A stretch of DNA of 64,000 bases, from positions 748,292-812,291 of the forward strand of contig NZ_LR701479.1 in NCBI RefSeq assembly GCF_902498745.1. Reading direction: 5' to 3'. Shown here in pieces: positions 1 to 64,000 of this stretch. Under the pieces are notes generated by a model. The model did not search any database. It was given only the letters and a program-made list of their open reading frames with translations, and had not been told where the DNA came from. The stretch comes from Erythrobacter sp. EC-HK427 (GTDB lineage Bacteria; Pseudomonadota; Alphaproteobacteria; Sphingomonadales; Sphingomonadaceae). Each line of letters opens with the position of its first letter. The first letter of the stretch is position 1. Made by a program: the position numbers and the translations under genes.

Positions 1-415
1 TATCTGCAGGGCCTCCCGATCCGCCCGAGCGGTTGGAACCGCCATGGATCCACACCATGACCGGGCGCGCGCCGTCCAGCGACGGCGTGCGGATATCGAG
101 CGTCAGGCAATCTTCGCTCCAGCTATCCGCCTGCTGTTGGTTCCAACCTTCGGAATATTGCGGGCACGGCGCAGCTGTTTGCGTTGCGTCGCGCACGCCC
201 TCCCAATCGACAACCGGCTGCGGCGCGCGCCAACGCAAATCGCCGAGCGGCGACGCAGCAAAAGGGATGCCGCGAAAAACGTAGCTGTCGCCAGTTGCGG
301 CCCCTTCCACAACGCCGCCCGGGACAGCCACTTGCGGCCCATCCTGCGCGGCAAGCGGCGACGCCCACGCCGTCAGCGCAAGCGATGCCGCTGCCGCGAA
401 AGCGCTCAGTCGCAA
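1..415 (-). CDS. Secreted carboxylesterase type B, C-terminus outside window
   Basis: Only the first 138 residues are in the window. They start with a TTG codon that overlaps the end of the GH3 gene by 10 bases. A signal peptide occupies about residues 1-24 and ends in LAAQ. The type-B carboxylesterase hallmarks follow: FRGIPFA near residue 50, the EDCLTL motif near 105, and the oxyanion-hole HGG at residues 124-126. The catalytic GESAG serine lies beyond the edge. In a hemicellulose locus it could remove acetyl or feruloyl esters, but the substrate is not readable. The overlap suggests translational coupling to the GH3 gene. The family is clear; the TTG start is inferred from reading frame, signal peptide and a GAGG about ten bases upstream. 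Confidence 0.8.
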   Translation of the reverse strand, partial: MRLSAFAAAASLALTAWASPLAAQDGPQVAVPGGVVEGAATGDSYVFRGIPFAASPLGDLRWRAPQPVVDWEGVRDATQTAAPCPQYSEGWNQQQADSWSEDCLTLDIRTPSLDGARPVMVWIHGGSNRSGGSGGPAD

Positions 416-2949
416 GGGAGGATCACCTCGGCGTCCATGCCCAATCGCACTTCTGCCAGTGCCACCTCGCCAGCGCCCGTACCGCCGAAGAGGAATGGCG
501 TTGGAATCCGCGTCATGTCTGCCCCCTTGTCGCGGAAGCACTTGAGCGGGATGCCATAGCGGACAAAGCCTTGCCCCTCGGTCACGTTGAACGCGCTGGT
601 GGCGAGATTGCCTGTCACATCGCGCATTCCGATCACCGCATTTTCGGGCAAATCGCCAACGTTCATCGTGAACAGCAGCAAGATATCGGCATTGGTCTCG
701 CGGCTGAGATCAACCGCTTCCTGTATCCCCACCGTGATGTGCGTTGTGGTATCACCTGACAGCGTGAATTGCCGCGCGCCTTCCTGCACAACATGGTTGA
801 CCGCAGTGATCTCCACCCGACCGCCCAAGATTTCGGCAGGCACCGTGGTAATCCGGGTTTGGCTAGAAGGCTGTGCCGGATCAGTCACATGCAAAGACCA
901 GCTGGCGGCTGGAACGCCGGCCAAGAACCACGTCCGCTCGTCTCCCCCAGCCGCGACACCCGTTTCTTCGGGCAACGGAGTCCACGCCGTGTCCGGCGTT
1001 TCATAGGTGAGCCCCTCGCCGAACTCGAAAAGAGCACCGTATTCCATCCGCGCGGTCAGCGGCCACGCGGTAGGCAGGCGTCCGGTGAACGGGTAGCGCG
1101 GATTGCCCGCTGCATCGCCCACCAGCACATCGGCCACGCCCCCACCCTCGCTGCCCGGCAGCCAAGCGACGACGAACGCGTCCGAGGCGTTCAGAGCCGG
1201 ATTCACGTAAAGCGGGCGGCCGGTAATCATCAACGCGACGACGGGAATACCTTGTGCCTGCAAATCGCGCATCGTCTGCCACGGTCCGGTAAGGTTCTGG
1301 TCGAGTTGCAAGGTCGCGCGGTCGCCCTGAAATTCCGCGTAGGGGGTTTCGCCGAACACCACGACAGCCACGTCAGGACGCTGGCCAAAGCTGCCGTCGG
1401 CGGACATCTCTGCCGATCCGCCGCCCGCTTCCATCGCTTCACGGAACCCATCCCAAAGGCTGGTTGCACCGGGGAAGTGGTCCTCATTGTTGAGGCCGGT
1501 GCCTTGCCAGGTAATCGTCCACCCGCCCGACTGGCGGCCGACATCGTCGAACCCATCGCCCGTCACCAGCAAATGCCCACCCGCCGCAATCGGTAGCGTC
1601 GACTGGTTTTTCAGCAGCACAAGCGATTGGCGCACCGCATCGCGCGCCACTGCACGATGTTCTGCCGAACCGAGCAATTCATATTCGCCAGCCAGCGGCC
1701 GGGTTGACGGGGCGCCGTGATCGAACAAGCCAAGGCGGAGCTTCACCCGCAAGATACGCTCGACGGCGCTGTCGATACGTTCCATCGGCAATTCGCCGGA
1801 TTGTGCGCGGGCGAGCAGATCATTGTACACGTCGCGCCACGTATCGGGCGCCATATACATATCGATCCCCGCCAGGAGCGCCTGCGGACAGCTTTCATTG
1901 GTGCAGCCAGCAACTTGCCCGTGCGCGTTCCAATCGGACACAATGAAACCGCCAAAGCCCATCCGCTCATTCAGCACTTCGGTGAGCAGCGAGTAATTGC
2001 CCGTCATTTTGACGCCTTGCCAGCTGGAGAAGCTGGCCATCACGGTAGCGACGCCGCCCTCTACAGCCGGGCCATACGGCACGCCGTGAATGTCGCGCAG
2101 ATCCTCCTCGGAAATCGAAGAGTCACCCTGGTCGACGCCGTTGTCCGTGCCGCCATCGGCAAGGAAATGCTTGGTAGACGCGATGACATAAGGGCCGGAC
2201 AGCAGGTCCATATTATCCGGATCGCCTTGCAGCCCTTGCAGCAGCGCCCCGACATAGCTCGCCACCAGATCGGGATCGGAAGAATAACCTTCATAGGCAC
2301 GGCCCCAGCGGAAATCCTGCGGCACGGCGACGGTCGGCGCGAAGGTCCATTCCTGCCCCGTCACACGGATTTCGCGGGCGGTCACTTGGCCGATTTGTTC
2401 GATCAGCGCAGGATTATGCGCCGCACCAAGGCCGATATTGTGCGGGAAGATGGTCGCCCCGATAATGTTGGAGTGGCCATGCACCGCATCGGTGCCCCAC
2501 ACCACAGGGATGCCGACCCCGCCATCGCTGCGATCCACCGACGCGTTGTAAAACGCGTCGGCAGCAGCCAGCCAGTCAGGAGCGGGCGAGAAATCATTGC
2601 CGTTAGGGCCGGAATTGCCACCGACGAGAATCGATCCGAGATTATACTGGCGCACTTCGTCGGGCGTGACACAGCACAGATCGGCCTGGATTAGCTGGCC
2701 GATTTTCTCCTCCAATGTCATCGACGCAAGCAAGGCATCTATGCGTGCCTCGTGCTCGGCGACGACTGGAACGGGATATTCGTATTCGGGCCAGATTTCG
2801 GGATTGGCGATGCCCGGCCCCGGCGTTGCCGAACTTGTCGTGATCGCAATCGGATCGGGGGCAACCGATACCACCTCTTCCGGCACAGTGGCGCAACCCG
2901 CCAGCGCGAAAAATGGCAGCGCCGAAATTAAGACCCTGTACCGCATCAC
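406..2949 (-). CDS. GH3 family beta-glucosidase/exo-glucanase lipoprotein
   Basis: This 847-residue protein starts with a lipoprotein signal (lipobox LAGC near residue 19), so it is probably anchored in the outer membrane or periplasm. The GH3 N-terminal barrel carries KHFLADGG and the nucleophile motif SDWN with Asp339. The GH3 C-terminal domain has the VVVFGE..YAE..GD segment (around Glu539), typical of exo-1,3/1,4-beta-glucanases. A C-terminal extension of about 180 residues looks like the galactose-binding-like domain of ExoP-type enzymes. It probably releases glucose from beta-glucan or xyloglucan oligosaccharides made by the neighbouring GH5 enzymes. Two LacI-type palindromes lie just upstream of its start. 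Exact linkage specificity is inferred. Confidence 0.93.
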   Translation of the reverse strand: MMRYRVLISALPFFALAGCATVPEEVVSVAPDPIAITTSSATPGPGIANPEIWPEYEYPVPVVAEHEARIDALLASMTLEEKIGQLIQADLCCVTPDEVRQYNLGSILVGGNSGPNGNDFSPAPDWLAAADAFYNASVDRSDGGVGIPVVWGTDAVHGHSNIIGATIFPHNIGLGAAHNPALIEQIGQVTAREIRVTGQEWTFAPTVAVPQDFRWGRAYEGYSSDPDLVASYVGALLQGLQGDPDNMDLLSGPYVIASTKHFLADGGTDNGVDQGDSSISEEDLRDIHGVPYGPAVEGGVATVMASFSSWQGVKMTGNYSLLTEVLNERMGFGGFIVSDWNAHGQVAGCTNESCPQALLAGIDMYMAPDTWRDVYNDLLARAQSGELPMERIDSAVERILRVKLRLGLFDHGAPSTRPLAGEYELLGSAEHRAVARDAVRQSLVLLKNQSTLPIAAGGHLLVTGDGFDDVGRQSGGWTITWQGTGLNNEDHFPGATSLWDGFREAMEAGGGSAEMSADGSFGQRPDVAVVVFGETPYAEFQGDRATLQLDQNLTGPWQTMRDLQAQGIPVVALMITGRPLYVNPALNASDAFVVAWLPGSEGGGVADVLVGDAAGNPRYPFTGRLPTAWPLTARMEYGALFEFGEGLTYETPDTAWTPLPEETGVAAGGDERTWFLAGVPAASWSLHVTDPAQPSSQTRITTVPAEILGGRVEITAVNHVVQEGARQFTLSGDTTTHITVGIQEAVDLSRETNADILLLFTMNVGDLPENAVIGMRDVTGNLATSAFNVTEGQGFVRYGIPLKCFRDKGADMTRIPTPFLFGGTGAGEVALAEVRLGMDAEVILPCD

Positions 2950-2975
2950 CCACTCCCCATTTTTTTATGTCGCCA

Positions 2976-2989
2976 TGGTAACGATATCA
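2976..2989. promoter_or_regulatory. LacI-type operator-like palindrome upstream of GH3
   Basis: TGGTAACGATATCA matches its own reverse complement at 10 of 14 positions and has the central CG typical of LacI-family operators. It lies 27 bases upstream of the GH3 start codon, between that gene and lacI. It resembles the TGGTAACG half-sites common in alphaproteobacterial carbohydrate regulons but differs from the site at 3008-3021, so a second LacI protein encoded elsewhere may bind it. Confidence 0.4.
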
Positions 2990-3007
2990 TTGGCAGAAAA
3001 GCAATGG

Positions 3008-3021
3008 TGACAACGCTGTCA
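3008..3021. promoter_or_regulatory. Predicted LacI operator upstream of GH3
   Basis: TGACAACGCTGTCA is a palindrome with 12 of 14 symmetric positions and a central CG. Read on the minus strand with flanks it gives TCTGACAGCGTTGTCA, which agrees at 14 of 16 positions with the site at 4178-4193 between lacI and the mannanase gene. The match between two palindromes flanking one lacI gene suggests both are operators of that regulator. Confidence 0.6.
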
Positions 3022-3107
3022 GATTTGGCTGGAAGCGTCAATCCTCTGGCGTCAGGAAGTATCGATGAGAAGGTCGAACCGATTGCTTTGTAGCGCAGCA
3101 CCGACTT

Positions 3108-4118
3108 TCAGGCTGCTGGCCCGGTGGAGCCGCGCACGATCACCCGGTGAGGGTGCGTTATCGCCGCCGCGAGCTCACCGCCCTCCAATTGTTTGAGCAA
3201 GCGGTCCGTCGCGTCGGCAGCGATAGCTGCAACGGGCTGCTCCACAGTGGTGAGTTGGGGCCAGCACAATCGGGCAATGTCGGCATCGTCGAAGCCGGCA
3301 ATCGACACCGCATCAGGAACGGCGAGGCCTAGAGCGCGCGCAACGCTGAGCGCGGCAGCGCCCATATCATCGTTTTGGGCCAGAATCGCGGTGGGGCGAT
3401 CTGTGCGCGCCAACAATCGGTGCGCAGCAGCCTCGCCGCTATGAAAAGTAAAGTCGCCGCGTTCGATCCTGATGTCATCCGGCGCTATTCCCGCTGCTGC
3501 AAACGCATCGCGATATCCTGCTAGCCGCGCACTGGTGGCGGCGTGACCCGGATGGCCGAGAATAACCCCAAACCGGCGATGGCCCAGCTGCACCAGATGT
3601 TCAGCAATGGCCCGCCCTGCAGCGCGTTCGTCCAGCAACGCGCAACTCCCGCGTTCGAGCATGGTGCCCGGCGTTATCCGCGCATAGCGGATCCCGCTAT
3701 TATCGAGCGCATCGAGCACTTCGGGAATGTCGCAGCTGGGCGGGGCCAGCAGAGCCCCATCGACCATGGCCGACCGCAACAGCGCCACCAGCCCGGCGGG
3801 GTCTTCCCGCGCATCGGCAAAGGGCAACACGACCAAGCGGTACCGCTCCCCCGCCAGTCGTTCGAGCGCACCGCGCTGCAAATCGACGACATAGCTGGGA
3901 CTAGGCCTTTCATAGGTCAAGCCGATCAGGAATGTCCTGCTGGAAATCAGCCCCTGCGCATTGCGGTTGGGATGGTAATCCAGTGCTGCGGCAACGCGCT
4001 TCACTCGCTCGCGGATATCATCGCGGACGTAGGGTTCGTCGTTCATCACACGCGACACGGTTTTCGCCGAAACGCCTGCCTGTTCGGCAATGTCTTTGAT
4101 CGTAGCGCGCCGGTTCAT
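3108..4118 (-). CDS. LacI family transcriptional regulator
   Basis: The protein has 336 residues, the usual LacI length. The helix-turn-helix is at residues 6-27 (IKDIAEQAGVSAKTVSRVMN), followed by a hinge region and a periplasmic-binding-protein-like effector domain ending in a typical core (SIAGFDDADIA near residue 275). It lies between the GH3 gene it would serve and the divergent GH5 mannanase-like gene. Matching palindromes occur at 3008-3021 and 4178-4195, so it probably represses both neighbours and itself until a gluco- or manno-oligosaccharide binds. The effector is not readable from sequence. Confidence 0.93.
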   Translation of the reverse strand: MNRRATIKDIAEQAGVSAKTVSRVMNDEPYVRDDIRERVKRVAAALDYHPNRNAQGLISSRTFLIGLTYERPSPSYVVDLQRGALERLAGERYRLVVLPFADAREDPAGLVALLRSAMVDGALLAPPSCDIPEVLDALDNSGIRYARITPGTMLERGSCALLDERAAGRAIAEHLVQLGHRRFGVILGHPGHAATSARLAGYRDAFAAAGIAPDDIRIERGDFTFHSGEAAAHRLLARTDRPTAILAQNDDMGAAALSVARALGLAVPDAVSIAGFDDADIARLCWPQLTTVEQPVAAIAADATDRLLKQLEGGELAAAITHPHRVIVRGSTGPAA

Positions 4119-4177
4119 CTTGCCCCGTCAGTATCATGCTGCATTGCAAAAAGAACGGCAAGCCCTTCCCTTTGTAA

Positions 4178-4195
4178 TCTGACTTCGTTGTCAGA
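4178..4195. promoter_or_regulatory. Predicted LacI operator between lacI and mannanase
   Basis: TCTGAC and GTCAGA form perfect inverted 6-base arms around TTCGTT, with the central CG expected for LacI operators. The site lies in the 135-base divergent intergenic region, 60 bases before lacI and 59 bases before the GH5 start, so one bound repressor could control both directions. The near-identical site at 3008-3023 supports the call. Confidence 0.6.
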
Positions 4196-4253
4196 CTGCC
4201 TGTTGCTATCGGTCGAAGCGCAAGTATGACTGGGAAAGGAGTGGCGCAGGATC

Positions 4254-5600
4254 ATGGGCATATTCAATCTTTCGCGAAGAGCCGTGTTACAGGGCGCAGC
4301 AGCAACCGCTGCTGTCTCCGCCCTCCCCGGCTGCATTCAGACCAGACCAGCCGCCGCTTCGCAAGGTTTCGTCTCGGTCCAAGGCCGGGCGCTCATGCGC
4401 GGCGGGCAGCTTTATCGCTTTGTCGGCGCGAATGCATGGTATCTGGCGTGGCTGGGGGCCGATGCAGACTATGGCAACCGCGCGCGGTTGCGGCGCGAAT
4501 TGGACCGGATGCAGGCACTCGGCATCACCAATCTGCGGATCATGGCCAGTGGCGAGGAAGGCCCGGTCAACAATTCCATCCGCCCCGGATTTGTGCGCGC
4601 GGATGGAACGCTCAACACCGTGCTGCTCGAAGGGCTTGATGTCGCGATGGCGGAAATCGGCCAACGGAATATGACAGCGGTACTGGCGCTGACGAATTTC
4701 TGGGAATGGTCCGGCGGGATGATGAATCGCCTCGCCTGGGCCACGGGCACTTATATGGACATGAACGATCCTGCCCATCCGTGGCCCGCTTTCCCCGATG
4801 CGGTGAGCGCGTTCTATTCCAACGATCAGGCCAAGGATGGGTATTACGATTATGTCCGCACGATCGTGCGGCGGGTGAATTCGGTCACCGGCGTGCCCTA
4901 TGCCGAAGATCCGGCGATCATGGCGTGGCAGCACGCCAACGAACCGCGCCCCGGCGGCACTCCCGAAGGGATCACCGCTGCATTGCCGCATTACTATGAC
5001 TGGATCGATACCACCGCAGCGATCATCCGCGAAAATGACCCCAACCATCTCGTTTCCCTAGGGCATGAGGGAACCCAGGGGGCCAATGGTGATGAAGCCA
5101 TCGTTACCCGCGCGCACCGCAATATCGATTACCTGACCGCGCATATCTGGCCGCTCAACTGGGGCTGGGTTGACGGGCGGAATCTGGAAGGCACGTGGCC
5201 GCGCGGGCGGGAACTGGTGGCCGATTATCTCACTGGCCATATCCGCCTTGCCAATGCCGCCGATAAGCCGCTTACTATCGAGGAATTCGGCTTCCCGCGC
5301 GATGGCGAACTCTATTCACCAGACGCGCCGACCAGCTTTCGCGAGCGCTATTACCGCGTGATCTATGAGGCCGCAGAGGCGCATGCAGCGGGCACGGGCG
5401 GGCCGGTTGCGGGCACCAATTTCTGGGCGTGGAACGGTGAAGCCCGCGCGCGCCATGCCGACTTCCGGTATCAGAACGGGGATAACCAATATATGGGCGA
5501 TCCGATGCACGAACCCCAAGGCTGGTACGGCAATTTCGATTCCGACGCGAATATGCTCGCGCTGGTGGAGTCCCATGCGCGCACCTTCGCAACGGGGTAG
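4254..5600 (+). CDS. GH5 (subfamily 7-like) beta-mannanase, Tat lipoprotein
   Basis: The 448-residue protein opens with a twin-arginine signal (LSRRAVLQG, residues 6-14) followed by a lipobox-like LPGC near residue 27, so it is probably exported folded and lipidated. The catalytic barrel resembles GH5_7 mannan endo-1,4-beta-mannosidases. It has FVGANAWYL near residue 60, the acid/base Glu230 in ANEPRPG and the nucleophile Glu344 in EEFG. It would cut glucomannan or galactomannan backbones. It is divergent from lacI and has a LacI-type operator in its promoter. The start is set by an AGGA three bases upstream; a weaker alternative is not obvious. Endo-mannanase activity is inferred from family similarity. 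Confidence 0.88.
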   Translation: MGIFNLSRRAVLQGAAATAAVSALPGCIQTRPAAASQGFVSVQGRALMRGGQLYRFVGANAWYLAWLGADADYGNRARLRRELDRMQALGITNLRIMASGEEGPVNNSIRPGFVRADGTLNTVLLEGLDVAMAEIGQRNMTAVLALTNFWEWSGGMMNRLAWATGTYMDMNDPAHPWPAFPDAVSAFYSNDQAKDGYYDYVRTIVRRVNSVTGVPYAEDPAIMAWQHANEPRPGGTPEGITAALPHYYDWIDTTAAIIRENDPNHLVSLGHEGTQGANGDEAIVTRAHRNIDYLTAHIWPLNWGWVDGRNLEGTWPRGRELVADYLTGHIRLANAADKPLTIEEFGFPRDGELYSPDAPTSFRERYYRVIYEAAEAHAAGTGGPVAGTNFWAWNGEARARHADFRYQNGDNQYMGDPMHEPQGWYGNFDSDANMLALVESHARTFATG

Positions 5601-5603
5601 CGC

Positions 5604-6647
5604 CTAGTCCCGGACGGGTGCGGCAATCCGCCGGGCGATATCGCCATGCCATTGGCCACTGGCGCTGTCCCACAGATCGAACGTGTTCGTATAACCCCAG
5701 GCGCAGCTATCGACCCCAATTGAGGCGAACGCCTCGCTCAGCACTTCGTAATAATCCTCGCGCGCTGGCAATGGGCGCGTCACCCATGCCCCATATTCGC
5801 CAACGAATGGAACCCGACCGGTGCGCGCGATATAGTCCTCTACCTTGGCGAGATCGCCTTCGATCAGGGCCAGATCGTCTGCACTGCCGAACCAGTCGCG
5901 GCTTGGCGGGGTAAGCCAATTGGCTTCGGGAAAGCCGAAATTCACGGGCGAATAATAATGGAAGGTCGGCACTGCATAGGGATCATCGGGAAAGGGGCTT
6001 TCCAGCATCGTATCCAGCCCCGCCCATTCCGGCCCATCGACAATCACCAGCCGTGTGGGATTGCTGCGACGGACTTCGGCGAGGGCAGGCAAGATCGTCT
6101 CCAGCAGGTTCTCAGCACCCAGCCGATTGTGCGGTTCGTTGAGCAGTTCGAACACCACAGTATCGGGATAATCCGCAAAGCGCGCGCCAATCTGCCGCCA
6201 CATTCCCGCCAGCCGGGCTGTGTGGCCCGCAGGGTCTTCAACGATTTCCTCGTAATGGTGCAGATCGACAATCACCGTCAAACCGCGCGCGGTCGCCAGA
6301 TCGACGATATGCGCCACCCGTTCCATAAAGACAGGATCAATGGTGTAAGGCGGAGCGTCCGCCGCGTGCGCGGAAAAGCGTGCTGGCAGGCGAATGGAAT
6401 GGAAACCCATGTCGGCGATGCGATCGATGTCGGCATCCTCAAACGCCCTGCCCCATTCGCCTTCACGCGGCGCATCGAGCATGTTGGAGAGGTTGACGCA
6501 TTTTCCCAGCGCGAGCGGAGGATGCGCGGTCGGCACGGCTGCGGGGGCGGGCGTAAAGTGCCCGGTCAAATCGAGCAGCGGCGGGCTGGCAGGGAGCGAC
6601 GCGCAGCCGCTTGCCGCAAGCGCCGCAAGTACAGCGAGGCCCCTCAC
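5604..6647 (-). CDS. GH5 endo-beta-1,4-glucanase-like lipoprotein
   Basis: A 347-residue protein with a lipoprotein signal (lipobox ASGC, residue 15). The GH5 barrel shows IRLPARF near residue 90, VDLHHY near residue 125, the acid/base Glu171 in LLNEPHN and the nucleophile Glu284 in VGEYG. This pattern is that of cellulase-type GH5 enzymes. Its start codon overlaps the stop of the upstream GH5 gene by four bases (ATGA), so the two endoglucanase-like enzymes are translationally coupled. A role in cutting the glucan backbone of beta-glucan or xyloglucan is inferred from the neighbours. It is convergent with the mannanase gene, with three bases between. Confidence 0.9.
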   Translation of the reverse strand: MRGLAVLAALAASGCASLPASPPLLDLTGHFTPAPAAVPTAHPPLALGKCVNLSNMLDAPREGEWGRAFEDADIDRIADMGFHSIRLPARFSAHAADAPPYTIDPVFMERVAHIVDLATARGLTVIVDLHHYEEIVEDPAGHTARLAGMWRQIGARFADYPDTVVFELLNEPHNRLGAENLLETILPALAEVRRSNPTRLVIVDGPEWAGLDTMLESPFPDDPYAVPTFHYYSPVNFGFPEANWLTPPSRDWFGSADDLALIEGDLAKVEDYIARTGRVPFVGEYGAWVTRPLPAREDYYEVLSEAFASIGVDSCAWGYTNTFDLWDSASGQWHGDIARRIAAPVRD

Positions 6648-7672
6648 CGATACCCCTCCGCTTCTGCCGCAGCGCGCAGCCGCGCCCGCAGCAATCGCCC
6701 GCTCTCGGTCAGGTCCTCGTCGCTCCAGCCGGATGGCGGCGCACCGGGGCGAAGTGCAGCGCTGGTTTCGTCTTTGTCGGCAATCGACCAGTTGAGCCAG
6801 CTGATCCCGTTTGCCTCAGCCCAGTCCCACCAGGCGTTGCTTTCGGCCAGATCAAGCTCGCCATTGCCCGTCGCTTCAACGGTGCCGAATTCGGTGATGA
6901 ACAGAGCCACGCCGCGCTCCATCGCGAGAGCGCCGCGATCGCGCAGTTCCTGCCTGTGCGTCGCCGCGTAATAATGCAGTGTGTAGGCGATATTGGTGAA
7001 CGGCAAGGGATCGCTCGCGGCGACATCGACATGCTGGCTCCAGAAGGGCGATCCGGCGATCACGAGATTGTCCGGATCGACCTCTCTTATCGCTCCGATC
7101 ACCTGCATATGATAAGGTCGCACATCGCGCGTCCACTCGACGCCCTCGGCCAAAAGTTCATTGAACGGCTCGTAAATGATGTTGGGCAAGTGGCCGTATT
7201 CGCGCGCGATTTGTGACAGAAAGCGGCTGGCTTCGGCAGGGTGCTGCGTATGCGCGTGCCAGTCGATGATGACATAAATGCCATTCGCCACGGCAGCGTC
7301 GATAACGATCCGCGCCTTCGCCATTTCGCGGTCATATTCGGTGAGCGCGCTGTCTTCCGGCGCGACCGCAATCGCGGCGCGGATGGCGGTGATGCGCCAA
7401 TCGTCGACCAGCCAATCGACTGTCTCGCGCGAATAATATTCGGGCTCCCATTGGGACCAGAACAGGCTCATGCCGCGTAAGGTGACCGGCTCTCCCGATG
7501 CGTCGACCACGCGGTTGCCCTCAACGGACAGCGCCCCGTGCCGCGCGACCGGGCTTCCCTCCGGCGCCGCTTGAGTGACAGCAACATCAGCCGATTGTGC
7601 AGCGGCGGGTAACGCCGCCAAAGCCAGACAAAACGCCAGACACAGGGGCAAGAAAGCAGCAAGCCATCGCAT
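6644..7672 (-). CDS. Secreted GH5 endoglucanase (second GH5 of the pair)
   Basis: A 342-residue protein starting with a signal peptide (about residues 1-26, ending PAAAQ). It has the GH5 motifs VIIDWHAH near residue 110, acid/base Glu172 in YEPFNEL and nucleophile Glu261 in ITEFGT, characteristic of bacterial endo-1,4-beta-glucanases. The ATG at 7672 is chosen because GAGGAG at 7682-7687 sits eight bases upstream; the ATG codons at 7678 and 7681 are too close to it and the frame further upstream (to 7849) gives no signal peptide. It is divergent from the GH35 gene and coupled to the downstream GH5 gene. Confidence 0.9.
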   Translation of the reverse strand: MRWLAAFLPLCLAFCLALAALPAAAQSADVAVTQAAPEGSPVARHGALSVEGNRVVDASGEPVTLRGMSLFWSQWEPEYYSRETVDWLVDDWRITAIRAAIAVAPEDSALTEYDREMAKARIVIDAAVANGIYVIIDWHAHTQHPAEASRFLSQIAREYGHLPNIIYEPFNELLAEGVEWTRDVRPYHMQVIGAIREVDPDNLVIAGSPFWSQHVDVAASDPLPFTNIAYTLHYYAATHRQELRDRGALAMERGVALFITEFGTVEATGNGELDLAESNAWWDWAEANGISWLNWSIADKDETSAALRPGAPPSGWSDEDLTESGRLLRARLRAAAEAEGYR

Positions 7673-7794
7673 CGTCATCATCTCCTCTTTTGGCAATCTC
7701 GGGCGGTCAATTGTTCTGTGGTCGCAGCCCATCGCTGCGCCAGCGTGCCCCCGCCCGATCCCGAAGCCGCTTGCATTGCTTGCCAGTTTTGCGA

Positions 7795-7808
7795 TGGTAG
7801 CGCAAACA
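7795..7808. promoter_or_regulatory. Operator-like palindrome at the GH35 start
   Basis: TGGTAGCGCAAACA has a GCGC centre and matches its reverse complement at 10 of 14 positions. It is also flanked as TTTGCG-N7-CGCAAA (7788-7806). It resembles, from memory, the TAGCGCTA-type operator of alphaproteobacterial xylose repressors of the LacI family. It sits just before the GH35-GH31 coding pair, which releases galactose and xylose, so xylose-responsive control would make sense. The regulator is not in the window. Confidence 0.4.
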
Positions 7809-7817
7809 TTGGAGAGG

Positions 7818-9443
7818 ATGTTGGGGTATCGAGATTTCGCGGCGGCCACGACGGCTATGCTTTTGCTGTTGCCGACATCGCTGTCGGCACAGGCGCCGCA
7901 TTTCGTCCAAGGCCGGGAGCATCCGGCGCTGATCGTGGACGGCGTTCCCTATCTAGCCCTGGGGGTGCAGGCCAATAACAGTTCGAATTATCCGGCCATG
8001 CTTGAGACGGTCTGGCCGGTTGTCCGCGAGATCGGGGCCAATACGCTACTGATGCCGATTGCATGGGAGCAGGTCGAGCCGGAGGAAGGGCACTTCGACT
8101 TTGCCTTTCTCGATACATTGCTGGCCGAAGCGCGGGCGAACGATGTGCGGCTGGTGCTGCTGTGGTATGGCGCATTCAAGAATACGTCCGCCGCGTATGC
8201 GCCCCAGTGGGTCAAAACCGATGGCGCGCGCTTCCCCCGGATGCGCCATCTCGACGGGCGCGCGCACTATGCCTTGTCGCCACACAGCGCCGCCACACGC
8301 GCTGCCGATGCCCACGCCTTCGCGCAGGTGATGCAGCATCTGGCACGGCATGATCCGCAGCACACGGTCATCATGGTGCAGGTGCAGAACGAGATCGGCA
8401 GTTATGATCTTGCCCGCGATCATGCGCCCGAAGCCGCCACGCAGTTTGCCGGGCCGATCCCGCAGGAACTGGCCGAAGGTTTGGGGATCACACGGCAAAG
8501 CTGGGAAGCGGCGTTTGGCCCTCGTGCGGAGCAATTTTTCACCAGCTGGTACATGGCCCGCTATGTCGAGGAGGTGGCGCAGGCGGGCCTCTCGCATTGG
8601 GAACTGCCGATCCTCGTCAATGCCGCACTGGGCGATCCCTACACGGACGAGGCGGGCAATATCGGGCCATCGGGCGGGCCGAACTGGAATGCGCTGCCAA
8701 TCTGGCGCATCGCCGCTCCCAGCGTTGATGCCTATGGCCCGGACATCTACACCCGCGATGCTGATGCCGTGGCCGCATTTTTGGATCACTACGCTGCCGA
8801 TGACTGGCCGCTGCTGGTGCCCGAAATCGGCAACGCGCCGGAATATGCCCGGTTCATCTGGCCCGCGCTTGGCCGGGGTGCGGTGCTGTTTTCGCCCTTT
8901 GGCATGGACCGTTCCGGCTATTCGAATTACCCGCTCGGCGCGACTGCGCTGGACGAAGACACGCTGGCTGCCTTTTCCGCGCCGTATCGATTGCTTGCCG
9001 ACGCCGGAAGTGATTGGGCGCGGATCGCCATGGCCTATCCCACCTGGGGTACGGCGAGGGGCAATGACGGCTCCGATCAAACGCACACGATGGGCCGCTG
9101 GCAACTCACCGCCAAATATGCCCGCTGGCAATTCGGGCAGGACGAGTGGACCTGGCTCGAAAGCGATCCGCATCCCTTGGCAGAAGCGCCAGTGGGCGGG
9201 GCGCTGGTGGCGCAGCTGGATGCCGATACCTTCCTCGTCACTGGCCGCCACGTCCGGATCGAATTCGATCTCGCGCAGGCCGAAGCGGGCGAACACGCGC
9301 AACTGCTCGAGGCGCAAGAAGGCAGTTTTGTAAACGGGGAATGGATCATGCGGCGCCGCTGGAACGGCGACCAGATCGACTATGGATTCAATTTCGGAGA
9401 CCAGCCCATCTGGCTCCGCGTGGAGATGGGGACTTATCGATGA
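7818..9443 (+). CDS. Secreted GH35 beta-galactosidase with C-terminal DUF5597-like domain
   Basis: About 541 residues with a signal peptide (residues 1-30, ending LSAQ). The GH35 barrel has the acid/base Glu192 in VQNEIGSYD and the nucleophile Glu336 in VPEIGN. The C-terminal part matches the DUF5597-type extension of Caulobacter/Xanthomonas/Cellvibrio Bgl35 enzymes, some of which remove galactose from xyloglucan side chains. Its stop overlaps the GH31 start (ATGA), so GH35 and GH31 are co-translated; the same enzyme pair serves xyloglucan breakdown in Cellvibrio. The ATG at 7818 is uncertain: GGAGAGG directly abuts it, and 7794 or 7857 are alternatives. The family is clear, substrate inferred. 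Confidence 0.9.
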   Translation: MLGYRDFAAATTAMLLLLPTSLSAQAPHFVQGREHPALIVDGVPYLALGVQANNSSNYPAMLETVWPVVREIGANTLLMPIAWEQVEPEEGHFDFAFLDTLLAEARANDVRLVLLWYGAFKNTSAAYAPQWVKTDGARFPRMRHLDGRAHYALSPHSAATRAADAHAFAQVMQHLARHDPQHTVIMVQVQNEIGSYDLARDHAPEAATQFAGPIPQELAEGLGITRQSWEAAFGPRAEQFFTSWYMARYVEEVAQAGLSHWELPILVNAALGDPYTDEAGNIGPSGGPNWNALPIWRIAAPSVDAYGPDIYTRDADAVAAFLDHYAADDWPLLVPEIGNAPEYARFIWPALGRGAVLFSPFGMDRSGYSNYPLGATALDEDTLAAFSAPYRLLADAGSDWARIAMAYPTWGTARGNDGSDQTHTMGRWQLTAKYARWQFGQDEWTWLESDPHPLAEAPVGGALVAQLDADTFLVTGRHVRIEFDLAQAEAGEHAQLLEAQEGSFVNGEWIMRRRWNGDQIDYGFNFGDQPIWLRVEMGTYR

Positions 9444-12250
9444 AACGCGCACTCGCCGCCGCTGCCAGCCTGCTGGCCATGTCCACTGCCGCGATGGCGC
9501 AGGAGGCGGAACCGATCGCGCACGGGATGCTGGTGACAACGGCAGCGGGCGAAGAGGTTCGTGTGCTCTCCTTTGCCGATGGCACGTTTCGTGTCACTGT
9601 GGCGGGCGACGTGGAGGGTGCCGCAGACAGTCTGATGGTGATTGCCGAGGCTGACGGCGCGGCGCAATTTTCCACTGACGGCGCCTGGGCCAGCCTCGTT
9701 TCAACGGGCGGCACGGCGATGGTGCAGTTGTCTGACGGGCGACTGGTGGTCTATGGCCGCGAAGGCGAATTGCTGCTGGACGAGTATGCGCAGGCGCGCA
9801 CGATCACACCGGTCGAGCTGGAAGGCCAGCAATGGTTCGCCACACGGGTCCAATTCAATCGCGGCACCGATGAAGGGCTTTACGGCCTTGGCCAGCACCA
9901 GAACCGGCAAATGAACTATAACGGCGAAGACGTAGAGCTCGCCCAGCACAATATGGCGATTGCCATTCCCTATCTGGTCTCGACGCGCGGTTACGGGCTG
10001 TTGTGGGACAACAATTCGATCACCCGCGTTGGCGACCCGGAGCCGTATGGCAGGCTCACACTCGATTGGCAGGCGGACTATTATCTGGGCGACGCCCTCG
10101 CGGTTTCGCGGCAGGAACAGACTGTCGATTACCAATATCTGCGCGACCGCCCCCGCTGGCCTGCCGAAGCGACCGCGGCTGTCGAAGCAGCGACCACCGG
10201 GCAGAACACCGCGGGCAATGCGGTGCAGGAGCAGCGGGTCGTGTGGACGGGCCGCTTCACGCCGGAAGTGAGCGGCACGCACAAGTTTCGCCTGTATTCC
10301 TCCAGCTATGTCATCCTCACCGCCGACGGTGAAGAGGTGCTCAGCCGTTGGCGGCAGAACTGGAACCCGTGGTACCACAATTTCGAACTGGAATTGACCG
10401 CAGGCGAGCCAGTGGAACTGCGCCTCGATTGGGTGCCGAACCAGGGTTACATCGCGCTCGAACACGCCGATCCCTTGCCGGAAGCGGACCGCCATTCGGT
10501 CAGCTTCGCCAGCGAGGCAGGGCAGGCGATTGATTACTACGTGGTGCCAGCACCGACAATGGACGACGCGATTGCAGGCTATCGCCGCCTCACCGGCAAT
10601 GCGCCCATGATGCCCGAATGGGCCTTCGGTTTCTGGCAATCGCGCCAGCGTTACCAGACGCAGGACGAAGTGCTGGGCGTTCTGAGCGATTACCGTGCGG
10701 CGGGCATTCCCATCGACAATATCGTGCAAGACTGGTTCTATTGGCCGGAAGATGGCTGGGGTTGCCACTGCTTCGATCCCGCCCGCTTTCCCGATCCTGC
10801 AGGCATGGTGCGCGAGGTGCAGGCGCAGGATGCGCGGATCATGATTTCGGTGTGGCCGAAATTCTATCCGACAACGCGGCACGCGCAGGAGCTGGCGGCG
10901 GGCGGCTACCTCTATCAGCGTCCACTGGAAGCGGGCCAGCTTGATTGGGTCGGGCCAGGCTATGCCAACACTTTCTACGATCCCTACACACCCGAAGCGC
11001 GCGCGATCTATTGGCGGCAAATGCGCGATACGCTGTTGCCGCTCGGCTTTGATGCGTGGTGGATGGATGCGACCGAGCCGGACTGGCATTCCAACCTTTC
11101 GGTAGAGGAACGCGCTTACCAGATGACCAGCCCCGCCGCCGGCGTTCCGGGCGCGGCGATTTTCAATGCCTACCCACTGCCCCATGCCGAAGGCGTGGCC
11201 GAGGGACTGCGTGCAGCGCAGCCCGATACACGCCCCTTTATCCTTACACGCAGCGGCTTTGGCGGCATCCAGCGCGCTTCTGCTGCTCTGTGGTCTGGCG
11301 ATGTGGCTGCGCGCTGGGATGATCTGCGCGAGCAGATCAGCGCCGGACTCAACTTAAGCCTCGCGGGCGTGCCGCACTGGACGCACGATATTGGCGGTTT
11401 CGCGCTGGAAAGCCGTTACAGTCAGGAAGATCCGGCGCATTTGCCCGAATGGCGCGAGCTTTACACGCGCTGGTTCCAGTTCGGCGCGTTCAGCCCGCTC
11501 TTCCGCAGCCATGGTGAGTATCCCTATCGCGAAACGCCGATCATCGCGGCGGACGATCCGGCAATGCTGGAAAGCCTCACCTATTACCACCGCCTGCGCT
11601 ATGCGCTCGTGCCGTATATCTACACCGTGGCGGCGGGCACGCATTACGATGACGGTACGATTATGCGCCCGCTCGTAATGGATTTTGAAGCCGACCGCGC
11701 GGTGTGGGACATTGACGATACCTATTTGTTCGGCCCGTCGCTGCTGGTGGCGCCAGTCACCGCATTTTCGGCGCGGGAGCGGTTGGTTTATCTGCCCGCA
11801 GGCACGTCATGGATCGATGCTGCGAGCGGGTTGCGGCTCGCAGGCGGGCAGACGACTTCCGCCAGCGCCCCGCGCGAGCGGATGCCGCTGTTCGTGCGCG
11901 CAGGCGCGATTGTGCCAACCGGGCCAGTGCTACAATCGACTGCGCAGGACACGGGAGGCGACTTGACAATCCATGTGTTCACTGGCGCGGATGGCAGCTT
12001 TAGCCTGTATGAGGATGAAGGCACCGATATGGGCTATACGCGCGGTGAGCACGCCCGCATCCCGTTGCGCTGGGATGAGGCAAGCCGGACGCTTAGCATC
12101 GGTGTGCGAGAGGGTCACTTCCCCGGAATGCACGCGCGCCGGAGCATCGGTGTGGTGCTCCACGAAGGCGAAGGCACAGGCGGCGTGTTCGACCAGCCCG
12201 CCACGCGGTCGGTCACCTACACAGGCGACGCGATAGAGCTGGCATTTTAA
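9440..12250 (+). CDS. Secreted GH31 alpha-xylosidase with PA14 insert
   Basis: This 936-residue protein has a signal peptide (residues 1-21, ending AMAQ), an N-terminal beta domain and a PA14-like insert at about residues 240-355. The GH31 barrel follows, with nucleophile Asp543 in WWMDATEPD and acid/base Asp621 in WSGDV, then C-terminal beta domains. The PA14 insert and the DATEPD nucleophile context match Cellvibrio Xyl31A-type alpha-xylosidases that act on the non-reducing-end xylose of xyloglucan oligosaccharides. It starts inside the stop of the GH35 gene, so the two are coupled. Alpha-glucosidase activity is a less likely alternative. It ends 21 bases before the convergent transporter gene. 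Confidence 0.93.
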   Translation: MKRALAAAASLLAMSTAAMAQEAEPIAHGMLVTTAAGEEVRVLSFADGTFRVTVAGDVEGAADSLMVIAEADGAAQFSTDGAWASLVSTGGTAMVQLSDGRLVVYGREGELLLDEYAQARTITPVELEGQQWFATRVQFNRGTDEGLYGLGQHQNRQMNYNGEDVELAQHNMAIAIPYLVSTRGYGLLWDNNSITRVGDPEPYGRLTLDWQADYYLGDALAVSRQEQTVDYQYLRDRPRWPAEATAAVEAATTGQNTAGNAVQEQRVVWTGRFTPEVSGTHKFRLYSSSYVILTADGEEVLSRWRQNWNPWYHNFELELTAGEPVELRLDWVPNQGYIALEHADPLPEADRHSVSFASEAGQAIDYYVVPAPTMDDAIAGYRRLTGNAPMMPEWAFGFWQSRQRYQTQDEVLGVLSDYRAAGIPIDNIVQDWFYWPEDGWGCHCFDPARFPDPAGMVREVQAQDARIMISVWPKFYPTTRHAQELAAGGYLYQRPLEAGQLDWVGPGYANTFYDPYTPEARAIYWRQMRDTLLPLGFDAWWMDATEPDWHSNLSVEERAYQMTSPAAGVPGAAIFNAYPLPHAEGVAEGLRAAQPDTRPFILTRSGFGGIQRASAALWSGDVAARWDDLREQISAGLNLSLAGVPHWTHDIGGFALESRYSQEDPAHLPEWRELYTRWFQFGAFSPLFRSHGEYPYRETPIIAADDPAMLESLTYYHRLRYALVPYIYTVAAGTHYDDGTIMRPLVMDFEADRAVWDIDDTYLFGPSLLVAPVTAFSARERLVYLPAGTSWIDAASGLRLAGGQTTSASAPRERMPLFVRAGAIVPTGPVLQSTAQDTGGDLTIHVFTGADGSFSLYEDEGTDMGYTRGEHARIPLRWDEASRTLSIGVREGHFPGMHARRSIGVVLHEGEGTGGVFDQPATRSVTYTGDAIELAF

Positions 12251-12271
12251 GCAGGCGAAGGCCGGTGCCGC

Positions 12272-13579
12272 TCAGGCACCGCCATCGCTTTGCGCGGGCT
12301 CGGGAGCGTTGGGCTTCGAGCCCCACATTGCGTAGTAGATGATGTAGACCTCGCACGCGACGGTCAGCCAGAAGCTGTTCTGCAGGCCGTAAAGGTCCGC
12401 CAGCCAACCCTGCACGACCACCAAGGCACCTCCTGCAATAGCAGTGATAAGCAGGCCAGAGCCTTCCTCGGTTAGCGGCCCAAGTCCCTTGATCCCCATC
12501 GCGAAGATTGCGGGAAACATGATCGAGTGCCCCAGCCCGACGAGGATCAGGCACCACATGGCGGCTGGCCCTTCGATCGTGGCCGCTCCGATCATTACGA
12601 TCATCGCGAAAAGCGCGAAGGCGGCCAAGGTTTTATCAGCCGGGAAACGCCGCATGATGAAGGCCCCGGCAAACCGCCCGACCATCATCCCGCCCCACAG
12701 CAGGACGAGATAATTCGCCGCTTGCGCGGGCGTAATCCCGGCGATTTCCGGCAGGATCACGAAATTGATAAACAGGTTGGCCACGCCGATTTCGGCAATC
12801 AGATAAATGAAGATCGCAGGCACGCCGAGCACCAGATTGCGGTGCTTCCACAGCGAGAGCTTCTTGCGCTCTTCCTTCGCCACGCGGTTGGTCGCCGTGC
12901 CCAATGCGGGGAGGCTGGAGCGCCAGATTACCACGGCGATAATCACCAGCACCACGGCTACCATGATGTAAGGCAGCTCGGTCGCCTGCGCGTCCGCCAA
13001 CCGCTGCGCCGGGGTCAGTTCGGTTCCTTCGAGCGAAGTTCCGCCAACCGTGCGGCTGAGAATGAGATAACCGCCGAAATAGGGCGCAAGAAACGTACCG
13101 AAGCTGTTGAAGGCCTGCACCAATGTCAGGCGGCTCTCGCTGCTTTCCGCAGGGCCGATCACGGCCACATAAGGGTTGGCGGCCACCTGCAACAAAGTAA
13201 TCCCGCTTGCGATGACGAACAGCGCCGCCAGCGTTACCCCGTAGGACGGGATTTGCGCCGCCGGGACCATTCCCAGCGCGCCGACGGCCATCACCAAAAG
13301 GCCGATAATGATCGCCTTCTTGTAACCCGTCCGCTCGATCAGGAAGGCGCTCGGCATCCCCATCACGCCGTAAGCGATGAACCATACACTCTCGATCAAA
13401 GTCGTCTGGGTATAGGTCAGGTCGAACACGCTGCGCAGATGCGGCAGCAGCGTGTTGTTGATGACAGTGATGAAGCCCCACATGAAGAAGAGCGAGGCGA
13501 GCAATGCCAGCGCGGGCTTGTAATTGAAGCCTTCCGGCGTGCTCCCCGCAGCGGCGGACGTGCCGGCTTTATTGGCCAT
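12272..13579 (-). CDS. FucP-type sugar:proton symporter (MFS)
   Basis: A 435-residue membrane protein with about twelve transmembrane segments. It has the FucP-family features FFMWGFITVINNTLLPHL in the first helix and RRFPADKTLA in the middle loop. The family imports fucose, glucose, galactose or other monosaccharides across the inner membrane by proton symport. In this cluster it would take up sugars released by the periplasmic glycoside hydrolases. A FadR-type operator (13620-13630) lies 41 bases upstream of its start, and the same motif precedes the GH43 gene, so the adjacent GntR regulator probably controls it. The exact sugar is not readable. Confidence 0.9.
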   Translation of the reverse strand: MANKAGTSAAAGSTPEGFNYKPALALLASLFFMWGFITVINNTLLPHLRSVFDLTYTQTTLIESVWFIAYGVMGMPSAFLIERTGYKKAIIIGLLVMAVGALGMVPAAQIPSYGVTLAALFVIASGITLLQVAANPYVAVIGPAESSESRLTLVQAFNSFGTFLAPYFGGYLILSRTVGGTSLEGTELTPAQRLADAQATELPYIMVAVVLVIIAVVIWRSSLPALGTATNRVAKEERKKLSLWKHRNLVLGVPAIFIYLIAEIGVANLFINFVILPEIAGITPAQAANYLVLLWGGMMVGRFAGAFIMRRFPADKTLAAFALFAMIVMIGAATIEGPAAMWCLILVGLGHSIMFPAIFAMGIKGLGPLTEEGSGLLITAIAGGALVVVQGWLADLYGLQNSFWLTVACEVYIIYYAMWGSKPNAPEPAQSDGGA

Positions 13580-13619
13580 TATCCAAACCCTCCCCAGATC
13601 GCGGTTCTCCGCTGTCTTT

Positions 13620-13630
13620 TTGTCGGACTA
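13620..13630. promoter_or_regulatory. Predicted FadR-type GntR operator before the transporter
   Basis: TTGTCGGACTA fits the TNGTNNNACNA pattern typical of FadR-subfamily GntR regulators. The identical 11-base word occurs at 14578-14588 upstream of the GH43 gene. The two copies bracket the gntR gene, which makes that regulator the natural candidate. Confidence 0.55.
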
Positions 13631-13686
13631 TTGAAATGGCGATTGCCCGTCAAGCGTGACGGACGCGGCTGGCAAATCCTCCAGCA

Positions 13687-14469
13687 TCAGGATTTGGCGA
13701 TAGCAGCGTGGGTGTCTTCATGCGCGAGTGTGATCAGCCGCTCCATCGCCTTTGCCGCGCCGTCTCCGTCTCTCAACTCGACCGCATCGAACACCGCGAT
13801 ATGATCGGGCATCGGATCGCGAGTGCCGCTGCCCAAGCGGCTCTTGAGCAGCGTTGTCACATCGACTGCAGCCGCAATGCTAGCAGTGAGCGGAATCATC
13901 GCCTGATTGCCGCTCGCTTCAATCAACAGCGCATGGAACCGCCGATCAGCCTTACGGCCCTCGGGCACGTGCAGGGTTTTGCGGCCCATCAGACCGATGC
14001 ATTCGCGCATTTCGGCCAATTGCGCCTCGGTCCGCCGTTCTGCGGCCATCCGCGCCACCGCCGGTTCCACCACCGCGCGCAGTTCGAACAGATCGCGCAC
14101 GAAAGCAGCGTCAGGCTCCTCGGCAAAGGCCCAGGCCAGCACCATGGGATCGAGCATATTCCAGCGTGATCGCGGCAAAACCCGCGTCCCGTCTTTCGGT
14201 TTGCTTACCACCAGCCCCTTGGCCGCGAGCACCTGCACCGCTTCCCGGTAGGCACTGCGTGAAATGTCGAGCGCTTCGGCATTGGCGATTTCGCCCGTCA
14301 GCCGCTCTCCCACCGGAACGCGGCCCGAAACGATGGCCCGCCCCAGCAGATTGGCCACCGCGCCGTGGAATCGCCGTCCCGAATTCTTGGGCTGGCTGGC
14401 AAATTCATCGGGCAAGCCCTGCTCGCCCGGCTTGCCGTCTGCATCCCCTGCACTCCGCGAAAACGGCAT
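13687..14469 (-). CDS. GntR/FadR family transcriptional regulator
   Basis: A 260-residue protein with an N-terminal winged helix-turn-helix (about residues 35-95, DISRSAYREAVQVLAAKGLV) and a C-terminal FCD all-helical ligand domain (about 110-245). The FCD domain contains the metal/ligand positions of FadR-type regulators (FELRAVVEPAVARMA, RFHALLIEASGN). The ATG at 14469 is preferred because GGGAG lies four bases upstream; longer in-frame extensions lack one. It lies between the sugar transporter and the arabinose genes. Two identical TNGTNNNACNA operators flank it. It likely responds to a sugar acid or a pathway intermediate. Confidence 0.9.
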   Translation of the reverse strand: MPFSRSAGDADGKPGEQGLPDEFASQPKNSGRRFHGAVANLLGRAIVSGRVPVGERLTGEIANAEALDISRSAYREAVQVLAAKGLVVSKPKDGTRVLPRSRWNMLDPMVLAWAFAEEPDAAFVRDLFELRAVVEPAVARMAAERRTEAQLAEMRECIGLMGRKTLHVPEGRKADRRFHALLIEASGNQAMIPLTASIAAAVDVTTLLKSRLGSGTRDPMPDHIAVFDAVELRDGDGAAKAMERLITLAHEDTHAAIAKS

Positions 14470-14566
14470 AAAGCTCCCTTGGCTGCACCACCAGCCGCAC
14501 CTCTTGGACTTATTTCCACCAAGCCGCAAAGAGTCAAATTGCTTGGCGTGCGAGCGAGCGAGGTTT

Positions 14567-14588
14567 GACAATCGCAATTGTCGGACTA
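14567..14588. promoter_or_regulatory. Overlapping palindrome and FadR-type operator before GH43
   Basis: GACAAT and ATTGTC form a perfect inverted repeat around CGCA (14567-14582). It is immediately followed, with overlap, by TTGTCGGACTA (14578-14588), an exact copy of the site before the transporter. The GH43 ribosome binding site starts only ten bases downstream, so binding here would block transcription of the arabinose genes. Two dimers could bind side by side. Confidence 0.55.
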
Positions 14589-14610
14589 ATCCTTGCGGAA
14601 GGAGGATCGG

Positions 14611-15618
14611 ATGAACGGCAAGATTTTGTGGGCAGCTGCTGTGCCGCTGATTTTAGGGGCCTGCGCCAGTATGCCGCACGACGATACTGCCAGCGCTCCC
14701 ACCTTCATCTACACGGGCAATCCGCTGATCAGGGACCGCCACACCGCCGATCCCGCGCCGCTGGTCCATGATGGCACGCTGTATCTTTATGTCGGGCATG
14801 ACGAGGCGCGCGGGGAGCAGATGTTCAATATCACCCAATGGCTCGCCTATTCCACACAGGATATGCAAACCTGGCAGGATCACGGGCCGATCATGCAGCC
14901 AACCGATTTCAGCTGGGCCATCCGCGATGCCTGGGCGAGCCAGGTGCATGAGAAAAATGGCCGGTTCTGGTTCTACACCGCAGTCGAACATGATCCAGCG
15001 CAAGGCAGCCACGGCAAAGCCATCGGGGTTGCCGTGGCGGACAATCCGCTGGGGCCATTCCGCGACGCGCTCGGCCGCGCGCTGGTCCGCAACGAGGATA
15101 CCGACGGGCCGCATCATTGGGATGATATCGATCCGACCGTCTGGACCGAGGAGAACGGGCAAAGCTGGCTAATCTGGGGCAATGCCAATTGCTATATGGC
15201 GCCTTTGGCTGATGACATGATCAGTTTTTCCGGGCCCATCCGGCAAATCGACCTGCCCGATTTCGAGGAAGGGCCATGGATTTTCCGCCGCGGCGACACC
15301 TATTATCTCGCTTATGCGAGCATGGACCGCACGATCAGCCCGGATGAGCGGATTTCCTATGCCACCGCGCCGGATATCGAAGGGCCGTGGACATGGCGGG
15401 GCGAGATTACCGGCTCTGCCGCCAACAGCTTTACCATCCATCCCGGCGTCGCCGAATTCGGCGGCGAATGGTATCTGTTCTACCATGTCGGCACGCTCGA
15501 TATCGGGGATCAGCCCGGTGGCCTTGGCCGCCGCGCGGTAGCGGTCGAACGGCTGCGGTTTGACGAGAACGGCCTGATCCTGCCGGTCGCACAAACGGCG
15601 GAGGGGATACTCCGGTGA
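14611..15618 (+). CDS. GH43 family arabinofuranosidase/xylosidase-like lipoprotein
   Basis: A 335-residue lipoprotein (lipobox LGAC, residue 18) with the five-bladed propeller signature of GH43. The catalytic base is Asp47 in TADPAP, the modulating Asp is Asp174 in DIDPTVW, and the general acid is Glu220 in EEGPW. The segment FTIHPGVAEFGGEWYLFYH is typical of arabinofuranosidase-type GH43 proteins. The ATG at 14611 follows GGAAGGAGG by five bases. It opens a rightward run with the FAH-family and 1-dehydrogenase genes, so release of L-arabinose followed by its oxidation is a coherent job. Beta-xylosidase activity cannot be excluded. Confidence 0.88.
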   Translation: MNGKILWAAAVPLILGACASMPHDDTASAPTFIYTGNPLIRDRHTADPAPLVHDGTLYLYVGHDEARGEQMFNITQWLAYSTQDMQTWQDHGPIMQPTDFSWAIRDAWASQVHEKNGRFWFYTAVEHDPAQGSHGKAIGVAVADNPLGPFRDALGRALVRNEDTDGPHHWDDIDPTVWTEENGQSWLIWGNANCYMAPLADDMISFSGPIRQIDLPDFEEGPWIFRRGDTYYLAYASMDRTISPDERISYATAPDIEGPWTWRGEITGSAANSFTIHPGVAEFGGEWYLFYHVGTLDIGDQPGGLGRRAVAVERLRFDENGLILPVAQTAEGILR

Positions 15619-15697
15619 GATTTGTGGCGGGGGCAGCAATGGTGTTCGCGGTGGACGGTGCCGAACGAACCGAAAATTGAAACCAACAGGATTTGCT

Positions 15698-16687
15698 ATG
15701 CTTCTCATTCAGCGCCTTGCCCCTTGGGGTGCCCGGCAAGTTCTCGCCAATGTTGATGGCGAATGCCGCGTGGTCAAAGGCGTGGCCTCCACCCTCAATC
15801 TGGCGCTGTCTGCGGTGGAGGCAGGTGGCTCCCTGGCCAGCGCAGTGGAGAAGGCAGGGTTGGGCGAAGTGGTCTATGCGCAAGAAGATCTCGCCGCCGG
15901 TCGGCTGTTGCCGCCCATCGACCACCCGGAGCCTGCCCGCCTGTTTCTGGCGGGCACTGGCCTCACGCATCTTGGCAGCGCCGAGGGGCGCGACCGGATG
16001 CACAAGGCCGCTGCCAGCGGTGAGGCGACCGATTCCATGCGGATGTTCCTCGAAGGGCTGGATGGCGGCAAGCCAACAGGCGATGGCATCGGCCAGCAGC
16101 CCGAATGGTTCTACAAGGGGACGGGGCAGCATCTTGTCGCTCCTGAAGGCGCGCTGGAGCGCCCCGCCTATGCGCAGGATGGCGGGGAGGAACCCGAGAT
16201 TGCGGGCATTTACCTGATCGGGCCAGATGGCACGCCCTTCCGCCTCGGCTTTTGCTTGGGCAATGAATATTCAGACCACGTGACCGAAAAGCACAATTAT
16301 CTCTGGCTCGCGCATTCCAAATTGCGGCAGGCTTCGCTTGGCGCGGAGTTGTTGACCGGCGATTTGCCCCACGATGTGCGCGGCACAGCGCGCATCATGC
16401 GCGGCGGCGCGGTTGCGTGGGAAAAGCCGTTCCTGACGGGCGAGGCCAACATGGCGCATTCCATCGCCAATCTGGAGCACCACCATTTCAAATACGGCCT
16501 GTTCCGCCGCCCGGGCGATGTGCATGTACATTTCTTCGGCACCTCCACCGCCAGCTTTGCCGATGGCGTGCAAACGCAGGACGGGGATGTGTTCGAGATT
16601 GAAGCTGACCCCTTCACGCTGCCGCTGCGCAATGCGATGTATGCCGCGCGCGAGGCGGAGCGGCCCGTGCGGGTGCAAGCGTTGTGA
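15698..16687 (+). CDS. FAH-superfamily protein, AraD1/GguC-like
   Basis: A 329-residue protein of the fumarylacetoacetate hydrolase fold. The C-terminal half carries the usual acidic metal-binding region (LGNEYSDHVTEKHNYLWLA) and a late segment VHVHFFGTSTASFADG typical of the GguC/AraD1 branch. This branch is linked to non-phosphorylative sugar-acid pathways, where it may dehydrate 2-keto-3-deoxy-pentonates. Its stop overlaps the GTG start of the 1-dehydrogenase (GTGA), so the two are coupled. The ATG at 15698 has AGGA upstream; the frame opens earlier without a better site. The reaction is inferred from context. Confidence 0.78.
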   Translation: MLLIQRLAPWGARQVLANVDGECRVVKGVASTLNLALSAVEAGGSLASAVEKAGLGEVVYAQEDLAAGRLLPPIDHPEPARLFLAGTGLTHLGSAEGRDRMHKAAASGEATDSMRMFLEGLDGGKPTGDGIGQQPEWFYKGTGQHLVAPEGALERPAYAQDGGEEPEIAGIYLIGPDGTPFRLGFCLGNEYSDHVTEKHNYLWLAHSKLRQASLGAELLTGDLPHDVRGTARIMRGGAVAWEKPFLTGEANMAHSIANLEHHHFKYGLFRRPGDVHVHFFGTSTASFADGVQTQDGDVFEIEADPFTLPLRNAMYAAREAERPVRVQAL

Positions 16688-17616
16688 GCAGCGCGCCGGT
16701 TCGCATTGCTATAGCCGGACTGGGCAAAATCGCGCGTGATCAACATCTGCCCGCGATTGCCGGGAGCGACACCTTCGCCCTTGTCGCCACAGTCGATCCG
16801 ACAAGCCCGCCTGCCGGGAATACGCCGCATTTTGCCGATCTGGATGGGCTGCTCGCCAGCGATATCGCCGTTGATGCTGTCGCCGTCTGCTGCCCCCCGC
16901 GCGCCCGTGCTGCGCTGGCGCGGCAGGCGCTGGAAGCAGGCAAGCACGTCCTCCTGGAAAAGCCGCCAGCCGCAACTATGGCCGAGGCAGAGGCGCTGGC
17001 AGCGCTGGCCGAGGAACAGGGCGTGACGATCTTTGCCGCGTGGCATTCCCGCTTTGCTGCCGGGGTCGAACCGGCGCGCGCGTGGCTCGACGGGCGGACG
17101 ATCCGCGCCGTGCACATCGATTGGCGCGAGGATGTGCGGGTGTGGCATCCGGGGCAGGCGTGGATTTTCGAACAGGATGGCTTCGGCGTGTTCGACCCGG
17201 CGATCAACGCACTGTCCATCGCGACCGCGATTCTGCCCGAAGCGCTGACGGTCCATTCTGCCACGCTCGACATTCCCGCCAATTGCGCTGCGCCGATTGC
17301 CGGGGACGTGGCGATGGCGACAGCATCGGGCGTGCCGGTCACGATGGGGATGGATTTCCTGCAAACCGGCCCGCAGACATGGGACATCACAGTGGAAACC
17401 GATGCCGGAGTGCTAACCCTGTCCAAAGGCGGCAGCGTGCTGCAAGTGGATGGCGAGACGCTGGCAGGCGAAGACCACGAATATCCTGACCTTTACGTGC
17501 GATTTGCCGAATGTATCGCTGCCGGGCGCAGCGAAATCGATCTGGCTCCACTCGCGTTGGTGGAAAAGGCGCTGACTATCGGGGAAAGGCGAGACGCCCC
17601 GCCTTTCCACGAATAG
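16684..17616 (+). CDS. L-arabinose/D-galactose 1-dehydrogenase (Gfo/Idh/MocA family)
   Basis: A 310-residue oxidoreductase with an N-terminal Rossmann motif (IAGLGKIARDQHLPAI, near residues 8-23) and the catalytic EKPP motif near residue 92. Residues 110-190 (AWHSRFAAGVEPA, then EDVRVWHPGQAWIFE and FDPAINALSI) closely follow Azospirillum brasilense AraA, which oxidises L-arabinose and D-galactose to lactones with NAD(P). It starts with GTG overlapping the FAH-family stop. With GH43, GH51 and aldose epimerase nearby, oxidation of liberated L-arabinose is the most likely role. Lactonase, arabonate dehydratase and semialdehyde dehydrogenase are not in the window. Confidence 0.88.
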   Translation: MSSAPVRIAIAGLGKIARDQHLPAIAGSDTFALVATVDPTSPPAGNTPHFADLDGLLASDIAVDAVAVCCPPRARAALARQALEAGKHVLLEKPPAATMAEAEALAALAEEQGVTIFAAWHSRFAAGVEPARAWLDGRTIRAVHIDWREDVRVWHPGQAWIFEQDGFGVFDPAINALSIATAILPEALTVHSATLDIPANCAAPIAGDVAMATASGVPVTMGMDFLQTGPQTWDITVETDAGVLTLSKGGSVLQVDGETLAGEDHEYPDLYVRFAECIAAGRSEIDLAPLALVEKALTIGERRDAPPFHE

Positions 17617-17631
17617 CGCGGACTCCAGCTA

Positions 17632-19194
17632 TTATTGCAGCGCCAACACCGCGACGGATTTGGCGGGCAATTGCACGGTCACTTGCCCGCCGGAAACCCG
17701 CCCGCTGATCGGCTGCAACGTCACAGCATCGGGATCATCGAAAGTGTTGATCGAATTGACATTTGCGCCCGTCATCACGCGGCCATGCGCGCTCGACACC
17801 GATCGGTCGCCAAGTTCGATAGCGATTTCCCGCTCCTCGCGCGGGTCGAGATTGACCAGTGCGACGTGCAAGGTGCCGGTCGTATCGCGGAAAGCGATGG
17901 CATCTACGCCCGGCAAAGTCAGCGCGCCGCGGACATATTCGCCCGCGTCAAATTCCACCGGCACCAGCGTCGCATCCTGCATCGGCAGATAGAGCTCGTG
18001 CACATAATAGGTGGGCGTCAGCACCATGCGCGGGCCATCAGTCAGGATCAGCGCCTGCAACACATTGACCATTTGCGCGATGTTGGCGCCTCGCACACGG
18101 TCCCCGTGGCGGGCGAAGATGTTGAAATTGAGCGCAGCCAGAATGCCATCGCGCAAGCTGTTCTGCTGTTGCAGGAAGCCCTGCTGCGTGCCGGGATCCT
18201 CGGCCAGCCACACGCCCCATTCGTCCACCACCAGCGCCACTTCCCTTTCCGGATCGTAACGGTCCATGATTTCCGAATGCAGCCGGATGCGCCGGTCCAT
18301 ATCGAGGGTGGTGGAAAGGATCAGCGCATAATCATCCTCGCTGAATTCAGTGCTGGGCAGCGAGGGCGGCCATTGCGGCACGGTGTAGCTGTGCAGCGAA
18401 AGGCCTTCGATGGACCAGCTCCAGTCGCGCCCGGCCCAAGCCGCCATCACGGCTTCGGTATAGCGGGTATCGGCATCACTCGGCCCCACGGCGACGCGCT
18501 CCATCGTCCGCTCGCCGGTTTGCGCAGCGTTGTAGTTGCGATCAAACCGCGCGTGGCGCTTGAGCAGATCGACATAATGCTCGGGCCGCATGTTCCCGCC
18601 GCATCCCCAGCTTTCATTGCCGATGCCCAGAAAGCGCACTTCATATTGCTCAGGGTGGCCGTTCGCCGCGCGTTCCTGCCCGGCGCTGCTCTGCTCGTCG
18701 GCGGTCATATAAGCCATCCAGTCGGCGGCCTCCTGAATGGTGCCCGATCCGACATTGACCGAGATGAACGCCTCTGCGCCGATCTGGTCGATAAAGTCAT
18801 AGAATTCGTTGGTGCCGAACGTGTTCGGTTCCAGCGCGCCGCCCCAATTGGCGTTCACCGTCGTGCGGCGATCCGGCCCCACCCCGTCGCGCCAATGATA
18901 CTCGTCGGCAAAGCAGCCGCCGGGGTAGCGGACATTGGGCACGCGAATGTGGCGCAGCGCCTCGACGACATCGGTGCGGATGCCCCTGACATTGGGGATT
19001 GTGCTGTCCTGCCCCACCCACACGCCGCCATAGATCCCTTCGCCCAGATGCTCGGCGAACTGGCCGAAGAGGTGGCGGCTGAGATGCGGACCTTCGGCCT
19101 CGGTATTCACGGTGACGGTGACATCCTGCGCCACGGCAGGGCTTGCCACCAGCAGAGCCGCGGCGGCGATAGCGACAGCCGGGCGCCGAGTCAT
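17632..19194 (-). CDS. Secreted GH51 alpha-L-arabinofuranosidase
   Basis: A 520-residue protein with a signal peptide (residues 1-22, ending AVAQ). GH51 motifs include the N-terminal LSRHLFGQFAEHLGEGIYGG, the acid/base Glu194 in GIGNESWGCGG, and the nucleophile Glu325 in VDEWGVW. A C-terminal beta-sandwich follows (about residues 400-520). It releases L-arabinofuranose from arabinan, arabinoxylan or arabinosylated xyloglucan. Export is notable, since many GH51 enzymes are cytoplasmic. Its start overlaps the stop of the aldose epimerase gene (ATGA), and it is convergent with the 1-dehydrogenase gene. Confidence 0.95.
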   Translation of the reverse strand: MTRRPAVAIAAAALLVASPAVAQDVTVTVNTEAEGPHLSRHLFGQFAEHLGEGIYGGVWVGQDSTIPNVRGIRTDVVEALRHIRVPNVRYPGGCFADEYHWRDGVGPDRRTTVNANWGGALEPNTFGTNEFYDFIDQIGAEAFISVNVGSGTIQEAADWMAYMTADEQSSAGQERAANGHPEQYEVRFLGIGNESWGCGGNMRPEHYVDLLKRHARFDRNYNAAQTGERTMERVAVGPSDADTRYTEAVMAAWAGRDWSWSIEGLSLHSYTVPQWPPSLPSTEFSEDDYALILSTTLDMDRRIRLHSEIMDRYDPEREVALVVDEWGVWLAEDPGTQQGFLQQQNSLRDGILAALNFNIFARHGDRVRGANIAQMVNVLQALILTDGPRMVLTPTYYVHELYLPMQDATLVPVEFDAGEYVRGALTLPGVDAIAFRDTTGTLHVALVNLDPREEREIAIELGDRSVSSAHGRVMTGANVNSINTFDDPDAVTLQPISGRVSGGQVTVQLPAKSVAVLALQ

Positions 19195-20345
19195 TCGCCC
19201 GCTCCCGGCACAATGCTCACCCGGTAAATCATCTCATGGCGATAGGTTTCGCCCGCCTCAATCCGCGCGGAAATGAACGCAGGCTGGTTGGGCGCATCGG
19301 GGTACTTCTGTGGCTCGAGCGCAATGCCATCGCCCATGCGATAGATCTGCCCGTCCCGCCCGCGCACGGTGCCATCGAGGAAGTTGCCGGTGTAGAACTG
19401 GAGGCCGGGCTCTGTGCTCAGCACTTCCAGCATCCGCCCGCTTTCCGTGTCAACCAGCCTTGCGGCCAGCTCCGGCGTCGCCGTCACCCCCTTGTCGAGC
19501 GCGAAGTTGTGATCGTAGCCGCGCCCCAGCACCAGTTGTTCGTCACGGCCATCGCGCAGCCCGGCTTCGATCAGCCGCCAATCGGTGAAATCGAAGTGCG
19601 TGCCCGCCACGGGGCGCAATTCTCCGGTGGGGATCAGGAACTGGTCTACCGGCGTATAGGAGGAAGCAGGGATCATCAAATGATGGCCCATGGCATCGCG
19701 TTCCGAGCCTGCTCCGGCCAGATTGAACAGCGCATGATTGGTCATATTGACAATGGTGGGCGCATCGCTTGTCGCTTCGAACACGATGCCCAGATCGCCA
19801 CCGTGGTCCAGCGTGTATGTCACCCGCACATCCAGATTGCCGGGATAACCCTGATCGCCATCCGGACTGCGCAGTGCCATCGTGACCGAAGCGACCGGCC
19901 CGTCGCTCACCGAAACAATTTCCCACACGCGCTTGTCAAAACCAGTGGTGCCGCCATGCAGCGAATTGGGATCGTCATTGGCGGTGAGCGTGTACTCCTC
20001 GCCATCAAGCGCGAAGCGCGCCCCGGCGATGCGGTTGGCATAGCGGCCCACGGTCACGCCGAAATAGTTCGGGAACGCCTCATATTCTGCCGCGGTGTCG
20101 AAACCCAAAGTGATGTCGGCAAAGTTGCCATCCCGGTCGTTTGCTTCGAACGCCTGCAAGGTTGCGCCATAGGTGATGATGGTCGCGCGTACGCCGCGAT
20201 CGTTGGAGAGCGTTACACCCTCGATCGCCGTCCCGTCCGCAAGCTGCCCCATGGCATGACGCTCCGCCGTGGTCTGCGCCAGCGCAGGCGCGCTCATCAT
20301 GGTTGCCGCGAGCCATAGCCCGCACGCTGCCGATTTCCCTTGCAT
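19191..20345 (-). CDS. Periplasmic aldose 1-epimerase
   Basis: A 384-residue protein with a signal peptide (residues 1-24, ending ALAQ) and the mutarotase domain. It contains [13 protein letters not shown] near residue 85, [13 protein letters not shown] near residue 115, [12 protein letters not shown] near residue 190, and [14 protein letters not shown] near the C-terminus. It interconverts sugar anomers, which would speed transport or oxidation of arabinose, galactose and xylose released outside the cytoplasm. The ATG at 20345 is preferred because GGAGG is upstream; the frame further upstream lacks a signal peptide. The 15-base palindrome at 20363-20377 is right before it. It is translationally coupled to the GH51 gene. 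Confidence 0.93.
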
Positions 20346-20362
20346 TCGATCCTCCACCCTTA

Positions 20363-20377
20363 TGACTTTATTAGTCA
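20363..20377. promoter_or_regulatory. Palindrome before the epimerase-GH51 operon
   Basis: TGACT and AGTCA form perfect inverted arms around TTATT, 18 bases upstream of the epimerase start codon. The position fits an operator of the epimerase-GH51 operon. It matches neither the LacI nor the FadR sites in this window. The rest of the 372-base gap to the transaldolase gene shows no gene or clear motif. Confidence 0.35.
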
Positions 20378-20717
20378 GAGTAATCGTGGATGCGCGATTG
20401 GGCAATCCCGTCTATGGCCATACTGGAGCCATGGCGTTGCCGCTCACCAAGTCCTTAGCCAGCGTCGCGCCGTGTCCCGGGCAAGTCACAACGACACTTG
20501 CCGAGGCAGTCATCAGGGCAGACAATTCTCTCCTGCATTAGCGCTATCAGAGCAGCACGCAGTCGAAAAGTTGAGACTGGTCGGTCAATGGCTGCACGCC
20601 ATGCACGGGCCTTTGCGTATTGAAGGCGGGAAATCCTGTCCGCCGGGGTGGCGCCGGGCGTGCGGGATTGCCTATAGCGGAGGCACATTGGTCAGTAGCC
20701 CGAAAGTGATTCCCACC

Positions 20718-21371
20718 ATGAAATTCTTCGCCGACACCGCCGAACTGGACGATATCCGTGATCTTGCCGCCACCGGCCTGCTCGACGGGGTGACGACCAA
20801 TCCCTCGCTGATCGCCAAATCAGGGCGCGACTTCATGGAGGTGACGCGGGAGATTTGCGCGATTGTCGACGGCCCAGTGAGCGCCGAAGTCGTCGCACTC
20901 GATCACGCGACCATGATGAAAGAGGCCGAAGTGCTGCGCAGAATCGCGGACAATGTCTGCATCAAGGTGCCGCTGACGGTGGACGGGTTGAAGACCTGCA
21001 AGGCGCTCACCGATGACGGCACGATGGTGAATGTCACGCTGTGCTTCTCCGCCAACCAGGCGCTGCTGGCGGCGAAAGCGGGGGCGACCTTCGTCTCGCC
21101 CTTCGTCGGACGGCATGATGATAACGGCATGGACGGGATGGATCTGATCCGCGACATCCGGCTGATCTACGACAATTACGCGTTCGAGACCGAAATCCTC
21201 GTCGCCAGCGTGCGCCACGTCGTCCACGTGCTGGAAAGCGCGCGCATCGGCGCCGACGTAATGACCGCGCCGCCCAAGGTGATCCACGCGCTGTTCAACC
21301 ATGTACTGACCGACAAGGGCATTGACGGCTTCCTGAAGGATTGGGCGAGCACGGGGCAGTCGATTTTGTAG
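20718..21371 (+). CDS. tal: Transaldolase, short (FSA-like) type
   Basis: A 217-residue protein, the usual length of the short transaldolase/fructose-6-phosphate aldolase subfamily. It opens with [13 protein letters not shown] and contains [13 protein letters not shown] near residue 24, the Schiff-base Lys83 in VCIKVPLT, and [24 protein letters not shown] near residue 110. It transfers a dihydroxyacetone unit in the non-oxidative pentose phosphate pathway in the cytoplasm. It lies beside the hemicellulose locus, so it may process pentose carbon, but it is monocistronic and the assignment to that locus is inference. Confidence 0.93.
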
Positions 21372-21470
21372 GAGCGTAAAGCCGTCCAGCGAGTAAATCT
21401 GCGCATTGACATAGCCTTGTTGTTACGCGAATTTGCTCGCTGAAGTCCAACGGGCTGAATGGGGGGCAAT

Positions 21471-22955
21471 ATGAGATTTTTCTTCGCTTTCGCGGCTGGT
21501 GCGGTTTTTTGTTTCTCGTCAGCTTCCTCAGCCCAAGTCGTACCACCCGCGCCCTTCAATAACTCCGCAAACGAGCTTGCGGTAGAACTGGAGCGCGAGT
21601 TTCACGACTTCCTCGGATCATGCAATCTCCCTAACCCGCTTGAACTGCGCCGGATGCAGCGGACGAGCGATGGTGGCATCAAGCGGGATGGCAATGCGAG
21701 GGCGACAGTCTCCTCGATTGCTCCACCGGTTATCCGCGAACTCCGGTTGACTGATCCGTCCCCCCGCTTGGTCCAAGAACCATGGGATGCAACGATTGGC
21801 CAACTCTTTGCATTTGTCGGATCAGAAGCTCACTTTTCGGCGCGTAGGGCCGATAGGCTGGAGCCCACGCTCGCCTTGCGGCAGGATTCACTCGATATCG
21901 CTTTTGTCGATTCTTACAGTTCGCGTGACTACCGCACGACGTGCGCCAGCTTTGTCTCCGCCTATGCCGATGCGAATGGCGGCTTTTCTCTTCCTTTCGC
22001 CACCATTCGCGCCAATATCGAGGCTTCGACCGACAACGCTGACGTAAGCAGTCTGCACGTTGTCAACGGGGTCTTCCAGTCTCCGGTCTGGTCGATGTGG
22101 ACACGGCAGGGGGCCGCTCCGGGAGAGACCGAACGCAACAGGTTCTTTGCCGGAATGCTGTTCTGGAATTGGCGTCTCGGACAGGGTGCTAGCCAGCCCG
22201 GGCCCGCCAATTCGCAAATTCTTTCAAGGTTCCAAGGGACAGTAGTCTATCGGCGGAGCCAATCGTCCGCCAATCTACAAGCACAGGGTAGCTTTGATGC
22301 CGGACTATCGATTCCCCTGATTACACGCGGGCGAACCTCGGCAAGCGCAGGGGCGAGCTTTAGCGAACAGCTCAAAGTCCGGGATTTCAGCATTTATATC
22401 GATGATAGGCAGGGAGCAGTGAGTTATGCCGCTATCCCGCCCGCAGCGAACTTGGCATCCGAGATCAGGGATTTGGCTGACTTCAACAAGCCAGATTACC
22501 AGGACGAAGGACGCCTTTCAGGCCCCAATGGACGCGTGACTATCGCCGGAAACGGCTTCCCAACGCAGCTTTGCGGAAGAGGTGCCTGGACAATCACCGA
22601 AGGTGTTAGTTTGACAGAAGAGAGCGCGGTTCTCTCCCTCGCCGATGTTGCTCTTGGTCGTGATGAGCAGGGAAATGTCACCTGCGAGTTCTCGCTTGCT
22701 TATCGTGCGCCTAATGATTCGAGCAGAAGGTTTTCCTACCTCCCCACGCTCCGTTCTCGCACCGCGATCGACAATGTGCATCTGGTGTTGCGTCTGCCGG
22801 CAATCGTATTTGACAGGGTTGCCGAAGCCGAGACACCTCCGTCTGAAACTGAACAGCCTTCTACTCCTCCGACAGAACAGCCACCTGTCGAAGAGACCGA
22901 TAGTCCCGAAACCGAAGGATCCGATGAAAGCGAAGAGGTTGAGGCGGGCAATTAG
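21471..22955 (+). CDS. Secreted protein of unknown function with acidic tail
   Basis: About 494 residues with a signal peptide (residues 1-22, ending SSAQ). I recognise no known family. The central part is rich in Ser, Ala, Asn and Arg and looks like a mixed soluble fold. It has two cysteines near residues 48 and 150 and two more near 365 and 400 that could form disulphides. The last 50 residues are low in complexity and very acidic (Pro/Thr/Glu repeats ending in EEVEAGN). The ATG at 21471 is favoured by the G-run before it and the hydrophobic N-terminus; an in-frame ATG at 21459 adds four residues. Base composition is less GC-rich than its neighbours, which may indicate transfer. Confidence 0.75.
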   Translation: MRFFFAFAAGAVFCFSSASSAQVVPPAPFNNSANELAVELEREFHDFLGSCNLPNPLELRRMQRTSDGGIKRDGNARATVSSIAPPVIRELRLTDPSPRLVQEPWDATIGQLFAFVGSEAHFSARRADRLEPTLALRQDSLDIAFVDSYSSRDYRTTCASFVSAYADANGGFSLPFATIRANIEASTDNADVSSLHVVNGVFQSPVWSMWTRQGAAPGETERNRFFAGMLFWNWRLGQGASQPGPANSQILSRFQGTVVYRRSQSSANLQAQGSFDAGLSIPLITRGRTSASAGASFSEQLKVRDFSIYIDDRQGAVSYAAIPPAANLASEIRDLADFNKPDYQDEGRLSGPNGRVTIAGNGFPTQLCGRGAWTITEGVSLTEESAVLSLADVALGRDEQGNVTCEFSLAYRAPNDSSRRFSYLPTLRSRTAIDNVHLVLRLPAIVFDRVAEAETPPSETEQPSTPPTEQPPVEETDSPETEGSDESEEVEAGN

Positions 22956-22966
22956 CCCCTAACGCC

Positions 22967-24595
22967 CTACCCGCCCAGAACGCCCACGGCCTTTTCGCCG
23001 ATATGCTTCGCAATAAACTGGTCGCGCAGTTTGAACTTCTGGATTTTGCCCGAACCGGTCAGCGGCCATTCGGTCACTTCTTCCCAATAGGCCGGGCATT
23101 TCTGCGGCGCGATTTGCGAGCGGCAGAAGGCGCGCAGCGCTTCCGGATCAAAGGCGTGGCCTTCGTTCATGCGCACACAGGCCGCCACCGCTTCGCCCAG
23201 CACCTCGTCCGGAACGCCGAACACCGCGCATTCGGCGACGCCCTCATGCTCGGCGAGGACGTTTTCGATTTCCGCCGGGAACAGGTTTTCGCCGCCGCGA
23301 ATGATCATTTCCTTCACGCGGCCGGTGATGCGGACAAAGCCGCGATCATCCATCGTGCCGAGGTCGCCGGTGTGCAGCCAGCCGTCGCTATCGATCGCCT
23401 CGGCGGTCGCTTCGGGGTTTTCGTGATAGCCGAGCATGGTGGCGTAGGAACGCGAGCGGATTTCGCCGACTACGCCGCAATCGACGATTGCGTTGGTGGC
23501 GGGATCGAAAATCCCGACTTCGCAGCCCAGAGCCGGGCGGCCGATGGTGGTGGTGATGTCTTCCACCGAATCAGTGGGCCGCGCGCTGGTGATGACGGGG
23601 CTGCTCTCGGTCTGGCCGTAAGCGACCAGCGCCTTCGCCCCCAGCACCGCTTCGGCCGCCTTGGCGAGTTCGGGCGCAACCATTGCGCCACCCATGCCGA
23701 TCAGCCGCATGGAGGAAAGGTCACGCGGGTTCGCCCGCTGGGTCGCGATCATTGCCACCGCCATGGTCGGCACGGCGAGAGTCCAGCTGACTTTCTCCGC
23801 CTCGATAATCGCCAATGCGGCATTGGGCTCAAAGAAGGGTAGCGGGATATATTTGGTCGCGCTTTGCAGCGATCCGAGCACGCCCATCGAACAGCCCATG
23901 GTGTGGAACAGCGGCGTGAGGCCAATGGTTGATTGGCGCGCGGGCAAATCGCCGCTCTTGATAAAGAGGCGGGCATTGTTGGTGATGTTGCGGTGCGAAA
24001 GCACGACGCCCTTGGGAAAGCCGGTCGTGCCCGAGGTATACTGGATTTGCGCCGGATCGTGCGCGCTCACTTCGGGCAGCGTGCCCGAGGGATCGGTGAA
24101 CATCGCCGCCGCATCGTGCATATCGATGACTTCGCGCACATGGGGAATGTCCGCACACACAGCGCGGCCGATTTCCGCCACAGGATTGCCGCGCACTTCC
24201 TTGATCAGGAACAGCGCCACGCTGCCCGACTGGCGCAGCACGTAATCAAGCTCGCGCTTCTGGTAAGCCGGGTTGACCGTCACCAGCGTCAGGCCCGCCA
24301 GCGCGCAGGCATATTCGACCAGCACCCATTCGGGGATGTTCGGCCCCCACACAGCGATCCGCTCGCCCGGATGGAAGCGGGTGGCAAATCCCTTGGCCAA
24401 GCGCTCGGCATCGTTGAGCAGTTCGGCATAGGTCCAGCGGCGACCGGTGGTGCCGTCCATCTTGCCTTCGACCAGCGCCTCGGCATCGCCATTTTGGGCC
24501 GCCTGTTCGCGCAGCAGCCCCCCGATTGTCGTATCGAGGATTTCCTCGCCCGCATACCAGTCACAATGGGCCTTAACGAGGCGCTGCTCGGTCAT
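22967..24595 (-). CDS. AMP-binding fatty acyl-CoA synthetase
   Basis: A 542-residue member of the ANL adenylating superfamily. The P-loop-like motif YTSGTTGFPKGV is near residue 189, the A5-like YGQTESSPVI near residue 323, and the hinge motif TGDLGTMDDRGFVRITGR near residue 410. The catalytic Lys is in LTGSGKIQKFKLRDQ near residue 515. It activates a carboxylic acid, probably a medium- or long-chain fatty acid, with ATP and CoA. It appears monocistronic on the minus strand. Close relatives are annotated fatty-acyl-CoA synthase; substrate is inferred. Confidence 0.92.
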   Translation of the reverse strand: MTEQRLVKAHCDWYAGEEILDTTIGGLLREQAAQNGDAEALVEGKMDGTTGRRWTYAELLNDAERLAKGFATRFHPGERIAVWGPNIPEWVLVEYACALAGLTLVTVNPAYQKRELDYVLRQSGSVALFLIKEVRGNPVAEIGRAVCADIPHVREVIDMHDAAAMFTDPSGTLPEVSAHDPAQIQYTSGTTGFPKGVVLSHRNITNNARLFIKSGDLPARQSTIGLTPLFHTMGCSMGVLGSLQSATKYIPLPFFEPNAALAIIEAEKVSWTLAVPTMAVAMIATQRANPRDLSSMRLIGMGGAMVAPELAKAAEAVLGAKALVAYGQTESSPVITSARPTDSVEDITTTIGRPALGCEVGIFDPATNAIVDCGVVGEIRSRSYATMLGYHENPEATAEAIDSDGWLHTGDLGTMDDRGFVRITGRVKEMIIRGGENLFPAEIENVLAEHEGVAECAVFGVPDEVLGEAVAACVRMNEGHAFDPEALRAFCRSQIAPQKCPAYWEEVTEWPLTGSGKIQKFKLRDQFIAKHIGEKAVGVLGG

Positions 24596-24706
24596 CTGTC
24601 TCTCCGTTAGTGGTCGGCCCGCTCATCAGCGCAGCGGGCTCTCTTGTCGATGAAACACTATACCCAAGGCGCCGCCGCAACCAAGCGGATTCGGACGCGC
24701 GCGCGA

Positions 24707-25573
24707 TCAGAGTCGGGCGGCGTAGAGAGCCAGCAGGTTCGCCCAAGCCCGGTCGGCCTCGTCCTGCGCGTAGGCGGGGCTGTCGAGCACCGTCCAGCCG
24801 TGATCGCCGTCATACACCTCGACGCTCACCTGCGCCTGCGCCGCGCTCGCAGCGGCCTGCAATTGCGGCACCATTTCGGCGCGCTGTGCCGCGTCATCGC
24901 GCGCTTCACCGATCAATACACCGGTATCGGCGGGCAGACCTGCCAGCAGATTGACCGGCGCCATCGCCTCGCCGCGCGTCAGCCCGCCGCTGTGGAAGCT
25001 GCCCGCGGCTTTGATGCGGCTCGGCACTGCGGAGGCTGCGTAGATCGTCCAACTGCCCGTCATGCAATAGCCCTGATTGCCGATGCCGCGTGCACTATCG
25101 ACTTCGTCCTGCGCGTCGAGCCATGCGACAACGCTGGCCGCTGTGCGCATGACATTTTCAGGCGTGTTCGCTTCCCGCCACGGGCCGACCCGGTTCCAGC
25201 CATCATTGCTCCGCCAGTCGTCGAAATCGGCGAACTGCTGACCCGCCACCGAGCGGTAATAGGGATTGGCCACCAGCACGGCATAGCCCGCTTCGGCCAG
25301 CCGCTGTCCCATGGCGATTTTGGCAGGGCGCAGGCCCGCAATGTCGGGCCACAGAATGACACCGGGGTTGCGTTCCCCCGCGCGGTGCAGAAACACGCCG
25401 TCCATCGTGCCGCCATCGGCAGCGAAAGAGACATCGCGCCGGGTTACGCCGCCAGAAACTTCCATGGCGCCGCCCACGGGTGCGCAGGCAGCGAGGGCTC
25501 CGGCGGTTCCGAAGGCCCCGAACTGGCGACGGGTTATCGCCACCTTGGCGTTAAAATGCTGTTCGTCGCACAT
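24707..25573 (-). CDS. Dienelactone hydrolase family protein, Tat signal
   Basis: A 288-residue alpha/beta hydrolase of the dienelactone hydrolase family. The N-terminus has a twin-arginine motif (ITRRQFGAFG, near residue 13) and a lipobox-like LAAC near residue 30, so it is probably an exported, possibly lipidated protein. The nucleophile is the cysteine in NQGYCMTGSW near residue 152; the later Asp and His (DGDHGWTVLD near residue 255) complete the triad. The family hydrolyses dienelactones and related esters, normally in the cytoplasm. Tat export is unusual for the family. Substrate unknown. Confidence 0.88.
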   Translation of the reverse strand: MCDEQHFNAKVAITRRQFGAFGTAGALAACAPVGGAMEVSGGVTRRDVSFAADGGTMDGVFLHRAGERNPGVILWPDIAGLRPAKIAMGQRLAEAGYAVLVANPYYRSVAGQQFADFDDWRSNDGWNRVGPWREANTPENVMRTAASVVAWLDAQDEVDSARGIGNQGYCMTGSWTIYAASAVPSRIKAAGSFHSGGLTRGEAMAPVNLLAGLPADTGVLIGEARDDAAQRAEMVPQLQAAASAAQAQVSVEVYDGDHGWTVLDSPAYAQDEADRAWANLLALYAARL

Positions 25574-25669
25574 ATCCGGTTCTCCTGAAGTCTACCCGCC
25601 AACGCAGGGGCAGGTGGGATGTTCCACCGGTCGCTATGGTTGGCAAGAGACTTCGGAGCGCGCGCCGGA

Positions 25670-25801
25670 TCAGTTACCGATTCGCCCGCGGCGCAAATCA
25701 CGCTGCCGCTTGCGCCGACGCAGCAGCGCGGCGATTCCCCAGCCTACCAGCAGCAGGACAAAGGCGATCAAGATATAAGCGATCAGGACACGAATCTGCA
25801 C
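25670..25801 (-). CDS. Small single-pass membrane protein
   Basis: A 43-residue protein starting with GTG. One hydrophobic segment covers about residues 5-26, followed by a strongly basic tail (RRRKRQRDLRRGR). GGGGAG lies four bases upstream of the GTG, a good ribosome binding site. The positive-inside rule puts the C-terminus in the cytoplasm. No function can be read. It lies between a hydrolase gene and the nitronate monooxygenase gene, with no overlap. Confidence 0.5.
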   Translation of the reverse strand: MQIRVLIAYILIAFVLLLVGWGIAALLRRRKRQRDLRRGRIGN

Positions 25802-25968
25802 ATTGCTCCCCTTTGCAAATGGCGGCGCGACCCACGATGTTGCGATGCAGCATGATTAGCGGAGATTGTGCGGCAAGGGAAACGAAATTTTACAATTTGC
25901 GGTGCGATGAGGCAGAATTTCTACGGGTTGGCCCTTAGCCCGCCAGACCATTTGTAAAGCCTGCGCGC

Positions 25969-26979
25969 TTACCGCCCGGCAAGCGCCGTTTCACTCTCTG
26001 CCATCAATTGTGCGATGATATCGGCGGCAGGCTCTTCGGCCTTGACCATGCCGACACTTTGCCCCGCCATTAGCGAGCCGTTCTCCACATCACCATCGAT
26101 CACCGCGCGGCGCAGCGCTCCTGCCCAGTAATGCTCGATCTGCAATTGCGCCTCGCCCATTCCGATCGCGCCTGCATCAAGAATGGCGGCGACTTCGCGC
26201 TGTTTGGCGGTGAATTCTTCGGTGCCCTTGTTCTTCAGCGCGCGCACGGGGATGACGGGCAGGCGCGGATCAACCTGCACACTCGCCACCGCATCGCGGG
26301 CGTTGGCGCGAAAGAACGCCTTTTTGAAATCGGGATGCGCGATGCTTTCGCTCGCGCAAGCGAAGCGGGTGCCCAACTGCACGCCGCTCGCGCCCATTTC
26401 CAGATAGCCCGCAATCGCTTCCCCGCGTCCGATGCCTCCTGCGACGAAGACAACGAAATCCGCCGCCAGTTCGGGCAGGAATTCCTGCGCCAGCACGCTG
26501 GTGGACACAGGGCCAATATGGCCGCCCGCTTCCATCCCTTCGATCACCAGCGCATCCGCGCCTGAGCGCAGCAGCTTTTTGGCGAGCGCCAGTGTGGGCG
26601 CGAAAACGAGCACTTTGCCACCAAATGCCTTGATCGCCTCGACACTGCCTTTGGGGGGAATGCCGCCAGCCAGCACGACATGGCTTACCTGATGCCGCGC
26701 ACATACCTCGATCAGTTCGAACAAGGCCGGGTGCATGGTGATGAGGTTCACGCCAAAGGGCTTGGCGGTCAGCGCCTTTGTCGCAGCAATTTCCGCATCG
26801 AGCAGTTCGGGTGTCATCGCCCCGCAGGCGATTACACCGAAACCGCCGCCATTGCTGATCGCGGAGACCAGATTGCGTTCGGAAACCCAGCTCATCGCGC
26901 CGCAGAGTATGGCGTGCTCGGTGCCGAGAAATTCGCATCCGCGCGCCATCAGCGCGTGGGTTTTGGGATAGGCTGTCAT
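25969..26979 (-). CDS. Nitronate monooxygenase family protein
   Basis: A 336-residue FMN-dependent enzyme of the NPD/2-nitropropane dioxygenase family, also related to enoyl-ACP reductase FabK. The fold is a TIM barrel with GGGFGVIACGAMTPE near residue 45, HVVLAGGIPPKG near residue 110, and GMEAGGHIGPVST near residue 165. VAGGIGRGEAIAGYLEMGASGVQLGTRF near residue 205 carries the phosphate-binding glycines. It oxidises nitronates to carbonyl compounds and nitrite; in bacteria it may detoxify propionate-3-nitronate. Start at ATG 26979; the frame runs 14 codons further upstream without a better site. It ends the purT-side leftward run. Confidence 0.9.
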   Translation of the reverse strand: MTAYPKTHALMARGCEFLGTEHAILCGAMSWVSERNLVSAISNGGGFGVIACGAMTPELLDAEIAATKALTAKPFGVNLITMHPALFELIEVCARHQVSHVVLAGGIPPKGSVEAIKAFGGKVLVFAPTLALAKKLLRSGADALVIEGMEAGGHIGPVSTSVLAQEFLPELAADFVVFVAGGIGRGEAIAGYLEMGASGVQLGTRFACASESIAHPDFKKAFFRANARDAVASVQVDPRLPVIPVRALKNKGTEEFTAKQREVAAILDAGAIGMGEAQLQIEHYWAGALRRAVIDGDVENGSLMAGQSVGMVKAEEPAADIIAQLMAESETALAGR

Positions 26980-27017
26980 GTCGCTGCGCTTAGGCTCCGC
27001 TGGGATGATGGGCAAGA

Positions 27018-28193
27018 TCACTCGGGGTAAGTGATGCGGATTGCAGCTGCTTCCGCTCGAGCCTTGCTGCGGGCCGCATCGGTATCCGCGCCGCGCGCCA
27101 GCGCCACACCCATGCGGCGATAGGGGCGCGTGGTCGGTTTGCCAAAAATGCGCAGGTCGCTGTCCGGCTCGGCCAAAGCGCGCGCCAGCCCTTCATACTG
27201 CGGATGCTCGCCATCACGTTCAGCGAGGATCACGGCGGAGGCAGCGGGGCGCGCGGTGATGCTCGCGGGGATCGGCAGGCCCATAATCGCGCGGGCGTGG
27301 AGATCAAATTCGCTCAAATCCTGGCTCGCCAAAGTCACCATGCCGGTATCGTGTGGGCGCGGGCTGAGCTCGGAGAAAATCACCGCGTCGCCCTTCACAA
27401 AGAATTCGACGCCGAACAAGCCGTAACCCAATCCGGTCGAGCAAAGCTCTTCCACCACTTTGCGCGCCATATCCTGCGCGGCAGTGATGGCGGCGTCGGA
27501 CATAGGCGTCGGCTGCCAGCTTTCCTGATAATCGCCGCGTTCCTGCCGGTGGCCGATGGGCGGGCAGAAGCTGATGCCGCCCGCGTGGCGGATGGTGAGC
27601 AGCGTGATCTCGTAATCGAAATCGACAAATTGCTCGACGATCACCCGCTGCCGGTCGCCGCGCATATTGGCGGCGGCGTAATCCCACGCCTCTTGCAAGC
27701 CTGCCGCATCCTGCACTGTGCTCTGCCCCTTGCCGGAGGAGGACATCACCGGCTTGATAACGCAGGGAAAACCCGTGTGCTCAGCGCCTTCCACCACCTC
27801 GCCGTAATTCGACGCATAGCGATAGAGCGACGTCGCCAGCCCCAGCTCGCGCGCGGCGAGATCGCGGATCGCATCGCGGTTCATCGTCATCTGCGTGGCG
27901 CGGGCGGAGGGCACAACGGTGAAGCCTTCCGCTTCGACATCGGCCAGCACTTCGGTCCGGATCGCCTCGATTTCGGGAACGATAAAGTCGGGCCGGTGCG
28001 CTGCGATCACTTCGCGCAATCGCTCGCCATCGAGCATGGAGAAGACTTCGCGGCTATCTGCCACCTGCATCGCGGGCGCATTGTCGTAAGCATCGCAGGC
28101 GATGACATAAGCCCCCAGCCGCTTGGCCGAGATGACAAATTCGCGGCCCAGTTCACCCGAGCCCAGCAGGAGGATTTTGGCGGTGTAGGTCAT
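27018..28193 (-). CDS. purT: Formate-dependent phosphoribosylglycinamide formyltransferase
   Basis: The 391-residue length is typical of PurT. It starts with a Rossmann-like segment ([21 protein letters not shown]) and has the ATP-grasp domain with [14 protein letters not shown] near residue 150 and [24 protein letters not shown] near residue 265. It uses formate and ATP to formylate GAR in purine synthesis, bypassing folate-dependent PurN. It is a cytoplasmic homodimer. It lies nine bases downstream of lysC, so the two may share a transcript. Confidence 0.96.
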
Positions 28194-28202
28194 GCCGCCA
28201 CC

Positions 28203-29483
28203 TTAGGCGGCAACCTCTTCAGCATCCAGCCCGTATGCCGTGTGCAGCACGCGCACCGCCAGCTCGGTCTCGTCCTCGTCGATCAGCACGCTGACCTTGA
28301 TTTCCGAGGTGGAGATCGCCTGCACGTTGATCCCGCGATCCGCCAGCGCCTTGAACATGGTGGCGGCAACGCCCGCATGGCTCTTCATGCCCATGCCGAC
28401 CACGCTGATCTTGGCGACCTTGGCATCGGTGATGATGCGGTTGAAGCCGATCTTCTCGCGCTTGTCTTCCAGCAGTGCCTGCGCCCGTGCCAGTTCGGCC
28501 TGCGGGACGGTGAAGGTCACGTCGGTCTCGCCTTTGTCGCGGCCCACGTTCTGGATGATCATGTCAACATTGATCCCCGCCTCGCCCAGCGGGGTGAAGA
28601 TGTTGGCGACGGCACCCGGCTTGTCGGGCACACGGGTCAGCACCACGCGGGCCTCGTTCTTGTCATGCGCGATGCCGGTGACGGTTTGGCGTTCCACTTG
28701 GGCTTCCTCCAGAAGTTTGGCCATCTCGCTTTCGGAGACGATCATGGTGCCGGGCAGACTGTCGGCGGGCGGCGAATCCTCGTCCACGAAAGAAGACAGC
28801 ACCTGCACCGGCACATTGTGTTTCATCGCCATGCTGACCGAGCGGGTCTGCAAGACCTTCGCGCCCACGCTGGCGAGCTCGAGCATTTCTTCAAATGCGA
28901 TATGTTTGATCTTGCGCGCGCGGGCGACGATGCGCGGATCGGTGGTGTAGACCCCGTCCACATCGGTGTAGATATCGCACCGGTCTGCGCCAATCGCCGC
29001 CGCGACGGCCACCGCCGAGGTATCCGATCCGCCGCGCCCCATGGTGGTGATACGCCCTTGGTCGGACACGCCCTGAAACCCGGGGATCACAGCAATCTCG
29101 CCTGCCGCCATACTGGCCAGCAGCCGCTCGGCGTCGATTTCCTCCACCCGCGCATTGGCGTGGTTGGAAAAGGTTTTCACCGGCAATTGCCAGCCGAGCC
29201 AGCTGCGCGCCTTGCATCCCATGCTTTGCAGCGTGAGCGCGAGCAGCCCGCTGGTGACCTGCTCCCCGCTGGCCACGACCACGTCATATTCGGCGGGATC
29301 ATAGAGCGGATTGGCCTCGCGGCAAAAGGTGACGAGCCGGTCGGTCTCGCCCGCCATCGCGGAGACGACCACGGCCACCTGGTTGCCGCCCGCCGCCTGC
29401 GCACGCACGATATTGGCAACGCGGCGAATCCGCTCGGTTCCTGCAACCGAGGTTCCGCCAAATTTCATCACAATGCGCGCCAC
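28203..29483 (-). CDS. lysC: Aspartate kinase
   Basis: A 426-residue class of aspartokinase with the N-terminal kinase motif [26 protein letters not shown] near residue 150, and two C-terminal ACT domains (about 265-340 and 345-420). It phosphorylates aspartate at the entry to lysine, threonine and methionine synthesis; the ACT domains mediate feedback inhibition. An internal start producing a separate beta subunit, as in some lysC genes, is possible but not visible. It is divergent from ubiG. Confidence 0.97.
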
Positions 29484-29535
29484 GAAGACTCTCGCCGGTA
29501 TGGTTGAAACGAATGCGCGCTGTTAAGAGCATGGC

Positions 29536-30384
29536 ATGAGCGATGCAACTGTCACAAGTGAAACCAGTTCGGCGACCATCAGGCCGGAGGAAGCCGCGCA
29601 TTTCGGGAAGCTGGCGCGCGAATGGTGGGATCCCAAGGGCTCCTCCGCCATGCTGCACAAGCTCAATCCGGTGCGGCTTGGCTTTCTGCGCGCGGCGATT
29701 GACCTGCATTGGGGCGGCGATGTGCAAAGCGTGAAGCCGCTGGCGGGCAAGACCGCGCTGGATGTCGGCTGCGGCGCAGGCCTGCTGTGCGAGCCCTTGG
29801 CGCGGATGGGGGCAGAGGTGACCGGCGTCGATGCCGCGTCGGAGAATATTGCAGCGGCCAAGGCGCACGCCGCCGGTATGGGACTGCTTGCTCCCCTCCC
29901 CTCAGGGGAGGGGCTGGGGGTGGGGGGTCCGCCCTCAGTTGACGTCGCACCCCCATCCCCAACCCCTTCCCCCAAGGGAAGGGGCTTCGTCGCTTATCAC
30001 GCTGGCGAACTGGGTGCGCTTGGCCTTGGCCCGTTTGATCTGGTGACGAGCATGGAAGTGATCGAGCACGTGGCGGACAAGGCGGCGTTCCTCGCCGGAT
30101 TGGCCGCGCATCTCGCGCCCGATGGCCTGCTGGTAATGTCGACCCCCAACCGCACTTTGGCCAGCCGCGCGCTGCTGGTTGAAGGCGCGGAGGCGCTGGG
30201 CGCGGTACCCAAGGGTACGCACCACTGGGAGGATTTCGTCACGCCTGATGAACTGACCGCGATGCTTGAAGCCACCGGGCTGGCGGTGACGCGGATGCAG
30301 GGCATTGCCTTCTCGCCGATGAAGGGGCTGCATCTGAGCGAAGATATGGCGCTGAATTATATATTGAGCGCGCGGAGGGCCTAG
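29536..30384 (+). CDS. ubiG: Ubiquinone O-methyltransferase with in-frame repeat insertion
   Basis: A 282-residue SAM-dependent methyltransferase. Motif I is DVGCGAGLLCEPLARMGAEVTGVD near residue 75, and FDLVTSMEVIEHV (post-I/II) is near residue 168. It performs both O-methylations in ubiquinone synthesis. UbiG proteins are normally about 240-250 residues. Here residues about 118-151, rich in Pro and Gly, are encoded by a 92-base double hairpin repeat (29893-29984) that keeps the frame open. The insertion lies after the motif I/II region, where relatives have a short loop, so the enzyme may tolerate it. It is divergent from lysC; the start ATG has only a weak ribosome binding site. Confidence 0.93.
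   Translation: MSDATVTSETSSATIRPEEAAHFGKLAREWWDPKGSSAMLHKLNPVRLGFLRAAIDLHWGGDVQSVKPLAGKTALDVGCGAGLLCEPLARMGAEVTGVDAASENIAAAKAHAAGMGLLAPLPSGEGLGVGGPPSVDVAPPSPTPSPKGRGFVAYHAGELGALGLGPFDLVTSMEVIEHVADKAAFLAGLAAHLAPDGLLVMSTPNRTLASRALLVEGAEALGAVPKGTHHWEDFVTPDELTAMLEATGLAVTRMQGIAFSPMKGLHLSEDMALNYILSARRA
29893..29984. repeat. Double-hairpin repeat element inside ubiG
   Basis: Two terminal hairpins are visible: CCCCTCCCC (29893-29901) with GGGGAGGGG (29905-29913), and CCCCTTCCC (29963-29971) with GGGAAGGGG (29976-29984). The parts between them, a G-rich arm (29914-29933) and a C-rich arm (29946-29962), are complementary over most of their length, so the whole element folds as a Y. It resembles the short palindromic repeats common between genes in sphingomonads. 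Here it is translated in frame. A structurally similar element lies in flgI. Confidence 0.85.
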
Positions 30385-30389
30385 TTCGT

Positions 30390-30474
30390 CGTCATCGCGA
30401 GCCGCAGGCGAAGCAATCCAGTTGCACTGGCTGGACTGGATTGCCGCGTCGCCTCCGGCTCCTCGCAATAACGA
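30390..30474. repeat. REP-like intergenic palindrome
   Basis: The outer arms CGTCATCGCGAG and CTCGCAATAACG are imperfect complements, and inside them GCAATCCAG pairs with CTGGATTGC. This is the widespread bacterial repeat type with CGTCAT-GCGAG ends and a GCAATCCAG core. It lies between the convergent genes ubiG and the glycerophosphodiesterase gene and may also serve as a transcription barrier. Confidence 0.7.
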
Positions 30475-30494
30475 GTTTTCAAAGAACAACATCA

Positions 30495-30570
30495 CCCCGG
30501 ACTTGATCCGGGGTCCAGCTTCCTTCTGATCAAGTGAGAAGCCTGATCCCGGCTCGGGGGCCGGGATGGC
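30495..30570. repeat. Second REP-like palindromic pair
   Basis: CCCCGGA-cttga-TCCGGGG (30495-30513) followed by GGTCCAGCTT and a second hairpin with GATCCCGGC and GCCGGGAT arms (30545-30567) make the common CCCCGGAC-GGTCCAG type of intergenic repeat. With the repeat at 30390-30474 it fills most of the 219-base gap between ubiG and the glycerophosphodiesterase gene. No gene is visible in that gap. Confidence 0.65.
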
Positions 30571-30603
30571 GTAGTCTTGGGCCGCGCGTTCACCCCCACC
30601 GTT

Positions 30604-31701
30604 TTACAGGTTATCGGGCGGTGGAAGCGGTGCGCATTGATGGCGCCTCCCCTGCAAAAACGCCGCAGTGAGACTAGGATCGTCGGAGAAGACGCCGTCC
30701 ACTCCGACGAGTTGCAAGATAGCAAGGAGGTTCTGCTCGCAACCTCGTTCAGCAGGGTTGTCACCTTGCCTCATTGATTCCGGCAAGAAAGCGTTCTCTT
30801 TCCGCAGCGTCCACGCATGAAGCAGCAGCCCCACACTATGCGCCGCATCGGTCAGGCCGGTGCTGCCGCCCTCTGCGCTCAACACCAGCGGTATACCTAC
30901 GCCGATCCCGTCGGCGTAGGTAGCCACCTCGGCCAAGCCCTGAGGCGTTGCCATATCGGCATAGGTCATCCCCGGCATATCCGCCGGTCCACCTTCGTAA
31001 GACATCAGCTGCACGAGCCTTATATCGGTCATCCTATCCAGCCGCCGAAGTGGCTCCACCTCAAAACACTGGATAAAAACCGGCGCATCCTCGCCCTCAT
31101 AACCAGCGGCATGAAGCTGCTCGACCAGCATCGCCGCAAGATCGTGGCCCTGCGTCAGGAAATAGGCCGGATGCTTGATCTCGGGGTACAAGCCTATCAC
31201 CCGCCCCGTCTCCGCCTCGCGCGCCCGTACAAGCTGGATGATCTCGGCCAGCGTCGGCACCTGATAGAGGCCATTATGGGCGGTGTTCTGCGGGCGGATC
31301 TCGGGCAGCCGCTCCCGCGCGCGCAGAGTGCGCAGTTCGGCGAGCGTGAAGTCCTCTGTAAACCAGCCGGTATATTCCTCGCCGTCGATCACCTTGGTGG
31401 TGCGGCGACCCGCAAATTCCGGGCGATCGGCGACATCGGTCGTGCCCGAAATCTCGTTCTCGTGACGGGCGACCAGCACGCCATCTGCGGTCGCCACCAG
31501 ATCCGGCTCGATATAATCCGCGCCCTGCGTGATGGCGAGATCATAGGCCGCCAGCGTGTGTTCGGGCCGGTCGCCGCTGGCCCCGCGATGGGCGATGATG
31601 AGCATTTGCGGCTCCTCTCTCTCCTGCGCCATCGCCGGTGACAATGCTGCACTCCATGCTGCGCAGCAAAGCGTTGCAATCGCGATGATTTTCCTCAGCA
31701 C
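30604..31701 (-). CDS. Secreted glycerophosphodiester phosphodiesterase
   Basis: About 365 residues from a GTG start with GGGAGG seven bases upstream. A signal peptide spans residues 1-26 (ending AMAQ). The GDPD barrel begins with IAHRGASGDRPEHTLAAY (near residue 35; catalytic His) and continues with GADYIEPDLVATADGVLVARHE, which gives the metal-binding Glu/Asp and second His. It resembles GlpQ-type periplasmic enzymes that release glycerol-3-phosphate from deacylated phospholipids. The GTG start overlaps the last seven bases of the ArsC-like gene, so coupling is likely. The frame extends further upstream but only in antisense to that gene's context. Confidence 0.9.
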   Translation of the reverse strand: MLRKIIAIATLCCAAWSAALSPAMAQEREEPQMLIIAHRGASGDRPEHTLAAYDLAITQGADYIEPDLVATADGVLVARHENEISGTTDVADRPEFAGRRTTKVIDGEEYTGWFTEDFTLAELRTLRARERLPEIRPQNTAHNGLYQVPTLAEIIQLVRAREAETGRVIGLYPEIKHPAYFLTQGHDLAAMLVEQLHAAGYEGEDAPVFIQCFEVEPLRRLDRMTDIRLVQLMSYEGGPADMPGMTYADMATPQGLAEVATYADGIGVGIPLVLSAEGGSTGLTDAAHSVGLLLHAWTLRKENAFLPESMRQGDNPAERGCEQNLLAILQLVGVDGVFSDDPSLTAAFLQGRRHQCAPLPPPDNL

Positions 31702-32039
31702 AGCGCCGCCTCCCATTCCGCCGGATCGAACCCGACCAGCACCCCGCCCGCGTGTTCGGCCACCGGGCGCTTGATCATGCTCGGATGCGCGGTAAGCAGC
31801 GCCACCGCCTTCGCCGCATCGATATCCGCCTTTTCCGCCTCGGATAAAGCGCGAAACGTCGTCCCGCGCCGGTTGAGCACCGTGTCCACGCCTTTGGCGG
31901 CAATCCACGCTTCGAGCTTCGCTGGATCGGCGCCTTCTTTCTTGTAATCGTGAAAAGTGTAGGCGAGCCCACGCGCGTCGAGCCATGCTCGCGCCTTTTT
32001 CACCGTATCACAGTTGGGAATGCCGTAGAACTCGATCAT
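31695..32039 (-). CDS. ArsC/Spx family protein
   Basis: A 114-residue thioredoxin-fold protein. The N-terminus IEFYGIPNCDTVKKARAWL has a single cysteine in place of CXXC, and RRGTTFRALSE and HPSMIKRPV follow near residues 56 and 85. This is the YffB/ArsC-like branch, which includes both arsenate reductases and Spx-like proteins. No ars genes are near, so an arsenate role is not supported. It lies two bases from the ABM-domain gene and overlaps the glycerophosphodiesterase gene. Confidence 0.9.
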   Translation of the reverse strand: MIEFYGIPNCDTVKKARAWLDARGLAYTFHDYKKEGADPAKLEAWIAAKGVDTVLNRRGTTFRALSEAEKADIDAAKAVALLTAHPSMIKRPVAEHAGGVLVGFDPAEWEAALC

Positions 32040-32041
32040 GC

Positions 32042-32350
32042 CTAATCCTTTGCGGCAAAAGTGTGAATCCTTGGGGAATCGCAGGCGAACAGCGTGTAGC
32101 TGGCGTAATATTGTGTGCGGGAGAAGGCCTGCATCTGGCGGTGCTCCTCCTGCCGCCCCCAGCCGCGCGCGCTCGCCTCGTCATCCCATTCGGAGACCGC
32201 GATCACCTCGCCATCATCGGCAGTGTAGGTTTTGAAACTGCGATAGCCCGGCTGGCACGCAGCCATCGCTTCCATATGCGCAGCGTCGCGCAGATAGGCC
32301 TCGCGGTCGATATCGGCGCGTTTGCGGTTGCGGAAGACGACGAGGTACAT
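32042..32350 (-). CDS. Antibiotic biosynthesis monooxygenase (ABM) domain protein
   Basis: A 102-residue protein with the ferredoxin-like ABM fold: an N-terminal strand MYLVVFRNRKR, then a helix, and KTYTADDGEVIAVSEWDDEASARGW near residue 40. Proteins of this size are small monooxygenases or heme-/quinone-related enzymes, often of unknown substrate. It lies between ruvC and the ArsC-like gene in a compact leftward run. The specific function is not readable. Confidence 0.75.
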   Translation of the reverse strand: MYLVVFRNRKRADIDREAYLRDAAHMEAMAACQPGYRSFKTYTADDGEVIAVSEWDDEASARGWGRQEEHRQMQAFSRTQYYASYTLFACDSPRIHTFAAKD

Positions 32351-32362
32351 GGTTCCTCCTAA

Positions 32363-32827
32363 CTAACCCAAATGGGCATCGGCAATCGCCACCGCCAGCG
32401 CATCCGCCGCATCGGAACCTGCCACCGCGACCCCCGGCAGCAGCACTTTGAGCATCGCTTGTACCTGCGCCTTCTCCGCCGCGCCGGTGCCGACCACCGC
32501 CTTCTTGACCAGCCGAGCCGCGTGTTCGTGCACTGTCAGTCCCGCCTCGCCGCACGCCGCCAACACCGCTCCGCGCGCTTGTGCCAGCTTGAGCGTCGAT
32601 TGCGGGTTCTTGTTGAGGAACACTTCCTCGCACGCGGCGCGATCAGGCCCATGCTCCGCAATCACGGCCGCGATCTCCCGCGACAATTGCGCCAGCCGCG
32701 CCGCCATGGGCGCATTCGGATCGGTTTTCACCTGCCCGTTGGCAATATGCGACAACCGCGAACCCTCGCTGCGGACAAGGCCCCAGCCGGTGCAGCTGAG
32801 CGAGGGATCAAGGCCGAGGATCAACAT
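32363..32827 (-). CDS. ruvC: Holliday junction resolvase RuvC
   Basis: A 154-residue RuvC. The first catalytic Asp is in ILGLDPSLSCTGWG (residue 7), and the acidic residues in CEEVFLNKNPQSTLKLAQARG (near residue 64) and near the C-terminus (GSDAADALAVAIADAH) complete the four-acid site. It cuts Holliday junctions with RuvAB during recombination repair. The ATG at 32827 gives the family N-terminus; the frame extends 14 codons upstream. It sits 57 bases from the YebC gene, a common ruvC neighbour. Confidence 0.96.
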   Translation of the reverse strand: MLILGLDPSLSCTGWGLVRSEGSRLSHIANGQVKTDPNAPMAARLAQLSREIAAVIAEHGPDRAACEEVFLNKNPQSTLKLAQARGAVLAACGEAGLTVHEHAARLVKKAVVGTGAAEKAQVQAMLKVLLPGVAVAGSDAADALAVAIADAHLG

Positions 32828-32884
32828 CCTTGAAGCCCCTCCTCTGGAAGCGCAGCTCGGCGCAGCCAACGGGAAGGGAGTTCA

Positions 32885-33628
32885 TCACCCCAGCTTCTCC
32901 ATCACCTCGTCCGAAATGTCGTAATTGCCCCACACGGTCTGCACGTCGTCATCATCGTCAAGCGCATCGACCAGTTTGAGCAGCGTGCCCGCATCCTTCT
33001 CGTCCATCGCGACGGTCAGCGTCGGCTTCCACGCCAGTTTCACGCTGTCTGCCGCGCCGAGCGCTTTTTCGAGATCGCCCGCGACCTGATGCAGCGCATC
33101 ACCCTCGGTCCAGATCGTGTGGCCGTCCTCGCTGCTCTCGATATCGTCTGCGCCCGCTTCCATGGCGGCCATCAGCACGGTTTCCTCGTCGCCTGCGCTG
33201 GCGGGATATTCGATCAGCCCCTTGCGGTCGAACCCGTGGCTCACCGCGCCCGATGCGGCGAGATTCCCGCCGTTTTTGGAAAAGGCGGTGCGGATATTGG
33301 TGGCGGTGCGGTTGCGGTTGTCGGTCAGCGCCTCGACAATGATCGCACTGCCGCCCGGGCCATAGCCTTCGTAGCGCACTTCCTCGAAATTCTCGCCGTC
33401 ATTGCTCGACGCCTTGTCGATCGCGCGCTGGATATTGTCCTTCGGCATGGACTGCGCCTTGGCGGCATTGACCGCGAGGCGAAGGCGCGGGTTCATGTCC
33501 GGATCGGGCATCCCCATTTTCGCCGCCACGGTGATTTCGCGGCTGAGCTTGGAAAACAGGTTCGAACGCTTTTTGTCCTGCGCACCCTTGCGGTGCATGA
33601 TATTTTTGAATTTGGAATGGCCTGCCAT
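32885..33628 (-). CDS. YebC/PmpR family regulator or translation factor
   Basis: A 247-residue protein with the invariant N-terminus [21 protein letters not shown] and the [20 protein letters not shown] motif near residue 84. The family binds DNA as a transcriptional regulator in some bacteria and has been linked to translation of proline-rich stretches in others. It is immediately upstream of ruvC, the conserved order. Function here is not specified by the sequence. Confidence 0.95.
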
Positions 33629-33718
33629 GGGATCTCTAACGTGGTTTGGCTAAAAAGAAGGGCGAGGCCTAGCCCAGCCCCGCCCTCGCATCAATATTCG
33701 GTTTGGGGTAGAAGGGAT

Positions 33719-34066
33719 TTACACCTTCACAGCGGTTCCGCTGGCGCTCACCATCAGCATCGAACCGTTGGCGCCGATAACTTCGTAATCGAGATCAACA
33801 CCAACCACCGCATTGCCGCCGCGGCTCGCGCATTCGGCCTGCAATTCCTCGATCGCCTGGTTGCGCGCATCGGCAAGGATGCGCTCGTAACTGCCCGAAC
33901 GCCCGCCCACGATATCGCGGATATTGGCGAACAGATCGCGGAACACGTTGGCTCCCACAATCACTTCGCCGGTGACGATGCCGAGATATTCCTGGATAGG
34001 CCGCCCTTCCAGCGTGTGCGTGGTGGTGACGGGAATGCCGCGCGCGTCTTTCCATTCACGTGTCAT
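33719..34066 (-). CDS. YbjQ/UPF0145 family protein
   Basis: A 115-residue protein of the YbjQ family. Typical segments are [29 protein letters not shown] near residue 14, followed by [38 protein letters not shown]. The fold is a pentameric beta-rich assembly and the role is unknown; some members are described as heavy-metal-binding. It is monocistronic in this window. Confidence 0.9.
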
Positions 34067-34152
34067 GCTTTGAGTCCTCCTGAAGTACGGGTCGCTGCTG
34101 TATTATGTGCCTATTACAGAGGCGATCTTCAAGCGAAACCCGACCGGCGGCC

Positions 34153-34389
34153 TCACCCCATGCCGAGCGCGGCCTTATACGTGTCGAGGATCATTTCCTG
34201 CTCGCTGCGATCATTCGCGTCCATCTTCCGCAGGCGGACGATCTGGCGCATGATCTTCGGGTCGTAGCCCACGGCTTTGGCCTCGGCGTAAACGTCGCGG
34301 ATGTCGTCGGCGATGCCCTTTTTCTCTTCTTCGAGGCGCTCGATGCGTTCGATCAGCAGGCGCAGGCGGTCGTCGGTCGTTTCGGCCAT
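34153..34389 (-). CDS. gapR: GapR/DUF2312 nucleoid-associated protein
   Basis: A 78-residue protein with the DUF2312 core: a coiled-coil N-terminus ([20 protein letters not shown]) and [26 protein letters not shown] near residue 30. In Caulobacter GapR clamps overtwisted DNA in front of polymerases and helps growth and division. The ATG at 34389 gives the conserved MAET start. It is strongly diagnostic of alphaproteobacteria. Confidence 0.93.
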
Positions 34390-34476
34390 GAGGGGCAACT
34401 CCAAAGAAAATGAGAATCGGTTTGGGGGTCGTTAGCGGCGAAGTGCGGCGGCGCAAACCGCGCGCACGAGTTTTCC

Positions 34477-34794
34477 CTAACGCAAATCAGGCGCGTTCTT
34501 CGCCAGGCTTTCCTCCATCCGCGCCAATTGGTCCTCGGTCGCTTCGCTCTGGCGGGTGGCTTTCCATTCGGCCATCGGCATTCCGTGGATCAGCTCACGC
34601 GCGGCGGGCTTGTCGCCGTCAAAGCCCGCATCAATAATCCAGTCGGCAAGACAATTGCGGCAGAACCCCGCCAGCCCCATCAGCTCGATATTCTGCGCAT
34701 CGTGGCGGTGCTGCAAATGCCGCACCAGACGGCGGAAGGCGGCGGCGGCCACCGCGTCGGGCAGCGTGTCCAGCGGATCGGAAGGGTCGTGCAT
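34477..34794 (-). CDS. DUF1244 family protein
   Basis: A 105-residue protein with FRRLVRHLQHRHDAQNIELMGLAGFCRNCLADW near residue 20 and GMPMAEWKA near residue 71, the DUF1244 pattern. The conserved GFCRNCL cysteine pair could bind metal. GAGG lies seven bases upstream of the ATG at 34794. The function is unknown. It is divergent from pyruvate kinase. Confidence 0.88.
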   Translation of the reverse strand: MHDPSDPLDTLPDAVAAAAFRRLVRHLQHRHDAQNIELMGLAGFCRNCLADWIIDAGFDGDKPAARELIHGMPMAEWKATRQSEATEDQLARMEESLAKNAPDLR

Positions 34795-34855
34795 ACCAAT
34801 GCCTCGCATCATGGTGACTTGTCTTGTCATATAGTGGTGCCATAGGCTGCACCCC

Positions 34856-36346
34856 ATGGCTACCGACAACGCTCCCAAGCTCCAACCGAGAGGCCGCAAG
34901 GTCAAAATCCTTGCCACCACCGGCCCCGCCACCGCCGATGCCGAGGTGCTGCGCCGCCTGTTCCTGGCGGGCGCGGACGCTTTCCGCGTCAATATGAGCC
35001 ATGGCGAGCACGCGATGCACGCCGCCACCATCGCCAATATCCGCGCGCTGGAAGCCGAATTCGGCAAGCCGATCGCCATTCTGGCGGACTTGCAAGGCCC
35101 CAAACTGCGCGTCGGCAAATTCGCCGAGGGTCGCGCCACGGTGGCGCACGGGGCGACTTTCACGTTTGACCGCAATCCGGAGCCCGGCGACGCCAGCCGG
35201 GTCGAATTGCCGCACCCCGAAATTCTCGACGTGGTGGAAGTCGGCCAGCGGCTGCTGGTGAATGACGGCAAGATGCGCTTCCGAATCACCGCGGTGCAAG
35301 ACGGCACGCTGGTTTGCCGTGCCGAGGTTGGCGGCGTGATTTCGGATCGCAAGGGCGTGAACGTGCCCGATGCGGAAATCCCCATTCCCGCGCTCACCGA
35401 GAAAGACCGCAAGGATCTGGCTTTCGCGCTCGATCAGGGAGTCGACTGGATCGGCCTCAGCTTCGTGCAGCGTCCCGATGACCTTGCCGAAGCGCGGCGG
35501 TTGATGACCGGCACCGATGGCAAGCAGCGGGCCGCGCTGTGCGCCAAGATCGAAAAGCCCTCCGCCATTCGCCGCCTCGACGAAATTATCGAACAGGCGG
35601 ACGGCATCATGGTCGCGCGCGGCGATTTGGGCGTGGAACTCAATCCCGAAGAAGTCCCGCCCTTGCAAAAGCGCATTGTCAACGCCACGCGCCTTACCGG
35701 CAAGCCGGTGATTGTGGCAACGCAGATGCTCGAAAGCATGATCGAAAGCCCCGCCCCGACCCGCGCCGAAGTCTCCGACGTGGCCAATGCGGTGTATGAC
35801 GGCGCGGATGCGGTCATGCTCTCGGCTGAAACCGCTGCGGGTGACTGGCCCGAAGAAGCGGTGATCATGATGGCGAGCATTGCCCGCCAGGTGGAATCGG
35901 ACGAGCTTTACAAGGAACGCGTCCGCCTGCTCGACACGCCGCCCGATCCCACCACCGCCGACGCCATGGCGCACGCCTGTATGACGATTGCCGACACGGT
36001 GAAGATCGGCGCGATTGGCGTGTTTACCTCCTCGGGCAGCAGCGCGCGGCGCGTGGCGCGTGAACGGCCCGCGGTGCCGGTGATGGTGCTCACCCCCAAT
36101 ATCGATGTGGCCCGCCGCATCGCGCTGCTCTGGGGAGCGCATCCGGTGGCAACCAAGGATATCGGCAGCTTTGAAGAGATGGTTGCCAAGGGCAAGCGCA
36201 TGGCGCTGCGCCACGGCTTCGCCAGCGCCGGTTCGCGGCTGGCGGTGATGGCGGGCGTGCCCTTCGGCCAGTCAGGCGCGACCAATCTGGTGCACGTGGT
36301 GACGGTGAAGGGCGACGAGTTGGAGGGCTATTCGGGCGAGGGCTGA
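34856..36346 (+). CDS. pyk: Pyruvate kinase
   Basis: A 496-residue enzyme with the full family pattern: KILATTGPATADAEVLRRLFLAGADAFRVNMSHG at the start, ILADLQGPKLRVG near residue 76, and CAKIEKPSAIRRLDEIIEQADGIMVARGDLGVEL near residue 225 (catalytic Lys and Mg ligands). The C-terminal regulatory domain is near residues 360-490. It makes pyruvate and ATP from phosphoenolpyruvate in glycolysis. It is transcribed alone, with no recognisable promoter. Confidence 0.97.
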   Translation: MATDNAPKLQPRGRKVKILATTGPATADAEVLRRLFLAGADAFRVNMSHGEHAMHAATIANIRALEAEFGKPIAILADLQGPKLRVGKFAEGRATVAHGATFTFDRNPEPGDASRVELPHPEILDVVEVGQRLLVNDGKMRFRITAVQDGTLVCRAEVGGVISDRKGVNVPDAEIPIPALTEKDRKDLAFALDQGVDWIGLSFVQRPDDLAEARRLMTGTDGKQRAALCAKIEKPSAIRRLDEIIEQADGIMVARGDLGVELNPEEVPPLQKRIVNATRLTGKPVIVATQMLESMIESPAPTRAEVSDVANAVYDGADAVMLSAETAAGDWPEEAVIMMASIARQVESDELYKERVRLLDTPPDPTTADAMAHACMTIADTVKIGAIGVFTSSGSSARRVARERPAVPVMVLTPNIDVARRIALLWGAHPVATKDIGSFEEMVAKGKRMALRHGFASAGSRLAVMAGVPFGQSGATNLVHVVTVKGDELEGYSGEG

Positions 36347-36347
36347 G

Positions 36348-36851
36348 CTAGGGCCAGTTTTGTAACGCCCCTGGCACATCCTCTGACCAGCACGGCTCCA
36401 ACGCCAGTATGCTGTCCTCCACATAGTCCGCCAGCGGCGTCCCGACATTCGACGTGAAGCGGAGGCTGGAAGAGATATTCCCCGCATAGTGCGAACGGGC
36501 CTCGAAGCTGTATTGCACCCCGTCGAGTGTAATCACCACCGAGCCGTCCGCTGTCACCGGAATGCCGGGCACCGCGACTTCGGGCGGTGACACTTGCGTG
36601 GCGGCGACCACGACGGTGTCGCGCGAGCCTTCGCAGCTTTGCGAATCCGTCCAGTTGACCGTGATTTCGCCCTGCCCGCTTTCGACGCGGCGGAACCAGT
36701 AATGCCGCTGGTTGGAGCCCGGAAGAACCCCGATCTCGATCTGCGTCGTGGCAAGCCCGGTGGCGGATCGGGTCATGGTGAGAAACGGCATGGGCTCGGT
36801 GGCAGGAGCCACCAGGGCGAGCAAAGCGGCGGGGAGGATCATAAGACTCAT
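36348..36851 (-). CDS. Predicted secreted protein of unknown function
   Basis: A 167-residue protein with a hydrophobic N-terminus (residues 1-17) that may be a signal peptide. The rest is mostly predicted beta-strand, with two Cys residues (near 73 and 155) that could form a disulphide. I recognise no family. It is convergent with pyruvate kinase, one base from its stop, and upstream of it lies nadB. Annotation as a hypothetical protein is appropriate. Confidence 0.6.
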   Translation of the reverse strand: MSLMILPAALLALVAPATEPMPFLTMTRSATGLATTQIEIGVLPGSNQRHYWFRRVESGQGEITVNWTDSQSCEGSRDTVVVAATQVSPPEVAVPGIPVTADGSVVITLDGVQYSFEARSHYAGNISSSLRFTSNVGTPLADYVEDSILALEPCWSEDVPGALQNWP

Positions 36852-36898
36852 GCTGGTTCAGCTACGCCCGATGGCATGAACCGCGCAGAAACAGGCGC

Positions 36899-38476
36899 TC
36901 AGGGCACCAGCACCGTATCGCGTACTTCTTCGGCCAGTTCCGGATAATCGGTGATGTAATGCAGCCCCCGGCTCTCGTGCCGCGTCAGCGCGCTTTTGAC
37001 GATGAGCCCGGCGCATTGGTGCAGGTTGCGCAGTTCGATCAGATCGGTCGTGACGCGGAAATTGCCGTAGTAATCCTCGATCTCGCTGCGCAGCAATTCG
37101 ATGCGGTTCTGCGCCCGTTCGAGCCGTTTGGTCGTGCGGACGATCCCGACATAGTTCCACATCATCCGGCGGATTTCGGTCCAGTTCTGCTTGATGACGA
37201 CTTCCTCGTCGGAATCGGTCACGCGGCTTTCGTCCCATTCGCGGATTGCCGGAGGCGCTTCGAAACCGTCCCAATGCGCGAGAATATTCTGCGCGGCCGC
37301 CTCGCCAAAGACGAAGCATTCGAGCAGACTGTTGGACGCCAGACGGTTCGCCCCGTGCAACCCGCTTTCGGTGCATTCGCCCGCCGCATAGAGCCCGGGC
37401 AGATCGGTGCGGCCATCCAGATCGATCACCACACCGCCGCACGTGTAATGCTGCGCCGGGACAACGGGGATCGGCCCCGTGGTCATATCGATGCCGAGGC
37501 CCAGCAGTTTGTCGTAAATCGTCGGGAAATGGCCTTTCACGAAATCGGCTGGCTGGTGGCTGATATCGAGATGGACATAGTCGAGACCGTAGCGTTTGAT
37601 CTGGTCGTCGATCGCGCGGGCGACCACATCGCGCGGGGCCAGCTCCATGCGTTCGGGATCGTAATCCGCCATGAAACGGTGGCCGGTTTCCGGGTGGAGC
37701 AAGTGCCCGCCCTCGCCGCGCACGGCCTCTGTAATGAGGAAGTTTTTGACGTCGAGATTGTAGAGGCAGGTCGGGTGGAACTGCATCATTTCCATGTTGG
37801 AAACCCGCGCGCCCGCCCGCCACGCCATCGCAATCCCGTCACCCGTCGCGCCACGCGGCGCGGTGGAGAACTGGTAGACACGCCCCGCCCCGCCCGCCGC
37901 CAGGATCGTCGCCTTGGCGGTGTAGGCCTCCACCTTGCCGCTTTCGACATCGAGCGCATAGGCACCCCAGACGCGGCCTGAACCGGAGAACTTCGCCTCA
38001 TGCCGTCCGGTAATCAGGTCAACGCAGGTGCGGTGTGGCAGCAGGGTGATATTGGGATTTTCCTCGGCAGCTTTCAGCAATGCCGCCTGCACCGCCCAGC
38101 CGGTTGCGTCATCGACATGGACGATCCGCCGGTGCGAATGCCCGCCCTCGCGGGTGAGGTGCAGATCGCCCGCATCGCGGTTGAAGGGCACGCCCAGCTC
38201 GCACAGAAGGTCAATCGCGGCAGGCGCGCGCTCGATGACGAATTCCACCGTTGCGCGATCATTCAGCCCCGCGCCTGCCACCATCGTGTCGCGGATGTGA
38301 TCTTCAAACGTGTCGCCCGCATCAAGAACCGCGGCAATCCCGCCCTGCGCCCAAGCAGTGGAGCCGCTCTTCAAATCTCCCTTGGCGAGCACCAGCACCT
38401 TGCACGTCTGCGCGAGCGTAAGCGCCGCAGTGAGACCGGCGGCGCCGGAGCCGATGATGAGGACGTCTGTTTGCAT
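36899..38476 (-). CDS. nadB: L-aspartate oxidase
   Basis: A 525-residue flavoprotein with the FAD-binding GXGXXG motif (IIGSGAAGLTAALTLAQ) at residues 6-22, the HSHRRIVHVDD segment near residue 114, and EGGHLLHPETGHRFM near residue 258. It oxidises L-aspartate to iminoaspartate for NAD synthesis with NadA. The nadA and nadC partners are not in the window. The start overlaps the stop of the ABC ATPase gene by one base. Confidence 0.95.
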   Translation of the reverse strand: MQTDVLIIGSGAAGLTAALTLAQTCKVLVLAKGDLKSGSTAWAQGGIAAVLDAGDTFEDHIRDTMVAGAGLNDRATVEFVIERAPAAIDLLCELGVPFNRDAGDLHLTREGGHSHRRIVHVDDATGWAVQAALLKAAEENPNITLLPHRTCVDLITGRHEAKFSGSGRVWGAYALDVESGKVEAYTAKATILAAGGAGRVYQFSTAPRGATGDGIAMAWRAGARVSNMEMMQFHPTCLYNLDVKNFLITEAVRGEGGHLLHPETGHRFMADYDPERMELAPRDVVARAIDDQIKRYGLDYVHLDISHQPADFVKGHFPTIYDKLLGLGIDMTTGPIPVVPAQHYTCGGVVIDLDGRTDLPGLYAAGECTESGLHGANRLASNSLLECFVFGEAAAQNILAHWDGFEAPPAIREWDESRVTDSDEEVVIKQNWTEIRRMMWNYVGIVRTTKRLERAQNRIELLRSEIEDYYGNFRVTTDLIELRNLHQCAGLIVKSALTRHESRGLHYITDYPELAEEVRDTVLVP

Positions 38477-39411
38477 CAGGCCCCGCTCCCCGTCAGCTGC
38501 ACGAACACATCCTCCAGATCAGCCTCGCGCGTCGTCACGTCCTCGATCGTGTAGCCGTGGTTTTGCACAACCGCGAGAATCTGCCCGGCAGACGAGGCAT
38601 CGCGGTCGTAAGTGATTTCGAGCGTGCGTTCGTCCATCACTTCGGATTTGAGGAAGCCTTCCTCCATCACCGGCCCGGCCAAGTCCTTGTCCACGGTGAC
38701 ACGCACGATTTTTTCGCGCGCCATATCAACCAGTTCGCGGGTGGTGGTGTTGGCGATCAGTTCGCCGTTATTGATGATAGCGATCCGCTCGCACAATTGC
38801 TCGGCTTCTTCGAGATAGTGGGTGGTGAGCACCACGGTCACGCCTTCGGCATTGAGTTCGCCCACCAGTTCCCACAATTGCCGCCGCAGTTCGACATCGA
38901 CACCCGCAGTCGGTTCATCGAGCACAAGGATCGGCGGCGAATGCACCATCGCCTTGGCGATCAGCAGCCGCCGCTTCATCCCGCCCGACAGGGTGCGGGC
39001 ATAGGCGTTGCGCTTGTCTTCCAGCCGCACCGCGCGCAGCAGCTCTTCGGAACGACGCAGCGCCTTGGCCACGCCATACATCCCGCTCTGGTTTTCCAGC
39101 ACTTCAAAGGGCGTGAAAAACGGATCGAAGACGATTTCCTGCGGCACGATGCCGATGGAGAGCTTCGCATTGCGGTGATCGGTGTCGATATCGTGGCCCC
39201 AGATCTTCACCTGCCCGCCGCTCTTGTTCACCAGCCCGGCCATGGTGTTGATGAGCGTGGACTTGCCCGCACCATTGGGGCCGAGCAGGCCAAACACCAT
39301 GCCTTCGGGCACATCGAAGCTCACACCCTTCAGCGCCAGCTTGGGCGGAGCGTTCTTGGTGCCTGCATATTCCTTGCGCAGATCGCGGATTTCAATCGCT
39401 GCTTCACTCAT
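38476..39411 (-). CDS. ABC transporter ATP-binding protein
   Basis: A 311-residue ATPase: Walker A GPNGAGKST (near residue 46), the Q-loop in IVPQE, signature LSGGMKRRLLIAKA (near residue 143), Walker B ILVLDEPTAG and H-loop TTHYLEEAEQLC. A C-terminal extension of about 80 residues resembles the drug/polysaccharide-export type of ATPases (CcmA/NodI-like). No permease gene is adjacent; the partner must lie elsewhere. The ATG at 39411 gives the conserved MSEAAIEIRDL start. It is divergent from the zf-CHCC gene. Confidence 0.94.
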   Translation of the reverse strand: MSEAAIEIRDLRKEYAGTKNAPPKLALKGVSFDVPEGMVFGLLGPNGAGKSTLINTMAGLVNKSGGQVKIWGHDIDTDHRNAKLSIGIVPQEIVFDPFFTPFEVLENQSGMYGVAKALRRSEELLRAVRLEDKRNAYARTLSGGMKRRLLIAKAMVHSPPILVLDEPTAGVDVELRRQLWELVGELNAEGVTVVLTTHYLEEAEQLCERIAIINNGELIANTTTRELVDMAREKIVRVTVDKDLAGPVMEEGFLKSEVMDERTLEITYDRDASSAGQILAVVQNHGYTIEDVTTREADLEDVFVQLTGSGA

Positions 39412-39466
39412 GCGTGCGCTCTTAGGGGCTTTTCGCCGCCCGCGTAAAGCGATAGAGGCGATGCCC

Positions 39467-39709
39467 ATGGATACCGCACCTGAAAGCACAATCGTCGATA
39501 CGTCCCGCGTCTGGTGTGACGGGGCGGGAGACATTCGCGGCGGCGAGAATTACCTGCCCGCCAGCCTCGGCCACCCGCGCGTGTGGATGCAGATCGATGC
39601 CAGCGGCTATGCCGACTGCGGCTATTGCGACCGGCGCTTTATCCTTAAGGGCGGCCCGGCGGATGACGGCAATGTGCCCGATGCCTCGGTTGCCGGAGCG
39701 GCCTCCTAA
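39467..39709 (+). CDS. Zinc-finger domain (zf-CHCC) protein
   Basis: An 80-residue protein with the zf-CHCC pattern: a Cys in VWCDG, a His in GHPRVWMQI, and the pair in DCGYCDRRF near residues 54-58. It resembles the NDUFS6-like accessory subunit domain of complex I and small bacterial zinc-finger proteins. GAGG lies eight bases upstream of the ATG at 39467. Role in respiratory complex assembly is possible but not shown. Confidence 0.85.
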   Translation: MDTAPESTIVDTSRVWCDGAGDIRGGENYLPASLGHPRVWMQIDASGYADCGYCDRRFILKGGPADDGNVPDASVAGAAS

Positions 39710-39798
39710 GTCGGATGCGCCCTTCCGCTTGCTGTCAGCTTAGGTTCAGTGATATCGTGTACCATCGTAGGCTACGTGGGCGGAACAGGAGAATCGAT

Positions 39799-40209
39799 AT
39801 GCAATATTGGATCGCTACAGCAGCCGCAGCGGCCGCTTTCGCTTTTGCCGCGCCAGCCATGGCTCAGGATCGCAGCGAGCGGGCCGACGCAGACTTTGCC
39901 GAACTGATCGAGAACCGCGAAGTCGCTGGCGAAGCGCAAAGCTGCATCCGGACGTTCAACGACAACCGGCTGCGCGTGGTCGAGAATGTCGGCCTCGCCT
40001 ATCGCCGCGGCGATACGTTGTGGGTCGCCCGCGCGCGCGATCCGCGGCAGCTTGGCCCGTGGGACGTGCCGGTGATCGAACGCTTCGGCAGCCAGCTGTG
40101 CCGCCACGATATTATCCGCACGATTGACCGCGGCAGCGGGATGTTCTCCGGCGTGCTCTGGCTTGAAGACTGGGTGCCCTATCGCGAGATCGAAAACGCC
40201 GACAGCTGA
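39799..40209 (+). CDS. Secreted protein of unknown function
   Basis: A 136-residue protein with a signal peptide (residues 1-22, ending AMAQ) after a good ribosome binding site (CAGGAG). It contains two cysteines (near 48 and 100) that may pair. The middle is a beta-rich sequence (LRVVENVGLAYRRGDTLWVA). I recognise no named family. It lies alone between the zf-CHCC gene and the convergent orphan gene. Confidence 0.75.
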   Translation: MQYWIATAAAAAAFAFAAPAMAQDRSERADADFAELIENREVAGEAQSCIRTFNDNRLRVVENVGLAYRRGDTLWVARARDPRQLGPWDVPVIERFGSQLCRHDIIRTIDRGSGMFSGVLWLEDWVPYREIENADS

Positions 40210-40221
40210 GCCGCCGTGCAG

Positions 40222-41010
40222 TCAGCCCTTGGGTTTGACCAGCTTCTCGGGCCTGCGCCGCTGCGCCTCTGCGAACAGGCCGTAGCTCTTGTTCACGTAA
40301 TTGGTCACATCGGTGATCGAGGTCACGTAGCTGTCGAGCTCGGCGGTCATTTCCTGTTCGACCAGCCGCACGCGGGCCGAGGGGTTTTCGGTTTCGAACG
40401 CCACGTAAAACCACGGCTCGCCGCGCTTGAGCACCAGCGGCTGTGACAAATCATACCATTCGAACGCCCAGGCCAGCGGGCGCGGCCAGATATGGATCGG
40501 GAAGCGGCCGCCCATTTGCAAACCCGGCCTCGGAACGGGAGAATAATGCAGATAAGGCGGCGTCTGCACGACATAGGCCGGGCTGTCCGCCACGAAAATA
40601 TAGGGCGCGGTAAACTGCACGATAGGGCGATTGGGGTCACGCCATTCATTGGGCGGCTGCACAATGAACAGGTTCGCGCGGCCTTGCGGACGCATCCCCG
40701 ATTGCTCGCCAGCGGCATCGACCAGCTGGATTTGCCCTTGCGCGTTGCGTTCAAACTTCAGCGTCAGATCGACCGGGCACGGCACGACGAAATGCCGCCG
40801 GTCAAAATCGATCGCGGCAGGGCAGGCCTGAATGCTCTTGGCGCTCGCAGCCTTGGGGTCGGAGCGGCTAAAGGCTTGCGGCGGTGCCCATATGGCATCG
40901 CCATTGCCCGGCCAGCGCACCGTCCAGCCGACAGTAACCGTACGCGATTTGCCCCGCGCCTCTGCCTCATTGGCGCCCGCATCCTCGGCGAAATAATCGT
41001 CCCAGCTCAT
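40222..41010 (-). CDS. Conserved-looking cytoplasmic protein of unknown function
   Basis: A 262-residue protein without a signal peptide or membrane segment. It has many Pro, Trp and Tyr residues (IWPRPLAWAFEWYDLSQPL near residue 175) and a C-terminal basic tail. I recognise no family. Its ATG overlaps the stop of the upstream endonuclease III-like gene (ATGA), so the two are translationally coupled; a partner role is possible but unsupported by motif. The ATG at 41010 is the overlap start; the frame extends further into the upstream gene. Confidence 0.75.
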   Translation of the reverse strand: MSWDDYFAEDAGANEAEARGKSRTVTVGWTVRWPGNGDAIWAPPQAFSRSDPKAASAKSIQACPAAIDFDRRHFVVPCPVDLTLKFERNAQGQIQLVDAAGEQSGMRPQGRANLFIVQPPNEWRDPNRPIVQFTAPYIFVADSPAYVVQTPPYLHYSPVPRPGLQMGGRFPIHIWPRPLAWAFEWYDLSQPLVLKRGEPWFYVAFETENPSARVRLVEQEMTAELDSYVTSITDVTNYVNKSYGLFAEAQRRRPEKLVKPKG

Positions 41011-41723
41011 GGCATTCCTTCCGGCTGCTGCGCCGCATAGCGGCATTCTCCCCGGATCGGACATCCGGCGCAGCGGGGCGCGGTCGGCCGACAATGGGTC
41101 TGGCCCAGACTCTTCACCAGCAGATGATGCTCGTCAATGTCCTCGGCCGACCAGTCTTCGGGCAAGAGCGGCATCAGCGTGTCATAGGCGCGCGCAGTAT
41201 CGGCCTTGGGCGGGATCAGGCCGGTGCGCTGCATCACGCGGCGGTGGTGCCCGTCGATAACGAGCGCGCGGCGGCGGAAGGTGCTGGTGTTCAGCACACC
41301 CGCCGCATTCTTGCGCCCGACGCCGGGCAGAGCCTCCAGCCAGTCCATAGCCATGGCATCGGGCAGATTGGAGAGATGCCGCAGATCGACGCTGCCGCGA
41401 TCATCGCGAATGGCGCGGAAACAGGCACGCAGGCGCTCGGCGGCGACCGAGGGGAAGGTCTGGTTGCGCAGCAGTTCTTCCAGCTCGCCCAGATCGGCAT
41501 CGGCCACCGCCTCCCAGCTGCCATAGCGCGCTTTCACCGCATCGGTGGAGGCATTGGACACCGCCGTCTTGCTCTGCGCGCCGATCACGCCCTGCACCAG
41601 CACCCACACCGGATCGCGGCGCTTGTCATCGGGCCGGATGATGCGCCCGAAGGCGGCGATCAGCGCTGCATGGATGCGGGCAAGCGCATCGCTGCGCGGA
41701 TCAGGGCCGAGGGGGAGTTGCAT
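41007..41723 (-). CDS. Endonuclease III/HhH-GPD family DNA glycosylase
   Basis: A 238-residue protein with the helix-hairpin-helix and GPD domain. LPGVGRKNAAGVL near residue 132 includes the catalytic Lys; the usual Asp sits in LVIDGHH instead of the canonical VDTHV. A C-terminal 4Fe-4S cluster motif C-X6-C-X2-C-X5-C is in CRPTAPRCAGCPIRGEC. The family removes oxidised pyrimidines. The altered catalytic region makes substrate uncertain. It is coupled to the orphan gene downstream. Confidence 0.88.
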   Translation of the reverse strand: MQLPLGPDPRSDALARIHAALIAAFGRIIRPDDKRRDPVWVLVQGVIGAQSKTAVSNASTDAVKARYGSWEAVADADLGELEELLRNQTFPSVAAERLRACFRAIRDDRGSVDLRHLSNLPDAMAMDWLEALPGVGRKNAAGVLNTSTFRRRALVIDGHHRRVMQRTGLIPPKADTARAYDTLMPLLPEDWSAEDIDEHHLLVKSLGQTHCRPTAPRCAGCPIRGECRYAAQQPEGMP

Positions 41724-41754
41724 GGCGGATCATCTGCAACGCACCAAGGCAGCC

Positions 41755-42147
41755 TTACGCCGCCGCAGCGATATCGGTCGCGGCAAAATCCTCACCTTTG
41801 AAGAGGAGCGGAAGGCCCCGGCTTTTGGCGAGCGCATAGGCGAACAGGTCGCCAAAATTGAGCTGGGCGGGGTGCCCGGTGCCCTTGCCGAAGCGCGTGA
41901 ACGCGTCCTGCGCGATGGCCGCCTGTTCGGCATCGACGGGGACGGCTTCGAGATTGGGAAAATCGAGAATTGCGTCAAAAGCCGCGGCCAATTCTGCGCC
42001 TCTGCGATGAAGAACCATGCGCCCTTCGACAATACTGGCGACGCTGACCAGAGCGCAGTCTGCTTGTGACAATACGGAAAGGAAGCGATCCCGCTCGGCT
42101 TCCATCAAGACAATCGCCACCAATGCCGATGTGTCCACGGCAATCAT
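41755..42147 (-). CDS. PIN-domain toxin (VapC-like)
   Basis: A 130-residue PIN-domain protein: the first acid in MIAVDTSALVAIVL, Glu in SIVEGRMVL, and Asp in FGDLFAYALAKSR near residue 100, the expected acidic RNase site. Such toxins cleave tRNA or rRNA when free. It is coupled to the antitoxin gene by an ATGA overlap at 42144-42147. Confidence 0.9.
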   Translation of the reverse strand: MIAVDTSALVAIVLMEAERDRFLSVLSQADCALVSVASIVEGRMVLHRRGAELAAAFDAILDFPNLEAVPVDAEQAAIAQDAFTRFGKGTGHPAQLNFGDLFAYALAKSRGLPLLFKGEDFAATDIAAAA

Positions 42148-42401
42148 ATCGGCAGGCCGTGCTCATCCCATTCAAGATCGGACGGCCCGTCCTTGCGTGG
42201 AATCCGGTCAATCTCCGCCAGAATCGCCCGCATCTTCGCCATCCGCTCTTCCGGTGTCATGACCGGTGGTGGATTGACAGGTTCGAGCCGCACCTGCGGC
42301 ACCCCGTCCTTGTCAATGACCACCTCCTCGCCGCGCAAGGCAGCAGCGATGAGCTTCGAAAGCTGCGCCTTGGCTTCCCCGATATTGAAGTGGATGGTCA
42401 T
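42144..42401 (-). CDS. Phd/YefM family antitoxin
   Basis: An 85-residue antitoxin. The Phd-like N-terminus (HFNIGEAKAQLSKLIAAALRGEEVVI) binds DNA; the C-terminal part (EERMAKMRAILAEIDRIP) would hold the toxin. Transcribed before the PIN toxin with four overlapping bases, the usual order. A perfect 11-base inverted repeat lies just upstream and could be its operator. Confidence 0.88.
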   Translation of the reverse strand: MTIHFNIGEAKAQLSKLIAAALRGEEVVIDKDGVPQVRLEPVNPPPVMTPEERMAKMRAILAEIDRIPRKDGPSDLEWDEHGLPI

Positions 42402-42413
42402 GGCAAGAAATTA

Positions 42414-42438
42414 GCTTGACCAAGCTGCTTGGTCAAGC
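42414..42438. promoter_or_regulatory. Inverted repeat upstream of the toxin-antitoxin genes
   Basis: GCTTGACCAAG (42414-42424) and CTTGGTCAAGC (42428-42438) are perfect 11-base complements around a CTG spacer. The repeat sits 12 bases before the antitoxin start, in the promoter position, as expected for autoregulation by Phd/YefM-type antitoxins. It is also near the guaA stop, but lacks a T-run, so a terminator is less likely. Confidence 0.55.
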
Positions 42439-42449
42439 AGGTGCGCGCT

Positions 42450-44024
42450 TCACTCCCACTCAATCGTCCCCGGCGGCTTGCTGGTGTAGTCATACACAAC
42501 GCGGTTCACGCCCTGCACTTCATTCACGATGCGGGTGGCGACGCCGGTGAGGAACCCCGCGTCGAAGGGATACACATCCGCCGTCATCCCGTCGGTCGAA
42601 GTCACCGCGCGTAGGCCGCAGACGCTGTCGTATGTACGGCCGTCGCCCATCACGCCCACGGTTTTCACCGGCAGCAGCACGGCGAAGGCCTGCCAGATCG
42701 CGTCATAGAGGCCCGCATTGCGGATTTCTTCGAGATAGATCGCGTCGGCCTTGCGCAGGATGTCGCAGCGTTCCTTGGTCACTTCTCCGGGAATGCGGAT
42801 GGCGAGGCCGGGGCCGGGGAAGGGGTGACGGCCGACGAAAATGTCGGGCAGGCCCAATTCGCGGCCCAATTCGCGCACCTCGTCCTTGAACAGCTCGCGC
42901 AAGGGCTCGACGAGCTTCATATTCATGCGTTCGGGCAGGCCGCCGACATTGTGGTGGCTCTTGATCGTGACGCTCGGCCCGCCGGTGAAGCTGACGCTCT
43001 CGATAACGTCGGGATAGAGCGTGCCTTGGGCCAAGAAATCCGCGCCGCCGATCTTCCTCGCCTCTTCCTCGAACACGTTGATGAATTCGGCGCCGATGAA
43101 TTTGCGCTTCTTCTCAGGGTCAGTCTGGCCTGCGAGGCCCGCCATAAAGCGCTCCTCGGCATCCACTACGACGAGCGGGATGTTGTAATGGTCGCGGAAC
43201 ATCCGCTCCACCTGCTCGCGTTCGTTGAGGCGCAGCAGGCCATGGTCGACGAAAACGCAGGTCAGCTGGTCTCCAATCGCCTCGTGAATAAGGATCGCGG
43301 CGACCGAGGAATCAACCCCGCCCGACAGGCCGCATATGACTTTGCCATCGCCCACTTGCGCACGGATTTCGGCGATCTTGGTCTCGCGGTACGCGGCCAT
43401 TGTCCAGTCACCCGCCAGCCCGCACACATTGTGCACGAAATTGGCGAGCAGCTTGCCGCCATCGGGCGTGTGGACGACTTCCGGGTGGAACTGAGTGCCG
43501 TAGTATTTGCGCGCTTCGTCGGCGATCACCGCGAAAGGTGCGCCGTCAGAGGTGGCGACGATTTCGAAGCCGGGGGCGAACTGCGTTACCTTGTCGCCAT
43601 GGCTCATCCACACCTGGTGCCGCTCACCCGCCTGCCACAGCCCGTCAAACAGCGCGCAATCCTTGGTGACGGTGAGGAAAGCGCGGCCGAACTCGCCGCC
43701 TTCACCGGTCTCATGGCCGGGCCGGACTTCGCCGCCCAATTGGTGGCTCATCACCTGCTGACCGTAGCAAATGCCAAGGATCGGCAGGCCGCTATCGAAC
43801 AGCACTTGCGGCGCGCGCGGGGAGCCTTCGTCGGGCACACTGGCGGGCGAGCCGGAGAGGATGATGCCCTTGGGCTGCATCCGGTGGAAGGCTTCTTCGG
43901 CAAGGCTGAACGGCGCGATCTCGGAATAGACGCCCGCTTCGCGCACGCGGCGCGCAATCAGCTGGGTTACCTGGCTGCCGAAATCGACGATGAGGATGGA
44001 ATCGGGAAGATGGTCGTGCTGCAT
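42450..44024 (-). CDS. guaA: GMP synthase (glutamine-hydrolysing)
   Basis: A 524-residue enzyme. The glutaminase domain has the nucleophile Cys in GICYGQQ near residue 88 and the His/Glu of FHPEVVH near residue 174. The synthetase domain has the PP-loop SGGVDSSV near residue 230, and the C-terminal dimerisation domain ends in GTIEWE. It converts XMP to GMP with glutamine and ATP. The ATG at 44024 gives the usual N-terminus. It may be expressed from the divergent region that also holds the shared 25-base module. Confidence 0.97.
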
Positions 44025-44103
44025 CGCGCGGCTCTGCCCAAAGCATTGCGGCAAGTCCAGCGGGCGGCAAAAAGGCGGCGGACGCAGCTGAGTTGAAAAA
44101 TAC

Positions 44104-44138
44104 GCAACACTTGGCGAATATTTCGCATTTGCATAATT
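44104..44138. promoter_or_regulatory. Shared promoter-like module A
   Basis: GCAACAC (44104-44110), eight bases, TATTTCGCATTTG (44119-44131), two bases, and TAATT (44134-44138). The same words with the same spacing occur at 47007-47041. CATAAT (44132-44137) fits a -10 box for rightward transcription. Downstream on the plus strand lie only the 26-residue ORF and a strong terminator, so this looks like the promoter of a short transcript; guaA in the other direction is an alternative target. Confidence 0.5.
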
Positions 44139-44217
44139 ATCATGCACTCGCCAGATAAGGCGCAACCGGTTGGCCGATTGCCGTGCCGCCCGGATTTCTC
44201 ACATAAGGATCAACCCC

Positions 44218-44298
44218 ATGCGCACGATCGCAACCCATATCTTTGCCTCGCTTGCAGCTGTCTCGATCAGCTCCACGCTGTTCATCAGCATCCTGTAA
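44218..44298 (+). CDS. 26-residue small hydrophobic peptide
   Basis: An ORF of 26 codons (starting MRTIATHIFASL) preceded by AAGGA eight bases upstream and followed after 19 bases by a very strong terminator. The peptide is mostly hydrophobic and could insert in the membrane. It is the only ORF between the module at 44104 and the terminator at 44318. The coding call rests on the ribosome binding site and the context; the RNA alone could be the product. Confidence 0.45.
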   Translation: MRTIATHIFASLAAVSISSTLFISIL

Positions 44299-44317
44299 GT
44301 TTGCACAGAGCGCAATA

Positions 44318-44360
44318 CGAAAGGGGCCGCTTCGCTGGTGCGAGGCGGCCCCTTTCGTTT
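44318..44360 (+). terminator. Strong rho-independent terminator
   Basis: CGAAAGGGGCCGC (44318-44330) and GCGGCCCCTTTCG (44345-44357) are perfect 13-base complements, extended by TTCGC/GCGAG to about 18 pairs with a TGGT loop, followed by TTTG. It ends the short rightward transcript that carries the 26-residue ORF. As a near-perfect palindrome it could also act for the leftward TPR gene's upstream neighbour. Confidence 0.85.
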
Positions 44361-44374
44361 GTGCGGGCGTTGGA

Positions 44375-45994
44375 TCAGATCCGCGCAAGCAAGGCGTCCA
44401 TCGCTTCGCGCTGATCGGCGCTGGCGAATTCGCGCATATCCTGGATGATCCGCCGTGCCTCGGCATTGCGGCCATTGGCGATCAGCGCGTTGGCATAGTG
44501 CCAGCGGATTTGCAGATTGCCCGGCTGGCCTTCCACCGCGCGGCTCAAATGCGTGAGCGCGGGGCCGGCCTGCCCGTTTTCGAGCAGCGCCCAGCCCAGC
44601 GTATCGGCAATGCGCGGATCGCGCGGGGCGAGTTCATGCGCGGCGCGCGCCCGGCGCAGCGCCTCGGCGTTGTCTCCCACGCGCAAGGCGGCGTGGGCGG
44701 CGTTATTGAGGATCACCGCATCGCTGGTGCCGCCATCCGCGAGCAGCGCGGCGTAGAGGCGCTCGGCCTCTTCGTCCTCGCCGCCCAACAAGGCCTCTTG
44801 CGCGGTCTGCGCGCGGTCGCCGAAACCCTCGGGACGCGTCGTGGCGACGCGGCGCGAGAAGCGGTCTTCTTCGCCCACGCGCGGGGCCAGCTCGGCGGCG
44901 AGCGCGAGCAATTGCGGGGTCGCGGTGGCGCTATCGGCAAGCGGGGCGACCAGCTGCCACGCCTCGCGCTCAGACCCTTCCTCCAGCAAGGCGCGGCCCA
45001 GCACGGTGCTGCCGTGCATATGGCCGGGCTGCGATTGCAGGAAGCGTTCGAGATGCGCGATGGCCTGTGCCGGGAAGCCGCGCAGATAAGCGAGTTCGCC
45101 CATCAGCAGTCGCCCCTGCGGGATTTTGCCGATCTCGCCTTCGGCCTGCTGGAGAATTTCCTGCGCCTCGTTCAGATCGCCCTCGGCAAAGGCCAGCTTG
45201 GCATCGAGCAGCAGCGCCAGCGGGTGTCCGGGCGCGATGGCGAGAATGGTTTCGAGATGCGCGTCGGCTTCGTCATTATTGCCGAGATCAGCGTGCGTCG
45301 CGGCGAGCGCGAACAGCGCGGCGAGGCTGGCGGGATGTTCCTCGCGGGCGGTCTCGTAGAAGGTCAGCGCCTCTTCCCAATCGCCGCGCATCACCCGCAA
45401 CTGGCCTGCCAGCAGCAGCGCATCGTGATCGACCGGATCGGCTTCCAGCGCGCGGAGCGAGAAATCCTTCGCCGCAGTGGGCTGCCGCATGGCAATCGCC
45501 ATCGCCCCGCGCATGGCAAGCAGGCGGGCATTGCCGGGGAAGGCTTCTATGGCCGCATCGGCGCGGGCAATGGCTTCGTCATTGCGGTCAAGCTCGCCCA
45601 GTGCGCGGATGCTCACCCATTCGGCAAGCGGCCCCGCTGGCCCTGCCGCCGCGCGTTCCAGCGCCAGCTCGAATTCGTCGCGCAGCAGCGCCGCGTGCGC
45701 AGCCAATGCGTCGATATCGGCGGGCGGGCTGCCGCTGTCGCGCAGCATCTGGATCACGCGCTCTGCCGCCTCGCCGTCTTCCAGCGCCAGCAACGTGCGG
45801 GCGTAGAAGTCGATCACTTCGGGCGTACGGGTTTCGGCGTCGTTCACCGCTGTCGCCAAAGCGACGCGCGCGGTGCGGTAATCGCGCGCCTCATACGCGG
45901 CGATGCCGTCAGACACAGGATCGCCGCCCAGCATTCCGCACGAAGCGAGCGTGAAGGCGGCGGCGGTGGCGAGCAGAGTGCGGTGCAATTTCAT
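44375..45994 (-). CDS. TPR-repeat lipoprotein
   Basis: A 539-residue protein with a lipobox LASC (residue 19) and many tetratricopeptide repeats over most of its length (for example DHDALLLAGQLRVMRGDWEEALTFYETA near residue 190). It resembles the TPR lipoproteins (PrsT-like) that accompany exosortase/PEP-CTERM systems. Next to it, in the same direction, is a PEP-CTERM protein gene, which supports that link. It is probably in the periplasm or outer membrane as a scaffold. The exosortase is not in the window. Confidence 0.85.
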   Translation of the reverse strand: MKLHRTLLATAAAFTLASCGMLGGDPVSDGIAAYEARDYRTARVALATAVNDAETRTPEVIDFYARTLLALEDGEAAERVIQMLRDSGSPPADIDALAAHAALLRDEFELALERAAAGPAGPLAEWVSIRALGELDRNDEAIARADAAIEAFPGNARLLAMRGAMAIAMRQPTAAKDFSLRALEADPVDHDALLLAGQLRVMRGDWEEALTFYETAREEHPASLAALFALAATHADLGNNDEADAHLETILAIAPGHPLALLLDAKLAFAEGDLNEAQEILQQAEGEIGKIPQGRLLMGELAYLRGFPAQAIAHLERFLQSQPGHMHGSTVLGRALLEEGSEREAWQLVAPLADSATATPQLLALAAELAPRVGEEDRFSRRVATTRPEGFGDRAQTAQEALLGGEDEEAERLYAALLADGGTSDAVILNNAAHAALRVGDNAEALRRARAAHELAPRDPRIADTLGWALLENGQAGPALTHLSRAVEGQPGNLQIRWHYANALIANGRNAEARRIIQDMREFASADQREAMDALLARI

Positions 45995-46065
45995 GCGCGC
46001 GTCTTACCGCGAATGGCTTAAACCTTGGCTAAGATCGGCGGGCATTTTCAGGGCCGTTTCCGGAC

Positions 46066-46099
46066 AAAAAAGGGGCGCGGTTCCGCAGAACCACGCCCC
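46066..46099 (-). terminator. Rho-independent terminator after the PEP-CTERM gene
   Basis: On the minus strand a stem of GGGGCG-GGTTC type (arms 46072-46083 and 46088-46099, one mismatch) is followed by six T (46066-46071). It lies directly after the PEP-CTERM stop, so that gene ends here and the TPR lipoprotein gene needs its own promoter. Confidence 0.8.
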
Positions 46100-46124
46100 C
46101 TGTGTTCTCTCTTGCCAGAGAAAC

Positions 46125-46796
46125 TTATGCAGCAACCTTGCGGCGCTGGCGACGGGCAGCATAGACGCCGCCGAGGCCGAGACCGAAGAGCAGCAGACCA
46201 GCCGGAGCCGGAACCGGCGTGCCGGGAACCTGCGCCAGGTCGAAGTTGATGTCGAAGTGCGAGAGCACATTGCCGCTCGGATCGAGAATGTTGAGCCAAG
46301 CCGAGCCGCCGAAATCGCCGGTCTTGTCATTGGTGCCCGGGCCGAACTGGAAGGTGGTTTCACCAGCCAGCGGATCGTTCGGGTTCAGCGTGTAAGTCAC
46401 GCCGCCAATGGTGATCGTGCCCGACGCGTTGGAGAAGTAATCCTGCGTGTTCGGATCGTAAGCGCCGCCACCGGCCTTATAATCGAAATGGGTGCCGTTG
46501 AGCGTGTCCAGCAGTCCGCTGAGCGACAGGTTCAGCGTGGCAACGGTGCCCGAGGGATTGATCGCGGTGCCAGTGAAAGTGCCGGTGCCGGCATCGGTAT
46601 CAACCGAGAAGCGCGTGCCATCCTGGAACGAATAGTAACGCTCACAGCCACTATTCAGCGTGTTGGTCCACAGGCCGTGCGGGCAGGTGCCGCCGGTTGC
46701 GTTGGTCACGTTGTAATCGATAATGTCGGCCTGCGCCGGTGCGGCGATCATGCCGAGCGAAAGGATCGCCGCCGAAAGTGCCAGTTGCTTTTTCAT
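46125..46796 (-). CDS. PEP-CTERM sorting domain protein
   Basis: A 223-residue secreted protein: signal peptide (residues 1-23, ending AQA), a beta-rich domain, and a C-terminal PEP-CTERM signal of the PAPAG variety (VPAPAGLLLFGLGLGGVYAARR) with a hydrophobic stretch and a basic RRQRRK tail. An exosortase would cut and sort it to the outside, commonly in biofilm or exopolysaccharide systems. The middle part resembles other extracellular PEP-CTERM proteins without a named domain. A terminator follows on the minus strand; the upstream region holds the palindrome and module B. Confidence 0.9.
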   Translation of the reverse strand: MKKQLALSAAILSLGMIAAPAQADIIDYNVTNATGGTCPHGLWTNTLNSGCERYYSFQDGTRFSVDTDAGTGTFTGTAINPSGTVATLNLSLSGLLDTLNGTHFDYKAGGGAYDPNTQDYFSNASGTITIGGVTYTLNPNDPLAGETTFQFGPGTNDKTGDFGGSAWLNILDPSGNVLSHFDINFDLAQVPGTPVPAPAGLLLFGLGLGGVYAARRQRRKVAA

Positions 46797-46992
46797 ATTC
46801 GTTTCCCGTCACCTGAAGAAATGTGATTCGTTGTTTGCTTGTCTGACGCTGGAAAAGCAGAAGCCGCCGCGCCAATCCACCGCGCGAAAAGCGGTGTCTC
46901 AAATCGGCGCAGTGCGGCGCGGCAAAGGTTAAACGGTTAACATTTTGCACCTTTTTACAGCCGGGTTGCGCCAGATCGGCCAGCGACAGGCC

Positions 46993-47013
46993 GTGTTGCA
47001 TGGGGTGCAACAC
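46993..47013. promoter_or_regulatory. Perfect palindrome before module B
   Basis: GTGTTGCA and TGCAACAC are perfect 8-base arms around TGGGG. The right arm contains the GCAACAC of module B (47007-47013), so a dimeric regulator bound here would overlap the promoter-like module. It lies about 200 bases upstream of the PEP-CTERM start. Module A lacks this palindrome's left arm. Confidence 0.4.
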
Positions 47014-47041
47014 ATATACACTATTTCGCATTTGAGTAATT
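47007..47041. promoter_or_regulatory. Shared promoter-like module B
   Basis: GCAACAC, eight bases, TATTTCGCATTTG (47022-47034), two bases and TAATT (47037-47041), identical in words and spacing to module A at 44104. On the plus strand it precedes the candidate small RNA; on the minus strand the PEP-CTERM gene. The matched layout with module A (short transcript ending in a terminator) favours the plus strand. Confidence 0.5.
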
Positions 47042-47044
47042 TCG

Positions 47045-47206
47045 TTGCGCCAACTATTTGGGCCTCATCACGCGCACCAAGGGTAAGCGGTGCGCTGTCC
47101 CAAACCCCTGAGGTCTCGGCTCCCTCCCCCCTTCCTTGCCGAGGCCGACCTGCAAAATGGCCGTCTCCGCCGCTTTACGAAGCTGCGGGGCGGCCATTTT
47201 TCTTAG
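47045..47206 (+). ncRNA. Candidate small RNA with C-rich anti-Shine-Dalgarno loop
   Basis: Three hairpins can be read between module B and a terminator. Hairpin 1: GCGCACC (47072-47078) with GGTGCGC (47089-47095). Hairpin 2: GGTCTCGGC (47112-47120) with GCCGAGGCC (47138-47146, one G-U pair); its 17-base loop is TCCCTCCCCCCTTCCTT. Hairpin 3 is the terminator (47154-47200). C-rich loops that can pair with ribosome binding sites are typical of several alphaproteobacterial small-RNA families (cuckoo/CcsR-type). No ORF with a ribosome binding site fits. Transcription is not shown by sequence alone. Confidence 0.5.
47154..47204 (+). terminator. Terminator of the candidate small RNA
   Basis: AAAATGGCCG (47154-47163) and CGGCCATTTT (47191-47200) are perfect 10-base complements with an inner CTCCGC/GCGGGG stem, followed by TCTT. 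It faces the convergent sdaA gene 18 bases away and could act in both directions. Confidence 0.7.
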
Positions 47207-47221
47207 GTGCTTGGGGGTCGG

Positions 47222-48604
47222 TCAGCACTCTACGACGTTGACGGCGAGGCCGCCTTGGCTGGTTTCCTTGTATTTGCTCGACATATCGAGCCCGGTTTGC
47301 CGCATGGTCTCGATCACCTGGTCAAGGCTGACGCAGGTCGCCTCGTCGCGGTGGAGCGCCAGCCGCGCCGCGTTTACCGCTTTCACCGCGCCAATGGCGT
47401 TGCGCTCGATGCACGGCACTTGCACCAGTCCGCCCACCGGATCGCAGGTCAGGCCCAGATTGTGCTCCATCCCGATTTCTGCCGCGCTGGCGATCTGTGT
47501 GGGGCTGCCACCCCACAGCGCCGCCAGTCCGCCCGCCGCCATCGAACAGGCGACGCCCACTTCACCCTGACAGCCCATTTCGGCGCCTGAGATGGAGGCG
47601 CGTTGCTTGTAGAGCAAACCAATGGCTCCGGCGGTGAGAAGGAAAGTCCGGCGGCTCTCCAAGCAGGCTTGGCCATCGGCGGTCTGGCAATAGAAGCGGA
47701 TGACCGCCGGAATAATCCCCGCCGCGCCATTGGTCGGCGCGGTCACCACGCGGCCCCCGGCGGCATTTTCCTCGTTCACCGCCATGGCATAGCAGTTGAG
47801 CCAGTCGAACAGCTGCTCGCGCTCGTTCGATTGCGGATTGGCGGAGAGCTTCTCCCACAATTCGGGCGCACGGCGGCGGACCTTGAGGCCGCCGGGCAGA
47901 ATGCCGCGCTGGTGCAGTCCCCGGTCGATGCACGCGTCCATCGCCGCCGCAATCAGGTCGAGCCCGGCGAGCGTTTTCTCCCGCGCACGCGAAGCATCTT
48001 CATTGGCGAGCACCAATTCGGCGATGGAGTGGCCGGTCGCGGCGCACATGGTGAGCAATTCTTCCGCCGAGCCAAAATCATGCGGCACGCTTTTGCCGGT
48101 AGAGATGCGGTCTCCCTTCGGCTTGCGCTGCAATTGCGCCGCGCTCGCCACGAAGCCGCCGCCGGTGGAATAGTAGGTGCGCTCCAGTACTATGCCGCCT
48201 TCGGCATCGAATGCAGTCAGCGTCATCCCGTTGGGGTGCAGATCGGGCAGGATATGTCCGGCAAGATCGATATCGCGCGCCGGCTCGAACGCAATGGCGT
48301 GCTTTCCGCCAAGTGCAATCCGCCCGGCCGCCGCGATCCCGGCCAGCGCCGCAGCGCATTCGTCCGGGTTGGCGGTCTCGGGGGCATAGCCTGCAAGCCC
48401 CAGAATCGTCGCATCCACCGTGCCGTGACCCACTCCCGTCAGCGCCAGCGAGCCTTGCAGCTCCACCCGCACCCGCGCCACCTGCGCTAACCTGCCCGCT
48501 CTCGCCAGCGCCGCCACAAACCGCCTCGCAATCCGCATCGGCCCCACCGTGTGCGAGGAGGACGGGCCGATCCCGATGCGGAAAATGTCGAGCACGGACA
48601 GCAT
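47222..48604 (-). CDS. sdaA: L-serine ammonia-lyase (iron-sulfur type)
   Basis: A 460-residue single-chain L-serine dehydratase. The N-terminal domain begins [23 protein letters not shown]; the C-terminal domain has the 4Fe-4S cysteines in [38 protein letters not shown], and a terminal VVEC. It deaminates L-serine to pyruvate and ammonia. The ATG at 48604 is chosen for the family N-terminus; an upstream in-frame ATG at 48640 would add 12 residues. It is divergent from gyrB. Confidence 0.95.
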
Positions 48605-48692
48605 GGGCAGCGGGATGCGCTCGCCCGCCCCAAAAGGCAATATGGTTTCAATCGAAACCGCCCTCGCGCGGCTGCACTTTGGCTGTGGGTAA

Positions 48693-51999
<3,307 letters not shown>

Positions 52000-52003
<4 letters not shown>

Positions 52004-54126
52004 GCGGGAACACCTTGGGGAATATTCCGGAATTGCGGGGGTTCGGGCGCGGGCGCCGGTTTGCTCGCGCCGCCGATCACGCCTTTGACCGCGACGGGCT
52101 GGCTGGCGGGGAGTTCGTTGATCGACAACACCAGACAATGCGCCCCGCGCTGACGCAGCAGCGCGGCTATCGCGCGGCGGGCGGGCGGCTGGACAATCAG
52201 CGCCAGCCCCGCACCATCGGTCTGCGCCTCGGCAAAGGCGGCCACCTGCTCGCCGATCTGGCGCGCGCAATCGGGCTCGATCATCGGCTGGCCGGTCGCC
52301 GGATCGCGCATTCCGCCGATAATCGCGCTTTCCAGCTCGCTATCGAGCGTGATGACGCCCAGCGTCTGCCCCGGCGGGCAAATCTGCCCGACTAGCCAGC
52401 CGCCCAGATCGGCGCGAATATGGTCGACCAGCGCGTTGAAATCCTGCGTGCTTTGCAAGCCGATGGCGAGGCTGGAGACAATCGGCACCGGACTGGCGAG
52501 CGAAATCCCGTCCGCCAGCAGCGCGCGCAGCAGGCGGGTGAGCGCGGCAAGGCTCAGCGGATCGGGATAAACCGCCTCGACCAGCCCCGGCGTGGCTTCG
52601 CGCAGACCGTCCAGCAGCGCGCGCACTTCCTCCGGCCCCAGCAATTGCTCCGCCCTGTTGCCCAGCAATTGGCTGACATGGGTGGCGATGACGGTGGGGG
52701 CGTCGACCGTCAGGAACCCCTCCGCAATCGCCAGATCGCGCTCGGCGGGATTGATCCACAATGCCGGACAGTTGAAACTGGGATCGCGGGTCGGCTCCCC
52801 CTGCAAGCCGTGGCGTGGCCCCACATCGCCGGTATCGATGGCGAGCAGCGCATCGGGCCGCGCCTCGGCCCGTGCGATCTCCACCCCGCCAAGGATGATG
52901 CGATAGGCATTGGGCGGCAGTTCCAGCGCATCACGGATACGGAATTGCGGCACGACGAAGCCGAAGCTCTGGCTCAATTGCTTGCGCACGCCGGTGATGC
53001 GGGTGACGAGCGGCGATCCGCGCGATTCGGCGACGTAATGAACAAGGCCGTAGCCGAGTTCGAGCGTCACCAGCGTCTTGTCGCTCACATCGGCAATGGC
53101 GATGCGCTGCGGATCATCGTCCACCTTCGCTTCCGGTGCAGCCTCGACAGGGGCGACATAGGTCTTGAGCTTGCGATAGAGCCAGAAGGCGAGCGCCGCG
53201 GCGGGCAGGAAAATCATCTGCGGCATGGCGGGCACCAGCCCGATGGCACCGAGCACGATGGCAACCGGAAGCCAGGTGGACGGATCGCCGAATTGCCGCC
53301 CGATTTGCCCCGTCAGATCGGACTTGTCGGCAACACGGGTGACGATGGATGCCGCCGCGATGGACAGGAGCAGCGCGGGCACCTGCGCCACCAGAGCATC
53401 GCCCACAGCCAGCGTCACATAGACTCCCGCTGCCTCGGCTGCCGAAAGCCCGTGCGCCAGCATACCGAGCGCGAAACCGGCGATCAGGTTGATTCCAAGG
53501 ATCAGCAGCGCGGCAATCGCATCGCCTTTGACGAATTTGGACGCACCATCCATCGCACCGTAGAAATCCGCCTCGGTCGCGACTTCGGCGCGGCGCGCTT
53601 TCGCCTCGTCCGAGGTCATCAGGCCCGCCGCGATATCGGCGTCAATCGCCATCTGTTTGCCGGGCAAGGCATCCAGTGTGAAGCGCGCCGACACTTCGGA
53701 CACGCGGCCCGCGCCCTTGGTGATGACGACCATGTTGATGATGAGCAGGATCACGAACACGAACAAGCCGACCGCGAAATTGCCGCCGACCAGAAATGCA
53801 CCGAAGCTCTCGATCACGTGCCCTGCCGCCGCGCCGCCCTCATGCCCGTTGACGAGCACGATGCGGGTCGAGGCGACATTCAAGGCGAGGCGCAGCAGCG
53901 TCGCAAACAGCAGCACGGTGGGGAAGGACGAGAAATCGAGCGGCTTGCCGGCATTCAGTGCGGCCATCAGCACGCCGATGGACAGGGCGATATTGAAGAC
54001 GAAGAACGCGTCCAGCATCAGCGTCGGGATCGGCAGCACCATCATGGCTATCAGCGCGAGAATGCCCGCAGGCAGCGCGATCATCGCCGGATTGGGGGCG
54101 AAACGTCTCATCAGATTGCCGATCAC
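52000..54126 (-). CDS. flhA: Flagellar export gate protein FlhA
   Basis: A 708-residue protein: eight transmembrane segments in the first 310 residues, the FHIPEP-family motif RFTLDALPGKQMAIDADIAAGLM near residue 147, and a C-terminal cytoplasmic domain (about 330-700) that docks export chaperones. It is the main gate of the flagellar type III export system. It overlaps fliA downstream and the lytic transglycosylase gene upstream (ATGA). The other export genes (flhB, fliP, fliQ, fliR) are not in the window. Confidence 0.96.
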
Positions 54127-55025
54127 AGTCCGAACACCCGCAATTGTGCATAGGCATGGCGCACATGGCCCGCCGCGCGCGGGGACAGGGCGGAGGAACC
54201 GTCAGCCAGCCCGAAACTGGCGCTCAGCGTCTCGGCCATAGAAGGCCGCGTGGTGGCGGTGGCCGCCAGCGGCTGGCCGGGCATCCCGAACCCGGTGAAA
54301 GGTGGCGGCGTACCGCCCGCATAACCCTGCGCGTCCGTCGCGGCGGCGATCTGCAGGAAGTCGGGCAATTCGCCCGGCGCTGCATTCTGCATCGCGGTTT
54401 CCACCTTGTTGCGCAGGAATTGCGCCACTTCCGCCACCGTGCGCGCGCTGCCGTCGCGTTCGTAGAAGATCGGGCGGTTGGCGCGGGCAGCGGCGGGCAG
54501 GATGCTGTCCGCCCGCGCATCGGGCGAGGACTGCAAACTGCGCAGGAAGCGCGTCGCCCCGCCCTGCCCGAGGAAATGCGCAAGATAGAGCTCGCTCGCA
54601 TCGGGCTCGCGCCCCAGCACCGGCAACAGCGCGGCGCGGTTGTCGCTCGCCAAAGCCCCCGCCATGATCGAGGAGGCCTGCGGATCGAAGCGCAGATCCA
54701 TGATCGTCTCGCGCATCGCCGGATCGCGCACAAAGGCACGCCCGCCCCGCATTCCGATGGCGTCGGCATAGGTGCCATAGCCATGCGCACTGCCGTGGCG
54801 GTATAGCGTGTCGAGCCAGGTCTGCTCGATAAACTGGAACAATCCGCTCGCGGTGGACGTGCGCGCTTCGGCTTCCGGATCCATCGCGGATTCGATTTGC
54901 GCTTGCGCCAGCAGATAGCCGAAATCGACGCCCGTGCGGTTCGCCGCTGCGGCAATCGCCTGCTCCACCGGAGTGGCCACGCGCGCCGCAGGCGTAATCC
55001 CGGCATTGGTAAACGGATCAACCAT
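54123..55025 (-). CDS. Lytic transglycosylase of the flagellar operon (SltF-like)
   Basis: A 300-residue SLT-domain protein: catalytic Glu in YLLAQAQIESAMDP near residue 45, and GLFQFIEQTWLDTLYRHG near residue 62. It has no clear signal peptide, like flagellum-specific transglycosylases exported through the flagellar apparatus. It would open peptidoglycan for the rod, replacing the muramidase domain missing from FlgJ here. It starts after flgN and overlaps flhA. Confidence 0.88.
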   Translation of the reverse strand: MVDPFTNAGITPAARVATPVEQAIAAAANRTGVDFGYLLAQAQIESAMDPEAEARTSTASGLFQFIEQTWLDTLYRHGSAHGYGTYADAIGMRGGRAFVRDPAMRETIMDLRFDPQASSIMAGALASDNRAALLPVLGREPDASELYLAHFLGQGGATRFLRSLQSSPDARADSILPAAARANRPIFYERDGSARTVAEVAQFLRNKVETAMQNAAPGELPDFLQIAAATDAQGYAGGTPPPFTGFGMPGQPLAATATTRPSMAETLSASFGLADGSSALSPRAAGHVRHAYAQLRVFGL

Positions 55026-55093
55026 CGATCAAACCCCTTGCGAAATCGCTCGGGGAGGCACTTTGCAAATGCCGTGCCAGCTTGCGCAGGAGG

Positions 55094-55435
55094 TCAGCCG
55101 CCGATGGCAGTGGGCCGCGAATACAGGCCGGGAGACTGGGTCAAAACATCCAACCGCGCCGCCACATTCGCCGCAAGCAGATTGCGCAGCTTGCGATTTA
55201 CCTCGTTCTGGTGGCGCGCGGCTTCCAGCAGACCGCGACATTCGGCGTCGATCCCGGCGGCATCATGGCCTTCCAGCAGACCGCACAAATCGCTTTTGCC
55301 CGTATGTGCCAGCACCAGCGCATCGACATCGAGTCCGGCAAGCGCTTGCCGCTCACTATCAAGCGCGGCAAGCATTTGCCGCAGCGTGTCGGCCAGAGGG
55401 GCGGCTACACTATGGCGCTGTCCAGCCACGCTCAT
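55094..55435 (-). CDS. flgN: FlgN-like flagellar chaperone
   Basis: A 113-residue helical protein: ERQALAGLDVDALVLAHTGKSDLCGLLEG near residue 28, and NRKLRNLLAANVAARLDVLTQ near residue 80, a typical FlgN spacing. It would carry FlgK and FlgL to the export gate. It is right after flgM, with which it overlaps (ATGA). Primary sequence similarity is low in this family. Confidence 0.75.
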   Translation of the reverse strand: MSVAGQRHSVAAPLADTLRQMLAALDSERQALAGLDVDALVLAHTGKSDLCGLLEGHDAAGIDAECRGLLEAARHQNEVNRKLRNLLAANVAARLDVLTQSPGLYSRPTAIGG

Positions 55436-55722
55436 TGGCCACCGCTCAGCATCAGGCGGGCAGCGATAATCGCGTCGGTGATCTTGGCCGGGACAATCGG
55501 ATAGCTGCCATCGCGCAAAGCATTGCGGATTTCGGAGACCCGCTCGGCATCGATGCGCGGCGATCCGGCGCTGATCCGCGCCTCGGTGGATACGGTCACG
55601 CCCGCTTGCGGCGCGGCCTGCGCCTGCTGCGCACCGGAGCGCACAATACCGCGTTCTTTGCCCGCCGCAATGTCACGCAGCGGTGCCGAAGGGCTCAGTC
55701 TGGTAACGTCATAGGGAGACAT
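55432..55722 (-). CDS. flgM: Anti-sigma-28 factor FlgM
   Basis: A 96-residue protein with an unfolded N-terminal half and the conserved C-terminal RIDAERVSEIRNALRDGSYPI segment near residue 55, which binds sigma-28. AAGGAG lies ten bases upstream of the ATG at 55722; the frame extends to a GTG seven codons earlier. It holds FliA inactive until it is exported through the finished hook. Located just before flgN. Confidence 0.9.
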   Translation of the reverse strand: MSPYDVTRLSPSAPLRDIAAGKERGIVRSGAQQAQAAPQAGVTVSTEARISAGSPRIDAERVSEIRNALRDGSYPIVPAKITDAIIAARLMLSGGQ

Positions 55723-55800
55723 CGTCCCGGCTCCTTTTGTCACTATCTGCCCATAGAACGGACGGCGCGCGGCGGGTTTAAGGGTGTGGCAAGTTTCGCC

Positions 55801-56334
55801 TCAATTGAGTGGAATTACCGCCCGCGCCGGCGTGACCAGCTGCGCGCGCAATTCGTCGCGCCGCCCTTCGGGCCGCACGCGGATCCAGTCGCCAATCGCG
55901 CCGTCTTCCAACGCCTCGCCCTGCTGCACGACCGAAAAGCCGCGCCCTTCAATGGCGATGGCGAGCATCTGCCCGCGTTCGATCACGATGGGCGCGGGTT
56001 GCCCCGATGGCCCACTTGCCAATGCGCCAGCACCCTGCGCCCGCAGCACCGGCACGAAAATCTGCCAGCGTTCCGGCCCCGGGCATACGACGCGCACCAT
56101 GTCCTGGTTCTGCCCGTACCAGTCGAGTTCGAGCGGCGGCGTGCAATCGGCCAGCCGCAAGCGCCGGTCGACCGGTTGCATCGCTCCTCCGGCAGACCCG
56201 GTCGGCACGCCGGTGAAGGCAGCGACGCGGGCATCGATGCGCTGGTGGTCGATCAGCCCGCCCGATTGCGCCCAAGCGGCAGCGGGCAGAAGGGCAAGGC
56301 AGGCGGAGGCGCAAAGCGCAAGACGGATAGGCAT
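55801..56334 (-). CDS. flgA: Flagellar P-ring assembly chaperone FlgA
   Basis: A 177-residue periplasmic protein with a signal peptide (residues 1-23) and the C-terminal SAF-type region (VRRGQMLAIAIEGRGFSVVQQG-like; here IERGQMLAIAIEGRGFSV near residue 120). It helps FlgI assemble the P-ring. The ATG at 56334 precedes the signal peptide. It lies after the MotB-like gene and 78 bases before flgM. Confidence 0.9.
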   Translation of the reverse strand: MPIRLALCASACLALLPAAAWAQSGGLIDHQRIDARVAAFTGVPTGSAGGAMQPVDRRLRLADCTPPLELDWYGQNQDMVRVVCPGPERWQIFVPVLRAQGAGALASGPSGQPAPIVIERGQMLAIAIEGRGFSVVQQGEALEDGAIGDWIRVRPEGRRDELRAQLVTPARAVIPLN

Positions 56335-56366
56335 GGTGGTGCTCCCAAAAGCGGATACGCCCACGC

Positions 56367-56789
56367 CTAAAGCAATTGCTGTGCCAGACCCGGCGGCGCG
56401 TCATGCGCGAACACCGCGACGATCTGCGCGCTCCCGGCCTGCTGCACCACCACGCGCGGGGCGTAGCCTGCGGCGATGGCGGCTGTGGCAAGTTCCTCGC
56501 TGCGACGCTGCATCGCTTCCCTTTCGGCAAGCGCGGCATAGCTGGCGGTGATGGTCAGATGCTGCCCGTCACCGCGCTCGGTTGCCTCCAGCCAGTCGGC
56601 GAAATCGGGGCCTGCAGGGCCATCGACAAAAATCTCCGCTGCCGCGCCGAAGGCCGGATCGGCATATTCGCGCTCTGCCAAGGCCTCCCCGGCATCGGGC
56701 CGCAAAGCAGCGGCGGTCAGGATGAACAGCAGCAGCGACATATCAGCGAGCGCCACCAGCCACGCGCGGTCGGTTTGGACAGAAAGCAT
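56367..56789 (-). CDS. Short MotB/ExbD-like membrane protein
   Basis: A 140-residue protein with one N-terminal membrane segment (about residues 9-29, ALADMSLLLFILTAAAL) that contains Asp16, the place of the proton-binding Asp in MotB and ExbD. The remaining 110 residues look like a small periplasmic domain, not the OmpA-like peptidoglycan-binding domain of MotB. It is three bases after the MotA-like gene. It might be a reduced stator subunit or an ExbD/TolR-type partner. No family name is certain. Confidence 0.65.
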   Translation of the reverse strand: MLSVQTDRAWLVALADMSLLLFILTAAALRPDAGEALAEREYADPAFGAAAEIFVDGPAGPDFADWLEATERGDGQHLTITASYAALAEREAMQRRSEELATAAIAAGYAPRVVVQQAGSAQIVAVFAHDAPPGLAQQLL

Positions 56790-56792
56790 CGC

Positions 56793-57452
56793 CTACACTC
56801 CCGCCCGCGCCAGCCGCTCTGCGGTGGTGGAGGGGCAGCCCTGCTCCACCGTTTCGGCGAGCCAGCGCATCAGTGCCTCTCGGTCAGCATCCTCGTCCTC
56901 CCCGCGCCGCGCGATCAGCCGGACAACGGGGTAGAACAGCAGATGCGCCAGCAGCAGGCCGTAAAGCGTGGTGAGCACCGCTTGCCCGATGCCCGCCATC
57001 AAATGGCTTTCATCCACCGCCGAAAGGTTCAGCTGACTCAGCGCAAACAATGTGCCGACCATGCCGAAGACAGGCGACAATTCGGCCGCCAGCTTGAGCG
57101 GGCCGATAGCCTTCTCGCGCATCGCCAGCCGCTCGCGGCGAAACCGGTCATGCGTTGCCAGCATCGAAGCAAGCGAACGGTCATGGATCAGCGCGCTGGT
57201 GGCCGCGAGGATTTCCTCGTCCGAGGTGTGGCAGGATTGCGCGCGCAAAAGCCCGTCATGGCGGATGATCTCGACATCGCGGGCAATCTCTGCACGCGCG
57301 CGCGGCAGATCGAAGCGCGGGCGCAGCAGGGTGAGCAGCGCCGCCACGCTCTTGCCGATCTCGCTCCGCCCGCTGCCCAGCACGGTGGCGAGCAGCGTGC
57401 CGCCCAATACGATGGCGAAGCCGGTTGTGTCCCACAAGGCTGACAGGTTCAT
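56793..57452 (-). CDS. MotA/TolQ/ExbB-like proton channel protein
   Basis: A 219-residue protein with three visible membrane segments: residues 10-27 (IVLGGTLLATVLGSG), 125-147 (SPVFGMVGTLFALSQL) and 160-182 (VLTTLYGLLLAHLLFYP). The last two correspond to MotA TM3 and TM4, including conserved prolines. MotA's first segment is missing and the protein begins at its second, so the topology resembles ExbB/TolQ. AAGGA lies before the ATG at 57452. Together with the MotB/ExbD-like protein it forms the head of the leftward flagellar operon. Confidence 0.8.
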   Translation of the reverse strand: MNLSALWDTTGFAIVLGGTLLATVLGSGRSEIGKSVAALLTLLRPRFDLPRARAEIARDVEIIRHDGLLRAQSCHTSDEEILAATSALIHDRSLASMLATHDRFRRERLAMREKAIGPLKLAAELSPVFGMVGTLFALSQLNLSAVDESHLMAGIGQAVLTTLYGLLLAHLLFYPVVRLIARRGEDEDADREALMRWLAETVEQGCPSTTAERLARAGV

Positions 57453-57507
57453 GCGCAATTCCTTCTCAGGCACACAGAACGTCACACGCCCGGTGATTTT
57501 CAGGCGG

Positions 57508-57543
57508 CGGCAAGCATTTGCCGCTTCCGGCAAGCCCCTGCCG
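57508..57543. promoter_or_regulatory. Tandem FlbD-like enhancer palindromes
   Basis: CGGCAA-gcat-TTGCCG (57508-57523, perfect) and CGGCAA-gccc-CTGCCG (57528-57543, one mismatch) start exactly 20 bases apart, about two helical turns. GGCAA-N-TTGCC palindromes resemble the ftr sites of the flagellar enhancer-binding protein FlbD of Caulobacter. They lie 44-79 bases upstream of the RpoN promoter at 57587, a typical enhancer distance, and face the motA-like operon on the other side. flbD is not in the window. Confidence 0.55.
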
Positions 57544-57586
57544 CTCTGCCTGCCGCTCTGCCCGTAAACTGCCCTGTTCCGCGCAA

Positions 57587-57603
57587 TTGGCACGCTGCTT
57601 GCT
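57587..57603 (+). promoter_or_regulatory. RpoN (sigma-54) promoter of the flgB operon
   Basis: TTGGCACG-ctgc-TTGCT has the -24 GG at 57589-57590 and the -12 GC at 57601-57602, exactly 12 bases apart, and matches the consensus at nearly all positions. flgB starts at 57651, so transcription would start near 57614. Two enhancer-like palindromes are upstream. Confidence 0.85.
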
Positions 57604-57650
57604 GAATACTGCCCGACACAATGCGTGTGCAGCCAATCGGAGGCAGACTG

Positions 57651-57998
57651 ATGAGCGAAAGACTGTTCGGCATTCACGGCGCGGCGCTGGAACTGCGCTC
57701 ACACCGCATGGGCCTGCTCACATCGAACATCGCCAATGCGGCAACGCCGGGCTACCGCGCCCGCGATATCGACTTTGCCGCCGCGCTCGATGCCCGCATG
57801 GGCGGGGCGAGCCGCAATGATGCGATCAGTGCCGCCACCCGTTACCGCGTGCCCACCATGCCTTCGCTCGATGGCAATACGGTTGAGCTGGCGAACGAAC
57901 AGCTGGCCTTTTCCGAGAACGCGGTCGCCTATTCGGCCTCGCTCGAATTCCTCAATGGCCGGGTGAATACCGTCACCCGCGCGCTGAAGGGGGAATAG
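57651..57998 (+). CDS. flgB: Flagellar basal body rod protein FlgB
   Basis: A 115-residue rod protein with the family motif SNIANAATPGYRARDIDF near residue 25 and a C-terminal helix (SLEFLNGRVNTVTRALKG) for coiled-coil packing. It forms the proximal rod with FlgC, FlgF and FliE. GGAGG lies about seven bases before the ATG at 57651. First gene after the RpoN promoter. Confidence 0.95.
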   Translation: MSERLFGIHGAALELRSHRMGLLTSNIANAATPGYRARDIDFAAALDARMGGASRNDAISAATRYRVPTMPSLDGNTVELANEQLAFSENAVAYSASLEFLNGRVNTVTRALKGE

Positions 57999-58035
57999 CC
58001 ATGTCCTCAAACAGCGAAGCGATAGGACAAGCAGG

Positions 58036-58440
58036 ATGAGCGGCCCCGAAAGCCTGTTCGGCCTCGTCCAGCGCGGAATGTCTGCGCAGATGATCCGTAT
58101 GAACACCGCCGCCTCCAATCTGGCGAATGCGGGGTCGGTCTCTTCGTCGGAGGAGCAAGCCTACCGCGCGCTGCGCCCGGTGTTCCAGGCCGATCTCGCC
58201 CGCGCCGATGGCCTTGCCGGGGTGCGCGTGTCCGAAGTGCGGCAGAGCGATGTGCTGCCCACCCGCCGTTACGATCCCGATCACCCGCTGGCCGATGCCG
58301 AGGGCAATGTCTGGGAAGCCGCCGTCAACGAAAGCGCCGAAATGGTCGAGATCATGGAGGCCGCGCGGCAATACCAGAACCTCGTCGAAGCGATGCAGAC
58401 CGCCAAACAGCTGATGCTGGAAACCCTCAGGAGCAAATGA
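58036..58440 (+). CDS. flgC: Flagellar basal body rod protein FlgC
   Basis: A 134-residue proximal rod protein. The N-terminus MIRMNTAASNLANAGSVSSSEEQAYR (near residue 18) and the C-terminal VEIMEAARQYQNLVEAMQTAKQLMLETL are typical. It sits 37 bases after flgB and shares its last bases with the flgD start. Confidence 0.95.
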   Translation: MSGPESLFGLVQRGMSAQMIRMNTAASNLANAGSVSSSEEQAYRALRPVFQADLARADGLAGVRVSEVRQSDVLPTRRYDPDHPLADAEGNVWEAAVNESAEMVEIMEAARQYQNLVEAMQTAKQLMLETLRSK

Positions 58441-58748
58441 TGAACGCGATTACCACCGCTTTGCCGGATAGCACCCTGCGCACGATCAACGCCGCCGGTG
58501 ATCCGCCGGTCGCGCGCCAGCCCACGGGGCTAGGCGCGATGGACCAGGGCGATTTCCTCACGCTGATGCTGGCGCAATTGCAGCAGCAAGACCCGCTGGA
58601 GCCGGTCGATAACACCCAGATGCTGGCGCAGATGGCGCAGTTCACCGCGCTTGCGGGCACCACCGAAACCAACGCCACGCTGGGCGATATCTCGGCCAAG
58701 CTCGATGCGCTGATCGCGGCGCAGCAGGCCGTGCAGCCCGCCGCCTGA
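58437..58748 (+). CDS. flgD: Truncated hook-capping protein FlgD (N-terminal domain only)
   Basis: A 103-residue protein that contains only the FlgD N-terminal region (DFLTLMLAQLQQQDPLEPVDNTQMLAQMAQFTALAGTTETN near residue 38). The usual tudor-like and FnIII-like domains of FlgD (another 100-150 residues) are missing; the ORF stops cleanly and the next gene follows after a good ribosome binding site. It may be the natural short form of this group, or the missing part may be elsewhere. Overlaps flgC by four bases. Confidence 0.88.
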   Translation: MMNAITTALPDSTLRTINAAGDPPVARQPTGLGAMDQGDFLTLMLAQLQQQDPLEPVDNTQMLAQMAQFTALAGTTETNATLGDISAKLDALIAAQQAVQPAA

Positions 58749-58785
58749 TCCCTTTCCAAACCCCCGTCCCCAAGGAGTTACCGCC

Positions 58786-59604
58786 ATGTCGTCTTTCTAC
58801 ACCTCGCTCAGTGGCCTGCGCAATTCGCAGACCGATCTCAACACCATCGCGCACAATATCGCCAATGCCGAAACCACCGGTTTCAAGAAAAGCAGCGTCG
58901 AGTTTATCGATCTGGTGGCCAATGGCTCCACTTCCGATCCCGGCAAGACCCAAGGCCTCGGCTCGGCGGTGAGCAGCGTCACACAGAATTTCTCGCTCGG
59001 CGCGATCGACCAGACTGGCCGCGCGCTCGACGTGGCGATTGATGGAGACGGCTTCTTCGCCACGCGCAATACCGAGAGCAACCAGATTTTCTTCACCCGC
59101 AACGGCAATTTCACGCTTAGCCCGACAGGTGATCTGTTCACCAGCGGAGATCAGCAGCTGCAAATGTTCCCGGTCGATGCCACCGGCACCGTCACCAGCA
59201 CCGCCAATACGGTGGATGCCATCGTGCCGCTGACCAATGCTGCGGGGGCCGATCTGACCAATGTCACCATCGAGAAGAACGGCATTATCAACGCCGCTTA
59301 TGGCGATGGCTCGATCACGCCGGTGGGGCGTTTGGCGCTGGCCACATTCACCGCGCCCGCCGGTCTGCGCGCAGTCGGGGCGACCAATTGGGAGAACACC
59401 GGTTCCTCCGGCGCTCCGGTTTACGAATTGCCTTCCAATGGCCGTGGCGGCGCATTGCTGTCGGGCGCGCTGGAGCGTTCCAATGTCGATATCGCGGAAG
59501 AAATGGTCGGCCTGATCACCGCACAGCGCAATTTCCAGGCCAATGCCCGCGCCATCGATACCGCCACCCAGTTCTCGCAGACCATCATCAACCTGCGCAA
59601 CTAA
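58786..59604 (+). CDS. flgE: Flagellar hook protein FlgE (short form)
   Basis: A 272-residue hook protein. The N-terminal motif LNTIAHNIANAETTGFKKSSVEFIDL (near residue 18) and the C-terminal SNVDIAEEMVGLITAQRNFQANARAIDTATQFSQTIINL-type helix are present. FlgE is often 400 residues or more; here the variable middle is small, near the minimal length. GGAG precedes the ATG by nine bases. Good confidence from position between flgD and flgF. Confidence 0.9.
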   Translation: MSSFYTSLSGLRNSQTDLNTIAHNIANAETTGFKKSSVEFIDLVANGSTSDPGKTQGLGSAVSSVTQNFSLGAIDQTGRALDVAIDGDGFFATRNTESNQIFFTRNGNFTLSPTGDLFTSGDQQLQMFPVDATGTVTSTANTVDAIVPLTNAAGADLTNVTIEKNGIINAAYGDGSITPVGRLALATFTAPAGLRAVGATNWENTGSSGAPVYELPSNGRGGALLSGALERSNVDIAEEMVGLITAQRNFQANARAIDTATQFSQTIINLRN

Positions 59605-59638
59605 CCGCTCGCAACCCGCTGCCTAAGGAGACTGCCCG

Positions 59639-60379
59639 ATGGACCGGATGATCTATATTGCCCTCACCGGCATGAACGCCGCGATGGACAGGCAGCGGGC
59701 GATTGCCAGCAATCTCGCCAACGCCAACACCACCGGCTTTCGCGCCGAGACCTTCGCCACCACCCCGCTGCACATTCGCGGCAGCCATTTCAACGTGCGC
59801 GGCCTGGCGCAAGGCGCGGTGCGCGGGGCGGACTTTTCGCAAGGTACCGTCATCCCGACGGGGCGCGATCTGGATATCGCGGTGAACGGCTCTGCCTTCA
59901 TGGCGATGCAGGCCGCCGATGGCAGCGAAGTCTATTCGCGGCGCGGCGATCTGGTGGTCGACACCGCCGGTCGGCTGGTAAATGGCGAAGGGCTGCAAGT
60001 GCTGGGGATGGCGGGGCCGATTGCCGTCCCGCCCGGCTGGCAAGTCAGCTTCGGCAGCGACGGCACCGTCTACGCCGCCGATCCCGCAGCCCCCGATGCC
60101 GAAACCGAAGAGGTTGGCCGCATCAAACTCGCCAGCGCCGATGGCAGCACGCTGGTGAAGGGGTTGGACAATCAATTGCGTGTGCCCGACGGCGGCATTT
60201 TGCCCGCCGATCCGACAGCCACCATCACTCCCGGCGCATTGGAATCGAGCAATGTCGATACCGCCGGAACGCTGGTCGAGATGATTGAAGCGCAGCGCGC
60301 GTTCGAACGCCGCGTGCAGCTGATCTCCACCGCCGAACAGCTCGATCAGGCGAGTTCGCGCCTGATGTCACTCAGCTAA
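59639..60379 (+). CDS. flgF: Flagellar basal body rod protein FlgF
   Basis: A 246-residue proximal rod protein. It starts MDRMIYIALTGMNAAMDRQRAIASNLANANTTGFRAE and ends with SSNVDTAGTLVEMIEAQRAFERRVQLI. It lies 34 bases after flgE, with AAGGAG upstream. Confidence 0.95.
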   Translation: MDRMIYIALTGMNAAMDRQRAIASNLANANTTGFRAETFATTPLHIRGSHFNVRGLAQGAVRGADFSQGTVIPTGRDLDIAVNGSAFMAMQAADGSEVYSRRGDLVVDTAGRLVNGEGLQVLGMAGPIAVPPGWQVSFGSDGTVYAADPAAPDAETEEVGRIKLASADGSTLVKGLDNQLRVPDGGILPADPTATITPGALESSNVDTAGTLVEMIEAQRAFERRVQLISTAEQLDQASSRLMSLS

Positions 60380-60397
60380 TCCACGAAAGGGAACACC

Positions 60398-61186
60398 ATG
60401 CCCACATCAGCACTCCACGTCGCCCGCACGGGGCTGGAAGCGCAGGATACGCGGATGCGCGTGATCGCGCACAATCTCGCCAATATCGGCACCACCGGCT
60501 TCAAGCGCGACCGCGCCAATTTCGAAACACTCGCTTATGACGATGCCCGCGTGGCGGGCCAGCGGTCGAGCGGGGAGACGGCCTATGCCATCGGCCTCAA
60601 TCTGGGCACCGGCGTTTCAGTGCAGGGCACGACGCGGATCGATACGCAGGGCACTTTGTCGACCACCGGCAACACGCTCGACCTCGCACTGGATGGCGAC
60701 GGGTTCTTCCAGGTCGAGCTCCCCGGCGGGCAGACCGCTTACACCCGCGCAGGGAACTTCACTCTGTCGGCAGAAGGCCAGCTGGTGACAGCGCAGGGCT
60801 ATGCCGTGCAGCCTGCGATCCAGGTTCCGGCAGGCGCGCAGGCGATCTCTGTCGCGCCCGATGGCACGGTGACCGCGATCATCGATGGCGATGCGACCCC
60901 TGCCGAGCTCGGCCAGATCAATATCGCCAGCTTCGTTAATCCCGCCGGTTTGCAAGCGACGGGCGACAATCTGCTGCTCGAAACCGCTGCCAGCGGCGCG
61001 GCCGATGTCGGCGCAGCGGGGCAGAACGGGCGCGGGCAGATCCGGCAGGGAATGTTGGAAGCCTCCAATGTCAACGTCGTCGAGGAGCTGGTCGAAATGA
61101 TCGAGGCGCAGCGCGCTTACGAGATCAATTCCAAGATGATCAGCGCGGTCGACGAAATGCTGCGCAACGCCAACCAGACCCTTTGA
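60398..61186 (+). CDS. flgG: Flagellar distal rod protein FlgG
   Basis: A 262-residue distal rod protein. The N-terminal motif VIAHNLANIGTTGFKRDRANFETLAY (near residue 22) is the FlgG family signature, and SNVNVVEELVEMIEAQRAYEINSKMISAVDEML closes the protein. It is followed by flgH. AGGG lies before the ATG. Confidence 0.96.
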   Translation: MPTSALHVARTGLEAQDTRMRVIAHNLANIGTTGFKRDRANFETLAYDDARVAGQRSSGETAYAIGLNLGTGVSVQGTTRIDTQGTLSTTGNTLDLALDGDGFFQVELPGGQTAYTRAGNFTLSAEGQLVTAQGYAVQPAIQVPAGAQAISVAPDGTVTAIIDGDATPAELGQINIASFVNPAGLQATGDNLLLETAASGAADVGAAGQNGRGQIRQGMLEASNVNVVEELVEMIEAQRAYEINSKMISAVDEMLRNANQTL

Positions 61187-61211
61187 GCCAAGCCTTGTGA
61201 GGATTTGACCG

Positions 61212-61883
61212 ATGACCACCCCGCTCCTTCGCTTCGGCGCAGTCATACTCGCCGCCGCAACGCTTTCGGCCTGCGCCATGGAAGGCGGGCGTCCGCGCGA
61301 AGGCTTTGCCGCCGCGCTGCCGCCGCCCCCGCGCGAATTTGCCCCAAGCAATGGCGCGATCTTCCAGCCGGAACTGGGCTATGCCGCTTTGCACGAAGGC
61401 ACCCGCGCCCGCCGCGTGGGCGATCTTGTCACCGTGGTGCTGGTGGAAAATCTTTCCAGCAACAAGACCACCTCGGCCTCTACCGACCGCAATGGCGGCA
61501 TCAATCTGACCCCTCCGACCGCCGGTCTGCTGGGATTTCTCGGGCCGGACAGCCTTAATGCCGACAACCAATCGACGTTCAATGGTCAAGGACGCGCTTC
61601 GCAGCGCAGCACGCTCAGCGGCACGATCACGGTCACCGTCGCCGAAGTGCGCCCCAATGGCACCGCGCTGGTGGTAGGAGAACGACAGATGGCATTGAGC
61701 CAGGGCGATGAATGGGTGCAGTTCGCAGGAATCCTGCGGCTGGCCGATATCGACAGCGACAACCGCATCGTCTCCAGCCGCATCGCCGATGCGCAGATCG
61801 TCTATGGCGGGCAAGGCGCGATCCAGCAGGCGAGCCGCCCCGGCTGGCTCGGCCGCTTCTTCAACATGATCAGCCCGTTCTGA
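61212..61883 (+). CDS. flgH: Flagellar L-ring lipoprotein FlgH
   Basis: A 223-residue outer-membrane lipoprotein with a lipobox LSAC (residue 21). The core IFQPELGYAALHEGTRARRVGDLVTVVLVENLSSNK near residue 57 and the C-terminal IVYGGQGAIQQASRPGWLGRFFN are family features. It forms the L-ring with LPS. It lies between flgG and flgI. Confidence 0.95.
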   Translation: MTTPLLRFGAVILAAATLSACAMEGGRPREGFAAALPPPPREFAPSNGAIFQPELGYAALHEGTRARRVGDLVTVVLVENLSSNKTTSASTDRNGGINLTPPTAGLLGFLGPDSLNADNQSTFNGQGRASQRSTLSGTITVTVAEVRPNGTALVVGERQMALSQGDEWVQFAGILRLADIDSDNRIVSSRIADAQIVYGGQGAIQQASRPGWLGRFFNMISPF

Positions 61884-61894
61884 GGGGAATGACG

Positions 61895-63115
61895 ATGCCG
61901 ATGCTGCAAGCCATTGCCCGCACTCTCCTCCCCCGCTGGCGGGGGAGGCCGGGAGGGGGAATGTCTCCTTCTGATGCCATTTGTTACACGCCCTCCCCCG
62001 GCCCCTCCCGCAGGCGGGAGGGGAGTGTTTGGGCAGCATTGCTTTGCGTGCTGATGATTGTTGTTGCCACCCCAGCCGAAGCGCAGCGGGTGCGCGACCT
62101 GGGCACGTTTGACGGTGTGCGGCCCAACCAGCTCACCGGCTACGGTATCGTCGTCGGGCTGGACGGAACGGGTGATGACAATTTCGAATATGTGACCGAA
62201 GCCATGCGCGGCACCGCCGGGCGTATGGGGCTGACTTTGCCGCCGGGTGTCTCGCCAGGCCTGCGCAATGCCGCCGCCGTCATCATTACCGCCGAACTGC
62301 CCGCTTTTGCCAAGCCGGGGCAGACCATTGACGTGACCGTCTCCACCATCGGCCGTGCGCGCTCCTTGCGCGGCGGATCGCTGGTGCTTGCCCCGCTGAT
62401 CGGCGCGGACGGGCAGATTTACGCGATGGCGCAGGGCAATCTGGCGGTCGGTGGGCTCGGCGTATCGGGCCGCGATGGCTCGCAACTTACCGTCAATGTG
62501 CCCACCGTGGGCCGCATTGCCGATGGCGCGACGGTGGAGCGCGATGTTGCCACCGGCTTTACCGACAATGGCGAATTGCGCTTCAACCTGCACAATGCCG
62601 ATTTCCAGACGGCGGCGCGGATGCGCGATGCGATCAATGTCCGCTTCCCCGGCGCGGCGCGGATTATCGACGGAGTGACGCTTTCCATCGTCATGCCCTT
62701 CGGCAGCGATGTGCGCTCGGAAATGATCGCCGAGATCGAGATGATCGAAGTGACCCCTGCCGAAAGCCCCGCGCGGGTGATCGTCAACAGCCGCACCGGG
62801 ACTGTGGTGATCAACTCGGCGGTGAGGCTCTATCCCGCAGCGATCAGCCATGGCCGCTTGATCGTGCGGATCAATGAAGACCCCGCGATCATCCAGCCCG
62901 CACCCTTCTCCCGCGGCGTCACCGCGCAAGAGGAAGCGAGCGAAATCACGCTGGAGGAAGAAGGCAGCCGCGTCGCGTTGATGCAGGGCGGAGCGAACCT
63001 GTCCGAAGTGGTCGACGCGCTCAATATGCTGGGCGTGGGCGCTTCCGATCTGGTGGTCATTCTCGAAGCCTTGAAGCAGGCGGGCGCCTTGCAGGCGGAA
63101 ATGGTGGTGCTGTGA
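61895..63115 (+). CDS. flgI: Flagellar P-ring protein FlgI with repeat in its signal peptide
   Basis: A 406-residue P-ring precursor. The mature part starts after ATPAEA (about residue 62) with VRDLGTFDGVRPNQLTGYGIVVGL and ends VILEALKQAGALQAEMVVL, the full family pattern. The signal peptide is about 60 residues because residues 11-43 are encoded by a double-hairpin repeat (61927-62023). These residues are rich in Arg and Pro (PRWRGR, SRRR) and come before the hydrophobic core. The start at 61895 is chosen because AGGGG is seven bases upstream; ATG 61889 or 61901 are alternatives, and a start after the repeat (for example GTG 62048) would shorten the hydrophobic core. Confidence 0.92.
   Translation: MPMLQAIARTLLPRWRGRPGGGMSPSDAICYTPSPGPSRRREGSVWAALLCVLMIVVATPAEAQRVRDLGTFDGVRPNQLTGYGIVVGLDGTGDDNFEYVTEAMRGTAGRMGLTLPPGVSPGLRNAAAVIITAELPAFAKPGQTIDVTVSTIGRARSLRGGSLVLAPLIGADGQIYAMAQGNLAVGGLGVSGRDGSQLTVNVPTVGRIADGATVERDVATGFTDNGELRFNLHNADFQTAARMRDAINVRFPGAARIIDGVTLSIVMPFGSDVRSEMIAEIEMIEVTPAESPARVIVNSRTGTVVINSAVRLYPAAISHGRLIVRINEDPAIIQPAPFSRGVTAQEEASEITLEEEGSRVALMQGGANLSEVVDALNMLGVGASDLVVILEALKQAGALQAEMVVL
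61927..62023. repeat. Double-hairpin repeat element inside flgI
   Basis: CCTCCCCCGC (61927-61936) with GCGGGGGAGG (61939-61948) and CCCCTCCCGC (62002-62011) with GCGGGAGGGG (62014-62023) are perfect 10-base hairpins with two-base loops. A G-rich arm (61947-61959) and C-rich arm (61991-62004) between them also pair. The architecture (hairpin, G-rich arm, spacer, C-rich arm, hairpin; 97 bases) is the same as that of the repeat in ubiG. Confidence 0.88.
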
Positions 63116-63432
63116 CCCCGATTGCCGCCCCTACCCCGCTTGCGCCAAGCTCTGCCAGCGCCCAGCCCGCCAGCATCCAGACCGCCACCAGCGAGCTGCG
63201 CGAGGCGGCAGAGGCGTTTGAAGCGATCTTCATCCGCCAATTGCTTGCGAGCGCGCGGGCGGCCAATTTCGGCGGTGAGCCGCTGCTGGGCGGCCCCGGC
63301 CTCGAACAGTTTACCGCGATGCGCGACGAACACTTCGCCGACATCGCGTCGCAAGCGGGTGCCTTCCGCTTGGCCGACGCTATCGAACGGCAGCTTTCTG
63401 CCTTCGTCCATCACGGGGAGGCCGGGCCATGA
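63112..63432 (+). CDS. flgJ: FlgJ-like rod-binding protein without muramidase
   Basis: A 106-residue protein with the rod-binding domain of FlgJ (LREAAEAFEAIFIRQLLASARAANFGGEPLLGGPGLEQFTAMRDEHFADIASQAGAFRLADAIERQL). The C-terminal muramidase of gammaproteobacterial FlgJ is absent. The separate transglycosylase at 54123-55025 could take its place. It overlaps flgI and flgK by four bases each. Confidence 0.9.
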   Translation: MTPIAAPTPLAPSSASAQPASIQTATSELREAAEAFEAIFIRQLLASARAANFGGEPLLGGPGLEQFTAMRDEHFADIASQAGAFRLADAIERQLSAFVHHGEAGP

Positions 63433-64000
63433 TGGCGATGCTCCAGATCGGCAAGTCCGGGGTGATGACCGCGCGCGCCGCGCTCGACACCACCGCTCAG
63501 AACATCGCCAATGCCGGGAACGAGGATTACGCCCGCCGTTCGGTGACGGTGGAGGAAGTCGCCACCAGCGGGCAGATTGGCCGCCAGGGCGGCTCTGCCC
63601 TTGCCGGGGTGCGCGTGGCCGAAATCAGCCGTTCGACTTCGATTTTCCTGCAAAGCGAAGCGCGCCGCAGCGCCGCCGATCTGGCGCGCGCCGATGCCGA
63701 ACTCGTGGGGCTGCGCAACGCCGAAACCGCGGTCGAGCAATCGGGGCTTTACGCCTCCATCGTCGACTTCGAAGCCGCACTGTCGCGCCTCGCCACCGAT
63801 CCGCTGGGCGGGGCCTTGCGCAATGCGGTGGTGGAGGAAGCGCGCCGCGTAGCACAGACCTTCCAAGTGGCAGACAACAGCCTCGGTATCGCAGAGGCGG
63901 AAATCCGCTTCGAAACCGAAGGCGCCGCTACCCTTGTCAATGTGCTCGCTGCCGATCTGGCGCGCACCAATACCGGCATTGCCCGCGCATTGCCGGGAAG
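63429..64000 (+). CDS. flgK: Flagellar hook-filament junction protein FlgK, cut by window edge
   Basis: The first 190 residues are in the window. The N-terminus has the HAP1 motif LDTTAQNIANAGNEDYARRSV (near residue 20) and a long helix region around residues 75-120. FlgK joins hook and filament with FlgL and is the client of FlgN. Its ATG overlaps the flgJ stop. The rest of the gene lies past position 64000. Confidence 0.93.
   Translation, partial: MMAMLQIGKSGVMTARAALDTTAQNIANAGNEDYARRSVTVEEVATSGQIGRQGGSALAGVRVAEISRSTSIFLQSEARRSAADLARADAELVGLRNAETAVEQSGLYASIVDFEAALSRLATDPLGGALRNAVVEEARRVAQTFQVADNSLGIAEAEIRFETEGAATLVNVLAADLARTNTGIARALPG

Follow-up and report, generated by a model that had tools for sequence, protein, structure and literature searches.

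The flgI gene in the analysed window (the whole 64,000-nt stretch of Erythrobacter sp. EC-HK427 DNA considered here) carries a dispersed, palindromic double-hairpin repeat within its signal peptide sequence, where it most probably inserted in frame, is tolerated and, once translated, makes up a stretch of an exceptionally long n-region. The repeat itself is best read as a selfish or passively spread sequence, comparable to the palindromic elements of Rickettsia and to intragenic REPs, which survives at sites with little constraint on length and sequence.

The flgI element and its reading frame

The element, with two 22-nt hairpins, lies where the first-pass annotation had placed it (Table 1), and the arms at 61915–61964 and 61986–62035 form a near-palindrome with 74% complementarity. 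The RNA of the element was predicted to fold at -64 kcal/mol (z -3.68), and none of 200 dinucleotide shuffles folded as well. Terminal inverted repeats, a criterion for MITEs, are present; the palindromic ends mask any target-site duplication, and the junction is blurred, the element-free alleles of L106 and L108 being too diverged to sharpen it.

Table 1. Positions of the flgI features, of the related ubiG element and of in-frame copies elsewhere in the same genome. Coordinates without a prefix refer to the window, those with an L number to the respective locus.
Feature	Position	Strand	Basis and remarks
Shine-Dalgarno-like GAGGGGA	61882..61888	+	overlaps the flgH stop; best spacing to ATG 61895; G018 (L010) has the identical string ahead of its start
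flgI CDS from first ATG	61889..63115	+	408 aa; second and third in-frame ATGs at 61895 and 61901
Native n-region codons, MPMLQAIART	61895..61924	+	5' of the element; cf. MLKAIFR in element-free L106/L161 and in G018 (L010)
Double-hairpin palindromic element, modelled as R1	61927..62024	+	98 nt; hairpin, BLAST, model and fold evidence
Hairpin 1, CCTCCCCCGCTGGCGGGGGAGG	61927..61948	+	22 nt; inverted-repeat analysis
In-frame ATG within the element, behind GGGAGGGGGA	61961..61963	+	possible secondary start, judged unlikely; read in the sequence
Hairpin 2, CCCCTCCCGCAGGCGGGAGGGG	62002..62023	+	22 nt; inverted-repeat analysis
Hydrophobic core and cleavage region, WAALLCVLMIVVATPAEA	62030..62083	+	translation; by-eye alignment with PAHA/ERVRDLG of relatives
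Related element in ubiG	29892..29985	+	in frame; ubiG is 29536-30384
ileS, two copies	L036:1478-1574 and 1951-2043		in frame
valS	L007:1502-1592		in frame; second, weaker valS copy at L007:816-937 (E 3e-5)
glyS beta	L004:1503-1599		in frame
uvrA	L006:1508-1601		in frame
ispE	L223:1515-1605		in frame
Lipoyl E2-like acyltransferase	L224:1504-1596		in frame; by eye in a Pro/Glu-rich linker; protein under the cut-offs of its models
trmD	L226:1880-1990		in frame

The flgI ORF is open from 61712 to 63115, and no stop codon interrupts it across the element, which thus sits in frame between the start codon and the hydrophobic core, as had been proposed. The product matched the NCBIfam FlgI model PRK05303 at 399.9 bits (cut-off 300), the profile match beginning at query residue 67. 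Translated, the N-terminus reads MTMPMLQAIART-LLPRWRGRPGGGMSPSDAICYTPSPGPSRRREGSV-WAALLCVLMIVVATPAEA/QRVRDLG, and the stretch GRPGGGMSPSDAICYTPSPGPSR forms part of the predicted long precursor; a by-eye alignment with relatives places the first residue of mature FlgI at the Gln encoded at 62084. The element alone encodes about 33 residues, rightly described as arginine-rich: across the 65 residues of the signal peptide, seven Arg or Lys stand against three Asp or Glu, followed by the core WAALLCVLMIVV and the cleavage site AEA/Q. Judged by eye and from residue counts, the sequence has the features of a Sec signal peptide, namely a positively charged n-region, a hydrophobic core and an AXA motif at the cleavage site, in a signal peptide of about 65 residues compared to 21–27 in the element-free relatives compared.

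A comparison of flgI with related strains, suggested in the first-pass annotation, yielded both element-free (L106/L161) and inverted (G018) alleles. In the element-free L106/L161 (Novosphingobium SJ636), the start of flgI reads ATGCTGAAAGCCATTTTCAGA/GCCCTGCTTTGC, i.e. MLKAIFR-ALLC. In G018, the element is preceded by ATGCTGAAAGCCATCTTCAGG AAC and followed by ..GGATCGCTTTGCTTGC, giving a protein of the form MLKAIFRN-element-..SLC with CGCTTTGCTTGC on the core side, and in the window ATGCTGCAAGCCATTGCCCGC ACT precedes the element and ..GCATTGCTTTGCGTGC follows it. The Arg codon preceding the element site is CGC in the window, AGG in G018 and AGA in L106. From the shared Met to mature FlgI there are 62 codons in the window versus 25 in L106, i.e. 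37 more, and the insertion amounts to 36–37 codons. The element-free L106 allele together with the G018 layout thus indicates that the element split a pre-existing signal peptide of the MLKAIFR-ALLC type. The earlier claim that the repeat supplies the n-region therefore holds for its location, but the repeat was inserted behind the native MTMPMLQAIAR (MLKAIFR in G018 and L106) and lengthens an n-region already present.

Judged from the sequence, the native start of flgI is upstream of the element. It is highly unlikely that the element is instead a non-coding 5' leader with translation beginning 3' of it, even though a codon-usage gene caller treated the element as intergenic and started flgI at GTG 62048, 24 nt past it (the approximately 35 nt 5' of the element being too short for this caller to score), and excerpts of Di Nocera et al. 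2013 (PMC3733652) warn that many repeats placed at N-termini are in truth extragenic, the start having been called wrongly. The in-frame starts 3' of the element (TTG 62039, GTG 62048 and ATG 62054), the second of which the first-pass annotation had itself raised as an objection, leave 15, 12 and 10 residues before the mature protein, none of them Arg or Lys; moreover, both the native start and its n-region show conservation 5' of the element, the Shine-Dalgarno-like sequence is normally spaced to ATG 61895, and the frame is open through the element in the window, G018 and L097. For annotation, the odd, long N-terminus of this FlgI would then derive from a repeat that is truly coding, and not from a misplaced start.

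The element could alternatively bring its own start, ATG 61961, giving a 41-residue signal peptide and replacing or adding to the native start. The strong Shine-Dalgarno-like run in front of this ATG and an in-frame GTG behind GGGAGGGC at a like place in G018 would fit such a role, which we nonetheless regard as unlikely: the internal sites were predicted to be less accessible (0.25 for ATG 61961 and 0.24 for the GTG in G018) than the native starts of both loci (0.28–0.40), the corresponding site of L097, read by eye, lacks a start codon in frame, and the native start is still intact. The predicted accessibility of the window's native starts (0.32–0.40) falls within the span of the element-free loci folded (0.12–0.55), and thus gives no indication that the stem alters initiation of translation, as had been suggested earlier.

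Returning to the reading of a tolerated and translated insertion, a repeat of about 96 nt, made of two hairpins in inverted orientation, would have inserted into an ancestor of the present flgI allele, at a point flanked by the Arg that closes the native n-region on one side and by the hydrophobic core on the other. With a net gain divisible by three and no stop in the frame that is read, the gene would have stayed open. Sec signal peptides tolerate long positive n-regions, and n-regions prefer positive charge. We infer that the long precursor is translated and exported, with the repeat as part of an unusually long n-region whose arginines would be provided by the CGG/AGG-rich frames of the element; the insert would then leave with the cleaved signal peptide and mature FlgI would be unchanged. 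The element may have persisted since it would be nearly neutral at the signal peptide and imprecise loss would break the gene. Spread would have relied on a mover other than a RAYT, with copies surviving where n-regions accept additional length.

The repeat family and its copies in other genes

BLAST with the flgI element gave 41 matches in its own genome (self-match and both strands counted). A covariance model, R1, was built from 20 copies including the flgI and ubiG elements of the window, and this genome-scale alignment, another proposal of the first-pass annotation, resulted in a single family with at least 89 R1 matches in the genome (both strands counted), a lower bound as 150 of 1013 candidates were scored. 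In the 64-kb window, R1 at E up to 1 found two places, the flgI element at 90.8 bits and the ubiG element at 71.9 bits. The two had been described as sharing the same architecture, which stands in so far as one model matches both, but in the 20-copy alignment they are recognisably different subfamilies of the family; a lack of any relationship between them, also contemplated earlier, is contradicted by the ubiG score. The alignment contained invariant stem and arm positions, and changes on both sides were seen in 6 of 25 predicted pairs, the covariation term being small. Members of the family were also found in two other genomes, that of G018 and the Novosphingobium genome to which L097 belongs. 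A search of Rfam at E up to 1 returned 39 matches, none near its gathering score; nearly all were to microRNA precursor models of hairpin shape, and they were dismissed as chance. Copies at L038:1442, L045:1512, L046:1568, L233:1494, L236:1598 and L240:500 contain or adjoin another module, GCAGCGAGACTTGGC or the reverse complement thereof, as if one repeat had inserted into another.

At 10 of the 48 own-genome places examined, the copy lies in frame within a recognised gene, nine genes being involved (Table 1). Aminoacyl-tRNA synthetases hold four of these ten places, or five of 11 if the weak valS copy is counted, and an additional copy is found directly 5' of trmD (L226:1530-1640). A cruder caller sorted the 48 places into 31 intergenic, 12 intragenic and five overlapping; it called the flgI copy intergenic and would be wrong there if the upstream start holds. 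Copies in this genome thus lie mostly outside genes. The coding fraction of bacterial genomes is typically near 90%, and 10 of 48 copies within genes therefore represents a strong shortage, which supports tolerance and contradicts a taste for coding sequence. For 26 intergenic copies measured, on average 3.5 of the six frames were open. Ordinary 96-mers of the genome come close to this (fraction 0.60), and open frames are therefore no special property of the element.

Distribution among relatives and history of the flgI insertion

The flgI sample comprised 165 loci: 20 from the genus, 80 of 571 confirmed relatives, and 65 from the family, for which 70 of 201 genomes with a match were looked at. 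In 40 of the 165 scanned loci, the 5' end of flgI alone was covered. The junction was readable in 162 loci (L135, L153 and L187 being without the motif), and 146 were distinct. The distance from the flgH stop to mature FlgI had a median of 83 nt (144 loci where readable) and reached at least 140 nt in six loci, namely L124 (177), L115 (187), G018 (200), the window (203), L097 (212) and L119 (269); the long N-termini of L115 and L124 gave no R1 match. Across the 165 loci, matches of R1 to flgI were limited to L009 (the window), L010 (G018), L097 and L119, always in the signal peptide, and the element is accordingly present in four of the 146 distinct genes examined. The match in L119 (N. fuchskuhlense) is weak (E 5e-4), the copy being decayed to one hairpin and the inner stem; elsewhere in the same genome there is a copy with the full double hairpin. 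In L097 (Novosphingobium WM.015), the stretch from the flgH stop to the mature protein is 132 nt longer than in its near relative L108, whose flgI is without the element. Within the genus, two of 20 flgI loci carry it, those of the window and G018. Fixation across the order, which had been considered as a possible counter-argument, is thus rejected, the element being absent from most flgI loci examined; likewise, matches to ubiG in the 39 remaining genomes of the genus end at residues 115–126 and restart at 152–156, so that, judged from match spans, none spans the insert. Since few events beyond that of the window were found in the 146 distinct genes, no claim of a hot spot in flgI is made.

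A further case is provided by a Sphingomonadaceae MAG (L084), in which the signal peptide of FlgH carries the element (L084:706-803) between MPQAI and AWAAALCALAF, placed as in flgI; FlgH of L106 (MPSAICK..) represents the element-free form. The L084 protein matches FlgH models well, though under their cut-offs. Similar flanks in the L084 flgH raised the possibility of a signal-peptide cassette exchanged between flgH and flgI, which was rejected as the joined L084 sequence best matches other flgH signal peptides. All five flgI and flgH copies (window, G018, L097, L119 and L084) are found in signal peptides. Another copy lies 3' of flgI, by place near the 3' end of flgJ, in four related Novosphingobium-like genomes (L097:2850-2954, L108:2859-2963, L106:2826-2930 and, weakly, L121:2846-2926); in L097 and L106 its frame, read by eye, continues to a stop codon, and it may form a C-terminus there.

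These recurrences bear on whether selection keeps the element, for instance through a regulatory stem or a functional n-region that changes FlgI translation or export. Insertions into flgI and flgH signal peptides have occurred repeatedly in separate lineages, and Arg plus Lys exceed Asp plus Glu in all four element-bearing flgI signal peptides counted (window 7/3, G018 9/4, L097 7/0, and L119 with an assumed start), both of which selection could explain; neutral insertions would, however, survive in signal peptides likewise. We consider selection quite unlikely, as most relatives lack the element in the genus and in the wider set of distinct genes, the copies in its own genome are mostly extragenic, and the inversion of the element makes the peptide encoded in G018 wholly different from that of the window. 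The earlier wording that the repeat is selected, or at least tolerated, as coding sequence can accordingly be kept for tolerance, with which the data fit; for selection, it is unsupported by 10 of 48 copies in genes, a patchy distribution and a swapped orientation. Tentatively, the signal peptides of exported flagellar proteins could, in sphingomonads, be a recurrent landing place of coding palindromic repeats, with the flgI repeat inverted in place and its frame kept open. If so, both strands would be readable as arginine-rich n-regions, and inversion would swap one export-competent n-region for another.

The flgI copy of G018 has the opposite orientation to that of the window, and the frame is kept in G018. 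Among the 56 copies compared (with a partial G018 set), the two are reciprocal best matches, with 83% identity in the inverted alignment and 76% for the next by score; a separate comparison of the pair gave 82% when inverted versus 68% when aligned directly. Both copies have a variant stem and GGGAGGGGGAATG, neither of which occurs in the other copies inspected. Furthermore, the start pattern MxMxMLxAIxR is found among the genus loci in the window and G018 only. The tree of mature FlgI, with 111 sequences, does not join the window and G018 as sisters, G018 pairing instead with the element-free L133 (support 100/99), and a shared insertion therefore needs 5' recombination, losses or two separate insertions. 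In 17 comparisons, G018 was the nearest to the window DNA in flgH (0.80) and in the initial 400 nt of mature flgI (0.85 and 0.88), though no longer beyond these (0.765 at the 3' end), as would be expected if the two share a 5' segment by descent or recombination. Our preferred reading, and a likely one, is thus a single insertion on such a segment, followed by inversion in one line.

That two independent insertions struck one site is possible though doubtful. It would explain the opposite orientations and the separate tree positions, and it agrees with the nearest sequence to G018 being that of L133 for flgH and for the 3' half of flgI and, by a slim margin, that of L019 for the initial 200 nt of mature flgI, as well as with the flgI pair ranking 67th of 1540 copy pairs, others being more alike; against it stand the reciprocal best match, the stem variant seen in these two copies, n-regions that resemble each other and differ from those of other genus loci, and the closeness of the window to G018 in the first 400 nt of mature flgI and not later. 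In signal-peptide DNA, L010 (G018) and L106, from two genera, are alike at 19 of 21 nt at ATGCTGAAAGCCAT.., though the mature proteins are distant on the tree; the 5' end of flgI may thus have recombined, or the likeness is due to chance. With natural element-free and inverted alleles at hand, the cost of the insert is directly measurable in flgI.

Comparison with known palindromic repeats

Like the GTAG REPs, the family consists of dispersed palindromic units in inverted pairs; unlike them, it has no GTAG beside the stem and its own genome has no RAYT gene. The Y1_Tnp domain (PF01797) gave no match in this genome, with five of 14 control genomes positive, and was found in three of 40 genus genomes. 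A RAYT/Y1_Tnp protein was rejected as the mover on these grounds and since none was found in G018 either (a MAG, 74% complete). In the 20-copy alignment, the inner side of the stem shows TTA, CCG, TTG and the like followed by GGGGAGGG, and the outer side is without a conserved tag. The pattern ATTCCCGC-N4-GCGGGAAT, which we take to be typical of the CGTC REP family, did not occur above chance in the 64-kb window.

The alphaproteobacterial CGTC REPs, described in excerpts of Di Nocera et al. 2013 (PMC3733652), form inverted hairpin pairs, have no dedicated transposase and include intragenic copies, the carriers named being tRNA synthetases of X. oryzae, 'E. lithoralis' and S. alaskensis and uvrA of other species. 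The same excerpts report different REPs at about one site in two Xanthomonas recB genes. The present family resembles these in having two inverted hairpins in an alphaproteobacterium and intragenic copies, head and tail being indistinguishable in the absence of a tag. It differs, as far as the excerpted text description allows, in having no CGTC, TGTC or CCTC tag beside the stem and no CCA tail, and in a stem opening with C-G pairs instead of A-T at the first and second positions.

Passages of Delihas 2007 (PMC2759123) describe the enterobacterial RU-1/2/3 elements as 103–168 bp long and intragenic with open frames, and mention genes with predicted signal peptides. Compared by these passages only, the flgI element is similar as a short repeat whose open frame is fused within a signal-peptide gene. 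In the literature searched, the exact stem strings were not found, and a search for palindromic repeats of Sphingomonadales, Novosphingobium and Erythrobacter (the last judged by title) revealed no description of such an element.

Rickettsia is the genus best known for palindromic insertions in frame. Its RPEs comprise several families of palindromic repeats about 150 bp long; in R. conorii, according to an extract of the source, nearly half of them are intragenic as translational fusions (PMC10969869). Compared by description only, the family found here is likewise dispersed and in frame in several unrelated genes; unlike the Rickettsia elements, it resides in a sphingomonad host (with relatives such as Aurantiacibacter, Altererythrobacter and the like) and is about 96 nt long. 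Insertions of this type are thereby extended to sphingomonad ileS (twice), valS, glyS, trmD, uvrA, ispE, ubiG and flgI, offering an ordinary laboratory setting in which to ask why such repeats survive in essential genes. Set apart by published descriptions, the family is unmatched to a named one, yet it is of a known kind.
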